Source of the DNA: Microbacteriaceae bacterium 3FA27C10
GTDB lineage: Bacteria > Actinomycetota > Actinomycetes > Actinomycetales > Microbacteriaceae
Reading direction: 5' to 3'
DNA: 64,000 nucleotides
Assembly (NCBI GenBank): GCA_005502775.1
Contig: SCNI01000003.1
Span: 1 to 64,000 of the forward strand
The position numbers and the translations under genes are program-made. Under the pieces are notes generated by a model that searched no databases, was not told the origin of the DNA, and saw only the letters and a program-made list of their open reading frames with translations. Below are positions 1 through 64,000 of this stretch, in pieces (positions within the stretch are counted from its first letter, which is position 1; the number at the start of each line of letters is the position of its first letter).

Positions 1-1787
1 GCGCCTGCGGGGACGAGGGGAAGCGAGACGCGGAAGGTGGCGCCGCCGCCGGGGGTCTCGCGGGCTTCGACGGTGCCGTGGTGGGCGGCGACGATCGAGG
101 AGACGATCGCGAGTCCGAGGCCCGACCCGCCGGTCTCGCGGGTTCGCGAGGAGTCGGCGCGCCAGAAGCGCTGGAAGATCTTCTCGCGGATCTGCGGGGG
201 GATGCCGTCGCCGTGATCGACGATGTCGACGGTCGCGAGCTGGGCGGCCTGGTCGACCTGCACAGAGAGCTCGATCGGGCTGTCGGCGTCGGTGAAGCGC
301 AGCGCGTTGCCGATCAGGTTGGTGAGAACCTGCCGGATCTTGTTCTCTTCGGCGAGCACGATCGGACGCAGCTCGACCGGCTGCGGGCCTGCAGCCTCGG
401 TCGGTACGGACTGAGGCGCCGGAGCGGGCGTGCGCCGCGAGGCACCGAATCCGCGGCCGGCCGCGGAGCGCGCGACCGGGCCGGTCGCGGGCGCCGAGGC
501 GGAGTCCAGCTCGGTGATGGGGCCCGTCTCCGTTCCGTCGCCGGCCGCGCGGGGCCGCCGCCGGAGGCGGGCGAGCGCGCTGTTGGCGAAGGTGATCGGG
601 CGGGTGGCCGTGCTCGGCTTCTCGGACGCGGCCGCTCCGGAGTCGGCCGCATCCGTCGCCGTGCCGTCGAGGGCCGGCGCGAAGGTGACCGAGGACGGGC
701 CGTGCGGGGTGATGACCGAGACGACGCGGCCCGGGCTCGCGGCTCGCGCATCCATCGCCGCATCGAGGGTGAGGGGGACGAGATCGACCGGGGCCAGCTG
801 CAACGGCCGGGTCTCGTCGAGGCGCGCGAGCTCGAGCAGGTCTTCGACCAGGGTGCCCATGCGGATCGCCTCCTTCTCGATGCGGTCCATCGCCTGCGCC
901 ACGTCCTCGGGAGTCTGCAGGGCGCCCATGCGGTAGAGCTCCGCGTAGCCGCGCACCGAGACGAGCGGGGTGCGCAGCTCGTGCGAGGCGTCACCCACGA
1001 AGCGGCGCATCTGGTCGATGGTGCGGGCGCGGTCGGCGAAGGCGCTGTCGATGCGCGAGAGCATCGTGTTGAGCGAGCGGTTGAGGCGGCCGACCTCGGT
1101 GTTCGGCGTCGCGTCCGACATGCGCCGGCTGAAGTCGCCGCCGTCGGCGATCGCCGCCGCCGTGCGCTCCACCTCCCGCAGCGGGCCGAAGGTGGAGGTG
1201 ACGAGCAGGCGTGTGAGCATGGCGCCGAGGATGACGACGCCCACGCCGAAGGCCAGGAAGATCGAGAGGTAGGTGGCGGTGGTCTTCTCGGTCTCGGCGA
1301 GCGACTTGGCGATCACCACGTTGCCGAGGTTGCCGGAGCCGCCGAAGAGATAGACCGTGGTGGCCACCGCATGCCACTGCGTGCGGCCGTCGGCCGACTC
1401 CACGCTGAAGACCTTGCCGCCCAGCGCGTTCGCGGTCTCGAGCGAGACCTTCACCGAGGGCATCGCCTGCGTGTCGTCGCCCGACCAGTTGCTCACCAAC
1501 AGGTTGCCCGAGGCGTCGAGCAGGCCCACGAAGTAGTCGGTGGGGGCCGAGGTGATGTCCTGGATGCGGAACGAGTCGGGCGCCGCGTCGGGCCCGAGGA
1601 ACGGCGACGGATCTTTCGCCGCGGTGTCGAGCTGGCTGTCGACCTGCTGCAGCAGGTAGGTGCGCAGCACGATCATGGTGCCCACGCCCGAGACCACGAG
1701 CCCGAAGGTGAGCATGAGCACCGTGACCCCGGTGATCTTGCTGCGGAGCGAGATCGCGTTCCACTGCTTCAGGATGGCGTTGAGCAT
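1..1787 (-). CDS. Sensor histidine kinase, HAMP type (C-terminus cut by window edge)
   Basis: Membrane sensor kinase that would phosphorylate the response regulator encoded just upstream. The protein starts MLNAILKQW at an ATG. It has a first membrane segment near residues 18-40, an extracytoplasmic sensor region, a second membrane segment near 175-200, a HAMP linker, the phospho-acceptor H-box (DASHELRTPL), the N-box (NLIGNALRF) and the G-boxes (DHGDGI, GGSGLGLAIV). About 90 Ala/Pro/Ser-rich residues (roughly 373-466) lie between the dimerisation and ATP-binding domains, where related kinases have a short linker. No stop codon is reached before base 1, so only a few C-terminal residues are missing. 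The order regulator then kinase with a 37-base gap indicates an operon. Confidence 0.93.
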   Translation of the reverse strand, partial: MLNAILKQWNAISLRSKITGVTVLMLTFGLVVSGVGTMIVLRTYLLQQVDSQLDTAAKDPSPFLGPDAAPDSFRIQDITSAPTDYFVGLLDASGNLLVSNWSGDDTQAMPSVKVSLETANALGGKVFSVESADGRTQWHAVATTVYLFGGSGNLGNVVIAKSLAETEKTTATYLSIFLAFGVGVVILGAMLTRLLVTSTFGPLREVERTAAAIADGGDFSRRMSDATPNTEVGRLNRSLNTMLSRIDSAFADRARTIDQMRRFVGDASHELRTPLVSVRGYAELYRMGALQTPEDVAQAMDRIEKEAIRMGTLVEDLLELARLDETRPLQLAPVDLVPLTLDAAMDARAASPGRVVSVITPHGPSSVTFAPALDGTATDAADSGAAASEKPSTATRPITFANSALARLRRRPRAAGDGTETGPITELDSASAPATGPVARSAAGRGFGASRRTPAPAPQSVPTEAAGPQPVELRPIVLAEENKIRQVLTNLIGNALRFTDADSPIELSVQVDQAAQLATVDIVDHGDGIPPQIREKIFQRFWRADSSRTRETGGSGLGLAIVSSIVAAHHGTVEARETPGGGATFRVSLPLVPAG

Positions 1788-1824
1788 GAGGAGAGAAGGC
1801 TATCGCGCCGCCGGCGCGGCAAGC

Positions 1825-2514
1825 TCAGGCTTTGCTGACCTTGAGCATGTAGCCGAAGCCGCGTTTGGTCTGGATGAGCGACTCCTCGGTGTGGGCGTCG
1901 AGCTTGCGCCGCAGGTAGGAGATGTAGCTCTCCACGATGCCGGCGTCGCCGTTGAAGTCGTACTCCCAGACGTGGTCGAGGATCTGGGCCTTCGAGAGCA
2001 CGCGGTTCGGATTCAGCATGAGGTAGCGCAGCAGCTTGAACTCGGTGGGGGAGAGCTCGATGGCGGCGTCGCCGACGAAGACCTCGTGGGTGTCCTGGTC
2101 CATGGTGAGGTCGCCGGCGCGGATGATGGCGTCTTCGTCGGCCTGCATGGTGCGACGCAGGATGGCCTTGATGCGCGCCACGATCTCGTCGAGGCTGAAC
2201 GGCTTGGTGACGTAGTCGTCGCCGCCCACGGTGAGGCCGGTGATCTTGTCCTCGGTGTCGTCTTTCGCCGTGAGGAAGAGGATGGGGGCGGTGTAGCCCG
2301 CCGCGCGCAGTCGCTTGGTGACGCCGAAACCGTTCATGTCGGGCAGCATGACGTCGAGGATGATGAGGTCGGGCTCCTCCTCGAGAACGGCGGAGATGGT
2401 CTGGGCGCCGTTGGAGACGGCACGCACCGCGAAGCCGGCGAAGCGCAGGCTCGTGGTGAGGAGGTCGCGGATGTTCGGTTCGTCGTCGACGATGAGGATG
2501 CGGGGGCCGGTCAT
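1825..2514 (-). CDS. OmpR/PhoB-family response regulator
   Basis: DNA-binding response regulator of 229 residues, a normal length for the family. The receiver domain (1-120) has the acidic pair Asp10/Asp11, the phospho-acceptor Asp54 (ILDVMLPD), Thr82 and Lys104 (VTKPFS). The C-terminal winged helix (about 130-226) has the typical ELSPTEFKLLRYL and SYLRRKLD segments. The cognate kinase follows 37 bases downstream on the same strand. The sequence resembles actinobacterial TrcR/TcrX-type regulators, but the stimulus cannot be inferred. Confidence 0.95.
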   Translation of the reverse strand: MTGPRILIVDDEPNIRDLLTTSLRFAGFAVRAVSNGAQTISAVLEEEPDLIILDVMLPDMNGFGVTKRLRAAGYTAPILFLTAKDDTEDKITGLTVGGDDYVTKPFSLDEIVARIKAILRRTMQADEDAIIRAGDLTMDQDTHEVFVGDAAIELSPTEFKLLRYLMLNPNRVLSKAQILDHVWEYDFNGDAGIVESYISYLRRKLDAHTEESLIQTKRGFGYMLKVSKA

Positions 2515-2565
2515 GAGCTTATTCTCTGCGGATTCGCTGAGCGAAAGCTGGGAGCATCTGGGGCG

Positions 2566-4206
2566 CTAGGCGGCGATGGTGTCGGCGTCGACGATGGTGT
2601 ACGCGTAGCCCTGCTCGGCGAGGAAGCGCTGCCGGTTCTGCGCGAATTCCTGGTCGACCGTGTCGCGCGCGACGAGTGTGTAGAAGCTCGCCGGCAGTCC
2701 CGACTCCTTGGGCCGCAGCAGCCGGCCGAGCCGCTGGGCCTCCTCCTGCCGTGAGCCGAACGAGCCCGAGACCTGGATGGCCACGCTCGCCTCGGGCAGG
2801 TCGATGGAGAAGTTCGCGACCTTCGACACCACCAGGATGAGCTCCTCGCCGTCGCGGAAGGCCTGGAACAGCCGTTCGCGTTCGGCCACCGGCGTCGCCC
2901 CCGTGATCTGCGGGGCGCCGAGCTCCCGCGAGAGCTCGTCGAGCTGGTCGAGGTACTGACCGATGACCAGGATGCGCTCGCCGCGGTGCCGTTCGATCAG
3001 CGCGCGGGTCGCATCCAGCTTCACCGGCGCGGTGGCGGCCAGCCGGTAGCGCTCGTCGTCGGAGGCGGCGGCATAGGTCATGCGCTCGGTGAACGGCAGG
3101 TCGACGCGCACCTCGTAGCAGTTGGCCGGCGAGATGTAGCCCTGGGCCTCGATCTCCTTCCAGGGGGCGTCGAAGCGCTTCGGGCCGATGAGGCTGAACA
3201 CGTCGGCCTCGCGCCCGTCTTCGCGCACGAGGGTGGCCGTGAGGCCGAGGCGGCGGCGGGCCTGCAGATCGGCGGTGAGCTTGAACACCGGCGCGGGCAG
3301 CAGGTGCACCTCGTCGTAGACCACGAGGCCCCAGTCGAGGGCGTCGAGCAACTCGAGGTGGGCGTAGTTGCCCTTCCGCTTCGAGGTGAGGATCTGGTAG
3401 GTCGCGATGGTGACGGGCTTGATCTCCTTCACGAGCCCCGAGTACTCGCCGATCTCGTCTTCGGTGAGGGTGGTGCGCTTCAGCAGCTCGCTCCGCCACT
3501 GCCGGGCCGAGACGGTGTTGGTGACCAGGATGAGCGTGTTGGTCTTGACGGTGGCCATCGCCCCGGCGCCCACCAGGGTCTTGCCCGCGCCGCAGGGGAG
3601 CACCACGACGCCGGAGCCGTGCTCGAAGAAGCTGTCGACCGCCTTCTGCTGGTAGTCGCGCAGGTGCCAGCCGCTCTCGTCGAGACCGATCTCGTGCGGG
3701 GTGCCGGGCGTGAACCCGGCCAGGTCGTCGGCCGGCCAGCCGAGCTTGATCAGCTCCTGCTTGAGCTGTCCGCGGGCCCAGGGCTCGATGCTCCAGGTGT
3801 TCGCGTCGAGACGCTGGGTGAGCAGCGGGCCCACCTTCTTGCCGCGGGTGATCTCGGCGAGCACGGCCGGGTCGGTCGACTTCAGCAGCAGAGGCCCTTC
3901 CGCCTGGCGCTCGATCACGAGCTTGCCGTAGCGGTCGATCGTCTCCACCACCTCGACGGAGACCGACTGCGGCACGGCGTACTTCGAGAAGCGGTCCAGC
4001 GTGGCGAGGATCTCGTCGGCCGTGTGACCGGCGGCCCGCGCGTTCCAGAGACCGAGCCGGGTGATGCGGTAGGTGTGCACGTGCTCGGGCGCGCGCTCGA
4101 GCTCGGCGAACACCGCGAGCTCGTGGCGGGCGGTCTCGGCGGCCGGATGCGCCACCTCGAGCAGCACGGTGCGGTCGCTTTGAACGATGAGAGGGCCGTC
4201 TGGCAT
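2566..4206 (-). CDS. XPB/Ssl2-type DNA repair helicase
   Basis: Superfamily 2 DNA helicase of 546 residues related to the eukaryotic TFIIH helicase XPB, a family common in actinobacteria. Visible motifs are Walker A (LPCGAGKT), a DEVH box (VVYDEVHLLP), motif III (LTAT), the XPB-specific RED loop (REDGRE), and motif VI (QEEAQRLGRLLRP). The N-terminal 200 residues match the bacterial XPB N-terminal region. The ATG at 4206 (MPDGPLIVQS) is chosen because the open frame further upstream reads as unrelated low-complexity sequence. The next gene upstream is a helicase-associated protein, the usual partner. A role in nucleotide excision repair is inferred from the family. Confidence 0.93.
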   Translation of the reverse strand: MPDGPLIVQSDRTVLLEVAHPAAETARHELAVFAELERAPEHVHTYRITRLGLWNARAAGHTADEILATLDRFSKYAVPQSVSVEVVETIDRYGKLVIERQAEGPLLLKSTDPAVLAEITRGKKVGPLLTQRLDANTWSIEPWARGQLKQELIKLGWPADDLAGFTPGTPHEIGLDESGWHLRDYQQKAVDSFFEHGSGVVVLPCGAGKTLVGAGAMATVKTNTLILVTNTVSARQWRSELLKRTTLTEDEIGEYSGLVKEIKPVTIATYQILTSKRKGNYAHLELLDALDWGLVVYDEVHLLPAPVFKLTADLQARRRLGLTATLVREDGREADVFSLIGPKRFDAPWKEIEAQGYISPANCYEVRVDLPFTERMTYAAASDDERYRLAATAPVKLDATRALIERHRGERILVIGQYLDQLDELSRELGAPQITGATPVAERERLFQAFRDGEELILVVSKVANFSIDLPEASVAIQVSGSFGSRQEEAQRLGRLLRPKESGLPASFYTLVARDTVDQEFAQNRQRFLAEQGYAYTIVDADTIAA

Positions 4207-4255
4207 AGCTGCCAAGTCTAGGCGCTGACCCTGGGCATCCGGTCGGTGCGGGGGC

Positions 4256-6037
4256 TCAGGCCGCAGTGACCGCCACGATGTTCGCCACGGGCACCGTGCG
4301 CTCCACCCCGGCGCGCACGTCGACGCAGCGGAGGCGACCATTCTGGAGGCTCAGCGGGGTGACCTGGAGCTGGGTGGTGCTGCCGTCGGGCATCCGCACG
4401 TCGATGGTCATCGGGCTGCGGCTTCGCACGGCCTTGTCGAGCAGGCGCGTCATCCAGGCGGTGGAGTCGTCGGACGACTGCTCCGAGGCCGAGCGCAGCC
4501 GCAGCACCAGCTCGGACACCGCATCCGCCCTCGTCGCCGCGGGCCCGGGACGGGCCGGGGTGGCGATGCGGCTGCGGCGCATCACGAGCTCGTCGCCGTT
4601 GACGTCTTCGGCGAGCACCGGGTAGCGGGCGTCGGCGAGCATCCAGTAGACGGTCGTGGCGTCCACGCGGCTCCAAAGGGCTCCGTCGCCCTCGCGCCGG
4701 AGCCCCAGCGGGCTCAGCGACTGGTCGACCGCGATCGCGCCGAGCAGCGCCGCGTCGGTGGTGTGCACGATGGTGCGCGGACCGCGGTCGGGATCGTCGA
4801 AGCGGCGCACCCGCACGAGCCCGTGCCGGCGGCCGCCCTCGCCGATGAGGTAGTCGACGGCTTGGGGGAGCCCGGTGAGCGAGATCTCGCCGAGGAAGTC
4901 GCGCAACGACAGCTCGGTCTCGCCCGAGGCGAGCGCCCGATCGATGCTCTGCTGCGAGATGCGGAAGGCCGAGGCGACGCCGCGGGTCTCGATGTCGGCC
5001 AGCTTGCGGAGCCGCGAATCGATGGTGGGGGAGAGCGGGCCGGGTGCGATCACCGATAGGTCGTGCTGGAGGTAGACCTGGCCCACCTCGGCGGGGAGCT
5101 CGCCGTCGAGGGGGATCGCGGCGGCCTCCGCCGGCGCCGGGTCGAGCGCGGCGCGGCCGAAGGCGGAGGGGCGGCCGTCGATCGCAGCGCCGAGCAGCGC
5201 GGCGACGTGATCGAGGTGGTCGAGACGCTCGGTCATGGCCGCATCGGCGGCCGGGAACGCCGCCGTGAAGGCGGAGCGGAGGTTCGCGCCGCTCGACCAC
5301 TCGGGTGCGGCGGAGCCGAGAGCCAAGCGGTACGGCGCCTCCTGCTCGGCGAGCCAGTTGCGCGCGAGCTCGAGCCAGCGGCGGCCGGGCGAGTGCAGGT
5401 TCCAGGCATCCGCCGCCGTCGTGGAGACCAGGGTGTCGCCGTCGACCGTCACGAGGCGCGCGGCCGTGGCGAGCTCGATGAGGGCCCCGACGTCGACGGG
5501 GTCCACGCCCAGCACGATCGCGAGCCGCTTGTCGTCGGTGGCCGAGACGCCGCCGCGGGCACGGATGCGCAGGGGCGCCATCCGCAGCTGTTGCACGAGC
5601 TCGGAGACCGCGGAGAGCACGGTGAACGCGCGCTCCGCTGCGGCCGCGCGATCGGCGCCGGCCGACCGGGCATCCGGTTCGGTGCTGACGGGGCGCACCG
5701 GACTCGCGGGTGCGTCGTGCAGCACGGCGGCAGCGGTCGCGGCGACGGACTCGTAGACGGCCGTGCCGTCGGGCGTCGGATGCGCCAGGGCCGCATCCCA
5801 GAGCCCGGCGGCGTCGCGGGGCTCGTCGCCGGCGCCCGTGCCGGCGAGGAACTCGAGGGAGGAGCGGTCGATCGCGCGGAGGGCGAGCCGCACCGACGAG
5901 GGTTCGAGCAGGGCGTCGGCCAGGTCGAAGAAGTCGCGCACGTCTCGTGTGGCGACCTGTCGTCTCACCAGGAGCTCGGTGAGCGCCCCGTCATCGAGGG
6001 CGCCGAGCCGGCGGGCGAGGGTGAGCGAATCGCTCAT
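4256..6037 (-). CDS. Helicase-associated (XPB-partner) protein
   Basis: A 593-residue protein of the actinobacterial family annotated as helicase-associated or helicase C-terminal domain protein, encoded next to XPB helicases. It starts MSDSLTLARRLGALDD and has a Leu/Ala-rich helical N-terminal half. A central segment (FRISQQSIDRAL) looks like a DNA-binding element, and the C-terminal part is rich in short beta strands. No ATPase motif is visible. It overlaps the upstream small membrane-protein gene by four bases and lies 49 bases before the helicase gene, so the three are probably co-transcribed. A function as helicase cofactor is inferred from context only. Confidence 0.85.
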   Translation of the reverse strand: MSDSLTLARRLGALDDGALTELLVRRQVATRDVRDFFDLADALLEPSSVRLALRAIDRSSLEFLAGTGAGDEPRDAAGLWDAALAHPTPDGTAVYESVAATAAAVLHDAPASPVRPVSTEPDARSAGADRAAAAERAFTVLSAVSELVQQLRMAPLRIRARGGVSATDDKRLAIVLGVDPVDVGALIELATAARLVTVDGDTLVSTTAADAWNLHSPGRRWLELARNWLAEQEAPYRLALGSAAPEWSSGANLRSAFTAAFPAADAAMTERLDHLDHVAALLGAAIDGRPSAFGRAALDPAPAEAAAIPLDGELPAEVGQVYLQHDLSVIAPGPLSPTIDSRLRKLADIETRGVASAFRISQQSIDRALASGETELSLRDFLGEISLTGLPQAVDYLIGEGGRRHGLVRVRRFDDPDRGPRTIVHTTDAALLGAIAVDQSLSPLGLRREGDGALWSRVDATTVYWMLADARYPVLAEDVNGDELVMRRSRIATPARPGPAATRADAVSELVLRLRSASEQSSDDSTAWMTRLLDKAVRSRSPMTIDVRMPDGSTTQLQVTPLSLQNGRLRCVDVRAGVERTVPVANIVAVTAA

Positions 6038-6297
6038 CGACTCCCGCGAGCGTCGCGCAGGCGTTTGCGGATGTTGATGACGAGCAGCACCATCATCAGC
6101 ACCAGGCCGATCGGCAGGCCGATCAGCGGGAGCAGGAAGACCGTCGGCCAGATCCCGCCGCTGAAGTCGCGCACTCCGACTCCCGTGGCGACGAGGATCG
6201 CGAGGAATGCCAGGATCGAGAGCCCGATCGTCGCGAAAACCATGAAGGTGAGCGTGCGTTCAGCGCTGCCCACCGGAGTCTTGTCACCATCAGTCAC
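6034..6297 (-). CDS. Small two-helix membrane protein
   Basis: Unrecognised small membrane protein. Two strongly hydrophobic segments (TFMVFATIGLSILAFLAILV and a second ending LVLMMVLLVINI) are followed by a basic tail (RKRLRDARGSR), which would face the cytoplasm. The GTG at 6297 gives 87 residues and begins at the conserved-looking acidic N-terminus; another GTG at 6339 in the same frame would add 14 residues. Neither has a good Shine-Dalgarno sequence. The stop overlaps the start of the helicase-associated gene (ATGA), so the genes are translationally coupled. It is divergent from the cold-shock gene. Confidence 0.72.
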   Translation of the reverse strand: MTDGDKTPVGSAERTLTFMVFATIGLSILAFLAILVATGVGVRDFSGGIWPTVFLLPLIGLPIGLVLMMVLLVINIRKRLRDARGSR

Positions 6298-6376
6298 ATC
6301 GACAAGGATACGTCCACCGGTAGGCTGGGCAGTGGCCACGAGCGGTATTCGGGCCGATTACACGAGGAGATTCACG

Positions 6377-6757
6377 ATGCCAACCGGCAAGGTCAAGTTC
6401 TACGACGACGAGAAGGGCTTCGGCTTCATCAGTTCCGATGACGGTCAAGAAGTGTTCCTGCATGCGTCAGCCCTGCCTGCCGGTGCGACGGTGAAGGCCG
6501 GCACGAAGCTCGAGTTCGGCATCGCCGACGGCAAGCGCGGCGCCCAGGCGCTCTCCGTGCGGGTGCTCGAGGCCCCGCCGAGCCTGGTGAAGCTCACGCG
6601 CAAGCCGGCCGACGACATGGCGGTGATCGTCGAAGACCTGGTGAAGGTGCTCGACTCCATCGGCGGCAACCTCAAGCGCGGCCGCTACCCCGACAACGCC
6701 CACAGCCGCAAGATCGCGGCGCTGCTGCGCAAGGTCGCCGACGAGCTGGACGCCTAG
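6377..6757 (+). CDS. Cold-shock protein with C-terminal extension
   Basis: Single-stranded nucleic-acid-binding protein of 126 residues. Residues 1-65 are a cold-shock domain with RNP1 (KGFGFI) and RNP2 (VFLHAS). Residues 66-126 are a helical, basic extension typical of the longer actinobacterial CspB-type proteins. The ATG is preceded at a good distance by a GAGGAGA ribosome-binding site (6364-6370). Its stop codon shares one base with the start of the DUF3027 gene (TAGTG), so the two genes are coupled. Confidence 0.93.
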   Translation: MPTGKVKFYDDEKGFGFISSDDGQEVFLHASALPAGATVKAGTKLEFGIADGKRGAQALSVRVLEAPPSLVKLTRKPADDMAVIVEDLVKVLDSIGGNLKRGRYPDNAHSRKIAALLRKVADELDA

Positions 6758-7566
6758 TGCCGTCTGACGAGACGCCCACCGGTCCGACGCCTGTCGAGCC
6801 CGGGAGCGAGACCGCCGGCACGGCCGCGGAGGCGTCCGAGCCCGTCGAGGTCGAGGTCGGGGTCGTCGATGTCGAGCTGATCGAAGTGGTCGAGCTCGAC
6901 GCCGACGACCAGGTGATCGATGTGATCGACGTGGTGGAGCTCGCGGTGGAGAAGCCGGTACCGGTCACCGACGAGGTGCTGCTGGCCGCGGTCGACGTCG
7001 CCCGCGCCGCGCTGCAGGAGATCACCCCGGCGGCGACCATCGGCGACGTGGTCGGCTCGATCGCCGAAGAAGACCACGTGCTCAGCCTGCTGTTCGACTC
7101 GAAGCTCCCGGGCTACCCGGGCTGGCGCTGGACGGTGACGCTCTCGCGCATCGACGAGCAGTCGGAGCCCTCGGTGCTCGAGGTGGAGATGCTGCCCGGC
7201 GCGGATGCACTCATCGCGCCCGACTGGCTGCCCTGGTCGGAGCGGCTCGCCGAATACCAGCTCGCCCAGGAGCTCGCGGCCGCGACGGCCGGCGACGAGG
7301 AGGAGTCGGACGACGACTTCGACGACGACGACTCCGACGAGGACGACGACTCTGAGCACGACGACGAAGACGATGACGAGGATGACGCCGAGGGCGATCT
7401 CGACGACGCCGACGATCTCGACGACGACGGTCTGGACCTCGACGACCACGTCACCGACGACGACGAACTCGCGGCCGGAGCCGATGACTCCGACGACGAT
7501 GACTCCGACGACGATGACTCGGACGACGACGATCCACACTCGGAAGGCCGCTGGGACGACCGCTGA
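6757..7566 (+). CDS. DUF3027 family protein with long Asp-rich tail
   Basis: A 269-residue protein starting at a GTG that overlaps the stop of the cold-shock gene by one base. Residues about 70-185 match the actinobacterial DUF3027 family, with the well-kept segment LPGYPGWRWTVTLSR and a Trp-rich stretch APDWLPWSERL. Residues 1-70 are acidic and Val-rich. From about residue 180 to the end the chain is almost continuous Asp/Glu/Ser, so the C-terminus must be disordered and highly negatively charged. The function of the family is not known. Coupling with a nucleic-acid-binding cold-shock protein suggests joint expression and perhaps an RNA-related role, which is inference. Confidence 0.88.
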   Translation: MPSDETPTGPTPVEPGSETAGTAAEASEPVEVEVGVVDVELIEVVELDADDQVIDVIDVVELAVEKPVPVTDEVLLAAVDVARAALQEITPAATIGDVVGSIAEEDHVLSLLFDSKLPGYPGWRWTVTLSRIDEQSEPSVLEVEMLPGADALIAPDWLPWSERLAEYQLAQELAAATAGDEEESDDDFDDDDSDEDDDSEHDDEDDDEDDAEGDLDDADDLDDDGLDLDDHVTDDDELAAGADDSDDDDSDDDDSDDDDPHSEGRWDDR

Positions 7567-7589
7567 CGCGCATCCGGCCTGAACACGCG

Positions 7590-7632
7590 AAGAGCGAGGA
7601 GCGGAACCCCTGTGGGTCCGCTCCTCGCTCTT
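7590..7632. terminator. Bidirectional hairpin terminator
   Basis: A perfect 16-bp inverted repeat (arms 7590-7605 and 7617-7632, AAGAGCGAGGAGCGGA and its complement) with an 11-base loop. It sits between the convergent DUF3027 and serC genes. It lacks a long T run, so it probably serves both directions as a strong but U-poor terminator. Confidence 0.8.
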
Positions 7633-7662
7633 TCTCGTGCGGCTCCTGTCGAAGCCCGGAGC

Positions 7663-8817
<1,155 letters not shown>

Positions 8818-8839
8818 TCAGCGCAGAACACTAGGCTGA

Positions 8840-8855
8840 GTGAGGTACACCTCAC
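8840..8855. promoter_or_regulatory. Palindromic operator in serC/dtxR intergenic region
   Basis: GTGAGGTACACCTCAC: perfect arms GTGAGGT and ACCTCAC around a 2-base centre, 19 bases before the TTG start of the DtxR-type gene. It is not the textbook IdeR box, but its position over the probable core promoter suggests autoregulation by the metal-dependent repressor. Confidence 0.55.
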
Positions 8856-8873
8856 AAGCCGTAGGAGCATTCG

Positions 8874-9566
8874 TTGGCAGATCTCATCGACACGACCGAG
8901 ATGTATCTCCGTACGATCCTCGAGCTCGAGGAGGAGAACATCAATCCTCTTCGCGCGCGCATCTCCGAGCGCCTCGGGCACTCCGGGCCCACCGTGTCGC
9001 AGACCGTCGGCCGCATGGAGCGCGACGGCCTCGTTGTGGTCTCGCTCGACCGGCACCTCGAGCTCACCGAGGTGGGCCGCAAGAAGGCCATCTCCGTGAT
9101 GCGCAAGCACCGGCTCGCCGAGCGTCTGCTGAGCGACGTGATCGGGCTCGAGTGGGAGCTCGTGCACGACGAGGCATGCCGCTGGGAGCATGTGATGAGC
9201 GAGCAGGTGGAGCGGCGCATCCTCGACATGCTCGACCACCCGACGGAGTCGCCTTACGGCAATCCGATCCCCGGGCTCGACGCCTTCGGAGACGCGGCAT
9301 CGGTGCCGTTCACCCGCGGCGTCGTGAACATCGTGACGCTCGTGCACGGAGCCGTCGGCCCGCAGACCAAGACCATCCGGCGGCTCGGCGAACCGGCCCA
9401 GGTCGACCCTGAACTGCTGCTCCAGCTGAAGCAGGCGGGTGTGGTTCCGGGCAACACCGCGGCCTTCACCGCGGTCGGCTCCTACGTTCTCGTAGAGGTT
9501 GAAGGTTTCGGTGAGGGGCTGGAACTCCCCAACGAGGTCGCAAGCCATATATTCGTTGGTATCTAG
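8874..9566 (+). CDS. DtxR/IdeR-family metal-dependent repressor
   Basis: Iron-dependent transcriptional repressor of 230 residues. The N-terminal winged helix (DTTEMYLRTI, SGPTVSQTVGRMERDG) and the metal-binding dimerisation domain (HDEACRWEHVMSE, containing the Cys, Glu and His ligands) are very close to IdeR of mycobacteria. The C-terminal SH3-like domain is present. The start is TTG at 8874 with TAGGAG about 7 bases upstream; no better start lies before the conserved N-terminus. It probably controls iron-uptake and storage genes elsewhere, and itself through the palindrome at 8840-8855. Confidence 0.93.
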   Translation: MADLIDTTEMYLRTILELEEENINPLRARISERLGHSGPTVSQTVGRMERDGLVVVSLDRHLELTEVGRKKAISVMRKHRLAERLLSDVIGLEWELVHDEACRWEHVMSEQVERRILDMLDHPTESPYGNPIPGLDAFGDAASVPFTRGVVNIVTLVHGAVGPQTKTIRRLGEPAQVDPELLLQLKQAGVVPGNTAAFTAVGSYVLVEVEGFGEGLELPNEVASHIFVGI

Positions 9567-9669
9567 TCAGAGAACCATTCCCGAGCGTTACGGAATTGTT
9601 AGAAAAGACACCGTCCAAAGTGACAAACGCCCGGTCCTCCCGTATTCTCTAACGAGTTCGTCGGCCAAC

Positions 9670-9763
9670 CTAGGGCCGCGAACGCGGGCCAAGACACCTC
9701 GATTCCCGTCTCTTGGTCGCTGACGGCGCACGCAATTCGGTGTGGACGGGAGCAGTGCCCTAG
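9670..9763 (+). other. Structured leader upstream of NlpC/P60 gene
   Basis: Within the 224-base gap before the NlpC/P60 gene, CTAGGGC (9670-9676) can pair with GCCCTAG (9757-9763), closing a domain of about 94 bases. Inside it, CCAAGA (9689-9694) pairs with TCTTGG (9711-9716). The loop of that hairpin contains TCCCGTC (9704-9710), which is complementary to GACGGGA (9745-9751), giving a possible pseudoknot. The ribosome-binding site lies just 3' of the domain. The pairings are exact, but no relatives could be compared. It could be a cis-regulatory RNA. Confidence 0.4.
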
Positions 9764-9790
9764 CTGCGAGAGGTGCCGGAGGACTTGATT

Positions 9791-10702
9791 TTGGCCCCAT
9801 ATGGTGAGACGCCCGAGACCGGGCGGAACCACGAAGACCCGAAGACACCCGAAAGCCCCTCACAGCCTCTGACCCGCCGTGAGTTGCGCACCCGAGAGGG
9901 TGCACCCGGTGCCGAGCTCGAGCTCGCCGCGCCGCCGGTTCCCGCCCGTCGTGCTCCGAGCATCCGGATGCCCCGGCTCCCTCGACTGAAGCGCCCGACC
10001 AAGAAGGGCGCCGTCACCGTCGTGGTGATGACCTTCGCGGCCGGCCTGATCGCCACCATGGCCCTTCCCGCCTACGCCTTCGGCGGTGGCGGCAGCTTCG
10101 ACCAGGGTGTGGCCACCTCGGGCCCGCTGAGCGGCGCACAGACCCTGCAGGTGCCGGCCGACGCCTCCGCCGCACTCGCGGTCAGCCGCGACAACTACAC
10201 GGCTCCCACCACCGAGCAGCTCGCCGCCTCGCGTGAAGCCGCCGCGGCCGCCGTGGCCGCCACCGAAGCCGCGAACAATGCCGCGGCCGCCGCCGCGACC
10301 GCTGCGGCCTCGGGTGCCACCGCCAACAGCGCCTTCACCGTGAACCCGCCCTCGGGCTCCTACAGCGGTGCCGCGATCATCGCCTTCGCGCAGCAGTTCG
10401 TGGGCGTCGTGCCCTACGGCAGCGGGGCGAGCCCCGACACGAGCTTCGGCTGCGACGGGCTCACCCAGTACGTCTTCGGGGCCTTCGGCATCTATCTGCC
10501 GCGCACCGTCAGCAACCAGGCGGCCATGGGCATCCCGATCTCCCCGGCGGATGCGCAGGCCGGCGACCTGATGATCTACCCGATCGGCCACGTGGGCATC
10601 TACGACGGCGCCGGCGGCATGATCGACTCGCCCGACTGGGGCCGCTACGTGGAGCACCGCCCGGTCTGGGGCAGCTACTACTTCGTGCGGATCGTCGCCT
10701 AG
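9791..10702 (+). CDS. NlpC/P60-family secreted cell-wall hydrolase
   Basis: Probable D,L-endopeptidase that cuts peptidoglycan stem peptides outside the cell. It has a long charged cytoplasmic N-terminus, one membrane or signal segment (AVTVVVMTFAAGLIATMALP), an Ala-rich helical linker, and a C-terminal NlpC/P60 domain with the catalytic Cys (FGCDGLTQYVF) and His (GHVGIYDG). The TTG at 9791 is chosen because GGAGGA (9778-9783) lies 7 bases upstream; in-frame GTG 9773 and TTG 9785 are placed worse. It is followed by a clear terminator and preceded by a structured leader. Confidence 0.88.
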   Translation: MAPYGETPETGRNHEDPKTPESPSQPLTRRELRTREGAPGAELELAAPPVPARRAPSIRMPRLPRLKRPTKKGAVTVVVMTFAAGLIATMALPAYAFGGGGSFDQGVATSGPLSGAQTLQVPADASAALAVSRDNYTAPTTEQLAASREAAAAAVAATEAANNAAAAAATAAASGATANSAFTVNPPSGSYSGAAIIAFAQQFVGVVPYGSGASPDTSFGCDGLTQYVFGAFGIYLPRTVSNQAAMGIPISPADAQAGDLMIYPIGHVGIYDGAGGMIDSPDWGRYVEHRPVWGSYYFVRIVA

Positions 10703-10736
10703 GGCGTGTAAACACTTCGTTACCGACACATGAATC

Positions 10737-10766
10737 GGCGTGCCACGAATATGTGGCACGCCTTTT
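10737..10766 (+). terminator. Intrinsic terminator after NlpC/P60 gene
   Basis: A perfect 10-bp stem (GGCGTGCCAC / GTGGCACGCC) with a 6-base loop, followed by TTTT, 35 bases after the stop codon. Confidence 0.85.
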
Positions 10767-10773
10767 CTGTCGT

Positions 10774-10946
10774 ACCCTGTAGCTCTGATCGTCCTCGAGA
10801 TCTGGAGAGCCTGATGACACAGGGTAGGAGCTTCCGCACCACGGAACGTCTCCTGCTGCTCGTGCGCAGGCACACGAGTGGACTGAGTCAGAGCCAGATA
10901 ACTGGTTCTGTGAGCAAGGCGCTGTCATTGTGACGGCGCCTTTTTT
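10774..10946 (+). ncRNA. Candidate structured non-coding RNA with its own terminator
   Basis: About 173 bases between two intrinsic terminators, with successive helices. ACCCTGT (10774-10780) pairs with ACAGGGT (10819-10825) and encloses GCTCT/AGAGC and GATC/GATC. GGAG-TTCCG pairs with CGGAA-CTCC (10827-10852). CTCGTG pairs with CACGAG (about 10859-10878). CAGAGCCAG pairs with CTGGTTCTG across an ATAA loop (10889-10910). A terminator hairpin GGCGCTGTC/GACGGCGCC (10918-10940) with TTTTTT ends it. No convincing ORF is seen. It resembles no RNA family known to me. It could be an independent small RNA or an attenuator leader of the HNH gene 87 bases downstream. The 5' end is uncertain. Confidence 0.55.
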
Positions 10947-11032
10947 GTTGCCCGCTCGTCTCCCGGCCCCGTCGTCGGTGTGTGAAACGTCGAATACCTG
11001 GAAGCCGTCCAGGTCTCTTCGAAAGGGAGAGC

Positions 11033-11530
11033 ATGCGAACACTGGTCCTCAACGCAGGGTATGAACCGCTCGGCGTCGTCTCGTTCAAGCGGGCGCTCGT
11101 TCTGGTGATGAACGAGAAGGCTCGCGTGCTCGCGAGCGACGACGACCACCCGGTCTTCGGCATCGGGGGCGCCTACGAGCGCCCGGCCGTGATCCTGCTC
11201 ACCCGCTACGTGCGGGTGCCCATGAACCGGATGATGCCGGTGTCGCGGCGCGGCGTGCTCCGGCGCGACGGCCAGCGCTGCGGCTACTGCGGCGCATCCG
11301 CCACCACCATCGACCACGTCCAGCCGCGCTCGCGCGGCGGCAAGGACACCTGGGAGAACCTCGTGGCCTGCTGCCTGCGCTGCAACAACGTGAAGGGCGA
11401 CCGCACGCCCGCCGAGATGGGCTGGTCGCTGCGTTTCGCGCCGCGGATGCCGCATCAGGCGGGGTGGACGATCAAGGGCGCCGAGCGCGCCGAGCCGCAG
11501 TGGGAGATGTTCCTGGCCGACGCGGCCTAG
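11033..11530 (+). CDS. HNH endonuclease, chromosomal housekeeping type
   Basis: A 165-residue protein starting MRTLVLNAGYEPLGVVSFK, after a good AAAGGGA ribosome-binding site. The C-terminal half is an HNH domain with a zinc CxxC pair (RCGYCG), the catalytic TIDHVQPRSRGG segment, the Asn/His region (TWENLVACC) and a second CxxC (CCLRCNN). This compact family is present as a single copy in many actinobacteria; its role is not established and could be in repair or recombination. The structured RNA candidate ends 87 bases before the start. Confidence 0.9.
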   Translation: MRTLVLNAGYEPLGVVSFKRALVLVMNEKARVLASDDDHPVFGIGGAYERPAVILLTRYVRVPMNRMMPVSRRGVLRRDGQRCGYCGASATTIDHVQPRSRGGKDTWENLVACCLRCNNVKGDRTPAEMGWSLRFAPRMPHQAGWTIKGAERAEPQWEMFLADAA

Positions 11531-11545
11531 GGCGAGCGTTCGCTG

Positions 11546-12730
11546 CTACAGTCCTGAGCCCAGAACGCGGCCGAGCGCGGTCACGATCGCCGTGCCGCGA
11601 GGGTCGTCGGCCTCCATCCGATTGCTCAGGAAGGCGAAGCCGATCCGGTGCTTCCGGTCGGCGAAGGCGACCTGACCGCCGGCGCCGTCGTGCCCGAAGC
11701 TCTCGGGGCCGAGGTAGCGCCGAGCGGCCGAGTCGAGCTGGAACCCCATGCCCCAGCGGGGCCACGGCGGGGGTGCCGCGAAGATCGGCGCCCCCGAAGT
11801 GTGTTCGCGGGTCGCCGTGTCGAGGGTCTCGTCCTCCAGGAGGCGGTGGCCCTCGGTCTCGTGCACGGTGGCCGACCAGATCGCGGCGAGAGCCCGGGCG
11901 GAGGCGATGCCGCCGGCGCCGGGAATCTGTGCTGCCTGCACATCCGCGCGGTTGAAGCCGTCGTCGTCGCCGACGAGTTCCGGGGGCAGCGCGCCGCCGA
12001 GCGTCATGGCCCGGCCGAGCCAGTCGACGTCGACGAGCCGTGCTTGCGCGGCCTGCCGGAGGTTCAGCTCGCGCAGGGTGGGCCCGACGACCAGGTGCGC
12101 CACCCTCTCGTGCAGTTCCTCGGGCAGACCCAGCCAGGCGTCGATCCCGAGCGGTACGGAGACGAGCTTCGACAGCTGTTCGCCCGGCGGGAAGCCGCTC
12201 ACCCGCCGCACGAGTTCGCCCGTGATCCAGCCGTGCGTGATCGCGTGGTAGCTCCACGCGGTTCCCGGCTCCCACAGAGGCTCCTGCGCCTCGAGCAGGG
12301 CGACGGCTCTGCTCCAGTCCAGCAGGTCGTCGCGCGTCCAGTCCACCCGTGGTGCCGACAGCCCGGCCCGGTGCGCGATCGCATCCTTCACGCGCGTCGC
12401 CGCCTTGCCGGCCGCGCCGTACTCGGGCCAGTAGTCGGTCATCCGCGCCTCGTAGTCGAGCCGGCCCTCCTGCACGAGCCGGGCCAGGAGGATCGACATC
12501 ACCCCCTTCGTGCAGGAGAAGATGACGCTCGGGGTGTCGCCGGTCCATCGGCGGCCGGTACGACCGTCGGCGATGCCCGCCCAGAGGTCGACCACGGTCT
12601 CGCCCCGGTGACGGATGCACAGCGCGGCGCCGGTGTCGACGTCGTGTTCGACGGCGAGCCGGAAGGCCTCGAGCACAGGCTCGAACCCGGTGGCCACCGC
12701 GCCGTTCACGGATGCTCCGGAGCCGCTCAT
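11546..12730 (-). CDS. Beta-lactamase-fold serine hydrolase (class C/EstB type)
   Basis: A 394-residue serine hydrolase of the beta-lactamase/D-alanyl carboxypeptidase fold. It has the SxxK motif (SCTKG, Ser72 and Lys75), the Tyr motif (WSYHAITHG) and an HDGAGG segment in the place of the KTG box, typical of the EstB esterase branch rather than true antibiotic-hydrolysing enzymes. No signal peptide is seen, so it is probably cytoplasmic. The ATG at 12730 overlaps the stop of the GH32-like gene by four bases; the frame upstream of it is antisense noise. It is the last gene of the sugar-transport operon, so a deacetylating or deesterifying role on the imported sugar is possible. Confidence 0.85.
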   Translation of the reverse strand: MSGSGASVNGAVATGFEPVLEAFRLAVEHDVDTGAALCIRHRGETVVDLWAGIADGRTGRRWTGDTPSVIFSCTKGVMSILLARLVQEGRLDYEARMTDYWPEYGAAGKAATRVKDAIAHRAGLSAPRVDWTRDDLLDWSRAVALLEAQEPLWEPGTAWSYHAITHGWITGELVRRVSGFPPGEQLSKLVSVPLGIDAWLGLPEELHERVAHLVVGPTLRELNLRQAAQARLVDVDWLGRAMTLGGALPPELVGDDDGFNRADVQAAQIPGAGGIASARALAAIWSATVHETEGHRLLEDETLDTATREHTSGAPIFAAPPPWPRWGMGFQLDSAARRYLGPESFGHDGAGGQVAFADRKHRIGFAFLSNRMEADDPRGTAIVTALGRVLGSGL

Positions 12731-13716
12731 CGGACGAGCTCGCTCCGTCGGGCCACCAGGCGGCCGGTCTCGTCCCAGTGCACGGGCACCGGGTCGGACA
12801 GGCGCCCGACGAACTCGCCGTCGGAGCCGATGTTCTCGAAGCCGAGGAGCGCCCATCCGCCCTCCGGGAGGCTGACCACCCGGCCGGCGTACAGTTCGTC
12901 GCCCGTGACGGCGTGGGCGCCGCTCAGCGAGAGGAGAGCTCCCGAGAACAAGCCCTCGTCGGGAACGGGCAGGGCCCAGACCCCGCCGGGATCGCCGCTA
13001 CGCGCACCGGCGAGGTGCCCGGAGTCGCAGGAGAACATCAGAGCCTGGCGACCGTCGATCTCCACCAGCTGCAACACCTCCAGGTGCGCGAAGCCCTCGC
13101 CCGGGGCGCTGAGCGGCGAGGCCGCCTTCCAGGTGAGGAGATCGTCCGAGACGGCGTGCCCGATCACCCCGCGATCGCGCGGATCGACGTCGTCGGCCAC
13201 CGAACGGGAGCGCGCGGTGACCAGCATGTGCCAGCCGCCGTCCGCGCCCGGGACGACCCAGGGGTCGCGCCAGGCCTGCTCGTGCCAGGTCGCATCCGGG
13301 AGCGTCTCGTACCAGGCCGGGTCGGCGGAGAGGGGAGATTCACACTCCTTGGTCCAGGCGTGCAGATCGCTCGAGGTCGCCGCGAGGATGGTCTCGACGT
13401 TGGTCGATGACGACTCCTCGAGGAATCTCGAACCCGTGTAGAACATCCGCCACCCGCCGGAGGGATCGCGGAGCACGCTTCCGGTCCAGGTGGCGGTGGC
13501 GTCGGCGTCATCCGGGAGCCCGTGCTCGAGCACGGGCCCGAGATCGGTCCACGTACGCAGGTCCGTCGACGTCGCGTGGCCGATCGCCGCGTTGCGGTGG
13601 CGCTTCTCCGGGTCGCCCAGGTGCTTGGGGGCATGGAGGTAGTAGAGGTGCACGGTGTCGCCCTCGCGGATGGTCCAGAAGTCCCACACCCAGGCGTGCG
13701 GCAGCGAGAAGGTCAC
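12727..13716 (-). CDS. GH32/GH43-like five-bladed beta-propeller glycosidase
   Basis: A 329-residue cytoplasmic protein with the propeller features of the GH32/GH68/GH43 group: an Asp-containing first blade (HAWVWDFWTI), a WTGSV segment, the RDP motif (AWRDPWVV) and a Glu-containing HLEVLQ segment. These resemble the nucleophile, transition-state stabiliser and acid positions of GH32 enzymes that cleave beta-fructosides. It lies between the permease genes and the EstB-like hydrolase in one operon, so it probably acts on the transported oligosaccharide. The exact substrate is not certain. Confidence 0.75.
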   Translation of the reverse strand: MTFSLPHAWVWDFWTIREGDTVHLYYLHAPKHLGDPEKRHRNAAIGHATSTDLRTWTDLGPVLEHGLPDDADATATWTGSVLRDPSGGWRMFYTGSRFLEESSSTNVETILAATSSDLHAWTKECESPLSADPAWYETLPDATWHEQAWRDPWVVPGADGGWHMLVTARSRSVADDVDPRDRGVIGHAVSDDLLTWKAASPLSAPGEGFAHLEVLQLVEIDGRQALMFSCDSGHLAGARSGDPGGVWALPVPDEGLFSGALLSLSGAHAVTGDELYAGRVVSLPEGGWALLGFENIGSDGEFVGRLSDPVPVHWDETGRLVARRSELVR

Positions 13717-13723
13717 GGAGGGC

Positions 13724-14548
13724 CTAGCCTTTCACGGCGCCCTGGAGCAGGGCGCCGATGAACTGTCGTTGGAAGATGATGTAGACGATGACGGTGGGCA
13801 CCATCACGAGCAGCGAGGCCGCGAACAGCAGCGGCAGCGCATCGATGTACTGGCCCTGGAACGCGCCGAGCGCGCCCGCCATGGTGCGCTTGTCGGGGTC
13901 GTCGATCATCACCAGGGGCAGAAGGAACTGGTTCCAGGTCCAGAGGAACAGCAGGATGCCGAGCGCCGAGAGCGCCGGCCGTGCCAGGGGCAGCTGGATG
14001 CTCCTCAGTTCCTGCCAGATGGTCGCGCCGTCGACGCGGGCCGCTTCGGAGATCTCGCGGGGCACCCCGATGAAGTGGGCGCGCATCCAGAACACGCTGA
14101 AGGGCATGTAGAGCCCGATCAGGGGGAGGATGACCGCCCACTGGGTGTTGATGACGCCGTAGGAGGTGAGCTGGTAGTACAGCGGGATCACGATCGCCTC
14201 GAAGGGGATGGTGAGGCCCACGATCATGGCGATCAGCACCACCCGTCCGCCCGGGATGCGCAGGTTGCCGAGAGCGTAGCCGGCGAGGGTGGCGAAGAGC
14301 AGGCTCACCGGCACGACGATCGCCACGATGAACAGGCTCGACAGCATGAGTGTGCCGATCTTGCCCACCACGAACGCCGTGACGAAGTTCTCCCAGTGCG
14401 GGTCGGTGGGCCAGGCGAAGCCGTTGGGGATGCGGTCGGGCGACTGCAGCGCCGCCGTGAGCATGCTCGCGAAGGGGAGCAGGGTGAGCAGGAGGATGAC
14501 GACGAGCATGATGCGCCCGACGACCAGTTCGGTGCGGTTGACGATCAC
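13724..14548 (-). CDS. Sugar ABC transporter permease (MalG type)
   Basis: Inner-membrane permease of 274 residues with six hydrophobic segments and the EAA loop (EISEAARVDGA) that contacts the ATPase. It is the second permease of a carbohydrate importer. It overlaps the upstream permease gene by four bases and ends seven bases before the glycosidase gene. No ATPase gene is in the operon, so a shared MsiK-type ATPase encoded elsewhere is likely. Confidence 0.93.
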   Translation of the reverse strand: MIVNRTELVVGRIMLVVILLLTLLPFASMLTAALQSPDRIPNGFAWPTDPHWENFVTAFVVGKIGTLMLSSLFIVAIVVPVSLLFATLAGYALGNLRIPGGRVVLIAMIVGLTIPFEAIVIPLYYQLTSYGVINTQWAVILPLIGLYMPFSVFWMRAHFIGVPREISEAARVDGATIWQELRSIQLPLARPALSALGILLFLWTWNQFLLPLVMIDDPDKRTMAGALGAFQGQYIDALPLLFAASLLVMVPTVIVYIIFQRQFIGALLQGAVKG

Positions 14549-15507
14549 AGGTCACGCTCCCGGGAGAGTCTCTGAATGGGGATGACGATGATCAGCACGA
14601 ACACCAGCAGCACGATGCCGAAGGCGGAGGCGAGACCCACCTGGCTCTGCACGAACGCCAGGCGGAAGATCGAGATGCCCGGCACGAGGGTGGTCGTGCC
14701 CGGGCCGCCCTTGGTGGTGGTGTAGATGATGTCGAAGGTGCTGAGTGCGGCGATGACCGTGATGGTCACCAGCACGGCGATCTCCTGGCGGAGACCAGGC
14801 AGGGTGACGGTGATGAACTCCCGGAACCAGCCTGCTCCGTCGAGCCGTACCGCTTCGTAGAGCGATCCGTCGATCTTGCCCATGCCGGTGAGCAGCAGCA
14901 CGGTGCAGAGGCCCGTGAGCACCCACGAGCCGATGAGTCCGACGGCCGGCAGTGCGGTGTCGAACTCCGCCAGCCACGAGCGCGAGAGGAAGCCGAGGCC
15001 CACCGCGTTCAGGATGGAGTTGATGGTGCCGGACTGGGCGTACATCCACGACCACGCGATGCCGGCGGCGACCAGCGGAACGATCTGGGGCAGGAAGAGG
15101 ATGGTGCGTGATGCTGTGGCGAAGGGGCCCGGCCTCATGGTGCGCAGCAGGCTCGCGAGGGCGAGACCGGCCACGATCGGTATGCCGGAGAAGAACAGGA
15201 TCAGGATGAGCGCGTTGAAGATCGGCGCGAGCAACTGCGGGTTCGTGAAGATCTCCACGTAGTTGCCGATTCCCACCCAGGTGGATGCTCCGATGCCGTT
15301 CCACTTGTAGAAGGAGTACTGCACGGCGGTAATCAGGGGGTAGATCACGAAGCAGAGGTAGGCCAGCAGCGCCGGGAGCAGCATCAGCCACCCCACGGCG
15401 AACAGGCGGCGGGAGGTGCGACCGCGGCGACGCCGCGGTGCACGGGCCGGCTCGGCCGGGGCGGTGTGCGCCGCCCCGGCCGAGCCGCTGTCGCGTGCGG
15501 TGGTCAC
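14545..15507 (-). CDS. Sugar ABC transporter permease (MalF type)
   Basis: Inner-membrane permease of 320 residues. It has a basic, disordered N-terminus (RAPRRRRGRTSRR), six membrane segments, and the EAA loop in the form YEAVRLDGAGW. It pairs with the MalG-type permease and overlaps its neighbours on both sides by four bases, which shows tight translational coupling in the order binding protein, MalF-type, MalG-type. Confidence 0.93.
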   Translation of the reverse strand: MTTARDSGSAGAAHTAPAEPARAPRRRRGRTSRRLFAVGWLMLLPALLAYLCFVIYPLITAVQYSFYKWNGIGASTWVGIGNYVEIFTNPQLLAPIFNALILILFFSGIPIVAGLALASLLRTMRPGPFATASRTILFLPQIVPLVAAGIAWSWMYAQSGTINSILNAVGLGFLSRSWLAEFDTALPAVGLIGSWVLTGLCTVLLLTGMGKIDGSLYEAVRLDGAGWFREFITVTLPGLRQEIAVLVTITVIAALSTFDIIYTTTKGGPGTTTLVPGISIFRLAFVQSQVGLASAFGIVLLVFVLIIVIPIQRLSRERDL

Positions 15508-16853
15508 TTGGCGGCGAGATCGTTCTCGTAGAAGTCCTGCGTCGCCTTCAGGAAGTCCGCCGGGGTGATCTTGCTGGTGAGAAGGAGCTGCTCGTTGGGC
15601 TGCAGCGAGCCCTGGTAGATACCCGCGGTCGAGTTCGCCATGAAGTCGGTGAAGCCGTCGTCGGCGCCCACCTGGGCGGAGAGCTCGAGAGCCTTAGCGA
15701 TCAGGCTGCCCTGTTCGACGGTGGGCAGGGACTGCGCCGGGTCGCCGCCGGGGGAGGCGCCGGTGACGTCGACGACGATCTGGCGGGCCTTGTCGTTCGT
15801 CGCGATCCAGTTCAGGAAGAACGCGGTGGCGTCGGCGTTCTTCGCCTTCGCGGGGATGGCGAAGGTGTTGCCGGTGCCCATGGCGACGTAGCTTCCGCCC
15901 GCGGTCACGGGCGGCATCAGGAAGAACTGGGCGTTGCCCGTGCCGAGGCCCTTGTCGACGTTCGCCGCATCCCAGTTGCCGTCCCACATGAACAGTCCCT
16001 GGCCGGAGGTGAAGTTGGAGACCATCGTCGTGTAGTTGATCGCGTTGACGTCCGACGGGAGGTACCCCTTCTGGGCCCACTCCTGGAAGGTCGTGGCCCC
16101 CTGGAGCGCGGCGTCGGTCTGGATCGTCGCGCCGGGCTTGTTGAACATCCAGTCGACGAGCGGCTGCTTGTCGCCGTACTGGTTGATGAGCGCCTGCAGC
16201 ACGAAGGTGCCCACGCCGTCCTGCATGCCGGTCTGGATGGGCAGGACGCCCGCGTCCTTCGCCTTCTGCAGGTCGGCCTCGAGCTCGGCCAGGGTGTCGG
16301 GGACCTTGGTGATGCCGACCTGGTCGGCCAGCTTCTGGTTCATGTAGATTCCCGTGACGCTGTAGCCGATGCCGAACTGCCACAGCGAGCCGTCGCCGCG
16401 CACGCCGCTGTCATCCATCCGCGCACCGGCGAGCTGGCCCGCGGGGAACTTGTCCCAGCCGTAGGCGTCGAAGTAGGGGTCGAGGTTGGTGAGCAGCCCG
16501 TCCTTCACCGTCGTGCCGAGGGTCGACAGGCGGATGAGGTCGGGCGCATCGTCGCTGGCGAGCAGGCGCGGCGAGTTGGCCAGGAGGTTCTGGAAGCTGT
16601 CGCGCTTGATGTCGAATTTCACGTTCGGGTACTGCTTGGTGAATCCGTCGGCGAGATCGGAGGTCACAGGGAACCCGGTCTCGTCCTGGATCGTGATGGT
16701 GATGTCGCCGCTCGGCGCGGCGGTGTCCACGGTGCCGCTCGCCTGCGTGGCGGGGGCGGACGATCCGGGTGCGCAGGCGGCGAGACCGAGCAGCAGAGCT
16801 GCCGCGGTGGCTGTAGCGGCGACGGCGCGCCGCCGGGTGAATGTCAATGCCAT
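15504..16853 (-). CDS. Extracellular sugar-binding lipoprotein of ABC importer
   Basis: Solute-binding lipoprotein of 449 residues. It has a basic N-terminus (RRR), a hydrophobic signal and a lipobox ending LLGLAAC, with the modified Cys at residue 27. The mature part has the two-lobed MalE-like pattern. The ATG at 16853 has AAGGAG upstream. It is the first gene of the five-gene operon and is divergent from the LacI regulator; the palindrome at 16907-16918 lies over its promoter region. Confidence 0.92.
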   Translation of the reverse strand: MALTFTRRRAVAATATAAALLLGLAACAPGSSAPATQASGTVDTAAPSGDITITIQDETGFPVTSDLADGFTKQYPNVKFDIKRDSFQNLLANSPRLLASDDAPDLIRLSTLGTTVKDGLLTNLDPYFDAYGWDKFPAGQLAGARMDDSGVRGDGSLWQFGIGYSVTGIYMNQKLADQVGITKVPDTLAELEADLQKAKDAGVLPIQTGMQDGVGTFVLQALINQYGDKQPLVDWMFNKPGATIQTDAALQGATTFQEWAQKGYLPSDVNAINYTTMVSNFTSGQGLFMWDGNWDAANVDKGLGTGNAQFFLMPPVTAGGSYVAMGTGNTFAIPAKAKNADATAFFLNWIATNDKARQIVVDVTGASPGGDPAQSLPTVEQGSLIAKALELSAQVGADDGFTDFMANSTAGIYQGSLQPNEQLLLTSKITPADFLKATQDFYENDLAAK

Positions 16854-16906
16854 GGTGACTCCTTCGTCAGGACGGGTAAGGCGATTGCAGGGCCGGATCT
16901 CGATGC

Positions 16907-16918
16907 TAAATGCATTTA
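16907..16918. promoter_or_regulatory. LacI-type operator palindrome
   Basis: TAAATGCATTTA, a perfect 12-bp palindrome. It is located between the divergent binding-protein gene (54 bases away) and lacI-type gene (88 bases away). The position suits repression of the transport operon and perhaps autoregulation. Confidence 0.65.
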
Positions 16919-17005
16919 CCACCGGTTGCGGATATACTTACTCGCTCAGGCTGACATGTCAAGTAGGCGACGGTGCCGGGTGTCGACGGGGACGAAAGGG
17001 GGCTC

Positions 17006-18109
17006 ATGTCCGCAAAGCGCACGACGTTGGCGGATGTCGCCCGGCTGGCCGGGCTGTCGCCGACGGCGGCGTCGCTCATCCTCAACGGAAAGCCCGACAC
17101 CCGGTTCTCTGCCGAAGCGCACGCCCGGGTGCATGCAGCTGCCGCCGAGCTGGGCTACCGCCCGAACATCGGGGCCCGCGCACTGCGCACAGACCGCACT
17201 CTGTCGATCGCGTTCATCTCGGACGTCGTGGCCACGACCCGTTTCGCCAGCGGCCTGATTCAGGGGGCGCTGGAGGAGGCCGAGCGTGCCGGCCACGTGG
17301 TGCTCGTGATGGAGACGCGGGGCGAACCCGCCCGGGAAGCCGAGGCGATCGAGGCCGTGCTCGACCGCCAGGTCGACGGCATCATCTTCGGCACCATGCG
17401 CGCCCGGGAGCTGTTCGTGCCCGACCTCCCGGACTCCACCAGGGTCGTCATGCTCAACGCGACGAACCCCCGCTACGGCGTCTCGGTGCTCCCGGACGAG
17501 GAGGCAGGGGGACGGGCTGCGGTCGACCTGCTCGCCGCGGCCGGGCACTCGGAGGGCATCGCCCTGATCGGCCAGAACGACGAGGTCGAGCGCGACCTCT
17601 TCCGTTCCGCCACGGTCGCTCGGCGCATCCATGGCCTGCGCTCCGAGCTGGCGGAGCTCGGGTTGAGCCTCGTGGCGGAGGAGTCGTGCTGGGACTGGGA
17701 GCCCCACCACGGCTACGAGCTGACGGCGGCGCTGCTCGACCGCCGCTCCGATGTGCGGGCGCTGCTGTGCATGAACGACCGGCTCGCGTTCGGCGCCTAT
17801 CAGGCCTGTGCGGAGCGCGGAATCGCGGTGGGGCGGGATGTCTCGATCGTCTCGTTCGACGACGACGAACTCGCCTCCTATCTCCGCCCGGGACTGACCA
17901 CGATCGGGCTCCCGCACGTCGCGATGGGCCGCGAGGCCGTGCGCCTTCTGCTCTCCGACGCCGACGCAGGGGAGCGTCTGATCCCGATGCCGGTGGTCGA
18001 ACGGAACTCGATCGCCGCGACCGGTTCGGAGAGTGCCCTCGCGTGGCGTGCTCGGCAGAGACTGGAGGGGCTCCGGCATGTCGGCGGAGAGCGACCGGGC
18101 GCGCTGTGA
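17006..18109 (+). CDS. LacI-family transcriptional regulator
   Basis: Sugar-responsive repressor of 367 residues. It has an N-terminal LacI helix-turn-helix and hinge (TTLADVARLAGLSPTAAS, then LGYRPNIGARALR) and a periplasmic-binding-protein-like effector domain with the typical FDDDELASYLRPGLTTI region. The ATG at 17006 has AAAGGGGG upstream. It is divergent from the sugar ABC operon and almost certainly controls it through the palindrome in between. The effector is probably the imported sugar or its breakdown product. Confidence 0.93.
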   Translation: MSAKRTTLADVARLAGLSPTAASLILNGKPDTRFSAEAHARVHAAAAELGYRPNIGARALRTDRTLSIAFISDVVATTRFASGLIQGALEEAERAGHVVLVMETRGEPAREAEAIEAVLDRQVDGIIFGTMRARELFVPDLPDSTRVVMLNATNPRYGVSVLPDEEAGGRAAVDLLAAAGHSEGIALIGQNDEVERDLFRSATVARRIHGLRSELAELGLSLVAEESCWDWEPHHGYELTAALLDRRSDVRALLCMNDRLAFGAYQACAERGIAVGRDVSIVSFDDDELASYLRPGLTTIGLPHVAMGREAVRLLLSDADAGERLIPMPVVERNSIAATGSESALAWRARQRLEGLRHVGGERPGAL

Positions 18110-18205
18110 CGCGTGCGGCGGTCTCCCGTCCGGACTGGGTGTTGCGCCTCGCTCCGCAGATGCAGAGCGGGCGGATGCCGGTGAGCCGGTAAACTTGGCG
18201 GGTCA

Positions 18206-18277
18206 GCCTCTGTAGCTCAATGGAAGAGCAGTTCCGTCCTAAGGAAAGGGTTGGGGGTTCGAGTCCCTCCAGGGGCA
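18206..18277 (+). tRNA. tRNA-Arg (CCT anticodon)
   Basis: A full cloverleaf of 72 bases: acceptor GCCTCTG/CAGGGGC, D stem GCTC/GAGC, anticodon loop GTCCTAA (anticodon CCT), T stem with TTCGAGT loop, discriminator A. CCA is not encoded. The outermost pair of the anticodon stem is G-A. The last 24 bases plus one beyond are duplicated at 20045-20069, which marks this gene as an integration site. Confidence 0.93.
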
Positions 18278-18278
18278 C
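18254..18278 (+). repeat. Left attachment repeat (attL-like, in tRNA-Arg)
   Basis: The 25-bp T-arm/acceptor segment starting GGGGTTCGAGTCCC and ending GGGGCAC, identical to 20045-20069. Confidence 0.85.
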
Positions 18279-18394
18279 CGTTTTGCGAGGCCTCAGATCC
18301 CTGTAATCACGCGGATCGGGGGCCTTTCACCTTCTCTAGGTGACGGTGTTTGCCCACACTTTTCCAGCGTCGCGCCTGAGGGGTCGCCAAACCT

Positions 18395-18416
18395 GTACCA
18401 TTATTGGTACGGTAAT
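18395..18416. promoter_or_regulatory. Overlapping inverted repeats upstream of abiEi
   Basis: GTACCA-TTAT-TGGTAC (18395-18410) is a perfect inverted repeat. A second pair, CCATTA and TAATGG, overlaps it. They lie about 20-40 bases before the abiEi start. AbiEi antitoxins are known to bind inverted repeats in their own promoters, so this is the probable autoregulatory operator. Confidence 0.65.
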
Positions 18417-18433
18417 GGCGGAGAGGTGAGCAG

Positions 18434-18967
18434 ATGGGCTATCGCCAGGATCTGTGGGAGATCGCAGCATCGCACAACGGCGTGGTGACCCTCGCCGAGG
18501 CCGAGGATGCAGGTGTGCCCGCCGTCGAGGTGCGGAAGCTCGCTGCTCGAGGCGCGCTCCACGCTTACGGGCAGGGCGTCTATGCGCACCGCGACGTGCC
18601 GAAGACGCCGTTCGCTCAGCCGACGATCGCCGTCGCTCTAGCGGGAGATCGAGCATTCTTGCATCGCGAATCTGTTCTCGATCTTGTCGGCCTCGGCCAG
18701 TTCAACCCACCGAAAGTACGCGTGGGGACTCGCCGTCGGGTGAGGCGCACTCTGCCGGACTGGATGGAGTTGGAGAACCGACCTGACTTGCTCGACGAGG
18801 ATCTCACTCGCTACGAGGGCATCGCGGCGACAACCGTTCGGCGGGCGCTTGAGGACATGCGAGACCGGATGCCACCTGACCGGTGGGAAGCTCTGATTGA
18901 CGCGGGGCTCAGGAGGGAGCTGGTCGGCGAGCGTGAGGCCTCTCTCTGGAAGGCCGCTTCGGCATGA
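18434..18967 (+). CDS. abiEi: AbiEi antitoxin
   Basis: Antitoxin and autorepressor of a type IV toxin-antitoxin pair, 177 residues. The N-terminal winged helix (about 1-70, GVVTLAEAEDAGVPAVEVRK, then GQGVYAHRDVP) is typical of AbiEi. The C-terminal domain contains ATTVRRALEDM. GAGGTGAG precedes the ATG. It overlaps the toxin gene by four bases. The pair forms the only cargo of the tRNA-Arg islet. AbiE pairs elsewhere abort phage infection or stabilise mobile DNA. Confidence 0.88.
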   Translation: MGYRQDLWEIAASHNGVVTLAEAEDAGVPAVEVRKLAARGALHAYGQGVYAHRDVPKTPFAQPTIAVALAGDRAFLHRESVLDLVGLGQFNPPKVRVGTRRRVRRTLPDWMELENRPDLLDEDLTRYEGIAATTVRRALEDMRDRMPPDRWEALIDAGLRRELVGEREASLWKAASA

Positions 18968-19896
18968 ATGGGGTCACACCGCCGCTGAACATCACGCAGC
19001 TCAACGACCGGCTCACGCAGGTCGCGACGGAGTTGGGCATCCCCGTCGCGCGAGCACGGGTGATGCTGTGCACGCTGATCGTGTCGCAGATGCTTCCTGA
19101 TGCCGTCGCGGTTAAGGGCGGGATGGGTGTGAAGTTGCGACTGGGGGAGCGGGGCACGCGGGCGACGTCCGATCTCGATGTCTCCACACGCGTCCGCGGC
19201 GAAGAGTTCGAGGAATCATTCCGCGCGCGTCTGGCTGAGGGGTGGGGAAGTGTTCCGGCCTCGAAGGGCGAGCTGCGGCGCAACCCGGATGCACCGGATC
19301 GTGTTGCGTTCACCGCGACCGTGCGTGCAGTGAGGCTCCATGATCCGGGGCTGGCCCGACCGGACTATGTGATGCATCCATATCGGGTGTCGATCGCCTT
19401 CCTTGGCAGTGCGTGGGGCGCGCTCGATGTGGAGGTTTCCGACCCTGAGGTCGATCCGTACCCGCACGCGCGGATGGAGATCGACGGAGGACTGGTGCAA
19501 TTCGGTGCCTTCTTTGGATTCGGTGACCTGCAGCCAGTCGAACTGGTCGAGCTGGAGTACCAGATCGCGCAGAAGATCCATGCCGTCACCGATCCTGCCT
19601 ACGTGCGAGCGCATGACCTGGTCGACCTTCAACTGCTCTGGAACGCTGGGCCCGATCTGCCGAGTCTGAACATCCTTTGCGCGCGCACATTCGATTGGCG
19701 ACGACAGCAGGCTTGGCCGCCGCTTCCGGTGCGCCCCATGGGCGGGTGGGAGCTTGCTTACTCCGACGCGCGCCGGGAGACCGAGGTTGACGGTCGGACG
19801 CCGGTGTTGCCGGACGTCGCTACTGCGCGCGAGTGGCTGAGCCGGATCATCCGCGTCATCGCGTCCTTGACTGACGGCCTCCCTGAAAGCACTTGA
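18964..19896 (+). CDS. abiEii: AbiEii nucleotidyltransferase-like toxin
   Basis: Toxin of the AbiE pair, 310 residues, of the nucleotidyltransferase AbiEii/AbiGii family. Near residue 60 it has the KGGMGVKLRLG segment followed by TSDLDVSTR, corresponding to the G(S/G)...DxD active site. Further conserved-looking pieces are EYQIAQKIHAV and HDLVDLQLL. Some family members modify tRNA 3' ends; whether this one does is not visible. The start overlaps the antitoxin stop (ATGA), which favours coupled translation. Its codon use is slightly less GC-rich than in flanking genes. Confidence 0.88.
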   Translation: MNGVTPPLNITQLNDRLTQVATELGIPVARARVMLCTLIVSQMLPDAVAVKGGMGVKLRLGERGTRATSDLDVSTRVRGEEFEESFRARLAEGWGSVPASKGELRRNPDAPDRVAFTATVRAVRLHDPGLARPDYVMHPYRVSIAFLGSAWGALDVEVSDPEVDPYPHARMEIDGGLVQFGAFFGFGDLQPVELVELEYQIAQKIHAVTDPAYVRAHDLVDLQLLWNAGPDLPSLNILCARTFDWRRQQAWPPLPVRPMGGWELAYSDARRETEVDGRTPVLPDVATAREWLSRIIRVIASLTDGLPEST

Positions 19897-20044
19897 TCTG
19901 GCGCTCAACAATCCGGGACTCGGTGCCCACATTCTGCCCACGCTCCAGCGCCAAAGCGCGTGATTCAACGCCATCTGTATGATTGAAGATGCCCGGAAAT
20001 ATGCGGGACTTGCGACTTCGCGCCGGCATTCTTGACCGGAGACA

Positions 20045-20069
20045 GGGGTTCGAGTCCCTCCAGGGGCAC
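20045..20069 (+). repeat. Right attachment repeat (attR-like)
   Basis: An exact copy of the 25 bases at 18254-18278 (3' end of tRNA-Arg), with no other tRNA parts around it. It marks the right end of the islet. Confidence 0.85.
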
Positions 20070-20132
20070 AACTGGTGCGCGCGTCGTGGGGTGTGCCTCT
20101 GCGAGGGTCGGGGATGTCCGGCCCTCCCGAGG

Positions 20133-21275
20133 TTGGGACAGGTTCTGGAGACGACGAACACGATCACGCGCGCGACGAGTCACGCGACGGATGGCATCCG
20201 AGGTGGCTCCGCCCCGCGGGAGCGGGCGCTGTGGCTCGACGTGGCCCGGGGCGCGTGCGTGATCGCGGTCGTGATGCTGCACGTGCGCATCTTCGTCTAC
20301 GACCCGCTCACGCCGCCGACCGCGGGGACCCGGGCTTGGCGGGAATTCACGGAGTTCTTCGGGCCGTTCCGGCTGCCACTGCTGTTCACCATCTCGGGGC
20401 TGCTGGTCTCGGAGCGGGTGCGCAACGGATGGGGCGACCGCCGCAACGCACTGAGGGTCGCCTCGTCGTACTGGATCTACGTCGTGTGGCTGTGCGTGTT
20501 CGGCGCCATGTCTGCGGCGGTCGCCGTGTCTACGATGCCGTTCCAGATGGCGTCGATGCACGACTTCCTGCGGCAGTTCGCTCTGCCCGACACCACGCTC
20601 TGGTTCGTGTTCGCCCTCGCGCTCTACGTCGTGGTGCTCACCTCGCTGCAGCGTCTCCCGTGGTTCGTGGTGCTCGGCCTCTTCGCCGCGCTGGCGGTGG
20701 CGTCGGGGCTCGTGCCGGCATCCCACGCCGAGGAGCAGTGGCTGCACATCATCTACTTCTCGGTGTTCTTCGCCGCCGGGGTGTACGTGCCGAAGCTGTT
20801 CGTCTGGTTCTCGCGCGGGCGCATCCCGGTGAAGCTGCTGGGCACGCTCGGCGCGTTCGTGGCGTTCCAGCTGCTCTGGCAGCTGACCGAGCAGGGCGAG
20901 GTCTTCGAGACCTCGGCCCGCTTGCTGCGGGACACGGCGGCGGTGGCCCTGGCGATCGTGGTCTGCGCCATCGTGAGCCGCATCCCGGCCGTCGCGCAGC
21001 TGCTGGCGAGGGTGGGCCGGCGCACGCTGCCGATCTACATCCTGCAGCTTCCGGTGATCTGGGCGCTCTGCCTGCTGCCGGTGGTCCCGGCGCTGTTCGA
21101 GATCCCGGTGGTGCGCTATCTCGGGCCCGTGTTCGGCACGACGGTCGTGGTCGGTGTCTCGCTCCTGGTGTTCCGGCTGATGGAGCGCACCCACCTCCGC
21201 TACATGTTCCGGATGCCGCGCCGGTTCAGTGACCGCATCGTGCGCGGGCGGGCGACTGGCATCCTGGAGCGATGA
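20133..21275 (+). CDS. Acyltransferase family 3 membrane protein
   Basis: Integral membrane acyltransferase of the OafA/family 3 type, about 380 residues with around ten hydrophobic segments. The N-terminal family signature is seen as RALWLDVARGACVIAVVMLH. Such enzymes acylate cell-surface glycans or small molecules. The start is uncertain: TTG 20133 is used, GTG 20091 is in frame, and neither has a well-spaced ribosome-binding site. The gene begins just after the right end of the AbiE islet, so its original promoter may have been displaced. It overlaps the following hydrolase gene by four bases. Confidence 0.85.
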   Translation: MGQVLETTNTITRATSHATDGIRGGSAPRERALWLDVARGACVIAVVMLHVRIFVYDPLTPPTAGTRAWREFTEFFGPFRLPLLFTISGLLVSERVRNGWGDRRNALRVASSYWIYVVWLCVFGAMSAAVAVSTMPFQMASMHDFLRQFALPDTTLWFVFALALYVVVLTSLQRLPWFVVLGLFAALAVASGLVPASHAEEQWLHIIYFSVFFAAGVYVPKLFVWFSRGRIPVKLLGTLGAFVAFQLLWQLTEQGEVFETSARLLRDTAAVALAIVVCAIVSRIPAVAQLLARVGRRTLPIYILQLPVIWALCLLPVVPALFEIPVVRYLGPVFGTTVVVGVSLLVFRLMERTHLRYMFRMPRRFSDRIVRGRATGILER

Positions 21276-22312
21276 GCGAGTTCGCGGCGCGCGCCGACCT
21301 CACGGTGGGGCGCGTCATCACCGACGGCGTGACGACCCGGGTCACACGCATCACGGCCGGGGCGGGAGGTGACCTCGACCTCGACGGCGACGGGCGGCGC
21401 GACGCCGAAGACGGCGGCTCCTCGGCGGGATCGCGCGGCCGGGCGTTCGTTCTGGTGCCGGGCGTCGGTGTGGCCGCCACATACTTCGAGTTCCTCGCGC
21501 CGGCGCTCGCCGAGCACGGAGACGTCTACGCCCTCGATCTCCCCGGCTTCGCCGGACTCCCGCGGCCGGAGGAACAGCCCACGGCCGCGTTCTTCGCGCG
21601 GCACGTCGTGGGCGTGCTCGACCGCTACGACCTGACCGACCCGGTGCTCATCGGGCACTCGATGGGCACCCAGGTGGTGGCCGAGGTGCTGGCCGTGCGG
21701 CCGGGGCTCAGCCACGCGGTACTCGTGAGCCCGGTGATCAACGAGGCGGAGGCCTCCGCGCCGGTGCAGGCGGTGCGCTTCGCGCAGTCGGCCGTTCGCG
21801 AGACGCCGCACCTCGCGGTGACGGCGCTCTCGGCGTACATCCTGTGCGGGGTGGTGTACTTCCTCACCGTTCTGCCGCACCTGCTGCGCTACCGGCTGAG
21901 CGAGCGCATCGGCCTGGGCGACGCGGCACTGCTGCTCATCCGGGGCGAGCTCGACCGCACCTCGCCCCGGCGGTTCCATTCGCGCCTCGCCCGGGAGGCG
22001 AAGGATGCGCGCACCTGGGAGATCGAGGAGGCGGCGCACTCCATCATCAACGCCCACGCCATCGGGGTGGCCGAACTCACCGTGCGCCACGTCGAGGGAA
22101 CGCTGCCCCGCCGCGGCAGGATGGCGGCCCGCGACGCCGAGGTGCCGCCGGCCCGGCACGCCGACCTGTCGATGCTCCTCGGCGCGACGGGGAGCCGGAT
22201 CGCCGAGTGGGTGAGCGCGCTGCGCGGCGACGAGCGGGGGGTGGCCCGGGCCAAGCGGGAGCACGCCCGCATCCTCTGGCGCGCCTATGCGGCGGAGCCG
22301 CGCCGCCGCTGA
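21272..22312 (+). CDS. Alpha/beta hydrolase
   Basis: A 346-residue hydrolase of the alpha/beta fold. It has an oxyanion segment VLVPGVGVAATYFE, the nucleophile elbow GHSMGTQ, the acid near LIRGELDRTSP and a probable catalytic His in EEAAHSIINAH. A Gly/Asp-rich insertion lies at about residues 30-55. No signal peptide is seen. It is translationally coupled to the acyltransferase (ATGA overlap), suggesting a joint acyl-transfer and acyl-removal function. The substrate is not known. Confidence 0.87.
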   Translation: MSEFAARADLTVGRVITDGVTTRVTRITAGAGGDLDLDGDGRRDAEDGGSSAGSRGRAFVLVPGVGVAATYFEFLAPALAEHGDVYALDLPGFAGLPRPEEQPTAAFFARHVVGVLDRYDLTDPVLIGHSMGTQVVAEVLAVRPGLSHAVLVSPVINEAEASAPVQAVRFAQSAVRETPHLAVTALSAYILCGVVYFLTVLPHLLRYRLSERIGLGDAALLLIRGELDRTSPRRFHSRLAREAKDARTWEIEEAAHSIINAHAIGVAELTVRHVEGTLPRRGRMAARDAEVPPARHADLSMLLGATGSRIAEWVSALRGDERGVARAKREHARILWRAYAAEPRRR

Positions 22313-22376
22313 GTCATTCTCAAGGCCGCGTGTGACCACGTCCACCTGACCAGGAGGCGAAAGCCAGGGGCTGGAG

Positions 22377-23192
22377 CTAGAGCCTCCGAAATGCCTCGCC
22401 TGGAGGATGAAGCGTGGGTTCCGCCAGTCCTAGTGCGCGATAGTAAGCCCCAGTAGATCTCACAGCTTGGCCCTCTGTCAGGTAGCCGGTCATTGCTCCG
22501 GGAATGACCGGCGAAACGTAGATGAATCGAGAGGGCAGCTCTCGCTGGACCAGGTCGAGCGTCTGGGCGGCCTTGGCCGTCGTGAACTTACTTCCGCCTG
22601 CAAGCGCCACTTGAAAGAAGAGTGCTTGGATTCCAAATGAAACCAGCGCGAAGTAGCTGGTGTGTGAGGGGCGTGAGAGGTTCTGCGCAGAAGTTGACGG
22701 TTCGATCGATGCCCAACTGCAGCGCCCTGCTGGGAAAGCATATTCGTCGCTGACCGCGAGATGAGCGAATACTGTCTCCGGACTCATTTGCGTGCGAAAG
22801 GCCTGATTGAAAAGGATGCGCGGGGCTCTACCATCAGCCGGTTCTTGCAAGGTACGCAAGAGAGCCCTAGTTGCCATCCAAAGCGCCAAGCGAGGTCGTC
22901 GGGCGATAGGCACCGCAATCGTCTTGGCCAACGCGAGGTCAACGATTAGGTCCTCCACCTCTTCTTCCAAATCGTTGAGCCACCCATTGTTGCAGGCCTT
23001 GCATACCTGGTTGACCGTCAGCATGAATGGCGAGAGCGGAATGCTCTGACGCGGCTGTCGCACGCCTCCCACGGTTCGATCAAGCAATATGCGATCAAAC
23101 GTTGGAATCAGCCCGTTGAATTTATCCCGGAGAATGTGCTCTTTCGATCTTTCGCCGGGCAGCTCACAGAACACACACACGAATTCAGCCAA
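22377..23192 (-). CDS. HNH-like zinc protein, possible nuclease
   Basis: A 271-residue protein that I do not recognise in full. The N-terminus has the arrangement CVFCELPGERSKEHIL, then VCKACNNGWLNDLE about 45 residues later. Two CxxC pairs, a central EH and a CNN-W segment are the layout of HNH-type endonucleases. The rest has no familiar motif. Base composition is clearly less GC-rich than in neighbouring genes, so recent transfer is likely. It overlaps the end of the hepT-like gene by eight bases on the same strand. A defence-type nuclease is plausible but not shown. Confidence 0.7.
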   Translation of the reverse strand: MAEFVCVFCELPGERSKEHILRDKFNGLIPTFDRILLDRTVGGVRQPRQSIPLSPFMLTVNQVCKACNNGWLNDLEEEVEDLIVDLALAKTIAVPIARRPRLALWMATRALLRTLQEPADGRAPRILFNQAFRTQMSPETVFAHLAVSDEYAFPAGRCSWASIEPSTSAQNLSRPSHTSYFALVSFGIQALFFQVALAGGSKFTTAKAAQTLDLVQRELPSRFIYVSPVIPGAMTGYLTEGQAVRSTGAYYRALGLAEPTLHPPGEAFRRL

Positions 23193-23535
23193 GATCTGTC
23201 CTGCCGTCGGCCTGTGCCTGGAGCTCGGTGCGGAGGTCCGCTTCGAGCGTGGGCACGTCTCGTTCCACGGTCGCGCGGATGATCGCGAGGTCGATGTGGG
23301 CGTAACCGTGGGCGATCCGGTTGCGTGTCGACCACATGGCGTTCCAGTGCCCGCCCGAGACGCGGTCGCGCGTCGCGATGCTGAGCTGCGACAGGGATTC
23401 GATCGCCGCGGAGAGTCGAAGGCTCACCGCGTCGGCAACCGTTTCGTCGTCGAGGTCAGCGCGTTCGATGTGGCGTCGCAGGGTTTCGAGGTGGTCGAGC
23501 GCATCGGCGATGGACTCCGGTTCGGTGCGGCTCAC
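23185..23535 (-). CDS. hepT: HepT-like ribonuclease toxin
   Basis: A small helical toxin of 116 residues of the HepT/HEPN family. The catalytic RX4HXY motif is at residues 71-78 (RNRIAHGY). It starts at GTG 23535, overlapping the stop of the nucleotidyltransferase gene by four bases. In characterised pairs the MntA enzyme adds AMP to the Tyr of this motif and so neutralises the RNase; the same gene order and motif here imply the same mechanism. Confidence 0.85.
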   Translation of the reverse strand: MSRTEPESIADALDHLETLRRHIERADLDDETVADAVSLRLSAAIESLSQLSIATRDRVSGGHWNAMWSTRNRIAHGYAHIDLAIIRATVERDVPTLEADLRTELQAQADGRTDLG

Positions 23536-24014
23536 AACGGCACGGCCTCTGCGAGAGCCCGGTCGCTCAGGTTGTTCCGCAGACCGTTTGCCGGGACCAC
23601 GTCGACCTGCGCTCCGAGGAGCGCGGCGAGCTCGGATTCGAGGTCGGCCAGCTCGAACAGGCTGGGCGGCGTGCCGAAGTCCACCAACAGATCGATGTCG
23701 GAGGCCGGGCCATCGTCGCCGCGCCCCACGCTGCCGAAGACCCGCACGTTCGAGGCGCCGAGGCGGGAGAGGTGCGACAGCACCTCGGCCCGGTTCCGCT
23801 CGAGCGTTCGCGCGAGCAGGCTCGTGCCGTGGAAGCGGAGAAGACGGGAGATCTCGGGCTGACTCCGCCCCATGGCCTCGGCGATCTGGCGCTGCGTCAG
23901 GCCGGCAGCCGCACCAGCGCGAGCGCCGTCGATGAGGAGACGACGTGCTTGCTCCCGAAGCTCGTCGGCCTTCCGCGCATCCGCGCGAAGTCGATCGATG
24001 GATGCACCCTGCAT
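23532..24014 (-). CDS. mntA: MntA-like nucleotidyltransferase antitoxin with N-terminal HTH
   Basis: A 160-residue antitoxin. Residues about 39-62 form a helix-turn-helix (LTQRQIAEAMGRSQPEISRL). Residues 85-160 form a minimal nucleotidyltransferase with an exact GSX10DXD signature (Gly94-Ser95, Asp106, Asp108) and a third acidic residue in AQVDVVP. The fused HTH is absent from the shortest MntA proteins and suggests that this one also represses its own promoter. The ATG at 24014 directly abuts a palindrome, so the mRNA may be leaderless. The gene lies at the 3' end of a broken aldo/keto reductase gene. Confidence 0.85.
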   Translation of the reverse strand: MQGASIDRLRADARKADELREQARRLLIDGARAGAAAGLTQRQIAEAMGRSQPEISRLLRFHGTSLLARTLERNRAEVLSHLSRLGASNVRVFGSVGRGDDGPASDIDLLVDFGTPPSLFELADLESELAALLGAQVDVVPANGLRNNLSDRALAEAVPL

Positions 24015-24028
24015 ATAGCAAATGCTAT
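24015..24028. promoter_or_regulatory. Palindrome at mntA start, probable operator
   Basis: ATAGCAAATGCTAT: 6-bp arms around AA, touching the mntA start codon. It is a good candidate for autoregulation by the HTH domain of MntA. Confidence 0.5.
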
Positions 24029-24031
24029 CAC

Positions 24032-24780
24032 CGATCGGGCCTCGGGAAGGGGGCGGCTGAAGTTCTCGAGGGCGATGAACTCGGGCTCGGGGCCGCCGCG
24101 GGTGCCGGTGTCGAGGGCGTCGATGCTGGCGATCTCCGAGGCGCTCAGCTCGAAGTCGAACACGTCGAAGTTCTCGGCGATTCGCTCCGGCTTGGTGGAC
24201 TTCGGAATGGCCGAACGGCCCTCCTGGATGCCCCGGCGCAGCATCACCTGCGCGGCCGACTTGCCGTGCGCTTTCGCGATCACCAGCAGCGCGGGGTCTT
24301 CGAGGGCGCTCCGCTCGGAGTCGCGGTAGGAGGTGATGCCGCCGATCGGCGACCAGGCCTGGGTGACGATGCCGCGCTCGGCGCCCAGCGCTTGCACCGA
24401 CTTCTGCTGGAAGTAGGGGGCAGCTCGATCTGGTCCACGGTCGGGATGACGGTGGTCTCTGCGAACAGCTGCTCGACGTGCTCGACCATGAAGTTGCTGA
24501 CACCGATGGCCCGCACGCGCCCGTCGGCGAGGAGCTTCTCGAGGGCGCGGTAGGCGTCGAGCGTGAGGTCGAAGCGGCGGGGCAGTGCCTGGTGCAGGAT
24601 GAGCAGATCGATCGTCTCGACGCCGAGCTTGGCTGCGCTCTTGTCGAAGGAGTGCAGGGTGGTGTCGTAACCGTAGTCGCTGATCCACACCTTCGTCTCG
24701 ATGAACAGGTCCCGTCGACGCACGCCGGAACGACGGATGCCCTCGCCCACCTCGCGCCGGTTGTCCGCCTCGACGCTACG
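24032..24780 (-). pseudogene. Aldo/keto reductase pseudogene
   Basis: A remnant of an NADPH-dependent aldo/keto reductase. The first readable part begins near REVGEGIRRSGVRRRDLF and runs to TVDQIELPP. It then continues in another frame as YFQQKSVQALG through IPKSTKPERIAENFDVF to ENFSRPLPEA. One base is missing near 24415-24424, where the family has Glu-Leu-His-Pro-Tyr. About 45-50 N-terminal residues, including the first strand and catalytic Asp/Tyr region, are absent, and the normal stop after PLPEA is replaced by the mntA promoter. Three separate defects make a real pseudogene more likely than a sequencing error. Confidence 0.85.
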
Positions 24781-24845
24781 CCCGTCGAGGCCGCGCAAGG
24801 AGGCTCCGCGCGTACCTGTCTGGGGTCGGGCGGCCCGGGGCAGGC

Positions 24846-24879
24846 GGAAGGCCCGCCAGCGGGTGCTGACGGGCCTTCC
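24846..24879 (-). terminator. Hairpin terminator of the lipoprotein gene
   Basis: A perfect 10-bp inverted repeat GGAAGGCCCG/CGGGCCTTCC with a 14-base loop, 23 bases downstream of the minus-strand lipoprotein gene. Confidence 0.7.
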
Positions 24880-24901
24880 GGGGTGGTGCGCGGGGTGGAG
24901 A

Positions 24902-25573
24902 CTACTTCGTGTTGACCGTGATCTTGGCCACGCCCACGAGCAGGCCCTCCTTGACGGCGGTGGTGCCGAAGGTCTTGTTCAGCAGCGCCGCGGCGTCGGC
25001 CGAGACGTGAACCGTGGTGCCCTCGAGGATGGCGGTGTCGTTCGAGCCGGTCTGCAGGGGCTTCAGGGTCGAGCCGTCGAGGTCGAACAGGAAGGCCTGG
25101 GGAGCGGCGACCGTGCCGTTCACGGACACGTCACCGTAGAGCTTCGAGGTGCCGGGGTCGATGGTGAAGTTGGTCAGCTCCACGACGGTGCTCCCCGCGG
25201 TGAGCGAGAGGCCCGAGCCCTGGTGCTCGATGGTGCCCTGCACGTAGGGGCGGTAGGCCTCGTTGGGGTCGAAGTACTTCACGTTTCCGCCGGTGATCGG
25301 GAAGGCGAGCACCCCGCTCGTGAGGGTGGCGGTTCCGACGGTGCCCGGGGTCAGGCCGAGGGAGGTGAGGGCGTCGAGGAAGCCCTTGTCCACGGTGACC
25401 TCGGTGTCGACTCCGCTGAGCTTCGGGATCGACGCGACCGGCGTCGGCGTGGCACTGACCGACGACGAGGTGGTGGAGCTGGAGGAGCTGCTCCCCATCG
25501 AGCAGGCGCCGAGACCGAGCGCGAGGAGGCCGGCGGTGACGATTCCGATGGAGGCTTTGGTGATCGTACGCAT
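24902..25573 (-). CDS. Secreted lipoprotein of unknown function
   Basis: A 223-residue exported lipoprotein: hydrophobic signal with lipobox LGLGAC (Cys24), a Ser/Thr-rich linker, then a beta-rich domain (FPITGGNVKYFDP, VELTNFTIDPGTSKLYGDVS). The alternation of strands with a strict GT/GS turn pattern is like HtaA-type or related surface domains, but I cannot assign it to a family. It lies 81 bases downstream of the GT-C gene on the same strand and ends at a clear hairpin. Confidence 0.75.
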   Translation of the reverse strand: MRTITKASIGIVTAGLLALGLGACSMGSSSSSSTTSSSVSATPTPVASIPKLSGVDTEVTVDKGFLDALTSLGLTPGTVGTATLTSGVLAFPITGGNVKYFDPNEAYRPYVQGTIEHQGSGLSLTAGSTVVELTNFTIDPGTSKLYGDVSVNGTVAAPQAFLFDLDGSTLKPLQTGSNDTAILEGTTVHVSADAAALLNKTFGTTAVKEGLLVGVAKITVNTK

Positions 25574-25653
25574 GAGATGACTTCTTTCTGTTCAGTCGTG
25601 GTTGCGAGACACAATGGGTTCGGTGCCGAGCCCCGAACAGATGGGTTCCTTTC

Positions 25654-27123
25654 TCATCTCCAGGAAACGGTCAGGTTCGTGCGGCCGCCGACACGGGCGC
25701 GGCGCACGCCGAAACGGTGCCGGCGCATCCAGACGACGGCCACCAGAGCACCGGCGGCCAGGAGCGTCAGCCGGGCGATCCAGAGCTCCGGCAGCAGCAG
25801 CCCCGCGGTGAGCGCGAGCGGCACCGCGAGCCACTCCCAGCGGCCCGTCATCACGATGAACGGCACGAGCAGCAGCGCGTACCAGGAGTAGTGGGGCGTG
25901 ACGATGAGCATCGTGCCGCCGATCATCCAGAGCTGACCGGTGAACGGCGACGCCGGATCGCTGCGCCGCCACACCACGACGGCGAGCAGCAGCATCAGCA
26001 GGGCCGCCACGACGACGGATGCGCTCCCCGGCGCCACGAGCGACACCAGCGCGAAGCGGGTGCCGTCGTCATAGCCCTCCTCGGAGAGGTAGCCGGGCAG
26101 GTAGCCGATCACGCCGATGCCCGAGAGCAGCACGTAGGGAACGTAGAGCACCGCGAAGGTGAGGCTGGCAGCCACGATCACCTTCCACGGCTGGCGCCGC
26201 AGCAGCGCGGGCGCCGCGATGACGGGAACGAGCTTCACGGCGATCGCCGCCCCGAGTGCGATGCCGCCCCGCCACCGCCGGCCGCCGGCCACGAGCAGGG
26301 TCGCCACCAGCACGAGCAGCGCGGCGAGCACGTCGACGTGTGAGTTCGTCACCGCCTCGGAGAGCACGAAGGGGCACCACGCCCAGAGCGCCGCCCAGCG
26401 CGGGTCGAGTTCACGCTTGCGCAGCGCCAGCAGCAGGGCCGCCGTGACGCCGAGCGAGAGCAGCAGGCCGGAGGCCTGCAGAGGCCAGTAGGGCGCGTCC
26501 GCCGGCACCACGGCCCGCACGGCCGCGAAGTAGAGCTCGGCCGCGGGCGGGTAGATGGTGGGCACTTGCGGCCGGTTGATCGTGGTGCAGAGAACCGAGA
26601 AGTCGGGCACGTTCAGCGTGCGCGCCACCCGGCTGCCCTCGCCCACGCACTGCGGGTGCCCGCCGTCGTCGAGCACGGGCGCCGGGTAGAGCCAGTCGGG
26701 GCGGAGCGAGGCGTAGGCCTGATCGGCGGGCGTGTGGTCGTAGGGGGAGTGCCCGGCCACCTGCACGATGCCGTCCCAGGCGTAGCGGGCCGAGTCGGTG
26801 CTCGTGGTGGGCGGGCCGGCCAGCGCGGCGCCACCGAGGGCCACCGCCCCCACCAGCACGAGCACCACGGATGCGCGCCCGCCGCCCGCGCGCCCGGTGC
26901 GGAACAGCAGCAGCACGGCTGCCGCGAACACCACCCAGGAGGCCACGGCGAAGAACACGAGGCCGCCGGCGTCGGCGGGGTCGAAGAAGCCCACCGAGGT
27001 GGTTCCCAGCAATGTAAGCGCGGTGAGCGCCGCGAGCAGAACGGCGGTGGCCACGACCGCGGCGGTGCGCCGCCCGCGCGAGCGTCGGGTGGCGACGTCG
27101 GCAGACGCGGCCGGCTTGCTCAT
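25654..27123 (-). CDS. GT-C (GT87/DUF2029-like) membrane glycosyltransferase
   Basis: A polytopic membrane protein of 489 residues with about 11-12 hydrophobic segments. A large extracytoplasmic loop after the third segment carries Asp-containing motifs (TSTDSARYAWDG, YPPAAELYFAA), as in polyprenyl-phosphate-dependent mannosyltransferases of the GT87/DUF2029 group. The ATG at 27123 overlaps the stop of the preceding membrane protein by four bases. The acceptor is not known. Linked GT2 and epimerase genes point to a surface glycan or glycolipid. Confidence 0.82.
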   Translation of the reverse strand: MSKPAASADVATRRSRGRRTAAVVATAVLLAALTALTLLGTTSVGFFDPADAGGLVFFAVASWVVFAAAVLLLFRTGRAGGGRASVVLVLVGAVALGGAALAGPPTTSTDSARYAWDGIVQVAGHSPYDHTPADQAYASLRPDWLYPAPVLDDGGHPQCVGEGSRVARTLNVPDFSVLCTTINRPQVPTIYPPAAELYFAAVRAVVPADAPYWPLQASGLLLSLGVTAALLLALRKRELDPRWAALWAWCPFVLSEAVTNSHVDVLAALLVLVATLLVAGGRRWRGGIALGAAIAVKLVPVIAAPALLRRQPWKVIVAASLTFAVLYVPYVLLSGIGVIGYLPGYLSEEGYDDGTRFALVSLVAPGSASVVVAALLMLLLAVVVWRRSDPASPFTGQLWMIGGTMLIVTPHYSWYALLLVPFIVMTGRWEWLAVPLALTAGLLLPELWIARLTLLAAGALVAVVWMRRHRFGVRRARVGGRTNLTVSWR

Positions 27124-27596
27124 CGGGCGGCCGCCCGCCGGCGGGCGAGCGCCAGGTAGGCGCCGCACGCGAGCGCCGTGAGCACGGCCACCGCCGCCCA
27201 GGTCAGCGCGAGGTTCAGCGAGTAGTCGAGCGGCAGCACCGTCGGGTTCGCCGTGCCCAAGGTCTTGGCGTAGATCTCGGGCAGCACGAGCAGGGTGAGA
27301 ATCGCTCCCACCACGATCCCCGCCTGCACGATCGCGAGCAGCGCGAACGGCACCCGCCGCCCCCGCTTGCGGGCGAGGATGCCCACCCCCACCACGATCG
27401 GCGAGAGCACGGCGTCGTGCAGGAGGATGGCGCCCAGCATCCAGACGCCCACGCCGACGATCTGCACCGGGGTCTGCTTCAGCAGCAGCACCGCCGCGCC
27501 GAGCGCGAGCCCGAGTACGCCCACCGCGACCAGTGTCGCCCGCACCGCGCGCATCCGGGAGCCGCCGGAGGCACCCGAGGGGCCGGGCCCGGTCAC
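27120..27596 (-). CDS. Four-helix membrane protein of the Moco/GT operon
   Basis: A 158-residue membrane protein with four hydrophobic stretches (VGVLGLALGAAVLLL, MLGAILLHDAVLSPIVVGVG, IVQAGIVVGAILTLLVL and a last one before the basic tail ARRRAAAR). It starts at GTG 27596, overlapping the oxidoreductase stop (GTGA), and ends overlapping the GT-C start. The family is unknown to me. The strict coupling on both sides suggests an accessory subunit of the Moco oxidoreductase or of the glycosyltransferase. Confidence 0.75.
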   Translation of the reverse strand: MTGPGPSGASGGSRMRAVRATLVAVGVLGLALGAAVLLLKQTPVQIVGVGVWMLGAILLHDAVLSPIVVGVGILARKRGRRVPFALLAIVQAGIVVGAILTLLVLPEIYAKTLGTANPTVLPLDYSLNLALTWAAVAVLTALACGAYLALARRRAAAR

Positions 27597-28951
27597 GACG
27601 TCACCTCGAGGGAGCTCAGCCACTTGGTCTGCAGCACGCCGGGCCGGCCGGGCGCGATGATGCGCGCCGGGTAGCCGTGGTCGAGGTCCAGGGTCTCGCC
27701 GTTCAGCTCCAGCGCCACGAGCGTGGTGTCGTCGCCCACGTATTCGGCGCCCATCTGGGTGACCCGGTAGCCGCCCTCCTTCTCGAGGCTCGTGATGGTG
27801 AGCGCCGCGTCGGGGGCTGCACCGACGGAGGCCGCGAGATCCTTCACGCGCACGCCCGTCCAGGTGGCCGTCTGGCTCCAGCCCTCGACGCAGGCGATGG
27901 GGAGCTCGACCTGCGTCTGCGGAAGAGCGAGCAGCTGGGCGCGGGTGAGGGCGAGCATCCGGTCGCCGTTGGCGACGGAGAGGGTCCAGTCGGGGGCGAC
28001 GGCCGATTCGGTGACCTGGGCGGCCGCCGCCGTGCGGTTGACCGGCAGGCCCTGGGGACCGGTTCCGGATGCGCGCGGCGCGAACAGGTTGAACGGGCTG
28101 AGCGCGGCGAAGGTCTGGCCGGCGGTGAGGAGCACCACCGAGGCGGTGGAGAGACCGATCGCGGTGAGGAAGCCGCGGCGCGAGACGGCGGGCTCGGCGG
28201 CGGGGGTGTCGTCGATCCAGCGGAACAGGCGGCCCGTGAGGCCCCGGGTGGTGATGTCGGTGGTTGCGCCTGCGCGCTCCGGATGCCCGCCGCTGGCGAG
28301 ATCGGGGTCGATGCCGGCCTCGGGGTGGGCGGCCTCGGCGCGCTCGGCGGCGAGCCGGGCGATGCGGGCGTCGACGTCGGTGCGGGCCGCGAGCAGCGCA
28401 TCCGCGTGTTCGTCGTCGGCGAGGGCGGTGGCGGCCCGGCGCTTCGTCCAGTAGCGGGAGATGATCGGCAGCTTGATGCCGATGTGGATGGCGAGCGAGC
28501 CGATCACCACGAAGGAGAGCGCGAAGTGCACCTCGCGGAAGCCGAACGGCCACGGATACCACTGATAGGTGTTGAGCAGTCCGATGGTGATCTGCACGAG
28601 CGAGGCGCCGACGAACAGGGCGATCGACGCCCGCTCCAGCAGATGCACGAAGCCCTTCAGCGGCGGGGTCTGGAACAGCTCCGGGAACACGGTGTAGAGC
28701 TTGCCGAGGATGAGCGGGAAGCAGGCGATGCCGGCCACGATGTGCACCCCCTGCGTCAGCTGGTAGAGCTGCGCCGGCTGGGTGGGGAAGCGCATCCAGG
28801 GCAGCGGTTCCTGCAGGAAGTGGCTGTAGAGCCCCGTGCCGAAGCAGAGGAGGAAGGCGAAGCCGAGCAGCCGCCCGAGAACGACCGCCATCCGGGGGTT
28901 CCTCGCGGGCGCGGCGACCGTGCGGCGGAGGCGGTTGAGCAGGCGTTGCAT
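27593..28951 (-). CDS. Membrane-bound molybdopterin oxidoreductase with internal Tat motif
   Basis: A 452-residue fusion. The N-terminal part (about 20-170) has four membrane segments with His residues as in cytochrome b561-like domains. A cytoplasmic loop of about 80 charged residues follows, then a twin-arginine motif SRRGFLTAIG with a fifth hydrophobic segment. The C-terminal sulfite-oxidase-like domain carries the probable Mo-ligand Cys in PIACVEGWSQ. This layout matches the Streptomyces coelicolor protein SCO3746, whose helices are known to be inserted by Sec and then Tat. The cofactor-containing domain would therefore be folded inside and exported. The ATG at 28951 (MQRLLNRLRR) is used. 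Confidence 0.87.
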   Translation of the reverse strand: MQRLLNRLRRTVAAPARNPRMAVVLGRLLGFAFLLCFGTGLYSHFLQEPLPWMRFPTQPAQLYQLTQGVHIVAGIACFPLILGKLYTVFPELFQTPPLKGFVHLLERASIALFVGASLVQITIGLLNTYQWYPWPFGFREVHFALSFVVIGSLAIHIGIKLPIISRYWTKRRAATALADDEHADALLAARTDVDARIARLAAERAEAAHPEAGIDPDLASGGHPERAGATTDITTRGLTGRLFRWIDDTPAAEPAVSRRGFLTAIGLSTASVVLLTAGQTFAALSPFNLFAPRASGTGPQGLPVNRTAAAAQVTESAVAPDWTLSVANGDRMLALTRAQLLALPQTQVELPIACVEGWSQTATWTGVRVKDLAASVGAAPDAALTITSLEKEGGYRVTQMGAEYVGDDTTLVALELNGETLDLDHGYPARIIAPGRPGVLQTKWLSSLEVTS

Positions 28952-29019
28952 GGGGACTCGGTCTCGTCGGGCGGGCACGGGCGTCGGCGCGGATGCGCGG
29001 GGCGCTGTCGGGCGGGTGC

Positions 29020-29664
29020 TCAGTCGAAGCTGTGCTCGGCCACGAGGCGGCGGCTGAGGGCGCCGAAGGTGCGGCCGAAGCGGCCGTCCGGAACGAGTTC
29101 GGCCACCTCGAGGGCGTCGGCGACGGTGTCGATGTCGGTGAACTCCGGCAGCAGGTCGACCGTGAGGCCGGCGGCGCGCAGGCTCTCGAGCTGCAGCCGG
29201 CCGGTGTCTTCCTGCGAGGTGGGCACGCCGCGCACCACGGCGCCGTTGGGGTCGCGCATGGCGAGGGCCCACCATCCGCCGTCGGTGGCCGGCCCCATCC
29301 AGGAGTCGATGCCCGCGTGCCAGCCCGTGAAGAGCGGTTCGAGCGAGGCTCGGCTCACCTGCGGGGTGTCCATGCCGATGAGCACCATCGGCCCGTCGAT
29401 GGTGTCGAAGACGGCCGCCATGCGCTGGGCGAGCGTGCCGGTGATCTGCGGGAGCACCTCGAAGCCGTGGGCGGAGGCGGGCACGACGTCGCCGTCGAAG
29501 GCGAGCACCCGGCGGGTGAACGGCATCGAGCGGATGGCGTCGAGCGTGTCGGCGAGGCTCGCGGAGGCCACCTCGGCCGCCTCCTCATAGCTCAGCGGCG
29601 GGTGCAGCCGGGTCTTCACTCGACCGGGCAGGCATTCCTTGGCGATGACGACGGCTGTGAGCAT
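29020..29664 (-). CDS. DUF2064 (CofC/GT-A-like) protein
   Basis: A 214-residue protein of the DUF2064/TIGR04282 group, a nucleotidyltransferase- or glycosyltransferase-A-like fold. It has KECLPGRVKTRL at the nucleotide-binding start, an Asp-containing LIGMDTPQVS segment and GPATDGGWWALAM. Its family commonly sits beside GT2 genes of the kind found 98 bases upstream here. The precise reaction is not known. Confidence 0.85.
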   Translation of the reverse strand: MLTAVVIAKECLPGRVKTRLHPPLSYEEAAEVASASLADTLDAIRSMPFTRRVLAFDGDVVPASAHGFEVLPQITGTLAQRMAAVFDTIDGPMVLIGMDTPQVSRASLEPLFTGWHAGIDSWMGPATDGGWWALAMRDPNGAVVRGVPTSQEDTGRLQLESLRAAGLTVDLLPEFTDIDTVADALEVAELVPDGRFGRTFGALSRRLVAEHSFD

Positions 29665-29761
29665 GAGTGGATCCCTCGTTCGGTGCTGCGTGAGTGGCGT
29701 AGTGGGTATTCGGCGCGGAGGCTCCGTCGGTCTGGTCGTGCAGGGGATGCTCAGGAAAAGG

Positions 29762-30481
29762 TCACGCGCGCGGGGCCTCGCGCAGCAGCCGGGACATGTC
29801 CCGGATGGCCGTGACGGTGCCGCGGAGGGTTCCGGTCACCTTCGAGCGGCCGATGCGCGGGGTGTAGGGGGTGGGCACCTCCCGCACGACGAGGCCGGCT
29901 TCGGAGGCGCGCAGCAGCATCTCGAGCGGGTAGCCGCTGCGGCGGTCGCGCAGCTCGAAGGCGAGCAGCTGCTCGCGCCGGGCCGCGCGCAGCGGCCCGA
30001 GGTCGTGCAGGGCGATGCCGGTGCGGTGGCGGATGAGGCGTGCGAGCACCCGGTTGGCCACGCGGGCGTGCCACGGCCAGGCGCCGCGCACGGTCGGGCG
30101 GCGGCGGCCGAGCACGAGCCCGGCGGAGCCGTCGTCGAGCAGGGCGACGAGGGCGGGGAGCTCGGCCGGGTCCATCGAGGCGTCGGCGTCGCAGAACGCG
30201 ACGACCGGGGCTGTGCTCGCGAGCAGGCCGGCGTGGGCGGCCGAGCCGAAGCCGCGGCGAGGCTCGCTCACCACGAGGGCGCCGGCCGCGCGGGCGACGG
30301 CCGCCGTCGCATCCGTGGAGCCGTTGTCGACGACGATGGCGCGGTAGCCGGCCGGCAGGCGGCCGAGCACCCAGGGGAGGGCGCTCTCCTCGTTCAGGCA
30401 CGGCAGCACGACGTCGACGGCGATGGCGGTGGGGACGGCGGATGCCCCGGCCGCGTCGGTGCGGTCGGCGGCGAGGGTCAT
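29762..30481 (-). CDS. GT2 glycosyltransferase (dolichyl-phosphate mannosyltransferase-like)
   Basis: A 239-residue soluble GT-A enzyme. It starts DVVLPCLNEE, has a second nucleotide-sugar segment VVDNGSTDATAAVA, and the metal-binding FCDADASMDP. It lacks C-terminal membrane helices. Such enzymes charge a polyprenyl-phosphate with a sugar, which would feed the GT-C enzyme encoded in the same gene set. It overlaps the epimerase stop by four bases, so the nucleotide sugar produced by that enzyme may be its donor. Confidence 0.88.
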   Translation of the reverse strand: MTLAADRTDAAGASAVPTAIAVDVVLPCLNEESALPWVLGRLPAGYRAIVVDNGSTDATAAVARAAGALVVSEPRRGFGSAAHAGLLASTAPVVAFCDADASMDPAELPALVALLDDGSAGLVLGRRRPTVRGAWPWHARVANRVLARLIRHRTGIALHDLGPLRAARREQLLAFELRDRRSGYPLEMLLRASEAGLVVREVPTPYTPRIGRSKVTGTLRGTVTAIRDMSRLLREAPRA

Positions 30482-31602
30482 GAGCGCACCGCCGCACGCA
30501 GGGGAGCGGTGGCGAACTCGCGCATGCCCTCGTCGAAGTCGACGACGGCGTGCCAGCCGAGCTCGGCACGGATCCGCTCCGAGGAGGCCGTGATGTGGCG
30601 CACGTCGCCGAGGCGGAACTCGCCGGTCACCCGCGGGAGCGGTCCGCCGGCAGCGCGGCTGAGGGAGGCGGCGAGATCGCCGATGGTGTGCACGACCCCC
30701 GAGCCCACGTTGTAGGCCCGGAACTCGCCCTCGCCCGGGCCGCCCGTCGTGGTGACAGCGGCGAGATTCGCCGCCGCCACATCGCGCACGTGCACGAAGT
30801 CGCGGCGCTGACCCCCGTCTTCGAACATCCGCGGCGCCTCGCCCCGCTCGATGGCCGAGCGGAACAGGGAGGCCACCCCGGCGTAGGGCGTGTTCTGCGG
30901 CATGCCGGGACCGTAGACGTTGTGGTAGCGCAGCCCGATCGCGCGGCCGCCGGTCGAGCGTGCCCACGCGGCGGCGAGGTGCTCCTGCCCGAGCTTGCTG
31001 CTCGCGTACACGTTGCGCGGGTCGAGCGGGGCGTCCTCGTCGATGAGCGCGGGCGAGAGCGGCAGTCCGGTGAGCTCGTCGAGCGGTTCGAAGCGGCCGG
31101 CCTCGAGGTCGCCGGGCCGGCGGGGCCGCGGGCGCACGACGCCCAGGGGGCCGAAGTAGCTGCCCTCCCCGTAGACGACCATGGAGGAGGCGAACACGAG
31201 CCGGCGCGCCCCGGCCTCCGCCATCGCGCCGAGCAGCACGGCCGTGCCGAGCTCGTTCGACGAGACGTAGTCGGGCGCATCCGAGAAGTCGACGCCGAGG
31301 CCCACCTTGCCGGCCTGGTGGCACACCACGTCGACGCCCTCGAGGGCTGCGGCGACCGCATCCGGGTCGCGTACGTCGCCGACGCGCAGGTCGACGCGGG
31401 GGTCGAACGCCGGATGCGCCTGCTCGCCCTTGCCGCCGGCGCCGACCGGTGCGTGCACGTCGTCGCGGAACGAGTCGAGCACCCGTACCCGCCAGCCCTC
31501 GTCGAGTGCCTGTGTCACGATCGCGCCGCCGATGAACCCGGCACCTCCCGTGACGAGCAGGCGGCCGGGAGAGGATGCGGGCAGCGGCGAAGAAGCGGTC
31601 AT
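30478..31602 (-). CDS. NAD-dependent nucleotide-sugar epimerase/dehydratase
   Basis: Extended short-chain dehydrogenase of 374 residues. It has the Rossmann motif GGAGFIGGAI, a cofactor-binding VGDVRDPDAV, and the catalytic YASSK (Tyr and Lys), preceded by a Ser in FASSMVVYGEG. It resembles UDP-glucose 4-epimerase relatives. An ATG at 31602 (MTASSPLPAS) is used because upstream codons are not family-like. It is the first gene of the minus-strand set. Confidence 0.9.
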   Translation of the reverse strand: MTASSPLPASSPGRLLVTGGAGFIGGAIVTQALDEGWRVRVLDSFRDDVHAPVGAGGKGEQAHPAFDPRVDLRVGDVRDPDAVAAALEGVDVVCHQAGKVGLGVDFSDAPDYVSSNELGTAVLLGAMAEAGARRLVFASSMVVYGEGSYFGPLGVVRPRPRRPGDLEAGRFEPLDELTGLPLSPALIDEDAPLDPRNVYASSKLGQEHLAAAWARSTGGRAIGLRYHNVYGPGMPQNTPYAGVASLFRSAIERGEAPRMFEDGGQRRDFVHVRDVAAANLAAVTTTGGPGEGEFRAYNVGSGVVHTIGDLAASLSRAAGGPLPRVTGEFRLGDVRHITASSERIRAELGWHAVVDFDEGMREFATAPLRAAVRS

Positions 31603-31691
31603 GCAGGGTGTTCGGAGCAGACTTCCCCGGCGTTTGGTGCGAGTGTTCACACCGCTGCCATTGCAGCGGGGAGCCGACGTAGGGTGGAGGC

Positions 31692-31976
31692 GTGGCACGC
31701 GAATTCCTGCACGACGCCGAGCAGCACCGCTACTCCCTGCGCGTCGACGGCGCCATGGTCAGCGCCGTCGACTACGTCTCGAACGAGGGCACCGTCTCGT
31801 TCACCCACACCTTCACCGATCCGAAGCAGCGCGGACACGGCTACGCCGGCGAGATCGTCGCCTTCGCGGTCGACGACGTCGAGGCCACGAGCGACGCCCG
31901 CATCGTGCCGATGTGCTGGTACGTCGGCAAGTGGTTCGACGAGCATCCGGAGCGTGCCGGGCTGCTCACCCGCTGA
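31692..31976 (+). CDS. Small GNAT-like N-acetyltransferase
   Basis: A 94-residue protein of the short GNAT group (YjdJ/Gcn5-related). The acetyl-CoA-binding signature is DPKQRGHGYAGEIV, followed by PMCWYVGKWFDEHPE, the common end of this family. It starts at GTG 31692 and is divergent from the epimerase gene. The substrate is not known. Confidence 0.88.
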   Translation: MAREFLHDAEQHRYSLRVDGAMVSAVDYVSNEGTVSFTHTFTDPKQRGHGYAGEIVAFAVDDVEATSDARIVPMCWYVGKWFDEHPERAGLLTR

Positions 31977-31988
31977 AGCCGACACGAT

Positions 31989-32080
31989 TTGGCAACCTGC
32001 TGTTCGCCTTTGCTAAGATCGTCGGCGGGGAGGGCTTCGGCCCTCTCCACCAATCGTTAACGGGCCTTTCCTGCGGCCCC
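31989..32080 (+). other. Orphan promoter-like site with two hairpins
   Basis: TTGGCA (31989-31994) and TAAGAT (32014-32019), with 19 bases between, are followed by a strong UUCG hairpin (GAGGGC-TTCG-GCCCTC, about 32030-32045) and a second GGGCC/GGCCC hairpin. The gap between convergent genes contains no ORF. A small RNA is possible; there is no T run to show an end. Confidence 0.3.
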
Positions 32081-32105
32081 GGGCGCTCGGCGCAGCCCGC
32101 TCCAC

Positions 32106-32522
32106 TCAGCGGGGGCTGAGCTTGACCACCGGGATGACACGGCTTCCGGCCTTCACCTCGTAGTCGGCGAATCCGGGCGATCGGGCAACGAACTGCGCCC
32201 AGCCTGCGTCGCGCTCCTCGCCCTCGAGCGGAGCCGCGGTCACCTCCACCGTGACGACGCCGTCGTCGGTGGGCGCCTCGACCGCAGCCTCCGGATGCGC
32301 CACCAGGTTCGCATACCACGCCGGGTTGCTCGGGGCGCCGGCCTTCGACGCCGCCACGAGCCAGCTGCCGTCGGGCTGGGCGATGCCCATCACCGGGCTC
32401 AGCCGCGGTTCGCCGGACTTCGCGCCGCTGGTGTGCAGGAGCACCAGGCTCGAGCCGAAGCGCTGCACCCGCCCGCCGTTCGCGCGGAACTCCTCGATGA
32501 TCTGCTGGTTGAAGTCGCTCAT
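32106..32522 (-). CDS. F420/deazaflavin-dependent nitroreductase-family protein
   Basis: A 138-residue protein of the Ddn-like split-barrel family, with LVLLHTSGAKSGEPRLSPVM and NPAWYANLVAHPEA, the usual F420-binding region. It would carry out F420H2-dependent reduction of unknown substrates. Complete and of normal length. Confidence 0.9.
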   Translation of the reverse strand: MSDFNQQIIEEFRANGGRVQRFGSSLVLLHTSGAKSGEPRLSPVMGIAQPDGSWLVAASKAGAPSNPAWYANLVAHPEAAVEAPTDDGVVTVEVTAAPLEGEERDAGWAQFVARSPGFADYEVKAGSRVIPVVKLSPR

Positions 32523-32576
32523 GCGCCCACGTTACGCCCGCGAAGGTGCGGTCGGGGCGCTACGGCGACCGCCGGC

Positions 32577-33596
32577 TCAGCCGACGCAGGTGACGTTCGT
32601 GACCCGGCCCGGCGCATCCGTCCCCGCCACCGTCGCCCGGTTGTCGCAGGCCACCTGGTTGCCCGCCGCTCGGGCGTCGCCCACGACTGACACGGCGTAT
32701 CCCGGGGGCGCCACGGCGAAGCTGTTCCCGTCGAAGGCGTTGCGGGCGCCCCAGCCTTCGAGGATGACGTGCACCTGCGCGCCGTCCTTGGGAGCGGCTG
32801 TGCCGATGTTGCCGCTGACGACCCAGTCCGAGCCCTTCACATCGATGAGCGAGTCGACGGCGGTGGCGGCCGAGCCGTCGAGCACGTTGCCCAGCAGCTG
32901 CCCGCCCGTGGTGCCCTCCTTCACGTCGATCGTCTCGGCGGTAGTGCCCGAGACGGTGTTGCCGCTGATGAGGTTGCGGTCGCTCGCGTCGGGCTTGCAG
33001 GCCGAGATCTCACACCAGTTGCTCTGGGCGGTGCCCACGTAGATTCCCTCGCCGAACTTCGCGTCGTGCAGCCCGGCGTTCGAGATGGTGGAGTTCTCCA
33101 CGGTGTTGTCGCTCGAGCCCGCGCGCAGGTGCACGGCCTCGTCGCCCGTGCCCGACACGCTGAGGCCCGTGAGCACGTTCGACGAGGAGCCGTCGAGCAT
33201 CACGCCCTTCTGCCCGCCGCTCACGCTGAAGCCCTCGAGGCGCCAGTGCGATGCGCCCTGGAGGTGCAGGGTGTAGCCGGTGTCGGTGCCGCCGCCGTCG
33301 AGCACGGCTCCGGATGCACCGCAGAGCGTGATCGGCGCCGTCGCCGTTCCGGTGACGGCGATCGTGAACCGCCCCTCGTAGCGGCCGTCGGCGAGCACGA
33401 CGGTGGCGCCGGGCGTGGCCGCGGCGAGCGCATCCGTGAGCCCGGACGCCGTGGAGACGAGGGTGCCGGAGGGGCACGAGGCGGGGGCGCTCGCCGGAGC
33501 GGACGCCGGGCCGGCGGTCGCGCATCCGGAGATCGCGGCGAGAAGCAGCACGGTGCCCGCGGCGAGCACGCCGATCGACGCGCGCGTGACCCCCAT
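32577..33596 (-). CDS. Parallel beta-helix lipoprotein (polysaccharide-active candidate)
   Basis: A 339-residue exported lipoprotein: signal with lipobox ISGC (Cys25), Ala/Pro/Ser linker, then a right-handed parallel beta-helix with repeated short coils (FSVSGGQKGVMLDGSSSN, TVENSTISNAG, LISGNTVSGTTAETIDVKEG). This fold is typical of polysaccharide lyases and epimerases such as chondroitinase B and AlgG. It is divergent from the GT2 synthase gene, whose downstream neighbour is a second beta-helix protein. Trimming or modification of the polymer made by that synthase is a reasonable guess. Confidence 0.82.
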   Translation of the reverse strand: MGVTRASIGVLAAGTVLLLAAISGCATAGPASAPASAPASCPSGTLVSTASGLTDALAAATPGATVVLADGRYEGRFTIAVTGTATAPITLCGASGAVLDGGGTDTGYTLHLQGASHWRLEGFSVSGGQKGVMLDGSSSNVLTGLSVSGTGDEAVHLRAGSSDNTVENSTISNAGLHDAKFGEGIYVGTAQSNWCEISACKPDASDRNLISGNTVSGTTAETIDVKEGTTGGQLLGNVLDGSAATAVDSLIDVKGSDWVVSGNIGTAAPKDGAQVHVILEGWGARNAFDGNSFAVAPPGYAVSVVGDARAAGNQVACDNRATVAGTDAPGRVTNVTCVG

Positions 33597-33766
33597 CGCT
33601 CCAGCCTACAAAGGGGGTGACCGCTCGACAGACAAGCACTGCGCGACATCGCTATGCTGACAGAAATCAGCCTCACCCGGGCTGAGGCCCGCACCTCCTG
33701 CACGACCCGTCACGCTCGGCCCACCCAGCCGAGTGCTCTTCTGCTCGAAAGGCAGGCGGCACCCCG

Positions 33767-35095
33767 ATGCCCAGCGACTTCTCGTCGTTCCTCGGCGACG
33801 TCAGCACCTCACTTCTGTGGCTGCTGCCCTTCGGCGTGTTCGGAATCGTGTCGTGGAGCTTCTGGCTCGTCCGCAAGCTCATCTCGGCCAGCACGAAACC
33901 GGTCGTGAACGACTACCGCACGACGACCACCGTGGTCGTCCCCTCCTATCACGAAGACCCCGAGGTGCTGCTGCGCTGCCTCGAGACCTGGCGGCGGCAG
34001 GGGCCGAGCCGCATCGTGATCGTGCTCGACCTGGCCGACACCGTGGCCGAGAGGCTCATCGCGGAGCGGGGATATCCCGACGTCGACGTCATCATGTTCA
34101 AGCACCGCGGCAAGCGCTCGGCGCTCGGTGTGGGCATCCGGGCGGCCGACACCGAGCTCATCGTGCTGGTCGACTCCGACACGGGGTGGGAGGACGGGAT
34201 GCTCGACGCCATCCAGATGCCCTTCATCGACGCCGCCGTGGGCGCGGTGAGCACCCGGCAGAACGTCTACCTGCCGAAGACGAGCGTGTGGCGGCGGGTG
34301 GCCGACTGGATCATCGACCAGCGCTACTACGACTACGCGCCCGCGATGGGGCGATTCGGCGGGGTGATCTGCGCCTCGGGCCGCACGAGCGCGTACCGGC
34401 GCGAGGTCGTCCTGCCGAAGCTGCACGACCTGGAGCACGAGATCTTCCTCGGCAAGGAGTGCGTGGCCGGCGACGACGGGCGGCTCACCTGGCTGGTGCT
34501 CTCGGAGGGCTACCGGGTGACCCACCAGGACTCGGCGCGCGCCCTGTCGATGTTCCCCGACACCTTCCGGGCCTTCGTGAAGCAGCGGGTGCGCTGGAGT
34601 CGCAACTCGTACCGCTGTTACCTCACGGCCATCCGGCGGGGCTGGATCTTCCGGGTGCCGTTCATCTCGCAGATCACGGTGATGCAGATCCTCTTCACGC
34701 CGGTGAGCATGCTCATCGCGATCTTCTACGTGTTCCACGCGCTCACCGCGCCGCTGCCGCTGCTCGCGTTCGCGATGGCGCTGCTGTGGGTGCTGGTGGG
34801 GCGCGGCATCCGCGGCATCTCGCACCTGTGGCGGCGCCCGGAGGACATCGTGATCCTGCCGCTCGTGGCCGTCATCACCATGCTGGTGGCGTTGCCGATC
34901 AAGACCTATGCGCTCTTCACCATGAACACCCAGGGCTGGCTCACCCGCTCGGCCGACACCATCGGCGGCGAGGGGCAGCGCGAGTCGACGCTGCGCCCGG
35001 CGGCCGGGACGGCCGAGGCGTCTGCCGTCACCGTGGCCGGCGCGGGCTCGCCCGAGCGGGGTGCGTCGACCGGCGCCGAGAAGCAGGATGCGTGA
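33767..35095 (+). CDS. Processive GT2 polysaccharide synthase (hyaluronan/NodC-like)
   Basis: A membrane glycosyltransferase of 442 residues. One membrane segment precedes the catalytic domain and three to four follow it. The processive GT2 motifs are complete: DSDT (about residue 133), AGDDG (about 233) and QRVRW (about 272-276). These define enzymes that polymerise and export beta-linked glycans, such as hyaluronan, alginate (Alg8) or chitin-type polymers. The following beta-helix gene overlaps its stop. The sugar specificity cannot be read from the sequence. Confidence 0.9.
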   Translation: MPSDFSSFLGDVSTSLLWLLPFGVFGIVSWSFWLVRKLISASTKPVVNDYRTTTTVVVPSYHEDPEVLLRCLETWRRQGPSRIVIVLDLADTVAERLIAERGYPDVDVIMFKHRGKRSALGVGIRAADTELIVLVDSDTGWEDGMLDAIQMPFIDAAVGAVSTRQNVYLPKTSVWRRVADWIIDQRYYDYAPAMGRFGGVICASGRTSAYRREVVLPKLHDLEHEIFLGKECVAGDDGRLTWLVLSEGYRVTHQDSARALSMFPDTFRAFVKQRVRWSRNSYRCYLTAIRRGWIFRVPFISQITVMQILFTPVSMLIAIFYVFHALTAPLPLLAFAMALLWVLVGRGIRGISHLWRRPEDIVILPLVAVITMLVALPIKTYALFTMNTQGWLTRSADTIGGEGQRESTLRPAAGTAEASAVTVAGAGSPERGASTGAEKQDA

Positions 35096-37667
35096 CGGCG
35101 TGAGCGACGACGGCGACGGGATCGGCTCGAACGGCGGGGTCCGTGGCGAGAAGCCGGATGCGGGTTTCACCGCGGAGGAGCGCGGCGACACCGTCGGGCG
35201 CACGGGCCGCACGCTCGTGCGCATCCTGATCCCGGTGCTCATCCTCGCGGGCATCGGCGGAACGGTCATCGTCTCGCACGGGGCCCCGGCGGCCCTCACG
35301 GGGTTCGTGAACGGCGTGGCCGCGGGGTTCTTCGGCACCCCGCCGGCGGCGCCGGGCAGCGCAGCGGCGACGGGCCCCGCGGCCACCGGGGCGACGGATG
35401 CCGCGGGCACGCCGAGCGCGACCGCCGCCACGGGATCGGCGGCGTCGACCCCGACGGATGCTGCCGGAGCGGCCGGCTCGACCGTCGCGGAGGCCGCCGC
35501 GCCGGTCGCATCCGGAGGCGTGGCCCCGGCTTCCACTCCGACGCCGACCTCGACCTCCGCCGACCAGCAGTGGCTCGACCTGATCGCCAGCAATGCGGCG
35601 ACCAACGCGCCGGACACGACGTTCTCGCCGTACCCGGTGGACCCTGCCGCCCAGGAACAGGGGCGACTGGTGCTGAGCCAGGACGCCCGGTGGTCGCTGC
35701 TCGCTCGGGGTGTGCAGACCCTCGGCATGCAGACGACCGGCGTCGTGCTGCCCTCGGCAGCGCCGACCACGCTCGACGACCTCATCTCGTCGGGCATGGC
35801 CACCCGCATCGATCCGACGACCGTACTGATCACGAAGACGGTGTTCGTCGCCCGCGGTGCCACGCTGTCGATCGATGCGCCGGGCCAGACCATCCGCCTG
35901 CTCAGCCATGCCGGCGAGTTCATGCCGATCGTCGTCTGGGGCGGCGAACTCGACATCACGGGCACCGAGGCCGCTCCGGTCACCCTCACCTCGTGGGACC
36001 CGGAGACGAACGCCCCCGATTTCGACGTCACCGACGGGCGGGCCTACGTGCGGGTGAACGAGGGACGCATCGCGGCGGACCACCTCGACGCGGGCGACCT
36101 CGGCTTCTGGAGCGGGGAGACCGGTGGTTTCGCCCTCACCGGCTCGAGCAGCATCGGCTCCACGGGAACGATCGCGCACTCCACCTTCTCGGGGCAGCAT
36201 TTCGGCCTCTATCTCAGCTCGGTGACCTCGGTCGCCGTGACCGACAGCACGGTGCGCGACTCGGACCAGGAGGGGATCGCCGTGGGGGCGAACTCGACTT
36301 CGGTCTCGATCACCGGCACGACGGTCGAGAACTCGGGTGGCAACGGAATCGGGGTGGGTACCGGGGTGAACGTCTTCGCGGTCGACTCGGCGACGCTCAC
36401 CGGCAACGGCGGCTACGGAGTGCGCTTCGACGGCTCGCCGCGGGCGACCGGGGAGAACGTCGGGGGCTTCACCACCGAGAACTCGAAGGTGCTCACGGTG
36501 AAGGACAGCACCGTCGCCGACAACCACTCCGGCGGTCTCTCGGTGATCGAGACGAGCAACGTCACGATCTCGGGCAACGAGGTGACCCAGAAGACGGTCG
36601 GCATCTCGCTGCGCGACTCGCAGGGCGAGGTCACCGGCAACTCGGTGAACGTCACGAACGGCGAGGGCATCGTGTTCGATGGCGCCCTCACTTCGGCCAG
36701 GGCCGAGGGCAACACGCTCACGGGCAGCGGACCGAACGCGATCGCGCAGACGAACGGGGCCGACGACGTGCAGCTGGCCTCGAACACCGATTCGGGGTGG
36801 ACGGTGCAGTGGGAGCTGCTGCTCTGGATCCAGGCGCATCCGCTCGCCCTGCTCTGGGCGCTGCTGCTCGTGATCCCGGTGGCGGGGATCGCATTCGTGT
36901 TCTACCGGCGCCGCCGGCAGCGCCGCATCCGCGAGCTGGTGGAGTCGGCGACGATCGCGGTGGCGAAGGCCGAGAAGGAGCGCTACGAGCTCGAGCGCGG
37001 TGGCGGCGCGTCGAGGCAGGCCGAGAATGACGACGAGCCGGATGCCCGCGCGGCCGGGTGGGCGCCGCCGCGACCCGTGCGCCCGATCGCGCCTGCTGTC
37101 CCGGTGACCGAGGCAGCCGAGGCGGCAGCGGCGACGACCGATCCCGTGACGTCGATCGGAGCCGCCGACGCGATCGGATCCGCCGATGTCGCCGATGCCG
37201 CCGATGCGATCGATGCCGCAGCGGTCGTCGTCTCGGACCACCCGCCGACCGCGGCCGCGCCCACCTCTGTGGTCACCGCAGCGGCGGTCGTGGTGGCGAA
37301 GGCGGTCCAGGGCGACGCGGCGCCGGAGACGCCCGACGACATCCGCCAGCGGCTCGGCACCTCGGCGCGCGTGCCGGGGATGCCGGCCAAGGCCGCGCGC
37401 GCGGGGCGCACCGCCGGCGCTCCCGCGGCGACGGACACGCCGTCCGGCGCCGATGCCGCGCGCGGCGCGGCCGCCTCCGCGTCGGCCGCCGGCTTCGGCC
37501 GTTTCTCCTCGGTGGAGGAGCTCGCCGTCGCGTCGGTGCTCGACGCGGGCAAGCCGATCGACCGGGTGGCCACAGCATTGCGCGTGCCCGTGGGATCGGT
37601 GGCCGGCTGGGTGGCGAAAGCGCGCCGGGCGCGCGCCGCCGAAGAGGAGCGACGCTCGCGTGGATGA
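35088..37667 (+). CDS. Large membrane-anchored beta-helix protein with cytoplasmic HTH-like tail
   Basis: An 859-residue protein, unusual in layout. A cytoplasmic N-terminus is followed by a membrane anchor (about 44-63), an Ala/Thr/Pro linker, an extracytoplasmic right-handed beta-helix (about 230-560, NosD/AlgG-like repeats such as VTDSTVRDSDQEGIAVGANS), a second membrane segment (about 580-607) with an RRRRQRR stop, and a 250-residue cytoplasmic tail. The tail is Ala/Asp-rich and ends in a helix-turn-helix-like stretch (PIDRVATALRVPVGSVAGWV). The ATG at 35088 overlaps the synthase gene by eight bases; GTG 35100 is the alternative. It may act on or sense the polymer. Confidence 0.8.
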   Translation: MRDGVSDDGDGIGSNGGVRGEKPDAGFTAEERGDTVGRTGRTLVRILIPVLILAGIGGTVIVSHGAPAALTGFVNGVAAGFFGTPPAAPGSAAATGPAATGATDAAGTPSATAATGSAASTPTDAAGAAGSTVAEAAAPVASGGVAPASTPTPTSTSADQQWLDLIASNAATNAPDTTFSPYPVDPAAQEQGRLVLSQDARWSLLARGVQTLGMQTTGVVLPSAAPTTLDDLISSGMATRIDPTTVLITKTVFVARGATLSIDAPGQTIRLLSHAGEFMPIVVWGGELDITGTEAAPVTLTSWDPETNAPDFDVTDGRAYVRVNEGRIAADHLDAGDLGFWSGETGGFALTGSSSIGSTGTIAHSTFSGQHFGLYLSSVTSVAVTDSTVRDSDQEGIAVGANSTSVSITGTTVENSGGNGIGVGTGVNVFAVDSATLTGNGGYGVRFDGSPRATGENVGGFTTENSKVLTVKDSTVADNHSGGLSVIETSNVTISGNEVTQKTVGISLRDSQGEVTGNSVNVTNGEGIVFDGALTSARAEGNTLTGSGPNAIAQTNGADDVQLASNTDSGWTVQWELLLWIQAHPLALLWALLLVIPVAGIAFVFYRRRRQRRIRELVESATIAVAKAEKERYELERGGGASRQAENDDEPDARAAGWAPPRPVRPIAPAVPVTEAAEAAAATTDPVTSIGAADAIGSADVADAADAIDAAAVVVSDHPPTAAAPTSVVTAAAVVVAKAVQGDAAPETPDDIRQRLGTSARVPGMPAKAARAGRTAGAPAATDTPSGADAARGAAASASAAGFGRFSSVEELAVASVLDAGKPIDRVATALRVPVGSVAGWVAKARRARAAEEERRSRG

Positions 37668-37697
37668 GCGGCGCGGGCGATCGCGTAGCGTGGGAGC

Positions 37698-38993
37698 ATG
37701 AGCACCGCCGAGTACGAGTACCGCACCTTTCCCGCCGCCGTCGAGAGCCCGGGCGCAGCCTCCGCCGCCACGGCGGGCTGGCTGCAGGCCGAGACGCAGG
37801 GCTTCCACGAAGCCCGCCTGAGCGATCAGGAGACCGCCCGTCTGGCCGCCCACATGGTGCGCGACGGCCACCAGCTCACCGGGGTCTACGCCGCCGGGCG
37901 CCCGGCCGAGTCGCTCGGCGCCGACTACCCCGTCGCGACGTTCGCGTCGTTCGAGAAGACCCTCAACGTCGGCGGCGCCGAGCCGCTCCGGGCCCACCTC
38001 ATCTCCTGCGTGACGGTGCGTCCGACGCATCGCCGGCAGGGCATCCTGCGCCGCATGATGACCGACGACCTCGAGCGCGCGGTCGAGGCGGGCTGTGCCG
38101 TCGCCGCCCTCACGGTGTCGGAGGCCACCATCTACCGCCGCTTCGGTTTCGGCGTGGCCACGCAGGTGCACACCGTGACGGTGGCGACGGATGCGCGCTT
38201 CCGGCTCCTCGTTCCGCCGCGCGGGCGCTGCGAACTAGTCGACGCGCGAGAGCTCGTGCGGCTGGGCCCCGAGGTCTTCGCCGGCTTCCACGCGGCGCAG
38301 CCCGGCTCGGTCGACCGCCAGAGCAAGCACTGGGAGCGGATCTCCGGCGTAGTCGGCGAGAAGGGTGAGGAGGATCCCGCCGTGCGCGCCGCCCTGCACT
38401 ACGACGAGAGCGGCGCCATCGACGGCTACGTCAGCTACCGGGCCGGCGGGTACGACACGGATCCGCGGGTGCTCGAGGTCGTCGACCTCGTGGCGCAGAG
38501 CACCGACGCCTATCTCGGCCTCTGGGAGTTCCTGGCCTCGGTCGACCTCGTCGACGCCGTGAAGTGGGATGCTGCGCCCGTCGACGACCCGCTGCGCTGG
38601 GCGCTCGAGAACTGGCGGCAGGTGGCGGCCTCGAGCCTCGACGACTGGGTGTGGCTGCGCATCCTCGACGTGGTCGCGGCCTTCGAGGCGCGCGGCTACG
38701 TGGCCACGGCCGAGGGCGAGATCGTGCTCGGCGTGACCGACCCGCTCGGCCACGCCGAGGGGCGCTACCGCGTGCGCGTGGCCGACGGCCGCGCCGCCGT
38801 CACCCGCGACGACACGGCGCCCTGCGATCTCGATCTCGACGTCTCGGTGCTCGGTTCCCTCTACCTCGGCGGCGCCGACCCCGTGGTGCTCGCGGCGGCG
38901 GGGCGCCTCACGGAGCGCGCGGCAGGCGCCGCGCGGGCGCTGCGCACCCTGCTCGCACCCGTCGGCACGGTCTGGGGCATCACCCACTTCTGA
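37698..38993 (+). CDS. Eis-like GNAT acetyltransferase
   Basis: A 431-residue acetyltransferase of the Eis (enhanced intracellular survival) group: N-terminal GNAT domain with acetyl-CoA motif VRPTHRRQGILRRMM, a second GNAT-like domain, and a C-terminal SCP2-like domain ending GTVWGITHF, where the last carboxylate is the family's catalytic base. YRRFGFGVA is also typical. Members acetylate aminoglycosides or other amines; the natural substrate is not known. Confidence 0.93.
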   Translation: MSTAEYEYRTFPAAVESPGAASAATAGWLQAETQGFHEARLSDQETARLAAHMVRDGHQLTGVYAAGRPAESLGADYPVATFASFEKTLNVGGAEPLRAHLISCVTVRPTHRRQGILRRMMTDDLERAVEAGCAVAALTVSEATIYRRFGFGVATQVHTVTVATDARFRLLVPPRGRCELVDARELVRLGPEVFAGFHAAQPGSVDRQSKHWERISGVVGEKGEEDPAVRAALHYDESGAIDGYVSYRAGGYDTDPRVLEVVDLVAQSTDAYLGLWEFLASVDLVDAVKWDAAPVDDPLRWALENWRQVAASSLDDWVWLRILDVVAAFEARGYVATAEGEIVLGVTDPLGHAEGRYRVRVADGRAAVTRDDTAPCDLDLDVSVLGSLYLGGADPVVLAAAGRLTERAAGAARALRTLLAPVGTVWGITHF

Positions 38994-39017
38994 CGCCGCA
39001 CTCCGAGGACGCGAGCG

Positions 39018-39092
39018 ATTCCGTACGCAATGAGAACCGGGGGGCATATCTGCAGATCGCGGAGATGACCCCCGAATCTCATTCCGTACGCA
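39018..39092. repeat. Direct-repeat-flanked hairpin element
   Basis: A 12-bp direct repeat ATTCCGTACGCA at 39018-39029 and 39081-39092. Between them AATGAGA-AC-CGGGGG (39029-39043) pairs with CCCCCG-AA-TCTCATT (39069-39083). It stands in the 222-base gap between the convergent Eis-like and TetR genes. The purpose is unknown; it could be a regulator-binding or terminator element. Confidence 0.5.
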
Positions 39093-39215
39093 GAACACCT
39101 GCACGGCAGTGAAGGCCGCAGGCCGCGCTCGACGACCCACGGTGAGCGCGCGGCCGCGCCAGCGACCGCACGGGAACATGCCGCGCGGCGCCGGGCGGGG
39201 ACCGGCGCCGCCCGC

Positions 39216-39803
39216 TCAGGCCGCGCGCAGCACGGCCTGAGCGGCAGCCAGCACCGCAGGGCGGGCCACCTCCACGCCGTCCAGGTAGCCGCCGACGAGG
39301 GCGGCGTCGCGCAGCAGCACCAGCGAGGCGGCCGCGGCCTCGGGGTGCGGGTGACCGGCGGCGTCGAGCACCTCGTACAGGGAGGCGCGGAACCAGGCGC
39401 GGTGGCGCGCGACGATCAGGCGCACCGGGCTCGACGCATCCGGGAACTCGGCCGCCGCGTTGATGAAGGGGCAGCCGCGCGTGTGGTGGCGCTCGATGTC
39501 GTCGGCGATGCCCTCGATCACGAGGTGCACGAGCCGGGCGGGCGTGGGGGTCGGCACGGTCGCGGCGGCGGCCGCGAACTGCGCGCGGAGGAGCTCGTCC
39601 TCCCGGTCGAGGTAGGCGGCCACGAGTGCCTCCTTGCCGCTGAAGTGCCGGTACATCGTGGCACGGGTGACGCTCGCCTCGGCGAGCACCCGGTCCATGC
39701 CGACGCTGTTGATGCCCACGCGGTAGAACAGCTCCGAGGCCACCCGCACCAGCCGGTCGCGCGCCTCGGAGGTCTTGCGGGGAGCGGCGGCGGCGTCGGA
39801 CAT
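39216..39803 (-). CDS. TetR-family repressor
   Basis: A 195-residue TetR/AcrR regulator: N-terminal helix-turn-helix (GMDRVLAEASVTRATMYRHF) and an effector domain of the LmrA/YxaF-like kind with a Cys in HHTRGCPFINAA. It is divergent from the Pls-like NRPS gene with 130 bases between them, so that gene is the likeliest target. Confidence 0.92.
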   Translation of the reverse strand: MSDAAAAPRKTSEARDRLVRVASELFYRVGINSVGMDRVLAEASVTRATMYRHFSGKEALVAAYLDREDELLRAQFAAAAATVPTPTPARLVHLVIEGIADDIERHHTRGCPFINAAAEFPDASSPVRLIVARHRAWFRASLYEVLDAAGHPHPEAAAASLVLLRDAALVGGYLDGVEVARPAVLAAAQAVLRAA

Positions 39804-39933
39804 GTCCCGATCATAGCGGAACAGTCGTTCTGCTCCCCGGTCACCGTCCGTTCACCTCCCGGCCATCTGCCATCACTAGCCTTCGGGGGCGCGTACGGTG
39901 GGAGAGCCGGAGGCAGAGCGGGGAGAGGTGCCT

Positions 39934-42900
39934 GTGACCGAAGACGACGCCGATCCGCAGAGGGTTCTGGACGCGGGCGACCGCACTCCGCCCGAGCGCA
40001 CGCTCATCGACGTCATCATGCGCACCGCGGCCGAGAACCCGGATGCGCTCGCCCTCGACTCCGGCGACGGCGCGGTGAGCTACCGCCGCCTCGTGCGGCT
40101 CGTCAACGCCCAGGCCGCGGCCCTCACCCGGGTGGGCGTGCGTCGCGGAGACAAGGTGGGCATCCGCATCCCCTCCGGAACCCGTGAGCTCTACGTGTCG
40201 ATCCTCGCGGTGCTCGCCGTGGGCGCCGCCTACGTACCCGTCGACGCCGACGACCCAGAGGAGCGCGCCCGGCTGGTGTTCGGCGAGGCGCGCGTGGTGG
40301 GTGTGATCGGCGAGGGCGGCGTGTTCGCCCTGCCGGAGGGCGGGCAGGGCGGCGACGGGGCCCGCGCCGCCGCGGAGGAGTTCGCCGCCCGCGAGCTGCC
40401 CCTCGACGGTCCGCCGTCGCTCGCCACCCCCACCGGCACCGTGCCCGCCATCGGCACCCCGCATCCGGGCGACGACGCCTGGGTCATCTTCACCTCCGGC
40501 TCCACGGGCGTGCCGAAGGGCGTGGCCGTCACGCACCGCTCGGCCGCCGCCTTCGTCGACGCCGAGGCGCGCCTGTTCCTGCAGCATGCCCCGATCGGCC
40601 CGGGCGACCGCGTGCTCGCCGGTCTCTCGGTGGCCTTCGACGCCTCGTGCGAGGAGATGTGGCTGGCCTGGCGCAACGGCGCCTGCCTCGTACCAGCGCC
40701 CCGCTCGCTCGTGCGCTCGGGCGTCGACCTCGGGCCCTGGCTCATCGCCCACGGCATCACCGTGGTGTCGACCGTGCCGACGCTCGCGGCGCTCTGGCCC
40801 GAGGAGTCGCTCGAGCTCGTGCGCCTGGTGATCTTCGGCGGAGAGGCCTGCCCGCCCGAGCTGGTGGCCCGCATCGCCGCCCGCGGCCGCGAGGTGTGGA
40901 ACACCTACGGCCCCACCGAGGCCACCGTCGTCGCCTGCGCCTCGCTGCTCGGCACCGGCCCCGTGCGCATCGGCCTGCCCTTGGACGGCTGGATGCTCGC
41001 CGTCGTTGACGCGAACGGCCAGAAGGTGGGCGAGGGCGAGGTGGGCGAGCTCATCATCGGCGGCGTCGGCCTCGCCCGCTACCTCGACCCCGCGAAGGAC
41101 GCCGAGAAGTACGCGCCCTTCCCGAGCCTCGGCTGGGAGCGCGCCTACCGCTCCGGAGACCTCGTGCGCTTCGAGAGCGCCGGTCTCGTGTTCCTGGGCC
41201 GCGCCGACGACCAGGTGAAGCTCGGCGGCCGCCGCATCGAGCTGGGTGAAGTGGATGCGGCCCTGCAGGGTCTCCCGGGAGTGGCCGGAGCCGCCGCCGT
41301 GGTGCAGACCACGGCAGCCGGCAACCAGATCCTCGTGGGCTACCTCGCGCTCGGCGAGGGCGTGGAGTTCGACCGCGAGGCCGCCAACGCCCGCCTGCGC
41401 GAGGAGCTGCCGGCCGCCCTCGTCCCCCTCCTCGCCGTCGTCGACTCGCTGCCCACGCGCACCTCGGGCAAGGTCGACCGGGCGGCCCTGCCCTGGCCGC
41501 TGCCCGCCTCCGGCGACGACTCCGTGCTGGCCGAACTGAGCCCGACGGCGGCCTGGCTGGCCGAGCGCTGGTCGGCCATCCTCGGCGTCCCCGTCGAGAG
41601 CGCCGACGACGACTTCTTCGCCCACGGCGGCGGTTCGCTCTCGGCCGCGCAGCTGGTGTCGGCCATCCGCGAGCGTTACGCCGACACCCGCGTGGCCGAC
41701 ATCTACGACCACCCACGCATCGGCTCGCTCGCCGACGAGCTCGACGCCCGCCTGCCCGTGACCAGCGACCCGTCCCGCGCCGCCGACCGCCCGGTGCTCG
41801 TGACCCCGGCGTCGAGCCGCATCGCCCAGACCCTGCTCGGCATCCCGCTGCACGTGCTCGTCGGGCTGCGCTGGTTCGTCTACCTCGCCACGGCGAACAA
41901 CCTGCTCGACGCCGCCGGCGCCGTGACCTTCGTGCCCACCCTCTCCTGGTGGTGGATCGCCCTCGGCTTCGTGCTGTTCGTCACCCCGCCCGGCAAGATG
42001 GCGATCTCGGTCATCGCGTCGCGGCTGCTGCTGTCCGGCCTGACACCGGGGGAGTACCCGCGCGGCGGCAGCGTGCACCTGCGGCTGTGGCTGGCCGAGC
42101 AGGTGGCCCAGCTCGTGGGCTCGGTGAGCCTGGCGGGCGCCCCCTGGATCAGCTACTACGCCCGCGCCCTGGGCGCGAAGATCGGCGTGGGGGTCGACCT
42201 GCACACCCTCCCACCGGTGACCGGGATGCTCACGGTCGGCGACGGAGCCGCCATCGAACCCGAGGTCGACCTCGCGGGCTACTGGCTCGACGGCGACACC
42301 CTGCGCGTCGGTCGCGTGCACATCGGCGCCGACGCCACCGTGGGCTCGCGCAGCACCCTGCTCGGCGGAGCGAAGCTCGGCCGCGGCTCCGAGGTGGAGC
42401 CCGGCGCCGCCGTCTCCGGCCGGGTGCCCTCGGGGGAGCGCTGGGCCGGGTCGCCCGCCCGCCGCGTGGGCTCCGCGCGCCGCCCGTGGCCGGCCGCGCG
42501 CCCGCTGCCCGCCCGCCGTTGGCTCGTGGCCTACGCGCTCGGCTCCCTCGGCATGGCCGCGATGCCGGCCGTCTCCGTCATTCTCGGAGCTCTGGTGATC
42601 GGCGCCGCGATCGGCGACGCCGACTCGCTGGGTCTCGCCGCCGGCCGGGCCGCTCTCGCGATGCCGCTCGCGGTCATCGTGGCCGGGCTCGTCTACGCCC
42701 TGCTCGTGCTCGGTTCGGTGCGGCTGCTCGGCGTCGGGCTGCGCGAGGGCTACTACCCGGTGCGCAGCCGCATCGGCTGGCAGGCCTGGTCGACCGAACG
42801 CATCCTCGACAGCGCGCGCACCCTGCTGTTCCCGATCTACTCGAGCCTCGCCACGCCCGCCTGGCTCCGGATGCTCGGGGCCAAGGTGGGCGCGAACGTC

Positions 42901-43917
42901 GAGGCCTCGACGGTGCTGCTCATCCCGGCCGTCACCACGATCGCGCCGGGCGCCTTCCTCGCCGACGACACGATGGTGGCCTCCTACGAGCTCGGCGGCG
43001 GCTGGCTGCACATCGGCAAGGCCAAGATCGGCCGGCGCGCGTTCCTCGGCAACAGCGGCATGGCGGGCCCCGGGCGCAGCGTTCCGCGCAACGGCCTGGT
43101 GGCCGTGTTGTCGTCGGCGCCCAAGAACGCCAAGCGCGGCTCCTCCTGGCTCGGCAATCCCGCCGTCCGCCTGCGGCGGGTGGCGAGCGACTTCGACGAG
43201 GCGCGCACCTTCCGGCCGCCCACCGCGCTCAAGGTGGCGCGCGCGGTGTGGGAGATCCTGCGGATCGTGCCGGTCGTCGTCACCGCGTGGATCGCGCTCG
43301 GCGTGCTCGCGACCCTCGACTGGCTCTGGATCGAGGTGGGCCTGGGCTGGGCCGTTCTGCTCTCGGGCGTCGTGATGCTCGCCGCAGGGGCCGTGGCGGC
43401 GTTGGTGTCGACCGCGGCGAAGTGGGCGCTGGTGGGGCGCATCGACGCCACCGAGCATCCGCTCTGGTCGAGCTTCGTCTGGCGCAACGAGCTCGCCGAC
43501 ACCTTCGTGGAGACCGTGGCCCGGCCCTGGTTCGCCGCGAACGCAGCGGGCACCCCGGCGCTCGCCGTGTGGCTGCGCACCCTCGGTGCGAAGATCGGCC
43601 GCGGCGTGTGGTGCGAGTCGTACTGGCTGCCGGAGGCCGATCTCGTGACCCTCGGCGACGGTTCCACCGTGAACCGGGGGTGCGTGGTGCAGACCCACCT
43701 CTTCCACGACCGCATCATGCAGCTCGACGCCGTGGTGCTGGCCGACGGCGCCACGCTGGGACCGCACAGCGTGATCCTCCCGGCCGCCTCCGTCGACCGC
43801 AACGCGACCGTCGGCCCGGCCTCGCTCGTGATGCGCGGCGAGCGCGTTCCCGGCGGATCGCTCTGGGCCGGCAACCCCATCGCTCCCTGGAGTCTCGCCC
43901 AGAAGGTGCCCTCGTGA
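39934..43917 (+). CDS. Pls/PosA-type membrane non-ribosomal peptide synthetase
   Basis: A 1327-residue enzyme with an adenylation domain (about 25-510; core motif FTSGSTGVPKGVAVTH, then TYGPTEATV and YRSGDLVRF), a carrier domain with the phosphopantetheine Ser in HGGGSLSAAQ (near 570), and a large membrane C-terminus. The latter has three pairs of hydrophobic segments (about 635-695, 865-935, 1098-1168), each followed by a hexapeptide-repeat domain (about 750-850, 975-1072, 1215-1322). This is the architecture of epsilon-poly-lysine synthetase and relatives, which make amino-acid homopolymers without classical condensation domains. GTG 39934 has GGGAGAGG upstream. The amino acid used is not predictable here. 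Confidence 0.9.
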   Translation: MTEDDADPQRVLDAGDRTPPERTLIDVIMRTAAENPDALALDSGDGAVSYRRLVRLVNAQAAALTRVGVRRGDKVGIRIPSGTRELYVSILAVLAVGAAYVPVDADDPEERARLVFGEARVVGVIGEGGVFALPEGGQGGDGARAAAEEFAARELPLDGPPSLATPTGTVPAIGTPHPGDDAWVIFTSGSTGVPKGVAVTHRSAAAFVDAEARLFLQHAPIGPGDRVLAGLSVAFDASCEEMWLAWRNGACLVPAPRSLVRSGVDLGPWLIAHGITVVSTVPTLAALWPEESLELVRLVIFGGEACPPELVARIAARGREVWNTYGPTEATVVACASLLGTGPVRIGLPLDGWMLAVVDANGQKVGEGEVGELIIGGVGLARYLDPAKDAEKYAPFPSLGWERAYRSGDLVRFESAGLVFLGRADDQVKLGGRRIELGEVDAALQGLPGVAGAAAVVQTTAAGNQILVGYLALGEGVEFDREAANARLREELPAALVPLLAVVDSLPTRTSGKVDRAALPWPLPASGDDSVLAELSPTAAWLAERWSAILGVPVESADDDFFAHGGGSLSAAQLVSAIRERYADTRVADIYDHPRIGSLADELDARLPVTSDPSRAADRPVLVTPASSRIAQTLLGIPLHVLVGLRWFVYLATANNLLDAAGAVTFVPTLSWWWIALGFVLFVTPPGKMAISVIASRLLLSGLTPGEYPRGGSVHLRLWLAEQVAQLVGSVSLAGAPWISYYARALGAKIGVGVDLHTLPPVTGMLTVGDGAAIEPEVDLAGYWLDGDTLRVGRVHIGADATVGSRSTLLGGAKLGRGSEVEPGAAVSGRVPSGERWAGSPARRVGSARRPWPAARPLPARRWLVAYALGSLGMAAMPAVSVILGALVIGAAIGDADSLGLAAGRAALAMPLAVIVAGLVYALLVLGSVRLLGVGLREGYYPVRSRIGWQAWSTERILDSARTLLFPIYSSLATPAWLRMLGAKVGANVEASTVLLIPAVTTIAPGAFLADDTMVASYELGGGWLHIGKAKIGRRAFLGNSGMAGPGRSVPRNGLVAVLSSAPKNAKRGSSWLGNPAVRLRRVASDFDEARTFRPPTALKVARAVWEILRIVPVVVTAWIALGVLATLDWLWIEVGLGWAVLLSGVVMLAAGAVAALVSTAAKWALVGRIDATEHPLWSSFVWRNELADTFVETVARPWFAANAAGTPALAVWLRTLGAKIGRGVWCESYWLPEADLVTLGDGSTVNRGCVVQTHLFHDRIMQLDAVVLADGATLGPHSVILPAASVDRNATVGPASLVMRGERVPGGSLWAGNPIAPWSLAQKVPS

Positions 43918-43975
43918 GCGGGCGGGCGGATGCGCGGGCCGGGTGCGGCGGGTCGTGGCACTATTGAACGCATCC

Positions 43976-45304
43976 ATGTCATTCACTCCGGCTTCCGCGT
44001 TCGGTTCCGCCTCCGCGGGTGACCCCTACCTGCCGACGAGCGGCAACGGTGGCTACGGGGTGCTCCACTACGAGCTCGACCTCGACTACCGGGTGGCGAC
44101 GAACCGGCTGAACGGCACCGCGGTCATCCGGGCCAGGGCCACCATGCCGCTCGAACGGTTCAGCCTCGACTTCGCGGGTCTCAGCGTGGTGAAGGTGACG
44201 GTCGACGGCGAACGCCCGAAGAAGCTCGCCGAGACCCCGCGCAAGCTCGTGATCACCCCGGAGCACGCGCTCGCCGAGGGCCAGGAGTTCTCGGTCGCCG
44301 TGCGATACCGGGGCGCGCCGCACCCCATCCGCAGCTCGTGGGGCGAGGTGGGCTGGGAGGAGCTCGCCGACGGCGTGATCGTGGCCGGCCAGCCGTGCGG
44401 CGCGGCCTCGTGGTTCCCGTGCAACGACCACCCGAGCGACAAGGCCACCTACCGCATCACCATCGCCTGCGAGGCCGGCTACACCGTCGTCTCGAACGGA
44501 TCCCTGGTGGCGCGCACGAGCCGATCGGGCCGCACGGCCTGGACCTACGAGATGCTGCAGCCGATGGCGAGCTACCTTGCCACCGTGCAGATCGGGCGTT
44601 ACCGCTCGCGCGAGATCGCGCAGGATCCGGTGCCTCAGAGCATCCATTTCCCGCAGTCGCTCGACCGCGAGATCTCGATCGACTTCGGGCGGGTGCCCGA
44701 GATGCTGGCGCTCTTCGAATCGCTGTTCGGCGCCTACCCCTTCGACAGCTACACGGTGGTGGTGACGCACGACGAGCTCGAGATCCCGCTCGAGGCGCAG
44801 GGTCTCGCGATCTTCGGCCGCAACCATGTCGACGGCGTGCACGGCAGCGACCGGCTGATCGCGCACGAGCTCGCCCATCAGTGGTTCGGCAACAGCCTCA
44901 CGCTCGCGCGGTGGCGCGACATCTGGCTGCACGAGGGCTTCGCCTGTTACGCCGAGTGGCTGTGGTCGGAGGCCTCCGGAGGAAAGACGGCCGACGAGAA
45001 CGCCGTGGCGCACCGCGCGCGGGTCGCGCTCGAGCCCAAGGACCTCGTGATCGGCGATCCGGGGCCGGCGCTCATGTTCGACGACCGCGTCTACAAGCGC
45101 GGTGCGCTCGCGCTGCACGCGGTGCGCCGGCGCCTCGGCGACGAGGCCTTCTTCGCGGGGCTGCGCGCCTACGTGGCGGAGTGCCGTTTCGGACTCGTCT
45201 CCACCGAGGACTTCGTCGAGATCATGCAGTCGAGCTCGGGCGACGACGAGGTGGGGTCGGTCATCGACCGCTGGGTGTACGCGAAGTCGCTGCCGAAGCT
45301 CTGA
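43976..45304 (+). CDS. M1-family zinc metallopeptidase (short form)
   Basis: A 442-residue aminopeptidase-like protein. The N-terminal beta domain is followed by the catalytic domain with HELAHQWFG and the third zinc ligand in LHEGFACYAEW (HEXXH-X18-E). The GAMEN exopeptidase segment is changed to EAQGLAIF. The large C-terminal helical domain of PepN is absent, as in a known short actinobacterial subgroup. The ATG is 58 bases after the NRPS stop on the same strand, so co-transcription is possible. Confidence 0.92.
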   Translation: MSFTPASAFGSASAGDPYLPTSGNGGYGVLHYELDLDYRVATNRLNGTAVIRARATMPLERFSLDFAGLSVVKVTVDGERPKKLAETPRKLVITPEHALAEGQEFSVAVRYRGAPHPIRSSWGEVGWEELADGVIVAGQPCGAASWFPCNDHPSDKATYRITIACEAGYTVVSNGSLVARTSRSGRTAWTYEMLQPMASYLATVQIGRYRSREIAQDPVPQSIHFPQSLDREISIDFGRVPEMLALFESLFGAYPFDSYTVVVTHDELEIPLEAQGLAIFGRNHVDGVHGSDRLIAHELAHQWFGNSLTLARWRDIWLHEGFACYAEWLWSEASGGKTADENAVAHRARVALEPKDLVIGDPGPALMFDDRVYKRGALALHAVRRRLGDEAFFAGLRAYVAECRFGLVSTEDFVEIMQSSSGDDEVGSVIDRWVYAKSLPKL

Positions 45305-45353
45305 GGCTCTGTGGCGCAGACGCTCGGCGGTCGGGGCCGCCGTCGACGTGCTG

Positions 45354-46037
45354 CTACGGCAGTAGACGCGTCGCCCGGATGGTGGCCACCACCACGACGA
45401 GATCTCGGGGGAGCCAACTCGGGAGTGCGGGCTCGCCGAGGGCGAAGTCGACCGCAGGGGCTGCGTCGAGAGTGCTGCCAGCCAGCCGCGGCACGGCCTC
45501 GTGCTCGAGGCGGGAGGCGGTGGCCGAATACGCGGGCGGGCCGGCGATCGCCTCGAACACGACGGTGAGGGCGTGCGGATCCGCGCGGAGGCCGAGGCCG
45601 GCCGCCTTGAGGACGGCCTCCTTCGCCGCCCACGCGCGGGTGCGCATCCGGTGGTCGGGGTCGTCGCCGAACGCGGCCCGTTCGGCGGCAGTGAAGGCGA
45701 CGTCGTCGAAGCCGGCTGCGGCGGCCGCGCTCACCGACTCGATGTCGATGCCCACCGGATGCGCCGCCGCAGCGAGCGCCACGACCCCGCCGGCGCGGCT
45801 GAGGCTGAGGTGCACGCCGGGCACGGGCATCCCGTCGGCGTCGAGCAGGAGTGGCCGCCCGTGGCCGGTGCTGCCGCAGTGGAGGCAGAGGTGGCCGATG
45901 CGCCGGGGTTCTGTGTCGTCGTGGGCGGGGGCCGGCGCATCGGCCAACCGGGAGAGCGCGGCGTGGTCGGCCGCGCGATCGCCCGTGTCGCGCAGGAATG
46001 CGAGGCGCAGGAGCGGTGCTCCGGATGCGTCGCTCAC
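45354..46037 (-). CDS. Sfp-type 4'-phosphopantetheinyl transferase
   Basis: Transfers phosphopantetheine from CoA to the Ser of a carrier domain. The family signatures are VGIDIES and WAAKEAVLKAAG, with Mg-binding acidic residues. The N-terminal region includes an HLCLHCGSTGHGRP segment, as in other Sfp members. A GTG at 46037 gives 227 residues, the usual length. It lies two genes from the Pls-like NRPS, whose carrier domain needs exactly this activation. Confidence 0.9.
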   Translation of the reverse strand: MSDASGAPLLRLAFLRDTGDRAADHAALSRLADAPAPAHDDTEPRRIGHLCLHCGSTGHGRPLLLDADGMPVPGVHLSLSRAGGVVALAAAAHPVGIDIESVSAAAAAGFDDVAFTAAERAAFGDDPDHRMRTRAWAAKEAVLKAAGLGLRADPHALTVVFEAIAGPPAYSATASRLEHEAVPRLAGSTLDAAPAVDFALGEPALPSWLPRDLVVVVATIRATRLLP

Positions 46038-46199
46038 CTCGTCCTCCGCTCCCGGCCCGGGCCGGAGCACGTCACCGGCGACCCGAGCGTACCTCTGATG
46101 TCGGGGGACACGGTGGGGGACAGCCCGGTGGGAATGCGCCCCGAATCGTCGCCACGCTCTGGACGACAGGTGTTGAGCACGGTTAGCATCGCCTCCGTG

Positions 46200-47981
46200 A
46201 TGGCATCGAAGAAGCGAACCCGGCACCTGCTCACCACCCTGGGAACGGTTCTCACCGCCGCCCTCCTGATGACCGGCGTCGGCGCCGCCGCGGCGGCCGA
46301 GGCGCCCGCGCCGTCACCTGCCCCGGCTTCTCGCGAGACGTCGAGTTGGCCTTCGCTGCATCCCGACCTCGTCGCCGGAAGCGTCGCGAGCTTCCGTGCC
46401 GGTGACATCATCTCCGACGCCAACATGTACAACGGTTCCGCGATGTCGTCCGGCGACGTGCAGTCGTTCCTGAACGAGCGGGCTCAGACCTGCGACGGAA
46501 ACTGCGCCAACACGAAGTTCTTCGCCACCACCAGCCAGTCGGCGAACGCCGAGTGCACGGCGTACGCCGGGGGCGGTCTGCAGTCGGTCGCCGACATCGT
46601 CGCGGGCTCCGGCGCCGCCTGCGGCGTCAGCCAGAAGGCCTTGCTCGCACTCATCCAGAAAGAGTCGTCGGTCATCGACACCCGCAATCCCACCGACGCG
46701 CAGTACGACTACGCGACGTTCTACGAGTGCCCCGACACATCCAGCTGCGACCCGGCCTACGCGGGCTTCTTCAAGCAGGTCTACAACGCGGCCCGTCAGC
46801 TGAAGCACTCCAAGCTGAACCCGCCGGCGGCCTTCCCGGTGGGCCAGTCGACCAACATCGCCTACTCTCCGAACAGCGGATGCGGGTCGGACCCGGTGTT
46901 CATCCGCACCGTGGCCACCGCCGCGCTCTACTCCTACACGCCCTACCAGCCCAACGCGGCGGCGCTGCAGCCGGGCAGTGACGGCAACTCCTGCTCGAGC
47001 CTCGGCAACCTCAACTTCTGGTTCGTCTACACCGACTGGTTCGGCTACCCCCACATCGACGTCGACCGCATCCAGGGCGCCGACCGCTTCGAGGTGTCGG
47101 TGAACATCGCCAAGCAGGCCTACCCGAGCGGTGCGGCGGCCGTCTACGTGGCGGCGGGCGCGGGCTACGCCGATGCGCTCTCGGCCGGCCCGGCCGCGGT
47201 GAAGGACGGCGCGCCCCTGCTGCTCACCACCGCCGACAGCCTCCCTGCCTCGGTCGACGCGGAGATCCAGGCGCTGCATCCGGGCAAGATCGTGATCGTC
47301 GGCGGTCCGAACTCGGTGTCGGCGGCCGTCGAGTCGAGGCTCGGCCAGATCGTCACCGGTGGAAGCGCCAACGTCACCCGCATCAGCGGTGCCGACCGCT
47401 TCGAGGTCTCCCGCAACGTCGCCAATTATGCGTTCGGCAGCGGCGGCGCATCCAAGGCCTACCTGGCCACGGGCCTGAACTTCCCCGACGCCCTCAGCGC
47501 CAGTGGCGCGGGCGGCGCGCACGGCGAGCCGGTGGTTCTCGTGAACGGCCAGCTCGGTGCGGTCGACAGCGACACCTCGGCGCTGCTGTCGTCGCTGCAC
47601 ATCTCCACCGTCGCGATCGCGGGTGGACCGAACTCTGTCTCCACGGGGATCGAGTCCTCGCTCAGCGGAGTCTCGGGCGTCAGCTCGGTGTTCCGCCTCT
47701 CCGGTGCCGACCGCTTCGAAGCATCCCTCAACATCAACAAGTCGGCCTACCAGCAGAAGACCGATCGCGTGTTCCTCGCGACCGGCCTCAACTTCCCGGA
47801 TGCGCTGGCCGGCTCCGCGCTCGCCGGAAAGCTCGGCGCCCCGCTCATCGTGGTGCCGCAGAACTGCGTGCCCTCGGCGGTGCGTGCGAGCTTCCAGGGC
47901 TTCGACAACACGAAGGTCACCCTCCTCGGCGGCCCCAACTCCCTGGGCGACGGCGTGCAGAGCCTCACCTCCTGCGGCTGA
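46200..47981 (+). CDS. Secreted protein with three cell-wall-binding type 2 repeats
   Basis: A 593-residue exported protein. Signal peptide about 1-33 (LLTTLGTVLTAALLMTGVGA). Residues 60-280 form a Cys-containing domain seen in actinobacterial hemagglutinin-like or lysozyme-like secreted proteins, with a possible catalytic Glu in ALIQKESS. From about 290 three CW_binding_2 repeats follow, each with a (I/L)xGADRFE start (near 290, 393 and 498) and a VGGPNSVS-like core; they bind anionic wall polymers. A TAGCAT -10-like box lies close to the start. A very long terminator hairpin follows. Confidence 0.88.
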   Translation: MASKKRTRHLLTTLGTVLTAALLMTGVGAAAAAEAPAPSPAPASRETSSWPSLHPDLVAGSVASFRAGDIISDANMYNGSAMSSGDVQSFLNERAQTCDGNCANTKFFATTSQSANAECTAYAGGGLQSVADIVAGSGAACGVSQKALLALIQKESSVIDTRNPTDAQYDYATFYECPDTSSCDPAYAGFFKQVYNAARQLKHSKLNPPAAFPVGQSTNIAYSPNSGCGSDPVFIRTVATAALYSYTPYQPNAAALQPGSDGNSCSSLGNLNFWFVYTDWFGYPHIDVDRIQGADRFEVSVNIAKQAYPSGAAAVYVAAGAGYADALSAGPAAVKDGAPLLLTTADSLPASVDAEIQALHPGKIVIVGGPNSVSAAVESRLGQIVTGGSANVTRISGADRFEVSRNVANYAFGSGGASKAYLATGLNFPDALSASGAGGAHGEPVVLVNGQLGAVDSDTSALLSSLHISTVAIAGGPNSVSTGIESSLSGVSGVSSVFRLSGADRFEASLNINKSAYQQKTDRVFLATGLNFPDALAGSALAGKLGAPLIVVPQNCVPSAVRASFQGFDNTKVTLLGGPNSLGDGVQSLTSCG

Positions 47982-48003
47982 CCCCCAGGCCCCTTAACGC
48001 TCC

Positions 48004-48062
48004 TCGACCAGTCGCAAAAGGCCCCCATTTGCTGAGAATGGGGGCCTTTTGTGACTGGTCGA
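48004..48062. terminator. Very long bidirectional terminator hairpin
   Basis: 26-bp arms (48004-48029 and 48037-48062) with one G-T wobble and a 7-base loop, including AAAAGGCCCCCATT and its complement. It has A/T runs on both sides and lies between convergent genes, so it can terminate both. Confidence 0.9.
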
Positions 48063-48084
48063 TGACGTGAGGCGGGAGTGAGGC

Positions 48085-49179
48085 CTAGGCCCCGAGCTCG
48101 GGGAAGCGCGCGGCCAGCAGCTCGAGGGCGCGCTCGCGCGAGGGCGTGGCGTCGATCGGGTCGGAGGCATAGGCGGCTCCCGCGGGCGACACCATCACCT
48201 CGTCCACGCCGTACTGCGAGGCGTAGGAGCGGATGCGCCCCTCCACCTCCTCGGCCGTGCCGATGAGCCAGCGACGCGATTGCTCGAGCACCGAATCCTG
48301 TTCGGCCACGGTGAGCACGGTCTCCCGCGCCTCGTCGACCGTGAGCTGCGGCACGAGCGCGCCGCCCGTGCGCAGCCGCGCCATCGTGATGAGCTGCGGC
48401 AGTGCCACGAGCTGCGCCTCCTCGGCCGTGTCGGCCACCGAGACGTTCGTGGTGAGGAAGGTCCTCGGCGCGGCCAGCGTCTCCGAGGGCTGGAAGCTCG
48501 AGCGGTAGATCTCGAGCGCCTGCTCGATGCCGGAGGCGCCGAAGTGGTTCGCGAACACGAAGGCCATTCCGAGCGAGGCCGCGAGGGTCGCGCTGAAGTT
48601 GCTCGACCCCAGCAGCCACATCTCGGGCGCGGTCGCCACCCGCGGCGTCGCCTTGAGCTCGTAGGAGCGTCCGCGGATGTTCAGGCCCACACCCGGCTGG
48701 TCGTCTCCGAACGGCTCCGTGGCCGGCGAACGATCGGAGCCGAGCAGGGCCGCCACCGTCTCGACGTCGGTCGGGAAGGTCTCGGCGGGGTCCGCATCCT
48801 GCGTCGTGCGCTGCCCGCGCAGCATGTAGGCGGTGACGGGGTCGGAGCCGGGCGCGCGGCCGAGCCCCAGGTCGATGCGGCCCGGATGCATGGCCTCGAG
48901 CAGCGCGAACTGCTCCGCCACCGCGAGCGGGGCGTGGTTCGGCAGCATCACACCGCCGGAGCCCAGCCGGATGCGCTCCGTCTGCGCCGCGAAGTGCGCG
49001 ATCAGCGTCGACGGCGAGGTGGAGGCGACCGCGGGCATGTTGTGATGCTCGGCCACCCAGAACCGGGTGAAGCCGAGCCGCTCGGCGGTGCGCACGAGCG
49101 AGAGGCTCGCGGCCACCGCCTGCCCCGAGTTCTGGCCACTGCGAACAGGAATGAGATCGAGAACCGAAAGCTGAGTCAT
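48085..49179 (-). CDS. Luciferase-like (LLM) flavin-dependent oxidoreductase
   Basis: A 364-residue member of the bacterial luciferase-like flavin monooxygenase family (group with MsnO8-type names). It has the family N-terminus LSVLDLIPVRSGQN, FWVAEHHNMP, and DLGLGRAPGSDP. It uses reduced FMN or F420; the substrate is not known. AGGAGG precedes the ATG. Confidence 0.93.
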   Translation of the reverse strand: MTQLSVLDLIPVRSGQNSGQAVAASLSLVRTAERLGFTRFWVAEHHNMPAVASTSPSTLIAHFAAQTERIRLGSGGVMLPNHAPLAVAEQFALLEAMHPGRIDLGLGRAPGSDPVTAYMLRGQRTTQDADPAETFPTDVETVAALLGSDRSPATEPFGDDQPGVGLNIRGRSYELKATPRVATAPEMWLLGSSNFSATLAASLGMAFVFANHFGASGIEQALEIYRSSFQPSETLAAPRTFLTTNVSVADTAEEAQLVALPQLITMARLRTGGALVPQLTVDEARETVLTVAEQDSVLEQSRRWLIGTAEEVEGRIRSYASQYGVDEVMVSPAGAAYASDPIDATPSRERALELLAARFPELGA

Positions 49180-49247
49180 GACCTCCTCCTCAGCGGCCGG
49201 ACGCCTCCGTTTATTCCTGGCGCGGGGTGTGGCGCTACGATCTCCGC

Positions 49248-49733
49248 ATGGAATCGCACCCTGAGCATCCGGCCGTCGCGCGGGTGCGCGCCGAGCTGGC
49301 CGCGCACGGCGCGGGCGGCGAGATCGTCTGGCTCGACGACGCGGCGAGCACGGCCGCCCTGGCCGCCGCGGCCCTCGGGGTCGACGTCGGCGCGATCGCG
49401 AACTCCCTCGTCTTCCTGCTCGACGGCGAACCGCTGCTCGTGCTCACGAGCGGCGCGCACCGGGTCGACACCGCGTGGCTCGGCAGCCGGCTCGGCGGCG
49501 CCATCACCCGCGCGAGCGCGGCCCAGGTGAAGGAGGCCACGGGTCAGGTCATCGGCGGGGTCGCGCCGGTGGGCCACCCGGCGCGGCTGCGCACCGTGGT
49601 CGACGTGGCGCTCGCCGCGCATCCGCAGCTCTGGGCCGCCGCCGGTCACGCGCACACCGTGTACCCCACGACCTTCGGCGAGCTCGTGGCGATCACGGGC
49701 GGCACGGCCATGCCGGTCACTCCCGGCGCCTGA
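49248..49733 (+). CDS. YbaK/EbsC-family aminoacyl-tRNA deacylase-like protein
   Basis: A 161-residue YbaK-fold protein that would remove wrongly attached amino acids from tRNA. It has the GGVAPVGHP loop and TTFGELVAITGG end typical of the family. In the motif that normally reads K-(S/T)-L-V-F it has IANSLVF, so the Lys often considered important for editing is Asn. It may therefore have another specificity or activity. Divergent from the LLM gene. Confidence 0.88.
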   Translation: MESHPEHPAVARVRAELAAHGAGGEIVWLDDAASTAALAAAALGVDVGAIANSLVFLLDGEPLLVLTSGAHRVDTAWLGSRLGGAITRASAAQVKEATGQVIGGVAPVGHPARLRTVVDVALAAHPQLWAAAGHAHTVYPTTFGELVAITGGTAMPVTPGA

Positions 49734-49865
49734 CGACGCCCGCCCCGGCGCTGATTCCGCCCCGCACTGCGGTTTCCAGCACAAGGTGCCTCGGAAAACC
49801 CCACGAATTCGCGAAACCCGCCCCCGCTTCCGCGGAAATCCGGCCCGCGCACGTACTGTGGCGAT

Positions 49866-52800
49866 GTGTGGCGTGCCGATAAGAAACGAGACTCAGACGA
49901 AACGTCGTCTGCCGCCGACTCCGTCGAGTCGGCGTGGGGTCGCACTGGCCAGTCCTCGTCCAACAGTCCGATAGGCCAGGTCTTCTCGACGGAGAGCCTG
50001 GTCGAACCCACGCGCGAACGCTGGCGGCAGGAGATCGCCGCCCTCGGCGGAGAGTCCCCGCTGCTGCGCTTCGACGATTCGCCGCGCTCGCGCATCGAAC
50101 TCAGCACCACGCATCCGGGCGGCCTCGCCCAGTTCATCACGGGCAACTCCACCCTGCTCTCGAGCCTCATCCGCGACGAGCTCGCCCTGCGCCAGGCACG
50201 CATCGCCGCCGGCGCGATCACCGACAAGGGCGTCGAGCTGCGCTCGGTGCGCGGCATCGACTCCGTGCACCTCGCCATCGGCCTGGCCGAATGGCGCCGC
50301 GAGGCCGACGGCGCCGAGCAGAACTTCCGTGCCCCCGTGCTGCTGCGCCCCATCTCGGTGCGCCGCTACGGCCGTGACTTCGAGCTCAAGCTCCGCGGCA
50401 CCCCGTTCGTCAACCCCGAGCTCGTGCGCGTGCTGCAGGAGCAGTTCGAGATCGCCGTCGACACCGAGAGCCTGGTGGCGCTCGCCGCCTCGAACGGCGT
50501 CTTCAAGCCGCAGCCCGTCATCGACCGCCTGCGCAGCCTGACCTCGCACCTGGCCTGGTTCCAGGTGCAGCCGCGCCTGGTCGTCTCCTCCTTCGCCGAC
50601 GTGGCGAGCGGGATGCTGGCCGACAGCGCCGGCATCATGCATCCGGTTCTCGACGCGCTGGCCGGCAACCTCACCTCGCGCCGCGCGGTGCAGGACGGCT
50701 ACCACCCGGTCGAGCCCTCCCCGCAAGACCACCGCGCTCCCGCCACCGACACCCTGCTGCTCGACGCCGACAGCGAGCAGGAGAACGTGATCGCGCAGAT
50801 CTCGGGCGGCAACTCGCTCGTCGTGAAGACGCTCCCCGGCACCGGCGGCACGCAGACCATCGTGAACGCCATCGGCGCCCTCGTCGCCCAGAACAAGCGC
50901 GTGCTCGTGGTGAGCCCGCGCCGGCTCAGCCTTTCGGGCATCAACCGCCGGCTCTCGGATGTGGGGCTGCCCGGCGTGGCCGTGTCGCCGCGCACGCTGC
51001 GCCGCGATCTCATCCACTCGATCGGCCGCAACGAGAAGGCCGCGCAGCCGCGCGTGGCCGACGTCGACGAGGCGCTCGTGCGCCTGCGCAGCGTGCTGCT
51101 CGACTACCGTGCCTCGATGTCCCGCGTCGACCCGCTGCTCAAGGTGTCGGTGCTGGATGCGCTGCGCGAGCTCGCGAGGCTGGCGCTGCTCCCGCATCCG
51201 CCGGCCACCACCGCCCGGCTCGACCGCCCCGCGCTGGAGTCGCTCGCCTCGGGCCGCGCGAAGGCGGCCAAGGCGCTCAGTCGTGCCGCCGAGCTCGGCC
51301 AGTTCCGCTACGGGCCCGACGACTCGCCGTGGTACGGCGCCCAGTTCTCCTCGAGCGATGACGCCCACCGCGCCCACCAGCTCGCGAAGCGCCTCAACTC
51401 GGGCGACCTGCCGAGGCTGCTCACCGGCGCCTATGAGCTCATCGGCCAGACCCGCATGCGCCCGTTCACGAGCCTCACCGAGCTCGGCACCTACCTGCGC
51501 CTGCTCGCCGACCTGCGTGAGACGCTCGACAAGTTCCTGCCGGTGGTCTTCGACCGCTCGCTCACCGACCTCATCGCCGCCACCTCGCCTCGCCGCGACG
51601 CGCCGCAGATGTCGTCGACCTCCCGCCGCCGGCTCAAGGCCCTGGCCAAGGAGTACGTGCGACCCGGCGTACACATCGGCGACATCAACGAAGCTCTGCG
51701 GCGCATCCAGCAGCAGCGCACGCTCTGGTACCGCTACGCGGCCGCGGGCATCCCGCCGGAGATCCCCGTGGGCATCAACGACGTGCAGGTGGCCTTCCAG
51801 CGCGTCACCGAAGACCTCGCGCAGCTCGACCTGCCGCTCGGTTCGGTGGGCACCGCCCGCCAGCTCTCCTCGCTGCCGATCGACCAGCTGATCGGCCTGA
51901 TCGAGGGCCTCGCCGCCGACTCCGAGGTGCTCGCCAACCTGCAGGAGCGCACCGCGCTGCTCGACTCGCTGCGCGAGCACTCGCTCGACCCGCTGCTCGT
52001 CGACCTGTCGAACCGGCACATCCCCGAGTCGGGTGTGGCCGACGAGCTCGAGCTCGCCTGGTGGCAGTCGGTGCTCGAGCTCATGCTCGCGAACGACCGC
52101 GCCCTGCTCGGCGCCAACACGGGGGTGCTCGACCGCCTCGAGGGTGACTTCCGGCTCGTCGACGAGGCGCACGCCTCGATGAACGGGCAACTGCTGGCCT
52201 GGCAGCTCGCCGAGACCTGGAACGTCGGCCTCGTCGACCACCCGATGGAGGCCACCGCGCTCAAGGAGCTGCTCCGCAGCGACGGCGTCACGTCCTTCTC
52301 GCTGCACGCGGCGGCCCCGCACCTCGGCAGGGCGCTCGCGCCGGTCTGGCTGGCCTCGCCCTACGAGGTGCCGCAGATCACGGATGCGATCACCTTCGAC
52401 ACCGTCATCCTGGTCGACGCCGGGGCGACGACGCTGTCCGAGAACGCGGGAGCCATCCGTCGCGGCCGCCAGGTGGTGGCCTTCGGCGACCCGGTCACGC
52501 AGACCCCCTCCCACTTCGAGATCGCGGTGCGCCCGATCGAGGAGCAGCGCGTGCGCTCCGCCGCGGATGCCTCGCTCGTCGAAGAGCTGCACTCCGAGTC
52601 CGCGCTGGCCCGCCTCGCCGACCTCGTGCCCACGCTCTCGCTCACCCGGAGCTACCGCGCCGGCGGCGAGGACCTCGCCGAGCTCGTGAACCACCGCTTC
52701 TACGGCGGCAAGATCGATTCCCTGCCCTGGGCCGGAACCTTCCTCGGCCACGGCTCGCTCGCCCTGCACTACGTCGAGGGCCGCGGCGGCATGCCCGACT

Positions 52801-53639
52801 CCGAGACCGGCGCCGTCGAGTCGGTCGACGCCGAGGTCGACGAGGTGGTGGCCCTCGTGCTCGACCACGCCATCAACTACCCGCGCGAGTCGCTCATGGT
52901 CATCACGGCCTCGCCGAAGCACGCCGTGCGGGTGCAGCAGGCCGTTCTCGCGGCGTTCGCGAAGCGCAGCGACCTGGCCGACTTCATCCTCAAGGAGCGC
53001 GCCGAGCCGTTCATGGTGGCCACCCTCGAGCAGTCGGTGGCGCAGAGCCGCGACCGGGTGATCTTCTCGGTCGGCTACGGCAAGACCGCGCACGGGCGGG
53101 TGCTCACGAACTTCGGCGGGCTCGCTCGTCCTGGCGGCGAGCGACTGCTCGCGGTCGGTATGACGAGGGCCCGCCGGAGCATGGACATCGTCTCCTGCTT
53201 CATGCCCTCCGATATCGACGAGGACCGCATGAACTTCGGCGTCGTGGCGCTGCGGCAGATCCTCCAGCAGGCCGAGACCGGGCCGACGCCCGACACCTTC
53301 TCGAGCCCGGGCGACGCACTGCTCATCGACCTCGCGCGCCGGCTCGGCTCCCGCGGCCTCGAGGTGGCCTTCGAGCACCGCGGCAAGCTCACCCTGGTGG
53401 CCTCGCACGACGGCCGCGCCATCGCGATCGAGACGGATGCGGTGGTGCACTCCACCTCGCTCCGCGAGTCGCTCCGGCTCCGGCCCGACATGCTGCGACG
53501 CCTGGGCTGGCACTACCTGCGGGTGCACTCCTTCGAGCTCTTCACGAACCCCGAGGGCGTCGCCGCGCGAATCGCCTCGGTCATCGGGGTGCGCGAGCTC
53601 TCCCTCGTGGAGACCGCGCCCATCTCGGTGCACATCTAG
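49866..53639 (+). CDS. Helicase/nuclease-like protein with degenerate catalytic motifs
   Basis: A 1257-residue protein related to the SF1 (Upf1-like) helicases of DUF4011-type proteins. The Walker A site (near 324) reads PGTGGTQT, so the usual Lys is Gly. The Walker B region (near 846) reads VILVDAGA, where relatives have DEAS. Motif VI (VGMTRARRS, near 1096) is kept. The C-terminus (about 1155-1250) matches the REase_MTES_1575/Vsr-like nuclease fold (AIAIETDAVVHS, then LRRLGWHYLRVHS), but the first acidic residue seems absent. It is therefore likely a non-catalytic descendant. GTG 49866 directly follows a TACTGT -10-like box, suggesting a leaderless mRNA. Confidence 0.82.
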   Translation: MWRADKKRDSDETSSAADSVESAWGRTGQSSSNSPIGQVFSTESLVEPTRERWRQEIAALGGESPLLRFDDSPRSRIELSTTHPGGLAQFITGNSTLLSSLIRDELALRQARIAAGAITDKGVELRSVRGIDSVHLAIGLAEWRREADGAEQNFRAPVLLRPISVRRYGRDFELKLRGTPFVNPELVRVLQEQFEIAVDTESLVALAASNGVFKPQPVIDRLRSLTSHLAWFQVQPRLVVSSFADVASGMLADSAGIMHPVLDALAGNLTSRRAVQDGYHPVEPSPQDHRAPATDTLLLDADSEQENVIAQISGGNSLVVKTLPGTGGTQTIVNAIGALVAQNKRVLVVSPRRLSLSGINRRLSDVGLPGVAVSPRTLRRDLIHSIGRNEKAAQPRVADVDEALVRLRSVLLDYRASMSRVDPLLKVSVLDALRELARLALLPHPPATTARLDRPALESLASGRAKAAKALSRAAELGQFRYGPDDSPWYGAQFSSSDDAHRAHQLAKRLNSGDLPRLLTGAYELIGQTRMRPFTSLTELGTYLRLLADLRETLDKFLPVVFDRSLTDLIAATSPRRDAPQMSSTSRRRLKALAKEYVRPGVHIGDINEALRRIQQQRTLWYRYAAAGIPPEIPVGINDVQVAFQRVTEDLAQLDLPLGSVGTARQLSSLPIDQLIGLIEGLAADSEVLANLQERTALLDSLREHSLDPLLVDLSNRHIPESGVADELELAWWQSVLELMLANDRALLGANTGVLDRLEGDFRLVDEAHASMNGQLLAWQLAETWNVGLVDHPMEATALKELLRSDGVTSFSLHAAAPHLGRALAPVWLASPYEVPQITDAITFDTVILVDAGATTLSENAGAIRRGRQVVAFGDPVTQTPSHFEIAVRPIEEQRVRSAADASLVEELHSESALARLADLVPTLSLTRSYRAGGEDLAELVNHRFYGGKIDSLPWAGTFLGHGSLALHYVEGRGGMPDSETGAVESVDAEVDEVVALVLDHAINYPRESLMVITASPKHAVRVQQAVLAAFAKRSDLADFILKERAEPFMVATLEQSVAQSRDRVIFSVGYGKTAHGRVLTNFGGLARPGGERLLAVGMTRARRSMDIVSCFMPSDIDEDRMNFGVVALRQILQQAETGPTPDTFSSPGDALLIDLARRLGSRGLEVAFEHRGKLTLVASHDGRAIAIETDAVVHSTSLRESLRLRPDMLRRLGWHYLRVHSFELFTNPEGVAARIASVIGVRELSLVETAPISVHI

Positions 53640-53650
53640 GCTGCCCGCCG

Positions 53651-53896
53651 ATGACGGGAAGACACGCGGCCCCCGGCGTGCCGGATGCGCCGCGCGTGAA
53701 GAAGACCGGCCCGCGCCGCGCCTCGACAGCCGCGGTGCCGGGCAGCGACCCGACGCCGCAGGCGCTGCCCGAGGGCACTCCCGTGCGTGCCGCGGAGGAC
53801 ACGGACGAGGCCTGGGGCTCGCGCCCGGGCCGGCCCGGAACATCCGGCCCCAACGACGACCGCCTCAAGCAGGACGTGCCGCCCCACTGGGGCTAG
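53651..53896 (+). CDS. Small hydrophilic protein ending PPHWG
   Basis: An 81-residue, Pro/Arg/Asp-rich protein, predicted disordered, with a strongly patterned C-terminus NDDRLKQDVPPHWG that I associate with small conserved Microbacteriaceae proteins. It starts 12 bases after the helicase-like gene and overlaps the mscL stop region on the other strand. The function is not known. Confidence 0.65.
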   Translation: MTGRHAAPGVPDAPRVKKTGPRRASTAAVPGSDPTPQALPEGTPVRAAEDTDEAWGSRPGRPGTSGPNDDRLKQDVPPHWG

Positions 53897-54363
53897 TGCT
53901 TGGGGGTGTGCGGGGGAGCGTCGGTGGGAGCGGAGGTGTCGAGCGCGGCGGCCGCGTTCTGGCGGGCCAGGAGGTCGCGGATCTCGATCAGCAGCTCGGT
54001 CTCGGTCGGCGGCAGCTCTTCGGTGGTGTCCTCGATCGACTCGGCGGGCGTCTTCTTGAGGGCGAACGCCGCCTTCTTGAGGTGGTTGATCGGCAGGACG
54101 AAGACGAAGTAGACCACGACGGCGACGATCAGGAACTGGATGATCGCGCCCAGCACCGCCCCGAACAGGATCTTCGAGTCGCCGATCTGCACGATGCCGG
54201 CGTTGTTCAGGCTGTCGGCCTTGAACAAGGCGCTGATCAGCGGGTTGAAGATGTTGGTGACGATCGAGTTCACCACGGCGGTGAAGGCGGCTCCGATGAC
54301 CACCGCGACGGCCAGATCGATGACGTTTCCGCGGAGGATGAACTCTCTGAATCCCTTGAGCAT
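53893..54363 (-). CDS. mscL: Large-conductance mechanosensitive channel MscL
   Basis: A 156-residue channel that opens under membrane tension to release osmolytes. The N-terminal MLKGFREFILRGNVIDLAVA, two membrane helices (about 14-37 and 68-90) and a cytoplasmic helix bundle (TETELLIEIRDLLARQ) are typical. The C-terminal tail is Ala/Thr/Pro-rich and slightly longer than usual. Confidence 0.97.
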   Translation of the reverse strand: MLKGFREFILRGNVIDLAVAVVIGAAFTAVVNSIVTNIFNPLISALFKADSLNNAGIVQIGDSKILFGAVLGAIIQFLIVAVVVYFVFVLPINHLKKAAFALKKTPAESIEDTTEELPPTETELLIEIRDLLARQNAAAALDTSAPTDAPPHTPKH

Positions 54364-54376
54364 GGGATCAAGCCTA

Positions 54377-54718
54377 TTAGGAGGCGGCGGATGCGCCCGT
54401 GCTCTTCGCGGGCGTGCTCGGCGCGGGAGAGGCCGCCGGCGTGCTCGGCGCCGACGAGCCCGAGCCCGAGCTCGCCCCTGACCCCGAGTCGGACGACGTC
54501 GACGTGCCGCCACCCGAAGAGCCGCCCTTTCCGCCCGAACCGGCACGCGAATCCGTGCGGTAGAAGCCCGAACCGTTGAAGGTCACGCCCACCGGGCTGA
54601 ACACCTTGCGCAGCTTGCCACCGCACACGGGGCATACGGTCAGGGTGTCGTCGGTGAAGGCCTGCTGGATGTCGAAGGCGTTGTCGCACTCCGTGCAGCG
54701 ATAGGAATAGGTGGGCAA
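54377..54718 (-). CDS. FmdB-type zinc-ribbon protein (Rv0991c/Ruc-like)
   Basis: A 113-residue protein. Residues 1-45 are an FmdB zinc ribbon with four Cys (YRCTECDNAF and TVCPVCGGKL) and the VTFNGSGFYRTDSR end. Residues 55-113 are a Gly/Ser/Ala low-complexity tail. The start is TTG 54718 (PTYSYRC). Gene order (mscL side, this gene, 5-FCL, galU, rimJ) matches that around M. tuberculosis Rv0991c, described as a redox-regulated chaperone, so a similar role is possible. Confidence 0.87.
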   Translation of the reverse strand: MPTYSYRCTECDNAFDIQQAFTDDTLTVCPVCGGKLRKVFSPVGVTFNGSGFYRTDSRAGSGGKGGSSGGGTSTSSDSGSGASSGSGSSAPSTPAASPAPSTPAKSTGASAAS

Positions 54719-54761
54719 GAAAATCTCCGTCGAACTGGGAAAGCGAGGTGCCGAGCCGGGC

Positions 54762-55346
54762 TCAGCGTGAGAACCGGATGATCCTCGTGGGGGTGACGGC
54801 ACCGTCGACCGGCGCGTCGTGGACTTCGCGAGGCACCTCGTCAAGGATCTCATCGTCGAACACCACGGCGAACACGGGCGGGCACTTCTCCATCGAGCCG
54901 AGCGTGCGGTCGAAGTAGCCGCGGCCCCAGCCCATGCGCGTGCCCCGCTCATCCACCGCCGAGGCGGGGATGATGATGAGGTCGGCGTCGTTGATGGCGA
55001 TCGGCCCGAGGATGCCGCCGACCGGTTCCGGCAGGCCGTAGAGCCCCTCGGTCTCGGTCTCGCCGTCGCCTTCGGCCCAGTCGAGCAGGCCGTCCTGACG
55101 CGCGATCGGCAGCAGCACGCGCCGCCCGTCGGCGAGCGCCCAGTTGAGGAACGGCCGGGTGTTCGGCTCGAACGAGGTCGACAGGTACGCCGAGATGGTG
55201 CGGGCCCCGGTCTCCTTCGCGAGAGCGATGAGGTTCTCGGTGAAGCCGAGGTTCGCGGTGTCGACGACGTGCGCCGGTCGTGTTCTCCGGCGCTCCCGCA
55301 GCTCCGCGCGGATGGCCCGCTTCTCATGGCTGGGGTCGGAGGTCAT
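54762..55346 (-). CDS. 5-formyltetrahydrofolate cyclo-ligase
   Basis: A 194-residue enzyme that converts 5-formyl-THF and ATP to 5,10-methenyl-THF. The family signatures are an N-terminal basic SHEKRAIRAELRERRR, substrate-binding FEPNTRPFLNWAL, and the Mg/ATP-binding GWGRGYFDRTL. It is divergent from galU, as in other actinobacteria. Confidence 0.95.
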   Translation of the reverse strand: MTSDPSHEKRAIRAELRERRRTRPAHVVDTANLGFTENLIALAKETGARTISAYLSTSFEPNTRPFLNWALADGRRVLLPIARQDGLLDWAEGDGETETEGLYGLPEPVGGILGPIAINDADLIIIPASAVDERGTRMGWGRGYFDRTLGSMEKCPPVFAVVFDDEILDEVPREVHDAPVDGAVTPTRIIRFSR

Positions 55347-55431
55347 GCGAGCAATTCTAGGTCGCCTGCATGACACGGGTGTTTCACGCACGTCATCTGC
55401 GCGCAACCAAACCTGGATACTCTTGAGCACC

Positions 55432-56322
55432 ATGGGGACACATCTGACGAAAGCAGTCATTCCAGCCGCCGGTCTCGGCACTCGCTTCCTTCCCGCCACC
55501 AAGGCGATGCCGAAGGAGATGCTGCCGGTGGTCGACAAACCGGCCATCCAGTACGTCGTGGAAGAGGCGGTGGATGCGGGGCTCAACGACGTGCTCGTCG
55601 TGACGGGCCGCAACAAGGCCGCCATCGAGAACCACTTCGACCGCGTCTACGAACTCGAGTCGACGCTCGAGCAGAAGGGCAAGGGCGACATGCTGCGGGT
55701 GGTGAACGAGAGCACCGCCCTCGCCGAGATGCACTACGTGCGGCAGGGAGACCCGCTGGGCCTCGGCCACGCGGTCCTGCGCGCCCGCATGCACGTGGGG
55801 CACGAGCCCTTCGCCGTGCTGCTCGGCGACGACATCATCGACGCCCGTGATCCGCTGCTGAAGCGGATGCTCGAGGTGCAGCAGGCACGCACCGCCACCG
55901 TCATCGCCCTCATGGAGGTCGAGCCGGCGATGGCACACCTCTACGGCGTCGCCTCCGTCGAGCCCACCGACGAAGACGACGTGGTGAAGGTCACCGGACT
56001 GGTCGAGAAGCCCGACCCCGGCACCGAGCCTTCGAACCTCGCCGTGATCGGCCGCTACGTGCTCATGCCCGAGGTGTTCGACGTGCTCGAGCAGACGCCC
56101 CCCGGCAAGGGCGGCGAGATCCAGCTGACGGATGCGCTGCTCACGCTGGCCGCCGACGACACGATCGCGGGCGGCGTGTACGGCGTGGTCTTCCGCGGCC
56201 GTCGCTACGACACCGGCGACAAGCTCGACTACATCAAGGCCATCCTGCAGCTCGCGACCGACCGCGCGGATCTGGGCCCGGCCCTCCGGCCGTGGCTGAA
56301 GGACTTCGCCGAGGGGCTCTGA
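55432..56322 (+). CDS. galU: UTP-glucose-1-phosphate uridylyltransferase
   Basis: A 296-residue enzyme making UDP-glucose for cell-envelope glycans. It has AAGLGTRFLPATKAMPKEML, the VVDKPAIQYVVEEA segment, LLGDDIID and VEKPDP, all diagnostic. ATG 55432 is preceded by GGATACTCT, a possible -10 box, so the mRNA may be nearly leaderless; TTG 55423 is an in-frame alternative. Confidence 0.96.
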   Translation: MGTHLTKAVIPAAGLGTRFLPATKAMPKEMLPVVDKPAIQYVVEEAVDAGLNDVLVVTGRNKAAIENHFDRVYELESTLEQKGKGDMLRVVNESTALAEMHYVRQGDPLGLGHAVLRARMHVGHEPFAVLLGDDIIDARDPLLKRMLEVQQARTATVIALMEVEPAMAHLYGVASVEPTDEDDVVKVTGLVEKPDPGTEPSNLAVIGRYVLMPEVFDVLEQTPPGKGGEIQLTDALLTLAADDTIAGGVYGVVFRGRRYDTGDKLDYIKAILQLATDRADLGPALRPWLKDFAEGL

Positions 56323-56359
56323 TCGCGCGGCTGCGCTCCTAGGCGGTAGTGTTCGAGCA

Positions 56360-57013
56360 ATGTTCGTTCCGACACTCTCCGAGGGCCCGATCACGGTGCG
56401 GCCGATTCGCGTTCGTGACGCGAAGCCGCTCGAGCGCGAGCTGATCGAGAACCGCTCGTGGCTGCGCAAATGGGAGGCGACCAACCCGAACGGGCCGCTG
56501 TCGTTCGACACCCGCGCGAGCATCCGGTCGCTGCAGGCGAATGCGCGGGCGGGCCTCGGCCTGCCGTTCATCATGGAGTACGACGGCGAGCCCGCGGGCC
56601 AGCTGAACGTCTCGTCGATCAGCTACGGCTCGGTGGCCTCGGCGTCGATCGGCTACTGGGTGTCGGAGCGCTTCGCGGGCAAGAACATCACGCCCGTCAG
56701 CGTGGCGCTCGCCACCGACTACTGCTTCTTCTCGGTGGGACTGCACCGCGTCGAGATCTGCATCCGCCCTGAGAACGGGCCGAGCCTGCGGGTGGTCGAG
56801 AAGCTGGGCTTCCGCTACGAGGGGCTGCGCCGCCGCTTCATCCACATCAACGGCGACTGGCGCGACCACTTCTGCTTCGCGCTCGTGCGCGAGGAACTGC
56901 CCGTCGGTGTGCTCCGGCGCTGGCGCGAGGGGCGCATCCCGCCCGGTGACGGGACCATCCCCGAGAGCGAGCGGCAGGCGGCGGCACGAGCCCTGCCGGT
57001 GGAGCCCCGGTAG
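56360..57013 (+). CDS. rimJ: RimJ/RimL-like GNAT acetyltransferase
   Basis: A 217-residue GNAT protein of the RimJ/L branch, with YWVSERFAGKNITPVSVALA (acetyl-CoA site), HRVEICIRPENGPSLRVVEK and GFRYEGLRRRFIHING. It follows galU by 37 bases. In relatives the gene between galU and rimJ is the MoeA/gephyrin-like glp; it is absent here. Confidence 0.9.
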   Translation: MFVPTLSEGPITVRPIRVRDAKPLERELIENRSWLRKWEATNPNGPLSFDTRASIRSLQANARAGLGLPFIMEYDGEPAGQLNVSSISYGSVASASIGYWVSERFAGKNITPVSVALATDYCFFSVGLHRVEICIRPENGPSLRVVEKLGFRYEGLRRRFIHINGDWRDHFCFALVREELPVGVLRRWREGRIPPGDGTIPESERQAAARALPVEPR

Positions 57014-57087
57014 AGGTTTTCCCGTCAATCGCTGACACGCGCCCGGGGTAGCGGGGCGCGGGGCGTGCGCACCCCTAACGTGGGGGC

Positions 57088-58101
57088 ATGACAACGGATT
57101 GGCTGAGCGGCGGCTTCATCATCGCCCTCGCCGCCGTGCTCTGGCTGGTGTACCTCGTGCCGTCCTGGTTCCGTAGCCGGCAGTACCTCGCCACCGAGCG
57201 CAACGCCGTGCGCCTGCAGCAGACGCTGCGCATCCTGGCCGAGACCTCCGAGGTTCCCGAGGAGGTGCGGGTCGAGGCGAGTGCGCGTTCGATCGCCGAG
57301 CAGGAGCGCATCCTGAAGCACCAGGCGGCCGAGCGGGAGGCCGACGCCGTTCCCCCGGCCGTACGCACGGCCGACCGCCTGCGCCGCTCCCGCGCGGTCA
57401 CCGCGGGCGTCTTCGTCATCGCCGCGGCGGTCGCCGTGCTCGGGGGCATGCAGCTCGCCTACACCGGCACCTGGATCATCCTCGTTACCGGCGCCGTCAC
57501 TTCGGCGGTGTGCCTCGCCATGCTGGTTCGCCTCTCCCGCGCAGGTCGCCGCCTGCGGCTGCCGCGGCCGGTCGCCCTCGTCTCCCCGGAGTTCGTCGAC
57601 CACGCCGAGCCGCTCGCGGAGGGTTCCGCCGACGCGGCGGCCGACGCCGACGAGGCGGCCGTGACCGCGGCTCCGGATGCCTCGGGCTGGGTCCCCGTGG
57701 CCGTCCCGCGCCCGCTCTACCTCGCACGTGCGGCGCTGCCGCCGCTGGACTCCTACGACGAGGATGCCGCTCCCGTCGCCGCGGTGCCGTCCCTCGCCCG
57801 TGCCGTGGCCGGCTCCGTCTCCTCGGCCACCGAGCTCTCCGGAGGCTCCGACGCCGCCGATCCGGAGTCGGCGCATCGTGAGTCGCTCCGCCGAGCGGCT
57901 GCCGAAGCCGAACAGAACCTCCGCGCCCGGCTCGAGGCCGAGCACGAGACCGTGGCCGAGCTCCCGGCTCCCGCTGCGCCCGCCCCCCGCGAGCAGGTGC
58001 CGGCCGTGCCGTCGCGCTTCGCGCGCATGGGCATCGTCGAGGCCGACACCACCACGAGTCTCAACCTCGACGAGATCCTGGCCCGCCGCCGCGCCGGCTG
58101 A
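57088..58101 (+). CDS. SepX/GlpR-like membrane division protein
   Basis: A 337-residue membrane protein with an N-terminal anchor (FIIALAAVLWLVYLVPSWF), a coiled basic/acidic stretch (about 30-95), two further membrane helices (about 105-145) and a long disordered cytoplasmic tail with a final conserved-looking SLNLDEILARRR. The anchor sequence and the position after rimJ match SepX of Streptomyces and GlpR of Corynebacterium, which take part in septum formation and bind the gephyrin-like Glp. The assignment rests on synteny and layout. Confidence 0.78.
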   Translation: MTTDWLSGGFIIALAAVLWLVYLVPSWFRSRQYLATERNAVRLQQTLRILAETSEVPEEVRVEASARSIAEQERILKHQAAEREADAVPPAVRTADRLRRSRAVTAGVFVIAAAVAVLGGMQLAYTGTWIILVTGAVTSAVCLAMLVRLSRAGRRLRLPRPVALVSPEFVDHAEPLAEGSADAAADADEAAVTAAPDASGWVPVAVPRPLYLARAALPPLDSYDEDAAPVAAVPSLARAVAGSVSSATELSGGSDAADPESAHRESLRRAAAEAEQNLRARLEAEHETVAELPAPAAPAPREQVPAVPSRFARMGIVEADTTTSLNLDEILARRRAG

Positions 58102-58153
58102 CCGCCCGCGCATATTCCGTTGCGGACATGAGCCGGCCTCATAGACTGACCGC

Positions 58154-59503
58154 ATGAGCGACGGCGGCGTCTCCCCATCCACGGCCACCCGAGGCGGCTC
58201 CGGAATCTCGAGGGCTGCGGCGAGCACCTCCTCGATCGACCTCTCCAAGCGCGACCTCACGCTCGATCTCGCGCGGGTGTTCTGCGTGCTGCTCGTGGTG
58301 GTCATCCACCTGCTGATGGTCGGCATCGGCATCGGCCCCGACGGAGCGATCGAGGTGTCGCGGCCGCTCGAGGCGCAGTGGTGGTTCGCGCCGGTCACTT
58401 GGATCGGCCAGATCATGCCGCTGTTCTTCGTGGTCGGCGGTTTCGCCTCCCTCACGGCCTGGCGCAGCCTCACCCGCCGGGGCGGCACGGCGGCCGGCTA
58501 CGTGCGCTCGCGGGTGCTGCGCCTCGCGCAGCCGGCCCTGCCGCTCTTCCTGTTCTACGTGGTCGTCATCGGCGGCGCCCGGATGCTCGGAGTCGACCCC
58601 GAGCTCGTCCGCCTGGCCGTGGTGGGCGCCGCATCGCCGCTGTGGTTCCTGGCGGCGTACACCCTCTGCCAGGCCCTCGTGCCGCTCATGGCGTCGTGGC
58701 ATGCGCGCGCTCCGAGAGCGACGTTGCTCGTGCTGCTGGCCGGAGCGGTGACGGTGGATGCGCTGCGCTACTCCACGGGTATCGATGAGATCGGTCTCGC
58801 GAACCTGTTCTTCGTCTGGCTGCTCGTGCAGCAGCTCGGCTTCTGGTACGCCGACGGCTGGTTCGCCGCCCGTCGCCGGTGGACGCTCGTGCTCATCGCC
58901 GTCGCGGCCTACGCCGCGCTCGTGCCGCTGACGCAGTGGGGGCCCTACTCCGACGACATGCTCACGAACCTCAACCCGCCCACGCTGCCGCTGGTGGCGC
59001 TCGCCCTGGCCCAGGCGTGCATCCTGTGCCTGCTGCGGCCGGCCCTCGCGAGGCTCATGAACACGCACGCGGCTCGCGCCGTGGTCTTCCTCGTCGGCTC
59101 CCGGCTGATGACGATCTACCTCTGGCATCTGCCGGTCATCCTGCTCGTGTCGGGTCTCGCGCTGCTCGTGCCCGGTGCCAGTCCCGCGCCCGCGAGCCCG
59201 GCGTGGTGGTGGTCGCGACCGCTGATGTTCGCGATCGTGCTCGCCGCCGTGTTCGGTCTCTCGTTCATCGTCGGCCGCTGGGAGGCGCCACGGGAGGTGG
59301 GGCCCGTGCCGCCGACGCCCGTGGTGGCGGTCGCGACGGTGCTCGCGTTCATCCCGCCGTTCGCGGTGATGGAGTTCTTCATGGATCTCCCGATCGCCAT
59401 CCTCGGCAGCGTTCTGCTTGGAGCTGCAGTGCTCCTGCTCGGGCGATGGGGCACACCCGGCCCCGGATCAGCGCATTCGCGTTCGGGCACGGTTTCGTCG
59501 TAG
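58154..59503 (+). CDS. Acyltransferase family membrane protein
   Basis: A 449-residue polytopic protein with about ten to eleven hydrophobic segments and the acyltransferase family 3 signature DLTLDLARVFCVLLVVVIHL. A conserved His lies in IYLWHLPVILL. It would O-acylate a glycan or lipid at the membrane. It ends 29 bases before tRNA-Ala and may contain that tRNA's promoter. Confidence 0.87.
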   Translation: MSDGGVSPSTATRGGSGISRAAASTSSIDLSKRDLTLDLARVFCVLLVVVIHLLMVGIGIGPDGAIEVSRPLEAQWWFAPVTWIGQIMPLFFVVGGFASLTAWRSLTRRGGTAAGYVRSRVLRLAQPALPLFLFYVVVIGGARMLGVDPELVRLAVVGAASPLWFLAAYTLCQALVPLMASWHARAPRATLLVLLAGAVTVDALRYSTGIDEIGLANLFFVWLLVQQLGFWYADGWFAARRRWTLVLIAVAAYAALVPLTQWGPYSDDMLTNLNPPTLPLVALALAQACILCLLRPALARLMNTHAARAVVFLVGSRLMTIYLWHLPVILLVSGLALLVPGASPAPASPAWWWSRPLMFAIVLAAVFGLSFIVGRWEAPREVGPVPPTPVVAVATVLAFIPPFAVMEFFMDLPIAILGSVLLGAAVLLLGRWGTPGPGSAHSRSGTVSS

Positions 59504-59532
59504 ACTTTCGGGGTTGTCGTTTCGACGTCAGC

Positions 59533-59608
59533 GGGGCTATGGCGCAGTTGGTAGCGCGTCTCGTTCGCAATGAGAAGGTCCGGGGTTCGAATCCCCGTAG
59601 CTCCACCA
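59533..59608 (+). tRNA. tRNA-Ala (CGC anticodon)
   Basis: A 76-base cloverleaf including an encoded CCA: acceptor GGGGCTA/TAGCTCC with the G3-U70 pair that identifies alanine tRNAs, D stem GCGC/GCGC, anticodon loop TTCGCAA (anticodon CGC), T stem CGGGG/CCCCG with TTCGAAT loop. Confidence 0.96.
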
Positions 59609-59610
59609 CA

Positions 59611-59648
59611 GAAGGCCCGGCCAGAGAGTTTCTCTCCGCCGGGCCTTC
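59611..59648 (+). terminator. Terminator after tRNA-Ala
   Basis: An 11-bp perfect inverted repeat GAAGGCCCGGC/GCCGGGCCTTC, starting three bases after the tRNA. It may also end the convergent SGNH gene. Confidence 0.8.
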
Positions 59649-59685
59649 GTCGTTCCGCGGCAGGCCGGCCGGTCGGCTCAGCCGC

Positions 59686-60471
59686 TCAGAGCGCGATGCC
59701 GGCGTCGCCGAGGGTGGACCGGATGACGTCGGCCAGCACCTGCTGGCCCAAGGCGGTGGGATGCTCGTCGTCGTCTTGCAGGAGGTCGGGCTGCCCGGCG
59801 ATCGGCTGACCGAGGTCGAGTCCGATCCCGCCGACGGAGGCGACCGCGTCCTGCAGGGAGGCGGAGCCGCTCAGGATGTCGTCGGGCACCGTCTCGGGCT
59901 GGTCCCAGAGCGTGCTGAAGCCCACGATCTGCGCGTTCGGCAGCGCCGAGCGCAGTTCGTCGACGGTCTGCCGCGTGGCCACCTCGATGTCGGCCGGGTC
60001 GTAGCCGTAGTCGTTGTCGGAGGACTGGATGATCACCACGTCGGGGCTCGCGGCGACCGCGCTCGGGATGAGGCTCGCGAAGTCGCCTCCGCACTCGCCT
60101 TCGGCGATGAAGCCGCCGCCGCTGCAGCCGAGGTTGACCACGGTGGCCCCGGTCGAGGCTCCGAGCAGGGCCGGCCAGGCCTGGTCGGGGTCGTCGAGGC
60201 CGTAGCCGGCCATGATCGAGTCGCCGATCGTCACGATCACGGGAGGCGCGGCCACCGACGCCGTGTCGCCGACTGCGGACGCGGCGTCGGGCACGACGGA
60301 CGGGGGAGCGGTGGCTGCGGGAGTGGCCATGACGGTCGGCGCGGGGTTCACGGCGACCGACGCGGTGGTCGAACGCTCATCGCTCGCCGCGGCCACGCCC
60401 ATCCCCACGAGGCCTGCCAGACCGCACACCGCCACGACAGCGACGATCACCCCGACCCGACCGTTCCTCAT
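59686..60471 (-). CDS. Secreted or membrane-anchored SGNH/GDSL hydrolase
   Basis: A 261-residue hydrolase. N-terminal signal or anchor (VGVIVAVVAVCGLAGLVGMG), an Ala/Pro/Thr linker, then an SGNH domain with the nucleophile in TIGDSIMAG, a Gly block (NLGCSGGGF), an Asn/Asp segment QSSDNDYG and the catalytic Asp-His pair in DDDEHPTALG. It probably deacylates a wall or extracellular glycan. ATG 60471 is used; GTG 60480 is possible. The 183 bases upstream hold no other feature that I can see. Confidence 0.88.
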   Translation of the reverse strand: MRNGRVGVIVAVVAVCGLAGLVGMGVAAASDERSTTASVAVNPAPTVMATPAATAPPSVVPDAASAVGDTASVAAPPVIVTIGDSIMAGYGLDDPDQAWPALLGASTGATVVNLGCSGGGFIAEGECGGDFASLIPSAVAASPDVVIIQSSDNDYGYDPADIEVATRQTVDELRSALPNAQIVGFSTLWDQPETVPDDILSGSASLQDAVASVGGIGLDLGQPIAGQPDLLQDDDEHPTALGQQVLADVIRSTLGDAGIAL

Positions 60472-60663
60472 GCCACTCACGATAGAACGCTTGGCTGGCA
60501 CGAAGCCGAGGGCGGGCATCCGCAGGGCCGGCGCAGGCCGAATCCGGAGGATGCTCGCAGCTGCGGTCGTAGCGTGACAGCAGATCCGGCGTCGCATCCA
60601 GGCCCACGCCCCGCATCCGGCCCTCGCCCTCTGGCCGTTCCTGCGATCGGCCCTCGCCGACGG

Positions 60664-61578
60664 CTACGCCGAGTTGGAGCTGGAGCTACGGCTTCGGCGG
60701 TAGGCGACCACCGCGCCCGCGATGAGCGCCAGCAGCACCGCGATGTCGACGAGGCTGCCCTCGGCGCCGTAGTCGCCGCCGGTGAGCAGATCGCTCGACC
60801 CGGGCGTGGTGTTCACCACGAAGAGCGAGTTCGGCACGTCGGTGCCCGACACCGAGACACCGAACAGGCTGCCCTGCGCCCAGTTCCACACGGCGTGGTA
60901 GCCGATGACGCCCCAGAGGCTTCGCTCGGTCAGCACCCACAGCACGGCGAGCACGGAGTAGAGGGTCATGTCGAGTGTGGGCAGTGGCGCGAGGTCGCCG
61001 GTCACGGCGTGCTCGGCCGTGAAGAAGACGGCGGAGACCACGATGGCGCCGAGCAGCCCGGTGCGCCGCCACCAGAGCTGCACGAGGTAGCCGCGGGCCA
61101 CGATCTCCTCGGCTCCGCTCTGCACGGCGAAGGCGGCGAGGGCCACGGCCACCCAGCCCAGCGACGACCAGCGGATGACGCCACCCGCCGCATCCGCCGC
61201 GAACACCAGGCTGCCGGTGGCGACGCCCACCGCGAGGTAGACGCCCATCTGCGCGAGCGCGATCCCCGCACCGCGGACCGCGCGGCTGCCGGCATGCCGC
61301 CGCTCGCGGAAGCCGATGCCGGCGAAGGCCCGCTGCTCCTTGAACCGCAGCCAGAGCCACAGCAGCAGCCACACCACGAGAAACGCCGGCGTGAGCGCGA
61401 CGATGCCGCCGTCGGCGAGCAGCTCAGGGGTCTCGACCAGGCGCAGCAGCCGGCCGACGCCGAAGACGGCGGCCGTGACCAGGATGGCGACGAGCGTGCC
61501 GAGCATGAGGCCGCTCGGCCGCCGGGCCTCCTCCATCGCCCGCTCGAACACGGCGCGGCGCGCCGATCCGTCGTTCAT
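60664..61578 (-). CDS. CPBP-family intramembrane protease
   Basis: A 304-residue polytopic protein with the CPBP (Rce1-like) motifs EEIVARG (EExxxR), FFTAEHAVTGD (FxxxH) and VWNWAQG. Eight hydrophobic segments are visible. Members cleave within membranes or act in immunity to self-made peptides; the target is unknown here. Confidence 0.9.
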   Translation of the reverse strand: MNDGSARRAVFERAMEEARRPSGLMLGTLVAILVTAAVFGVGRLLRLVETPELLADGGIVALTPAFLVVWLLLWLWLRFKEQRAFAGIGFRERRHAGSRAVRGAGIALAQMGVYLAVGVATGSLVFAADAAGGVIRWSSLGWVAVALAAFAVQSGAEEIVARGYLVQLWWRRTGLLGAIVVSAVFFTAEHAVTGDLAPLPTLDMTLYSVLAVLWVLTERSLWGVIGYHAVWNWAQGSLFGVSVSGTDVPNSLFVVNTTPGSSDLLTGGDYGAEGSLVDIAVLLALIAGAVVAYRRSRSSSSNSA

Positions 61579-61659
61579 GCATTCCCCGTCCTGCTCCGCC
61601 GTTCGCGATCCGATCCTAGGGTGGAGCGGGCCGCCCCGATCGCCGCAGCGGTGGTCGAC

Positions 61660-62814
61660 TCACACCCGCGCGGCGGCCGGAGTGTCGTCGCGGGGCACGA
61701 TGGCGTGGAGGCGAGCGCCGCTCAGCACCGGTGAGGGGACCAGGTCGAGCACGCCGCCGAGGAGCTCGACCTGGCGCCCCAGGCGGTGCAGCCCGGAGCG
61801 CACCGGGTGCGGGCCGAGGCCGATCCCGTCGTCGTCGAGCGTCACCCGGATCGTGGGCGACCCGGCCCCGCCCTCCAGCGCGAAACGGATCCGGTGGGCG
61901 TCGCCGTGGCCGACCGCGTTCGTGAGCGCCTCCTCCACCACCCGCACCAGCAGGAGCCGGGTGTCGAACGGGAGGCGATCGGCGTCGAGCGCGCGGGCCG
62001 CCTCATGGAAGTCGAGCTCGACGGCCACGTGCGCAGGCAGCCTGACGACGAGCGCGGTGAGGGCGGGGTCGAGGCCGCGGTCGAGGTCCACGGGGTAGAG
62101 CACACTGCTCAGGGAGCGCAACTCGCCCTCGCGCAGTCCGCGCACGGTCTCGGCGGCCCGGCGGATGCGCTCGGCATCATCGGGTGCCAGGCGCCTGGCT
62201 GTGTCGTTGAGCTCGGCCTCGAGCACCACGAACACGTTCTGCACACTGCCGTGGATGCCGTGCGCCACTTCCCGGCGCACGCGCAGTTCCTCGTCCTGCA
62301 GCTCGGCGTAGGCGAGTCGCGCCTCCAGCTCGCTCGACGCGCGCTGACGTTCGACCGTCTGCAGGCGCCCCCAGGCGGCGACCAGGGCGAAGCCGATCAG
62401 CAGGGTGGCGACGGCGGCGATGGCCGTGGTGCCGATCTCCGTCACGAGCGCGAGCCCGGCGGAGGGGGCGTACACGCCGGCCACGAGTTGGGCGAGGGCG
62501 CGGAACACGGCCGCGGACGCCGCGATGACCAGGGTGAGTGTCATCCGGAGGGCGGGCCGCCGGCGCTCCGGCGCGAGAATCGCGACGAGGCCGACCAGCA
62601 CCGCGGCGGTGGCGAGGTTCACGATTCCGCGGGTCACGATCTCGAGCGTCGGCTCGGGTGCCGTGCCGCGCAGAACCTGGGAGAAGATCCCGAGCGCCAG
62701 CACCGATTGCACGGTGGTGGCTCCGGCGAACAGGATGCCGACCGCGGCCGTCGAGCCGAGCATGATCCGCCGGCCGAAAGGGCCGCCGGCCGGCGCAGTC
62801 GGAGGCGTGCTCAC
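61660..62814 (-). CDS. NarL-type sensor histidine kinase
   Basis: A 384-residue kinase with five or six N-terminal membrane segments and no large external domain. A dimerisation helix carries the phospho-acceptor His (REVAHGIHGSVQN), and the ATPase domain has VEEALTNAVGHG and LDDDGIGLG. GTG 62814 overlaps the regulator stop by four bases. It pairs with the LuxR-type regulator encoded just before it. Confidence 0.9.
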   Translation of the reverse strand: MSTPPTAPAGGPFGRRIMLGSTAAVGILFAGATTVQSVLALGIFSQVLRGTAPEPTLEIVTRGIVNLATAAVLVGLVAILAPERRRPALRMTLTLVIAASAAVFRALAQLVAGVYAPSAGLALVTEIGTTAIAAVATLLIGFALVAAWGRLQTVERQRASSELEARLAYAELQDEELRVRREVAHGIHGSVQNVFVVLEAELNDTARRLAPDDAERIRRAAETVRGLREGELRSLSSVLYPVDLDRGLDPALTALVVRLPAHVAVELDFHEAARALDADRLPFDTRLLLVRVVEEALTNAVGHGDAHRIRFALEGGAGSPTIRVTLDDDGIGLGPHPVRSGLHRLGRQVELLGGVLDLVPSPVLSGARLHAIVPRDDTPAAARV

Positions 62815-63461
62815 CGGGAGTGCTCGACGAAGAGGAGGGCCGCCTGCACGCGGGGGTTGCGTCGCTCGGTGGAGGTCAGGCCGAGCGCGCTGTAGACGGC
62901 GATGACGTGGTTGTCGACGGACCGGGCCGCGATGCCGAGCTCCTCGCCGATCGCGGCGTTGGTGAGGCCCGCGGCGAGCAGGCTCAGCACCTCCTCCTGG
63001 CGGGTGGTCAGGGAGTCGAGCGGGCTTCCCTGCCGCGCCTCACGGCGCCGGGCGAGCGCCGGATCGATCATCGTGCGCCCCTCCGTCGACGCCGACAGCG
63101 CGGCCACCAGAGACCCCGCCGACAGGGCGGATGTCTTCGACAGGTAGCCCCAGCCGGCTGCGTCCTGCGGATCGAGGGCGAGCATCCGGTGCACGGCGTC
63201 GACGGCGGAGAGGATGACGACGCCGAGGCGCGGGTTGCGGGAGCGGTAGGCGAGACCCACGTCGAATCCGTCGCCGTCGCCCAGATCGAGGTCGACGAGC
63301 GCGACGTCGAAGTCGGCGGGATCGAGCGCGAGCGCCTGGGCGGAGCTGTTCGCGGAACGGGTGACGCTGAACCCGGGCGCCGACCCGAGCAGGCCCACGA
63401 GCATCTGACGGTAGAGCGGCTGGTCCTCGATCACGGCGACGCGCAGGGGCCGACGTTCCAT
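62811..63461 (-). CDS. NarL/LuxR-family response regulator
   Basis: A 216-residue regulator: receiver with acidic Glu12/Asp13, phospho-acceptor Asp57 (ALVDLDLGDG) and Lys in YLSKTS, followed by a LuxR helix-turn-helix (LTTRQEEVLSLLAAGLTNAA). The first gene of the two-component operon. It may control the divergent secreted-protein gene, which is inference from position. Confidence 0.92.
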   Translation of the reverse strand: MERRPLRVAVIEDQPLYRQMLVGLLGSAPGFSVTRSANSSAQALALDPADFDVALVDLDLGDGDGFDVGLAYRSRNPRLGVVILSAVDAVHRMLALDPQDAAGWGYLSKTSALSAGSLVAALSASTEGRTMIDPALARRREARQGSPLDSLTTRQEEVLSLLAAGLTNAAIGEELGIAARSVDNHVIAVYSALGLTSTERRNPRVQAALLFVEHSR

Positions 63462-63612
63462 CCTCAGATCCTCTCACCGCACGTCGTCGGCGGTCTTCTG
63501 TCTGGTGGGTAATTCTACCCATGTGGCGTGCGGGGATCCGGTCCGCCCGGCAGAATATGCGGGCCGGCGCCGGCCAAGTGGTTCGAGCGTCGCGAGGCTC
63601 GGGGGTCATCAC

Positions 63613-64000
63613 ATGCGGCGGACTGTTCCTGCTGCCGTCGCCACGGCACTCATCGCACTGTCGGCGCTCAGCGGCGCCGCGCCGGTCGCGGAGGCCCAGC
63701 CGGCGGCGGCCGTCGCCGCGGCGCCGGGGGCGACCTCGATCGCGGGCCTGCAGCCGCTGGATCGCTGCCGGGTGCCGGTCACCACGGCCGACCTCAGCGA
63801 GGGCTATGCCGTCGAACCGGAGGCGATGGGCTCCGAAGGCACCGGTCACGTGATGACGGTCTACGTCGACTTCCCGGACTCGCCGGCCGACCCGGCCGTC
63901 ATCTCCGACTTCGAGAAGGTGTTCGACGACGGGTCCGCCCTCATCGGCGAGCAATCGGGCGGGGCGCTGACCCTGGAGCGCAGCGGTGATGCGGCGTGGG
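63613..64000 (+). CDS. Secreted protein, N-terminal part (cut by window edge)
   Basis: An open frame from ATG 63613 to the end of the window, at least 129 residues. A signal peptide (VPAAVATALIALSALSGAAP, probable cleavage after VAEAQ) is followed by an extracellular region with HVMTVYVDFPDSPAD. The VDFPD segment resembles the start of M6-type metallopeptidase domains, but the active-site part is outside the window, so the family remains open. Confidence 0.7.
   Translation, partial: MRRTVPAAVATALIALSALSGAAPVAEAQPAAAVAAAPGATSIAGLQPLDRCRVPVTTADLSEGYAVEPEAMGSEGTGHVMTVYVDFPDSPADPAVISDFEKVFDDGSALIGEQSGGALTLERSGDAAW

Follow-up and report, generated by a model that had tools for sequence, protein, structure and literature searches.

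A tRNA-Arg islet of Herbiconiux with an AbiE pair as its only recognised genes is probably a minimal, integrase-less member of a Microbacteriaceae island family

The window analysed here is a stretch of 64,000 nucleotides from a draft genome of the genus Herbiconiux, and it holds a 1.8 kb islet that lies between the 3' end of a tRNA-Arg gene and an exact copy of that end. The islet is quite probably a non-autonomous, integrase-less and CIME-like minimal member of a family of tRNA-targeting islands of the Microbacteriaceae in which defence genes are frequent. Its two cores are retained, along with one arm-type unit on the left, two on the right and an AbiE toxin-antitoxin pair; it has neither an integrase nor any further recognised cargo, and is most likely no longer self-mobile.

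The integration site, a tRNA-Arg (CCT) gene at 18206-18279, was identified with ARAGORN and Rfam (tRNA, 59 bits); it lies on the + strand of the window, as do all oriented features below. The attL core (18254-18278) is the 3' end of this gene, and the attR core (20045-20069) is an exact copy of it. This 25-bp direct repeat, GGGGTTCGAGTCCCTCCAGGGGCAC, was the longest reported within 17500-21000, and its description in the original prediction was confirmed by ARAGORN, Rfam and the repeat search. Between the cores, abiEi and abiEii are the sole recognised genes, the Pfam and PADLOC searches agreeing on this point with what had been claimed. The GC content of the islet is 63.8% vs 70.6% for the window, and 0.5% of same-length flank windows in the 64 kb are equally low. 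To its right lies a chromosomal neighbour, part of an acyltransferase gene (20256-21275, PF01757; open frame from 19983). Empty sites in relatives had been proposed as a check, and G001 provides one: it has the same right-hand neighbour at the site and no second core, and its acyltransferase homologue follows directly after the tRNA gene, the 78% homology starting 116 bp past the tRNA.

The attL flank (18280-18365), which by identity resembles a subset of the tRNA-Arg-type islands, includes one arm-type unit, TTTGCCCAC (18349-18357). At the other end, the abiEii-to-right-end junction (19897-19923, from alignments to G006 and H. ginsengi) is followed by two arm-type units 11 bp apart, TGCCCACATTCTGCCCAC (19924-19941), within an attR flank (19922-20044) that identity comparison and a genus-wide search place in a tRNA-Lys/Leu-type lineage. 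The motif TGCCCAC occurs inside the islet at 18351, 19924 and 19935 only. Against chance alone, these motifs stand out only slightly: 0.11 occurrences of TTTGCCCAC per window are expected, and 10 of 100 shuffles contained one; the double arm motif has one exact match, and 4 matches at up to 2 mismatches vs 0.77 expected. Their weight comes from the relatives, in which their distance from the core is constant (70-71 and 81-82 bp past the tRNA; second right unit 106-108 bp before the right core). All three units of the islet stand at family positions, and the proposal that they are arm-type sites is thereby supported.

abiEi (18434-18967) encodes an antitoxin/regulator of 177 aa (Pfam AbiEi_4, E 2.5e-07; PADLOC AbiEi, 1.1e-51) and abiEii (18964-19896) a MenT3-like nucleotidyltransferase toxin of 310 aa (Pfam AbiEii, E 2e-11; PADLOC AbiEii, 1e-85). 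The genes are bicistronic, with a wHTH AbiEi ahead of a nucleotidyltransferase AbiEii as in type IV AbiE systems, and overlap by ATGA. PDB sequence matches of AbiEii led to Rv1045 (E 6e-16), and its segments VKGG...DLD, QIAQKIHAV and HDLVD align with MenT3. Type IV AbiE antitoxins neutralise toxicity without complex formation, and binding of AbiEi to inverted repeats in its own promoter is a criterion of AbiE systems. The abiE promoter region of the islet contains an inverted repeat, GTACCA-TTAT-TGGTAC (18395-18410), as a candidate AbiEi operator; the GTACCA-N4-TGGTAC repeat is identical in G006 and similar in H. ginsengi. Compared by eye with the motifs given in PMC3985639, AbiEii contains nucleotidyltransferase motifs I-IV. 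In its overlapping genes and its AbiEi_4 and AbiEii domains, the pair resembles the type IV AbiE systems described in that paper, which reports that AbiE stabilises plasmids. Among the MenT nucleotidyltransferase toxins, AbiEii aligns in these motifs with MenT3, the toxin role of the islet pair being predicted; this homology suggests that it would disable tRNAs in the way MenT3 does. Compared with G006, dN/dS is 0.19 for abiEi and 0.15 for abiEii, and by these ratios the pair is under purifying selection. Searches of plasmid and phage records with AbiEii were negative at E 1e-5. AbiE may enable the islet to persist by serving for defence or addiction.

Islands with the islet's end type occupy the tRNA-Arg site in 8 of 16 Herbiconiux genomes, window included, and across the Microbacteriaceae ends of this design are found at tRNA genes for Arg, Lys, Leu, Ser and Thr. 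In full members, a tyrosine integrase gene lies near the left end, and the cores are the tRNA 3' end; their TGCCCAC units come as pairs 11 bp apart, ~70-82 bp past the tRNA and ~106-119 bp before the right core, and the family integrase possesses an arm-binding domain. In G006 (H. moechotypicola), the same AbiE pair (~90%) is followed by the family integrase, and its attL has one 11-bp arm unit more than that of the islet. This AbiE type was found at the tRNA-Arg site in the window and G006 only, among the 16 genomes, so the pair is not a fixture of all distant relatives. A further islet with AbiE alone is present in H. ginsengi, at tRNA-Lys. A palindrome in the 345-bp gap of that islet is also present in G002. 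Sister islands carry defence-type cargo; the 17 sister-island proteins scanned fell into defence-type, integrase and other families, with no relaxase or conjugation family among them. Tandem and decayed relatives also occur in the family (G351, G317, G004). AbiE relatives of other genera that adjoin tRNA genes (L086, L089, L090, L093) were considered as further islets and rejected, there being no second tRNA-end copy of at least 11 bp within the loci examined and no family integrase near. Among open-licence papers, we found none on Herbiconiux integrases, and the family appears in no title or abstract opening of the papers found on tRNA/integrase genomic islands of Microbacteriaceae.

The original prediction had noted that no integrase lies inside the islet, and this is borne out: neither a profile search nor tblastn (E 1e-4) matched the family integrase there, and a Pfam profile search of the window contig was negative for PF00589. 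The best loose islet hit to the family integrase covers 22 residues over the arm sites (E 0.12). Translated comparison of the islet and of the H. ginsengi gap revealed nothing convincing as an integrase remnant; an integrase pseudogene, which had been named beforehand as the mark of a merely decayed large island, is thus not found inside, and remnants occur in relatives only. We infer integrase loss from these relatives, since the islet itself holds no remnant. The host draft genome, in 115 contigs, has seven PF00589 matches, all on contigs other than that of the window. The sole close family relative among them, C104, lies beside a tRNA-Ser gene, is without ~100 N-terminal residues and is split over two frames; the others reach 25-56% against the family integrase, in stretches that are short or weak. 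A helper acting in trans from the same genome is therefore not supported: a close intact family integrase was not found in this draft, and the 21-bp core, at up to 3 mismatches, has only three copies in its 4.0 Mb, the third on another contig with 3 mismatches.

Among 22 complete elements, the integrase is intact in 9, damaged in 7 and not detectable in 6, so that 13 of the 22 are without an intact family integrase; Pfam genome searches agree, all six elements of the last class being without PF00589. The 22 leave out G185 (two right ends, no matching left end), the 36-kb G053 element, G317 (first unit ~38 kb; two right ends), G204, G127, G152, G010, G268 and G321:C59 (no paired left end in the DNA examined) and all remaining left-only or right-only pattern matches. 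They also leave out G006 and G014, which are broken by contig ends and are included among the 11 Herbiconiux elements in which arm-site erosion was compared. In that post hoc comparison, 5 of the 7 elements that have no intact integrase show lost or altered arm units, and none of the 4 with an intact integrase does (Fisher p 0.045 one-sided and 0.061 two-sided; 0.083 one-sided without G006, whose right end was itself located by an arm pattern). Elements from outside Herbiconiux were kept out because they had been found through arm patterns.

The comparison leans towards decay. The original prediction had offered two readings, a very small element moved by an integrase supplied in trans and a decayed island, and the latter fits better; it gains from the AbiE pair followed by an integrase in G006, from the frequency of elements without an intact integrase and from the erosion pattern, small and post hoc as this is. 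Some points run contrary to decay. Besides the missing remnant, erosion of the islet is slight, because its 25-bp core is perfect and its two right arm units are intact; core identity also does not follow integrase state, being 21/21 in G007, G012 and G014, whose integrases are damaged, and 18 in G006 and 17 in G011, whose integrases are intact. G014 and G007:C4 keep all four arm units despite damaged integrases.

The attL flank of the islet is 86-91% identical over 85-86 bp to G040, G011, G006 and G015. Against G012 and G004 the identity is 73-75% (75-87 bp), and against the G002 and H. ginsengi ends, which are of tRNA-Lys type, it is 77-80% (53-55 bp). The attR flank reaches 78% to G002 and G007:C4 and 70% to H. 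ginsengi, compared with 59-62% to seven tRNA-Arg-type right ends and 45% to an eighth (G154), one further tRNA-Arg right end (G014) being left out of this comparison. By identity, the ends of the islet are a hybrid, the left one like some tRNA-Arg islands and the right one of tRNA-Lys/Leu lineage. Two end lineages point to an origin between two islands, which may have involved recombination, or else a tandem insertion with later deletion. A specific route, which we put forward as doubtful, is homologous recombination within abiE between a G006-like tRNA-Arg island (attL, abiE, integrase, cargo) and an excised AbiE-islet circle with the other right end, the integrase and cargo then being lost between the cores; it would lead to our preferred explanation and does not contradict it. 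The route agrees with the differing nearest relatives of the two ends and with the course of similarity along the pair: in the first six 150-bp windows, covering abiEi, the islet is 88-93% identical to G006 vs 73-84% to H. ginsengi, from ~19184 on the informative sites are evenly split (59 vs 56), and the fit of a two-segment split was reached by 4 of 2000 shuffles. However, the right half is about equidistant among window, G006 and H. ginsengi, and the pattern may only reflect a divergent H. ginsengi abiEi; the signal for a crossover inside abiE is suggestive but not clean.

The junction from abiEii to the right end is common to the AbiE-only islets at tRNA-Arg and tRNA-Lys, and this could mean that an integrase-less unit moved; the alignment of window and G006 ends at 19902, and that to H. 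ginsengi runs on across the junction. The AbiE-only unit would then be a hitchhiker carried among tRNA genes by the integrases of entering full islands, like MITEs or integrase-less integron cassettes. Such a unit is compatible with the still recognisable ends of the six complete elements without detectable integrase, with the G002 tRNA-Lys element, in which an intact integrase is combined with the islet's right-end type, with GGGTTCRAGTCCCT, which Arg and Lys cores share, and with the window's perfect core. Nevertheless, we judge it unlikely. The left ends of the two AbiE islets belong to different lineages, so that it is not simply one unit that moved, and each islet is one arm unit short of four; that no close intact family integrase was found in the host draft genome also counts against it, and the stretch from arms to abiEi differs (~345 bp in H. 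ginsengi vs ~65 bp), which allows separate integrase losses. Movement of the islet with a trans-supplied integrase is possible: since neither end has become unrecognisable, excision by a related integrase that enters the cell is conceivable in principle. A broader reading, to which we give a low probability, is a shared Microbacteriaceae pool of defence cassettes with interchangeable arm-and-core ends, whose integrase-less units, AbiE-only ones included, are carried between tRNA genes by the integrases of other islands and swap ends. A self-sufficient new class of tiny element, moved by some AbiE function, is highly improbable: AbiE genes alone were recognised between the ends, but these ends belong to a tyrosine integrase system with an arm-binding integrase, AbiEii is a nucleotidyltransferase family protein, and 14 of 16 AbiE loci, those outside Herbiconiux, have no exact arm-pattern match in the flanks examined. 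Such a class is already contradicted by the integrase-bearing relatives, in which the geometry of arms and core is conserved. That the tRNA end was duplicated by chance or locally beside native AbiE genes, with no mobile element involved, might be read from the presence of two genes and no mobility gene, yet this has next to no likelihood, being refuted by the exact repeat, the empty site, the same-ended islands and the low GC.

PICI-like phage satellites have replication, regulation or packaging genes besides an integrase, and nothing of this kind was recognised between the cores. Measured against an autonomous island, the islet has a tRNA core and TGCCCAC arms at both ends, one left unit missing, and no tyrosine integrase of its own. 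PMC5704250 describes a CIME, or cis-mobilizable element, as an element that keeps attL and attR and has lost its integration and transfer genes. The islet is like it in both retained attachment sites, the missing integration gene and the tRNA 3' end, and is therefore not the new class that had been suggested; it differs in its 1.8 kb size, its single toxin-antitoxin pair and its ends of two lineages. A strict CIME stems from an ICE or IME, and CIMEs are mobilised in cis once an active element has accreted; for the islet, such parentage and such mobilisation are both hypothetical. Integrase-only defence islands of E. coli, as described in PMC10121019, resemble the Microbacteriaceae family in combining an integrase with defence cargo at hotspots that include tRNA genes; according to that account, their transfer route is unclear and AbiEii occurs at only three hotspots. 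The islet is without even an integrase, the bacteria and integrase differ, and the present family is defined by conserved arm sites. CALIN and MITE-type hitchhikers (PMC11389934) likewise keep recombination ends without the enzyme, but use an integron integrase or a transposase, whereas trans movement of the islet is hypothetical.

How defence genes move without an adjacent mobility gene is stated as an open question for the E. coli hotspots in PMC10121019. The islet shows how tRNA islands can shrink to a minimum yet keep both ends, and its locus is a clean case, with a two-gene cargo, defined ends, an integrase-bearing close relative, an empty site and another tRNA gene that also has an AbiE-only islet. 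It permits a direct test of whether such elements are trans-mobile units or fossils, and paired TGCCCAC arms with a tRNA core offer a signature for delimiting Microbacteriaceae islands. If the pool outlined above is real, its integrase-less units would be the tyrosine-integrase counterpart of integrase-less cassettes.

The stretch following tRNA-Arg(CCT) (18206-18279) carries abiEi (18434-18967) and abiEii (18964-19896), both identified by Pfam and PADLOC. Their frames are intact and overlap at ATGA, and no other gene was recognised between the two cores (the tRNA 3'-end repeats). The right-hand copy, at 20045-20069, repeats 25 bp of the tRNA end (all but its final base) exactly, with a start-to-start distance of 1791 bp, and the AbiE-only cargo between exact repeats, as originally noted, is borne out. 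At up to 3 mismatches the draft assembly (4.0 Mb) contains three copies of the 21-bp core, the third lying on another contig with 3 mismatches. The islet has a GC content of 63.8%, lower than the window's 70.6%. Outside the islet, positions 22377-23192 (minus strand) encode a 271-aa protein with no Pfam or PADLOC match (E 0.001).

All 16 Herbiconiux genomes compared contain tRNA-Arg(CCT). It is directly followed by an arm-type left end (attL) in eight of them: the window's own, G004, G006 (H. moechotypicola), G007, G011, G012, G014 and G015. A different integrase adjoins it in G008 and G009, and in G001, G002, G003, G005 (H. ginsengi), G010 and G013 no second core (up to 4 mismatches) was detected in the 8-13 kb downstream. 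In G001, sequence homologous to the acyltransferase gene on the right of the islet begins 116 bp after the tRNA, and we therefore regard this site as empty. Core-to-core sizes are 1.8 kb in the window, 6.3 in G007, 8.4 in G011, 10.0 in G015, 11.6 in G004 and 16.4 kb in G012; contig ends interrupt the G006 and G014 islands, which gave no such size.

The TGCCCAC motifs were confirmed at 18351, 19924 and 19935. In the tRNA-Arg islands, TTTGCCCAC lies 70-71 bp after the tRNA, and also at 81-82 bp where two units are present; on the other side, 106-108 bp separate the right core from the end of the second unit in the right-hand pair. Among 398 Microbacteriaceae genomes, a strict right-end pattern was found in 17 genomes (9 of 85 genera) and a looser one in 35 (20 of 85), with none in the reversed controls; a looser left-end pattern was found in 58 genomes (31 of 85 genera), against one in the control. 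Elements with paired ends sit at tRNA-Arg(CCT), Lys(CTT), Leu(TAA, CAA), Ser(CGA, TGA, GCT) and Thr(TGT). Given this fixed spacing in congeners and these counts, the motifs are, on sequence grounds, real arm-type sites as had been suggested, and mark out an island family.

The family integrase is about 375 aa long and is encoded near the left end; in the G002 copy Pfam recognises arm-binding, central and catalytic domains. We surveyed 22 elements having both ends on one contig, using a profile built from five Herbiconiux copies. A full-length ORF was found in nine (G002, G004, G011, G321, G110a, G110b, G171, G049 and G190) and a damaged one in seven (G007, G012, G007:C4, G040, G300, G096 and the G053 Thr element). 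The profile detected none in the remaining six, namely the islet, the H. ginsengi islet, G015, G154 and both G351 units, and Pfam searches of the five genomes that contain these elements (the window's own, G005, G015, G154 and G351) likewise found no PF00589 inside any of the six. The absence of an integrase from the islet, noted originally, thus holds in both searches. A family-integrase relative does lie elsewhere in the window's own genome, next to tRNA-Ser(GCT) (contig C104, 66001-85900, locus L083, about 10642-11446); it has lost about 100 N-terminal residues and is split across two frames. In G006, the AbiE pair found in the islet sits between attL and an intact family integrase.

Two other elements may be recorded here. 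Contig C6 of G351 (L069-L070) carries two tandem 17-kb units at tRNA-Leu(TAA), with neither a family nor a Pfam integrase in either. A 2.2-kb element at tRNA-Leu(CAA) on G300 contig C5 (L080, about 16784-19080) has identical 21-bp cores and paired arms, its sole recognised gene being the C-terminal part of a family integrase.

When named genomes were searched with AbiEii, 16 loci were obtained, including H. moechotypicola (90%) and H. ginsengi (85%); these two correspond to the same-genus genomes G006 and G005, which assigns the window to Herbiconiux. In H. ginsengi, abiEi and abiEii are flanked by tRNA-Lys(CTT) and, at a core-to-core distance of 2.06 kb, by a decayed repeat of the tRNA end that matches at 19 of 21 bases. 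The arm units are paired on the left and single on the right, and the remaining ORFs of at least 120 aa are all on the opposite strand and overlap the AbiE pair. The window and H. ginsengi align across the junction between the abiEii stop and the right end (attR). Since this junction is common to both and differs in G006 and in G002 (the latter without an AbiE match), abiE would most simply have been joined to this right end before either islet arose. Their left ends and the gaps before abiEi differ, and the integrase may therefore have been lost once or twice. A palindrome of about 31 bp is common to the H. ginsengi gap (L084, 5267-5299) and to G002 before its right end (L177, 15756-15798). 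Members of this AbiE clade lie within about 0.5 kb of a tRNA 3' end at six of the 16 loci (Lys, Gln three times, Pro and Arg; L084, L086, L089, L090, L093 and L095); no duplicated tRNA end was found at L086, L089, L090 or L093.

The left end of the islet is closest to four tRNA-Arg left ends, in G040, G011, G006 and G015, with 86-91% identity over 85-86 bp; identity is 73-75% to other tRNA-Arg left ends (G012, G004) and 77-80% over 53-55 bp to tRNA-Lys ends. With G006 the window aligns from the tRNA as far as 19902, just past the abiEii stop, and a single 11-bp gap corresponds to an arm unit absent from the window. At the right end, identity is 78% to G002 (tRNA-Lys) and G007:C4 (tRNA-Leu) and 70% to H. 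ginsengi, versus 59-62% to seven tRNA-Arg-type right ends, themselves 75-85% identical to one another, and 45% to an eighth, G154. Searched across the genus, this stretch matched, besides itself, G007:C4, G002, G005 and, weakly, G006 (E 0.002). Both att sites are recognisable, and by sequence they are hybrid: the left resembles a subset of tRNA-Arg left ends and the right is of the Lys/Leu lineage.

Sister islands at tRNA-Arg and tRNA-Lys (L035, L036, L037, L043, L045 and L177) vary in cargo. PADLOC identified a DRT3 reverse transcriptase (G004) and Avs3 (G015), and Pfam a CBASS-like SMODS and S_4TM pair (G011), SIR2 (G002), and HEPN with a second AbiE type (G007); several further proteins scanned gave no defence match. 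The AbiE pair of the islet fits this defence-type cargo. AbiEii matches MenT3 (Rv1045) structures in sequence (E 6e-16), and MenT toxins reportedly modify tRNA ends.

The dN/dS values between the window and G006, 0.19 (abiEi) and 0.15 (abiEii), show that the AbiE cargo is maintained. Four exact TGCCCAC units are present in all four Herbiconiux elements whose integrase is intact (G002, G004, G006 and G011), and a unit is lost or altered in five of the seven without one (the window, H. ginsengi, G007, G012 and G015), yet not in G014 and G007:C4. This post hoc comparison gives Fisher p values of 0.045 (one-sided) and 0.061 (two-sided); leaving out G006, in which an arm pattern had served to locate the right end, raises the one-sided value to 0.083. 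The comparison tends to favour a relaxation of selection at the ends after integrase loss. Against this, the window's core is perfect and core identity does not follow integrase state: G006 and G011, with intact integrases, match at 18 and 17 of 21 bases, and G007, G012 and G014 at 21 of 21.

Probably a Lys/Leu-lineage islet bearing AbiE met an island of the tRNA-Arg type in one cell and the two became joined, either by tandem insertion at the common GGGTTCRAGTCCCT core or by recombination within abiE. A tandem or composite origin is plausible because G351 has three successive cores, G317 two consecutive right ends, and G004 an integrase fragment ahead of its intact integrase. The integrase and other cargo would then have been deleted, and the remnant has probably persisted because of AbiE. 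Plasmid stabilisation by AbiE (PMC3985639) and stabilisation of a composite Shewanella island by a HipAB system (PMC8978831) have both been reported. In the open-licence literature we found no paper joining Herbiconiux and integrase, and those treating Microbacteriaceae together with integrases, genomic islands and tRNA were, by title, on other subjects. Like a CIME, an element that keeps both att sites and has lost its integration and transfer genes, the islet retains both att sites and lacks an integrase. We file it as a putative CIME-like variant, whose new features would be its very small size, its cargo of a toxin-antitoxin pair only, and its hybrid ends.
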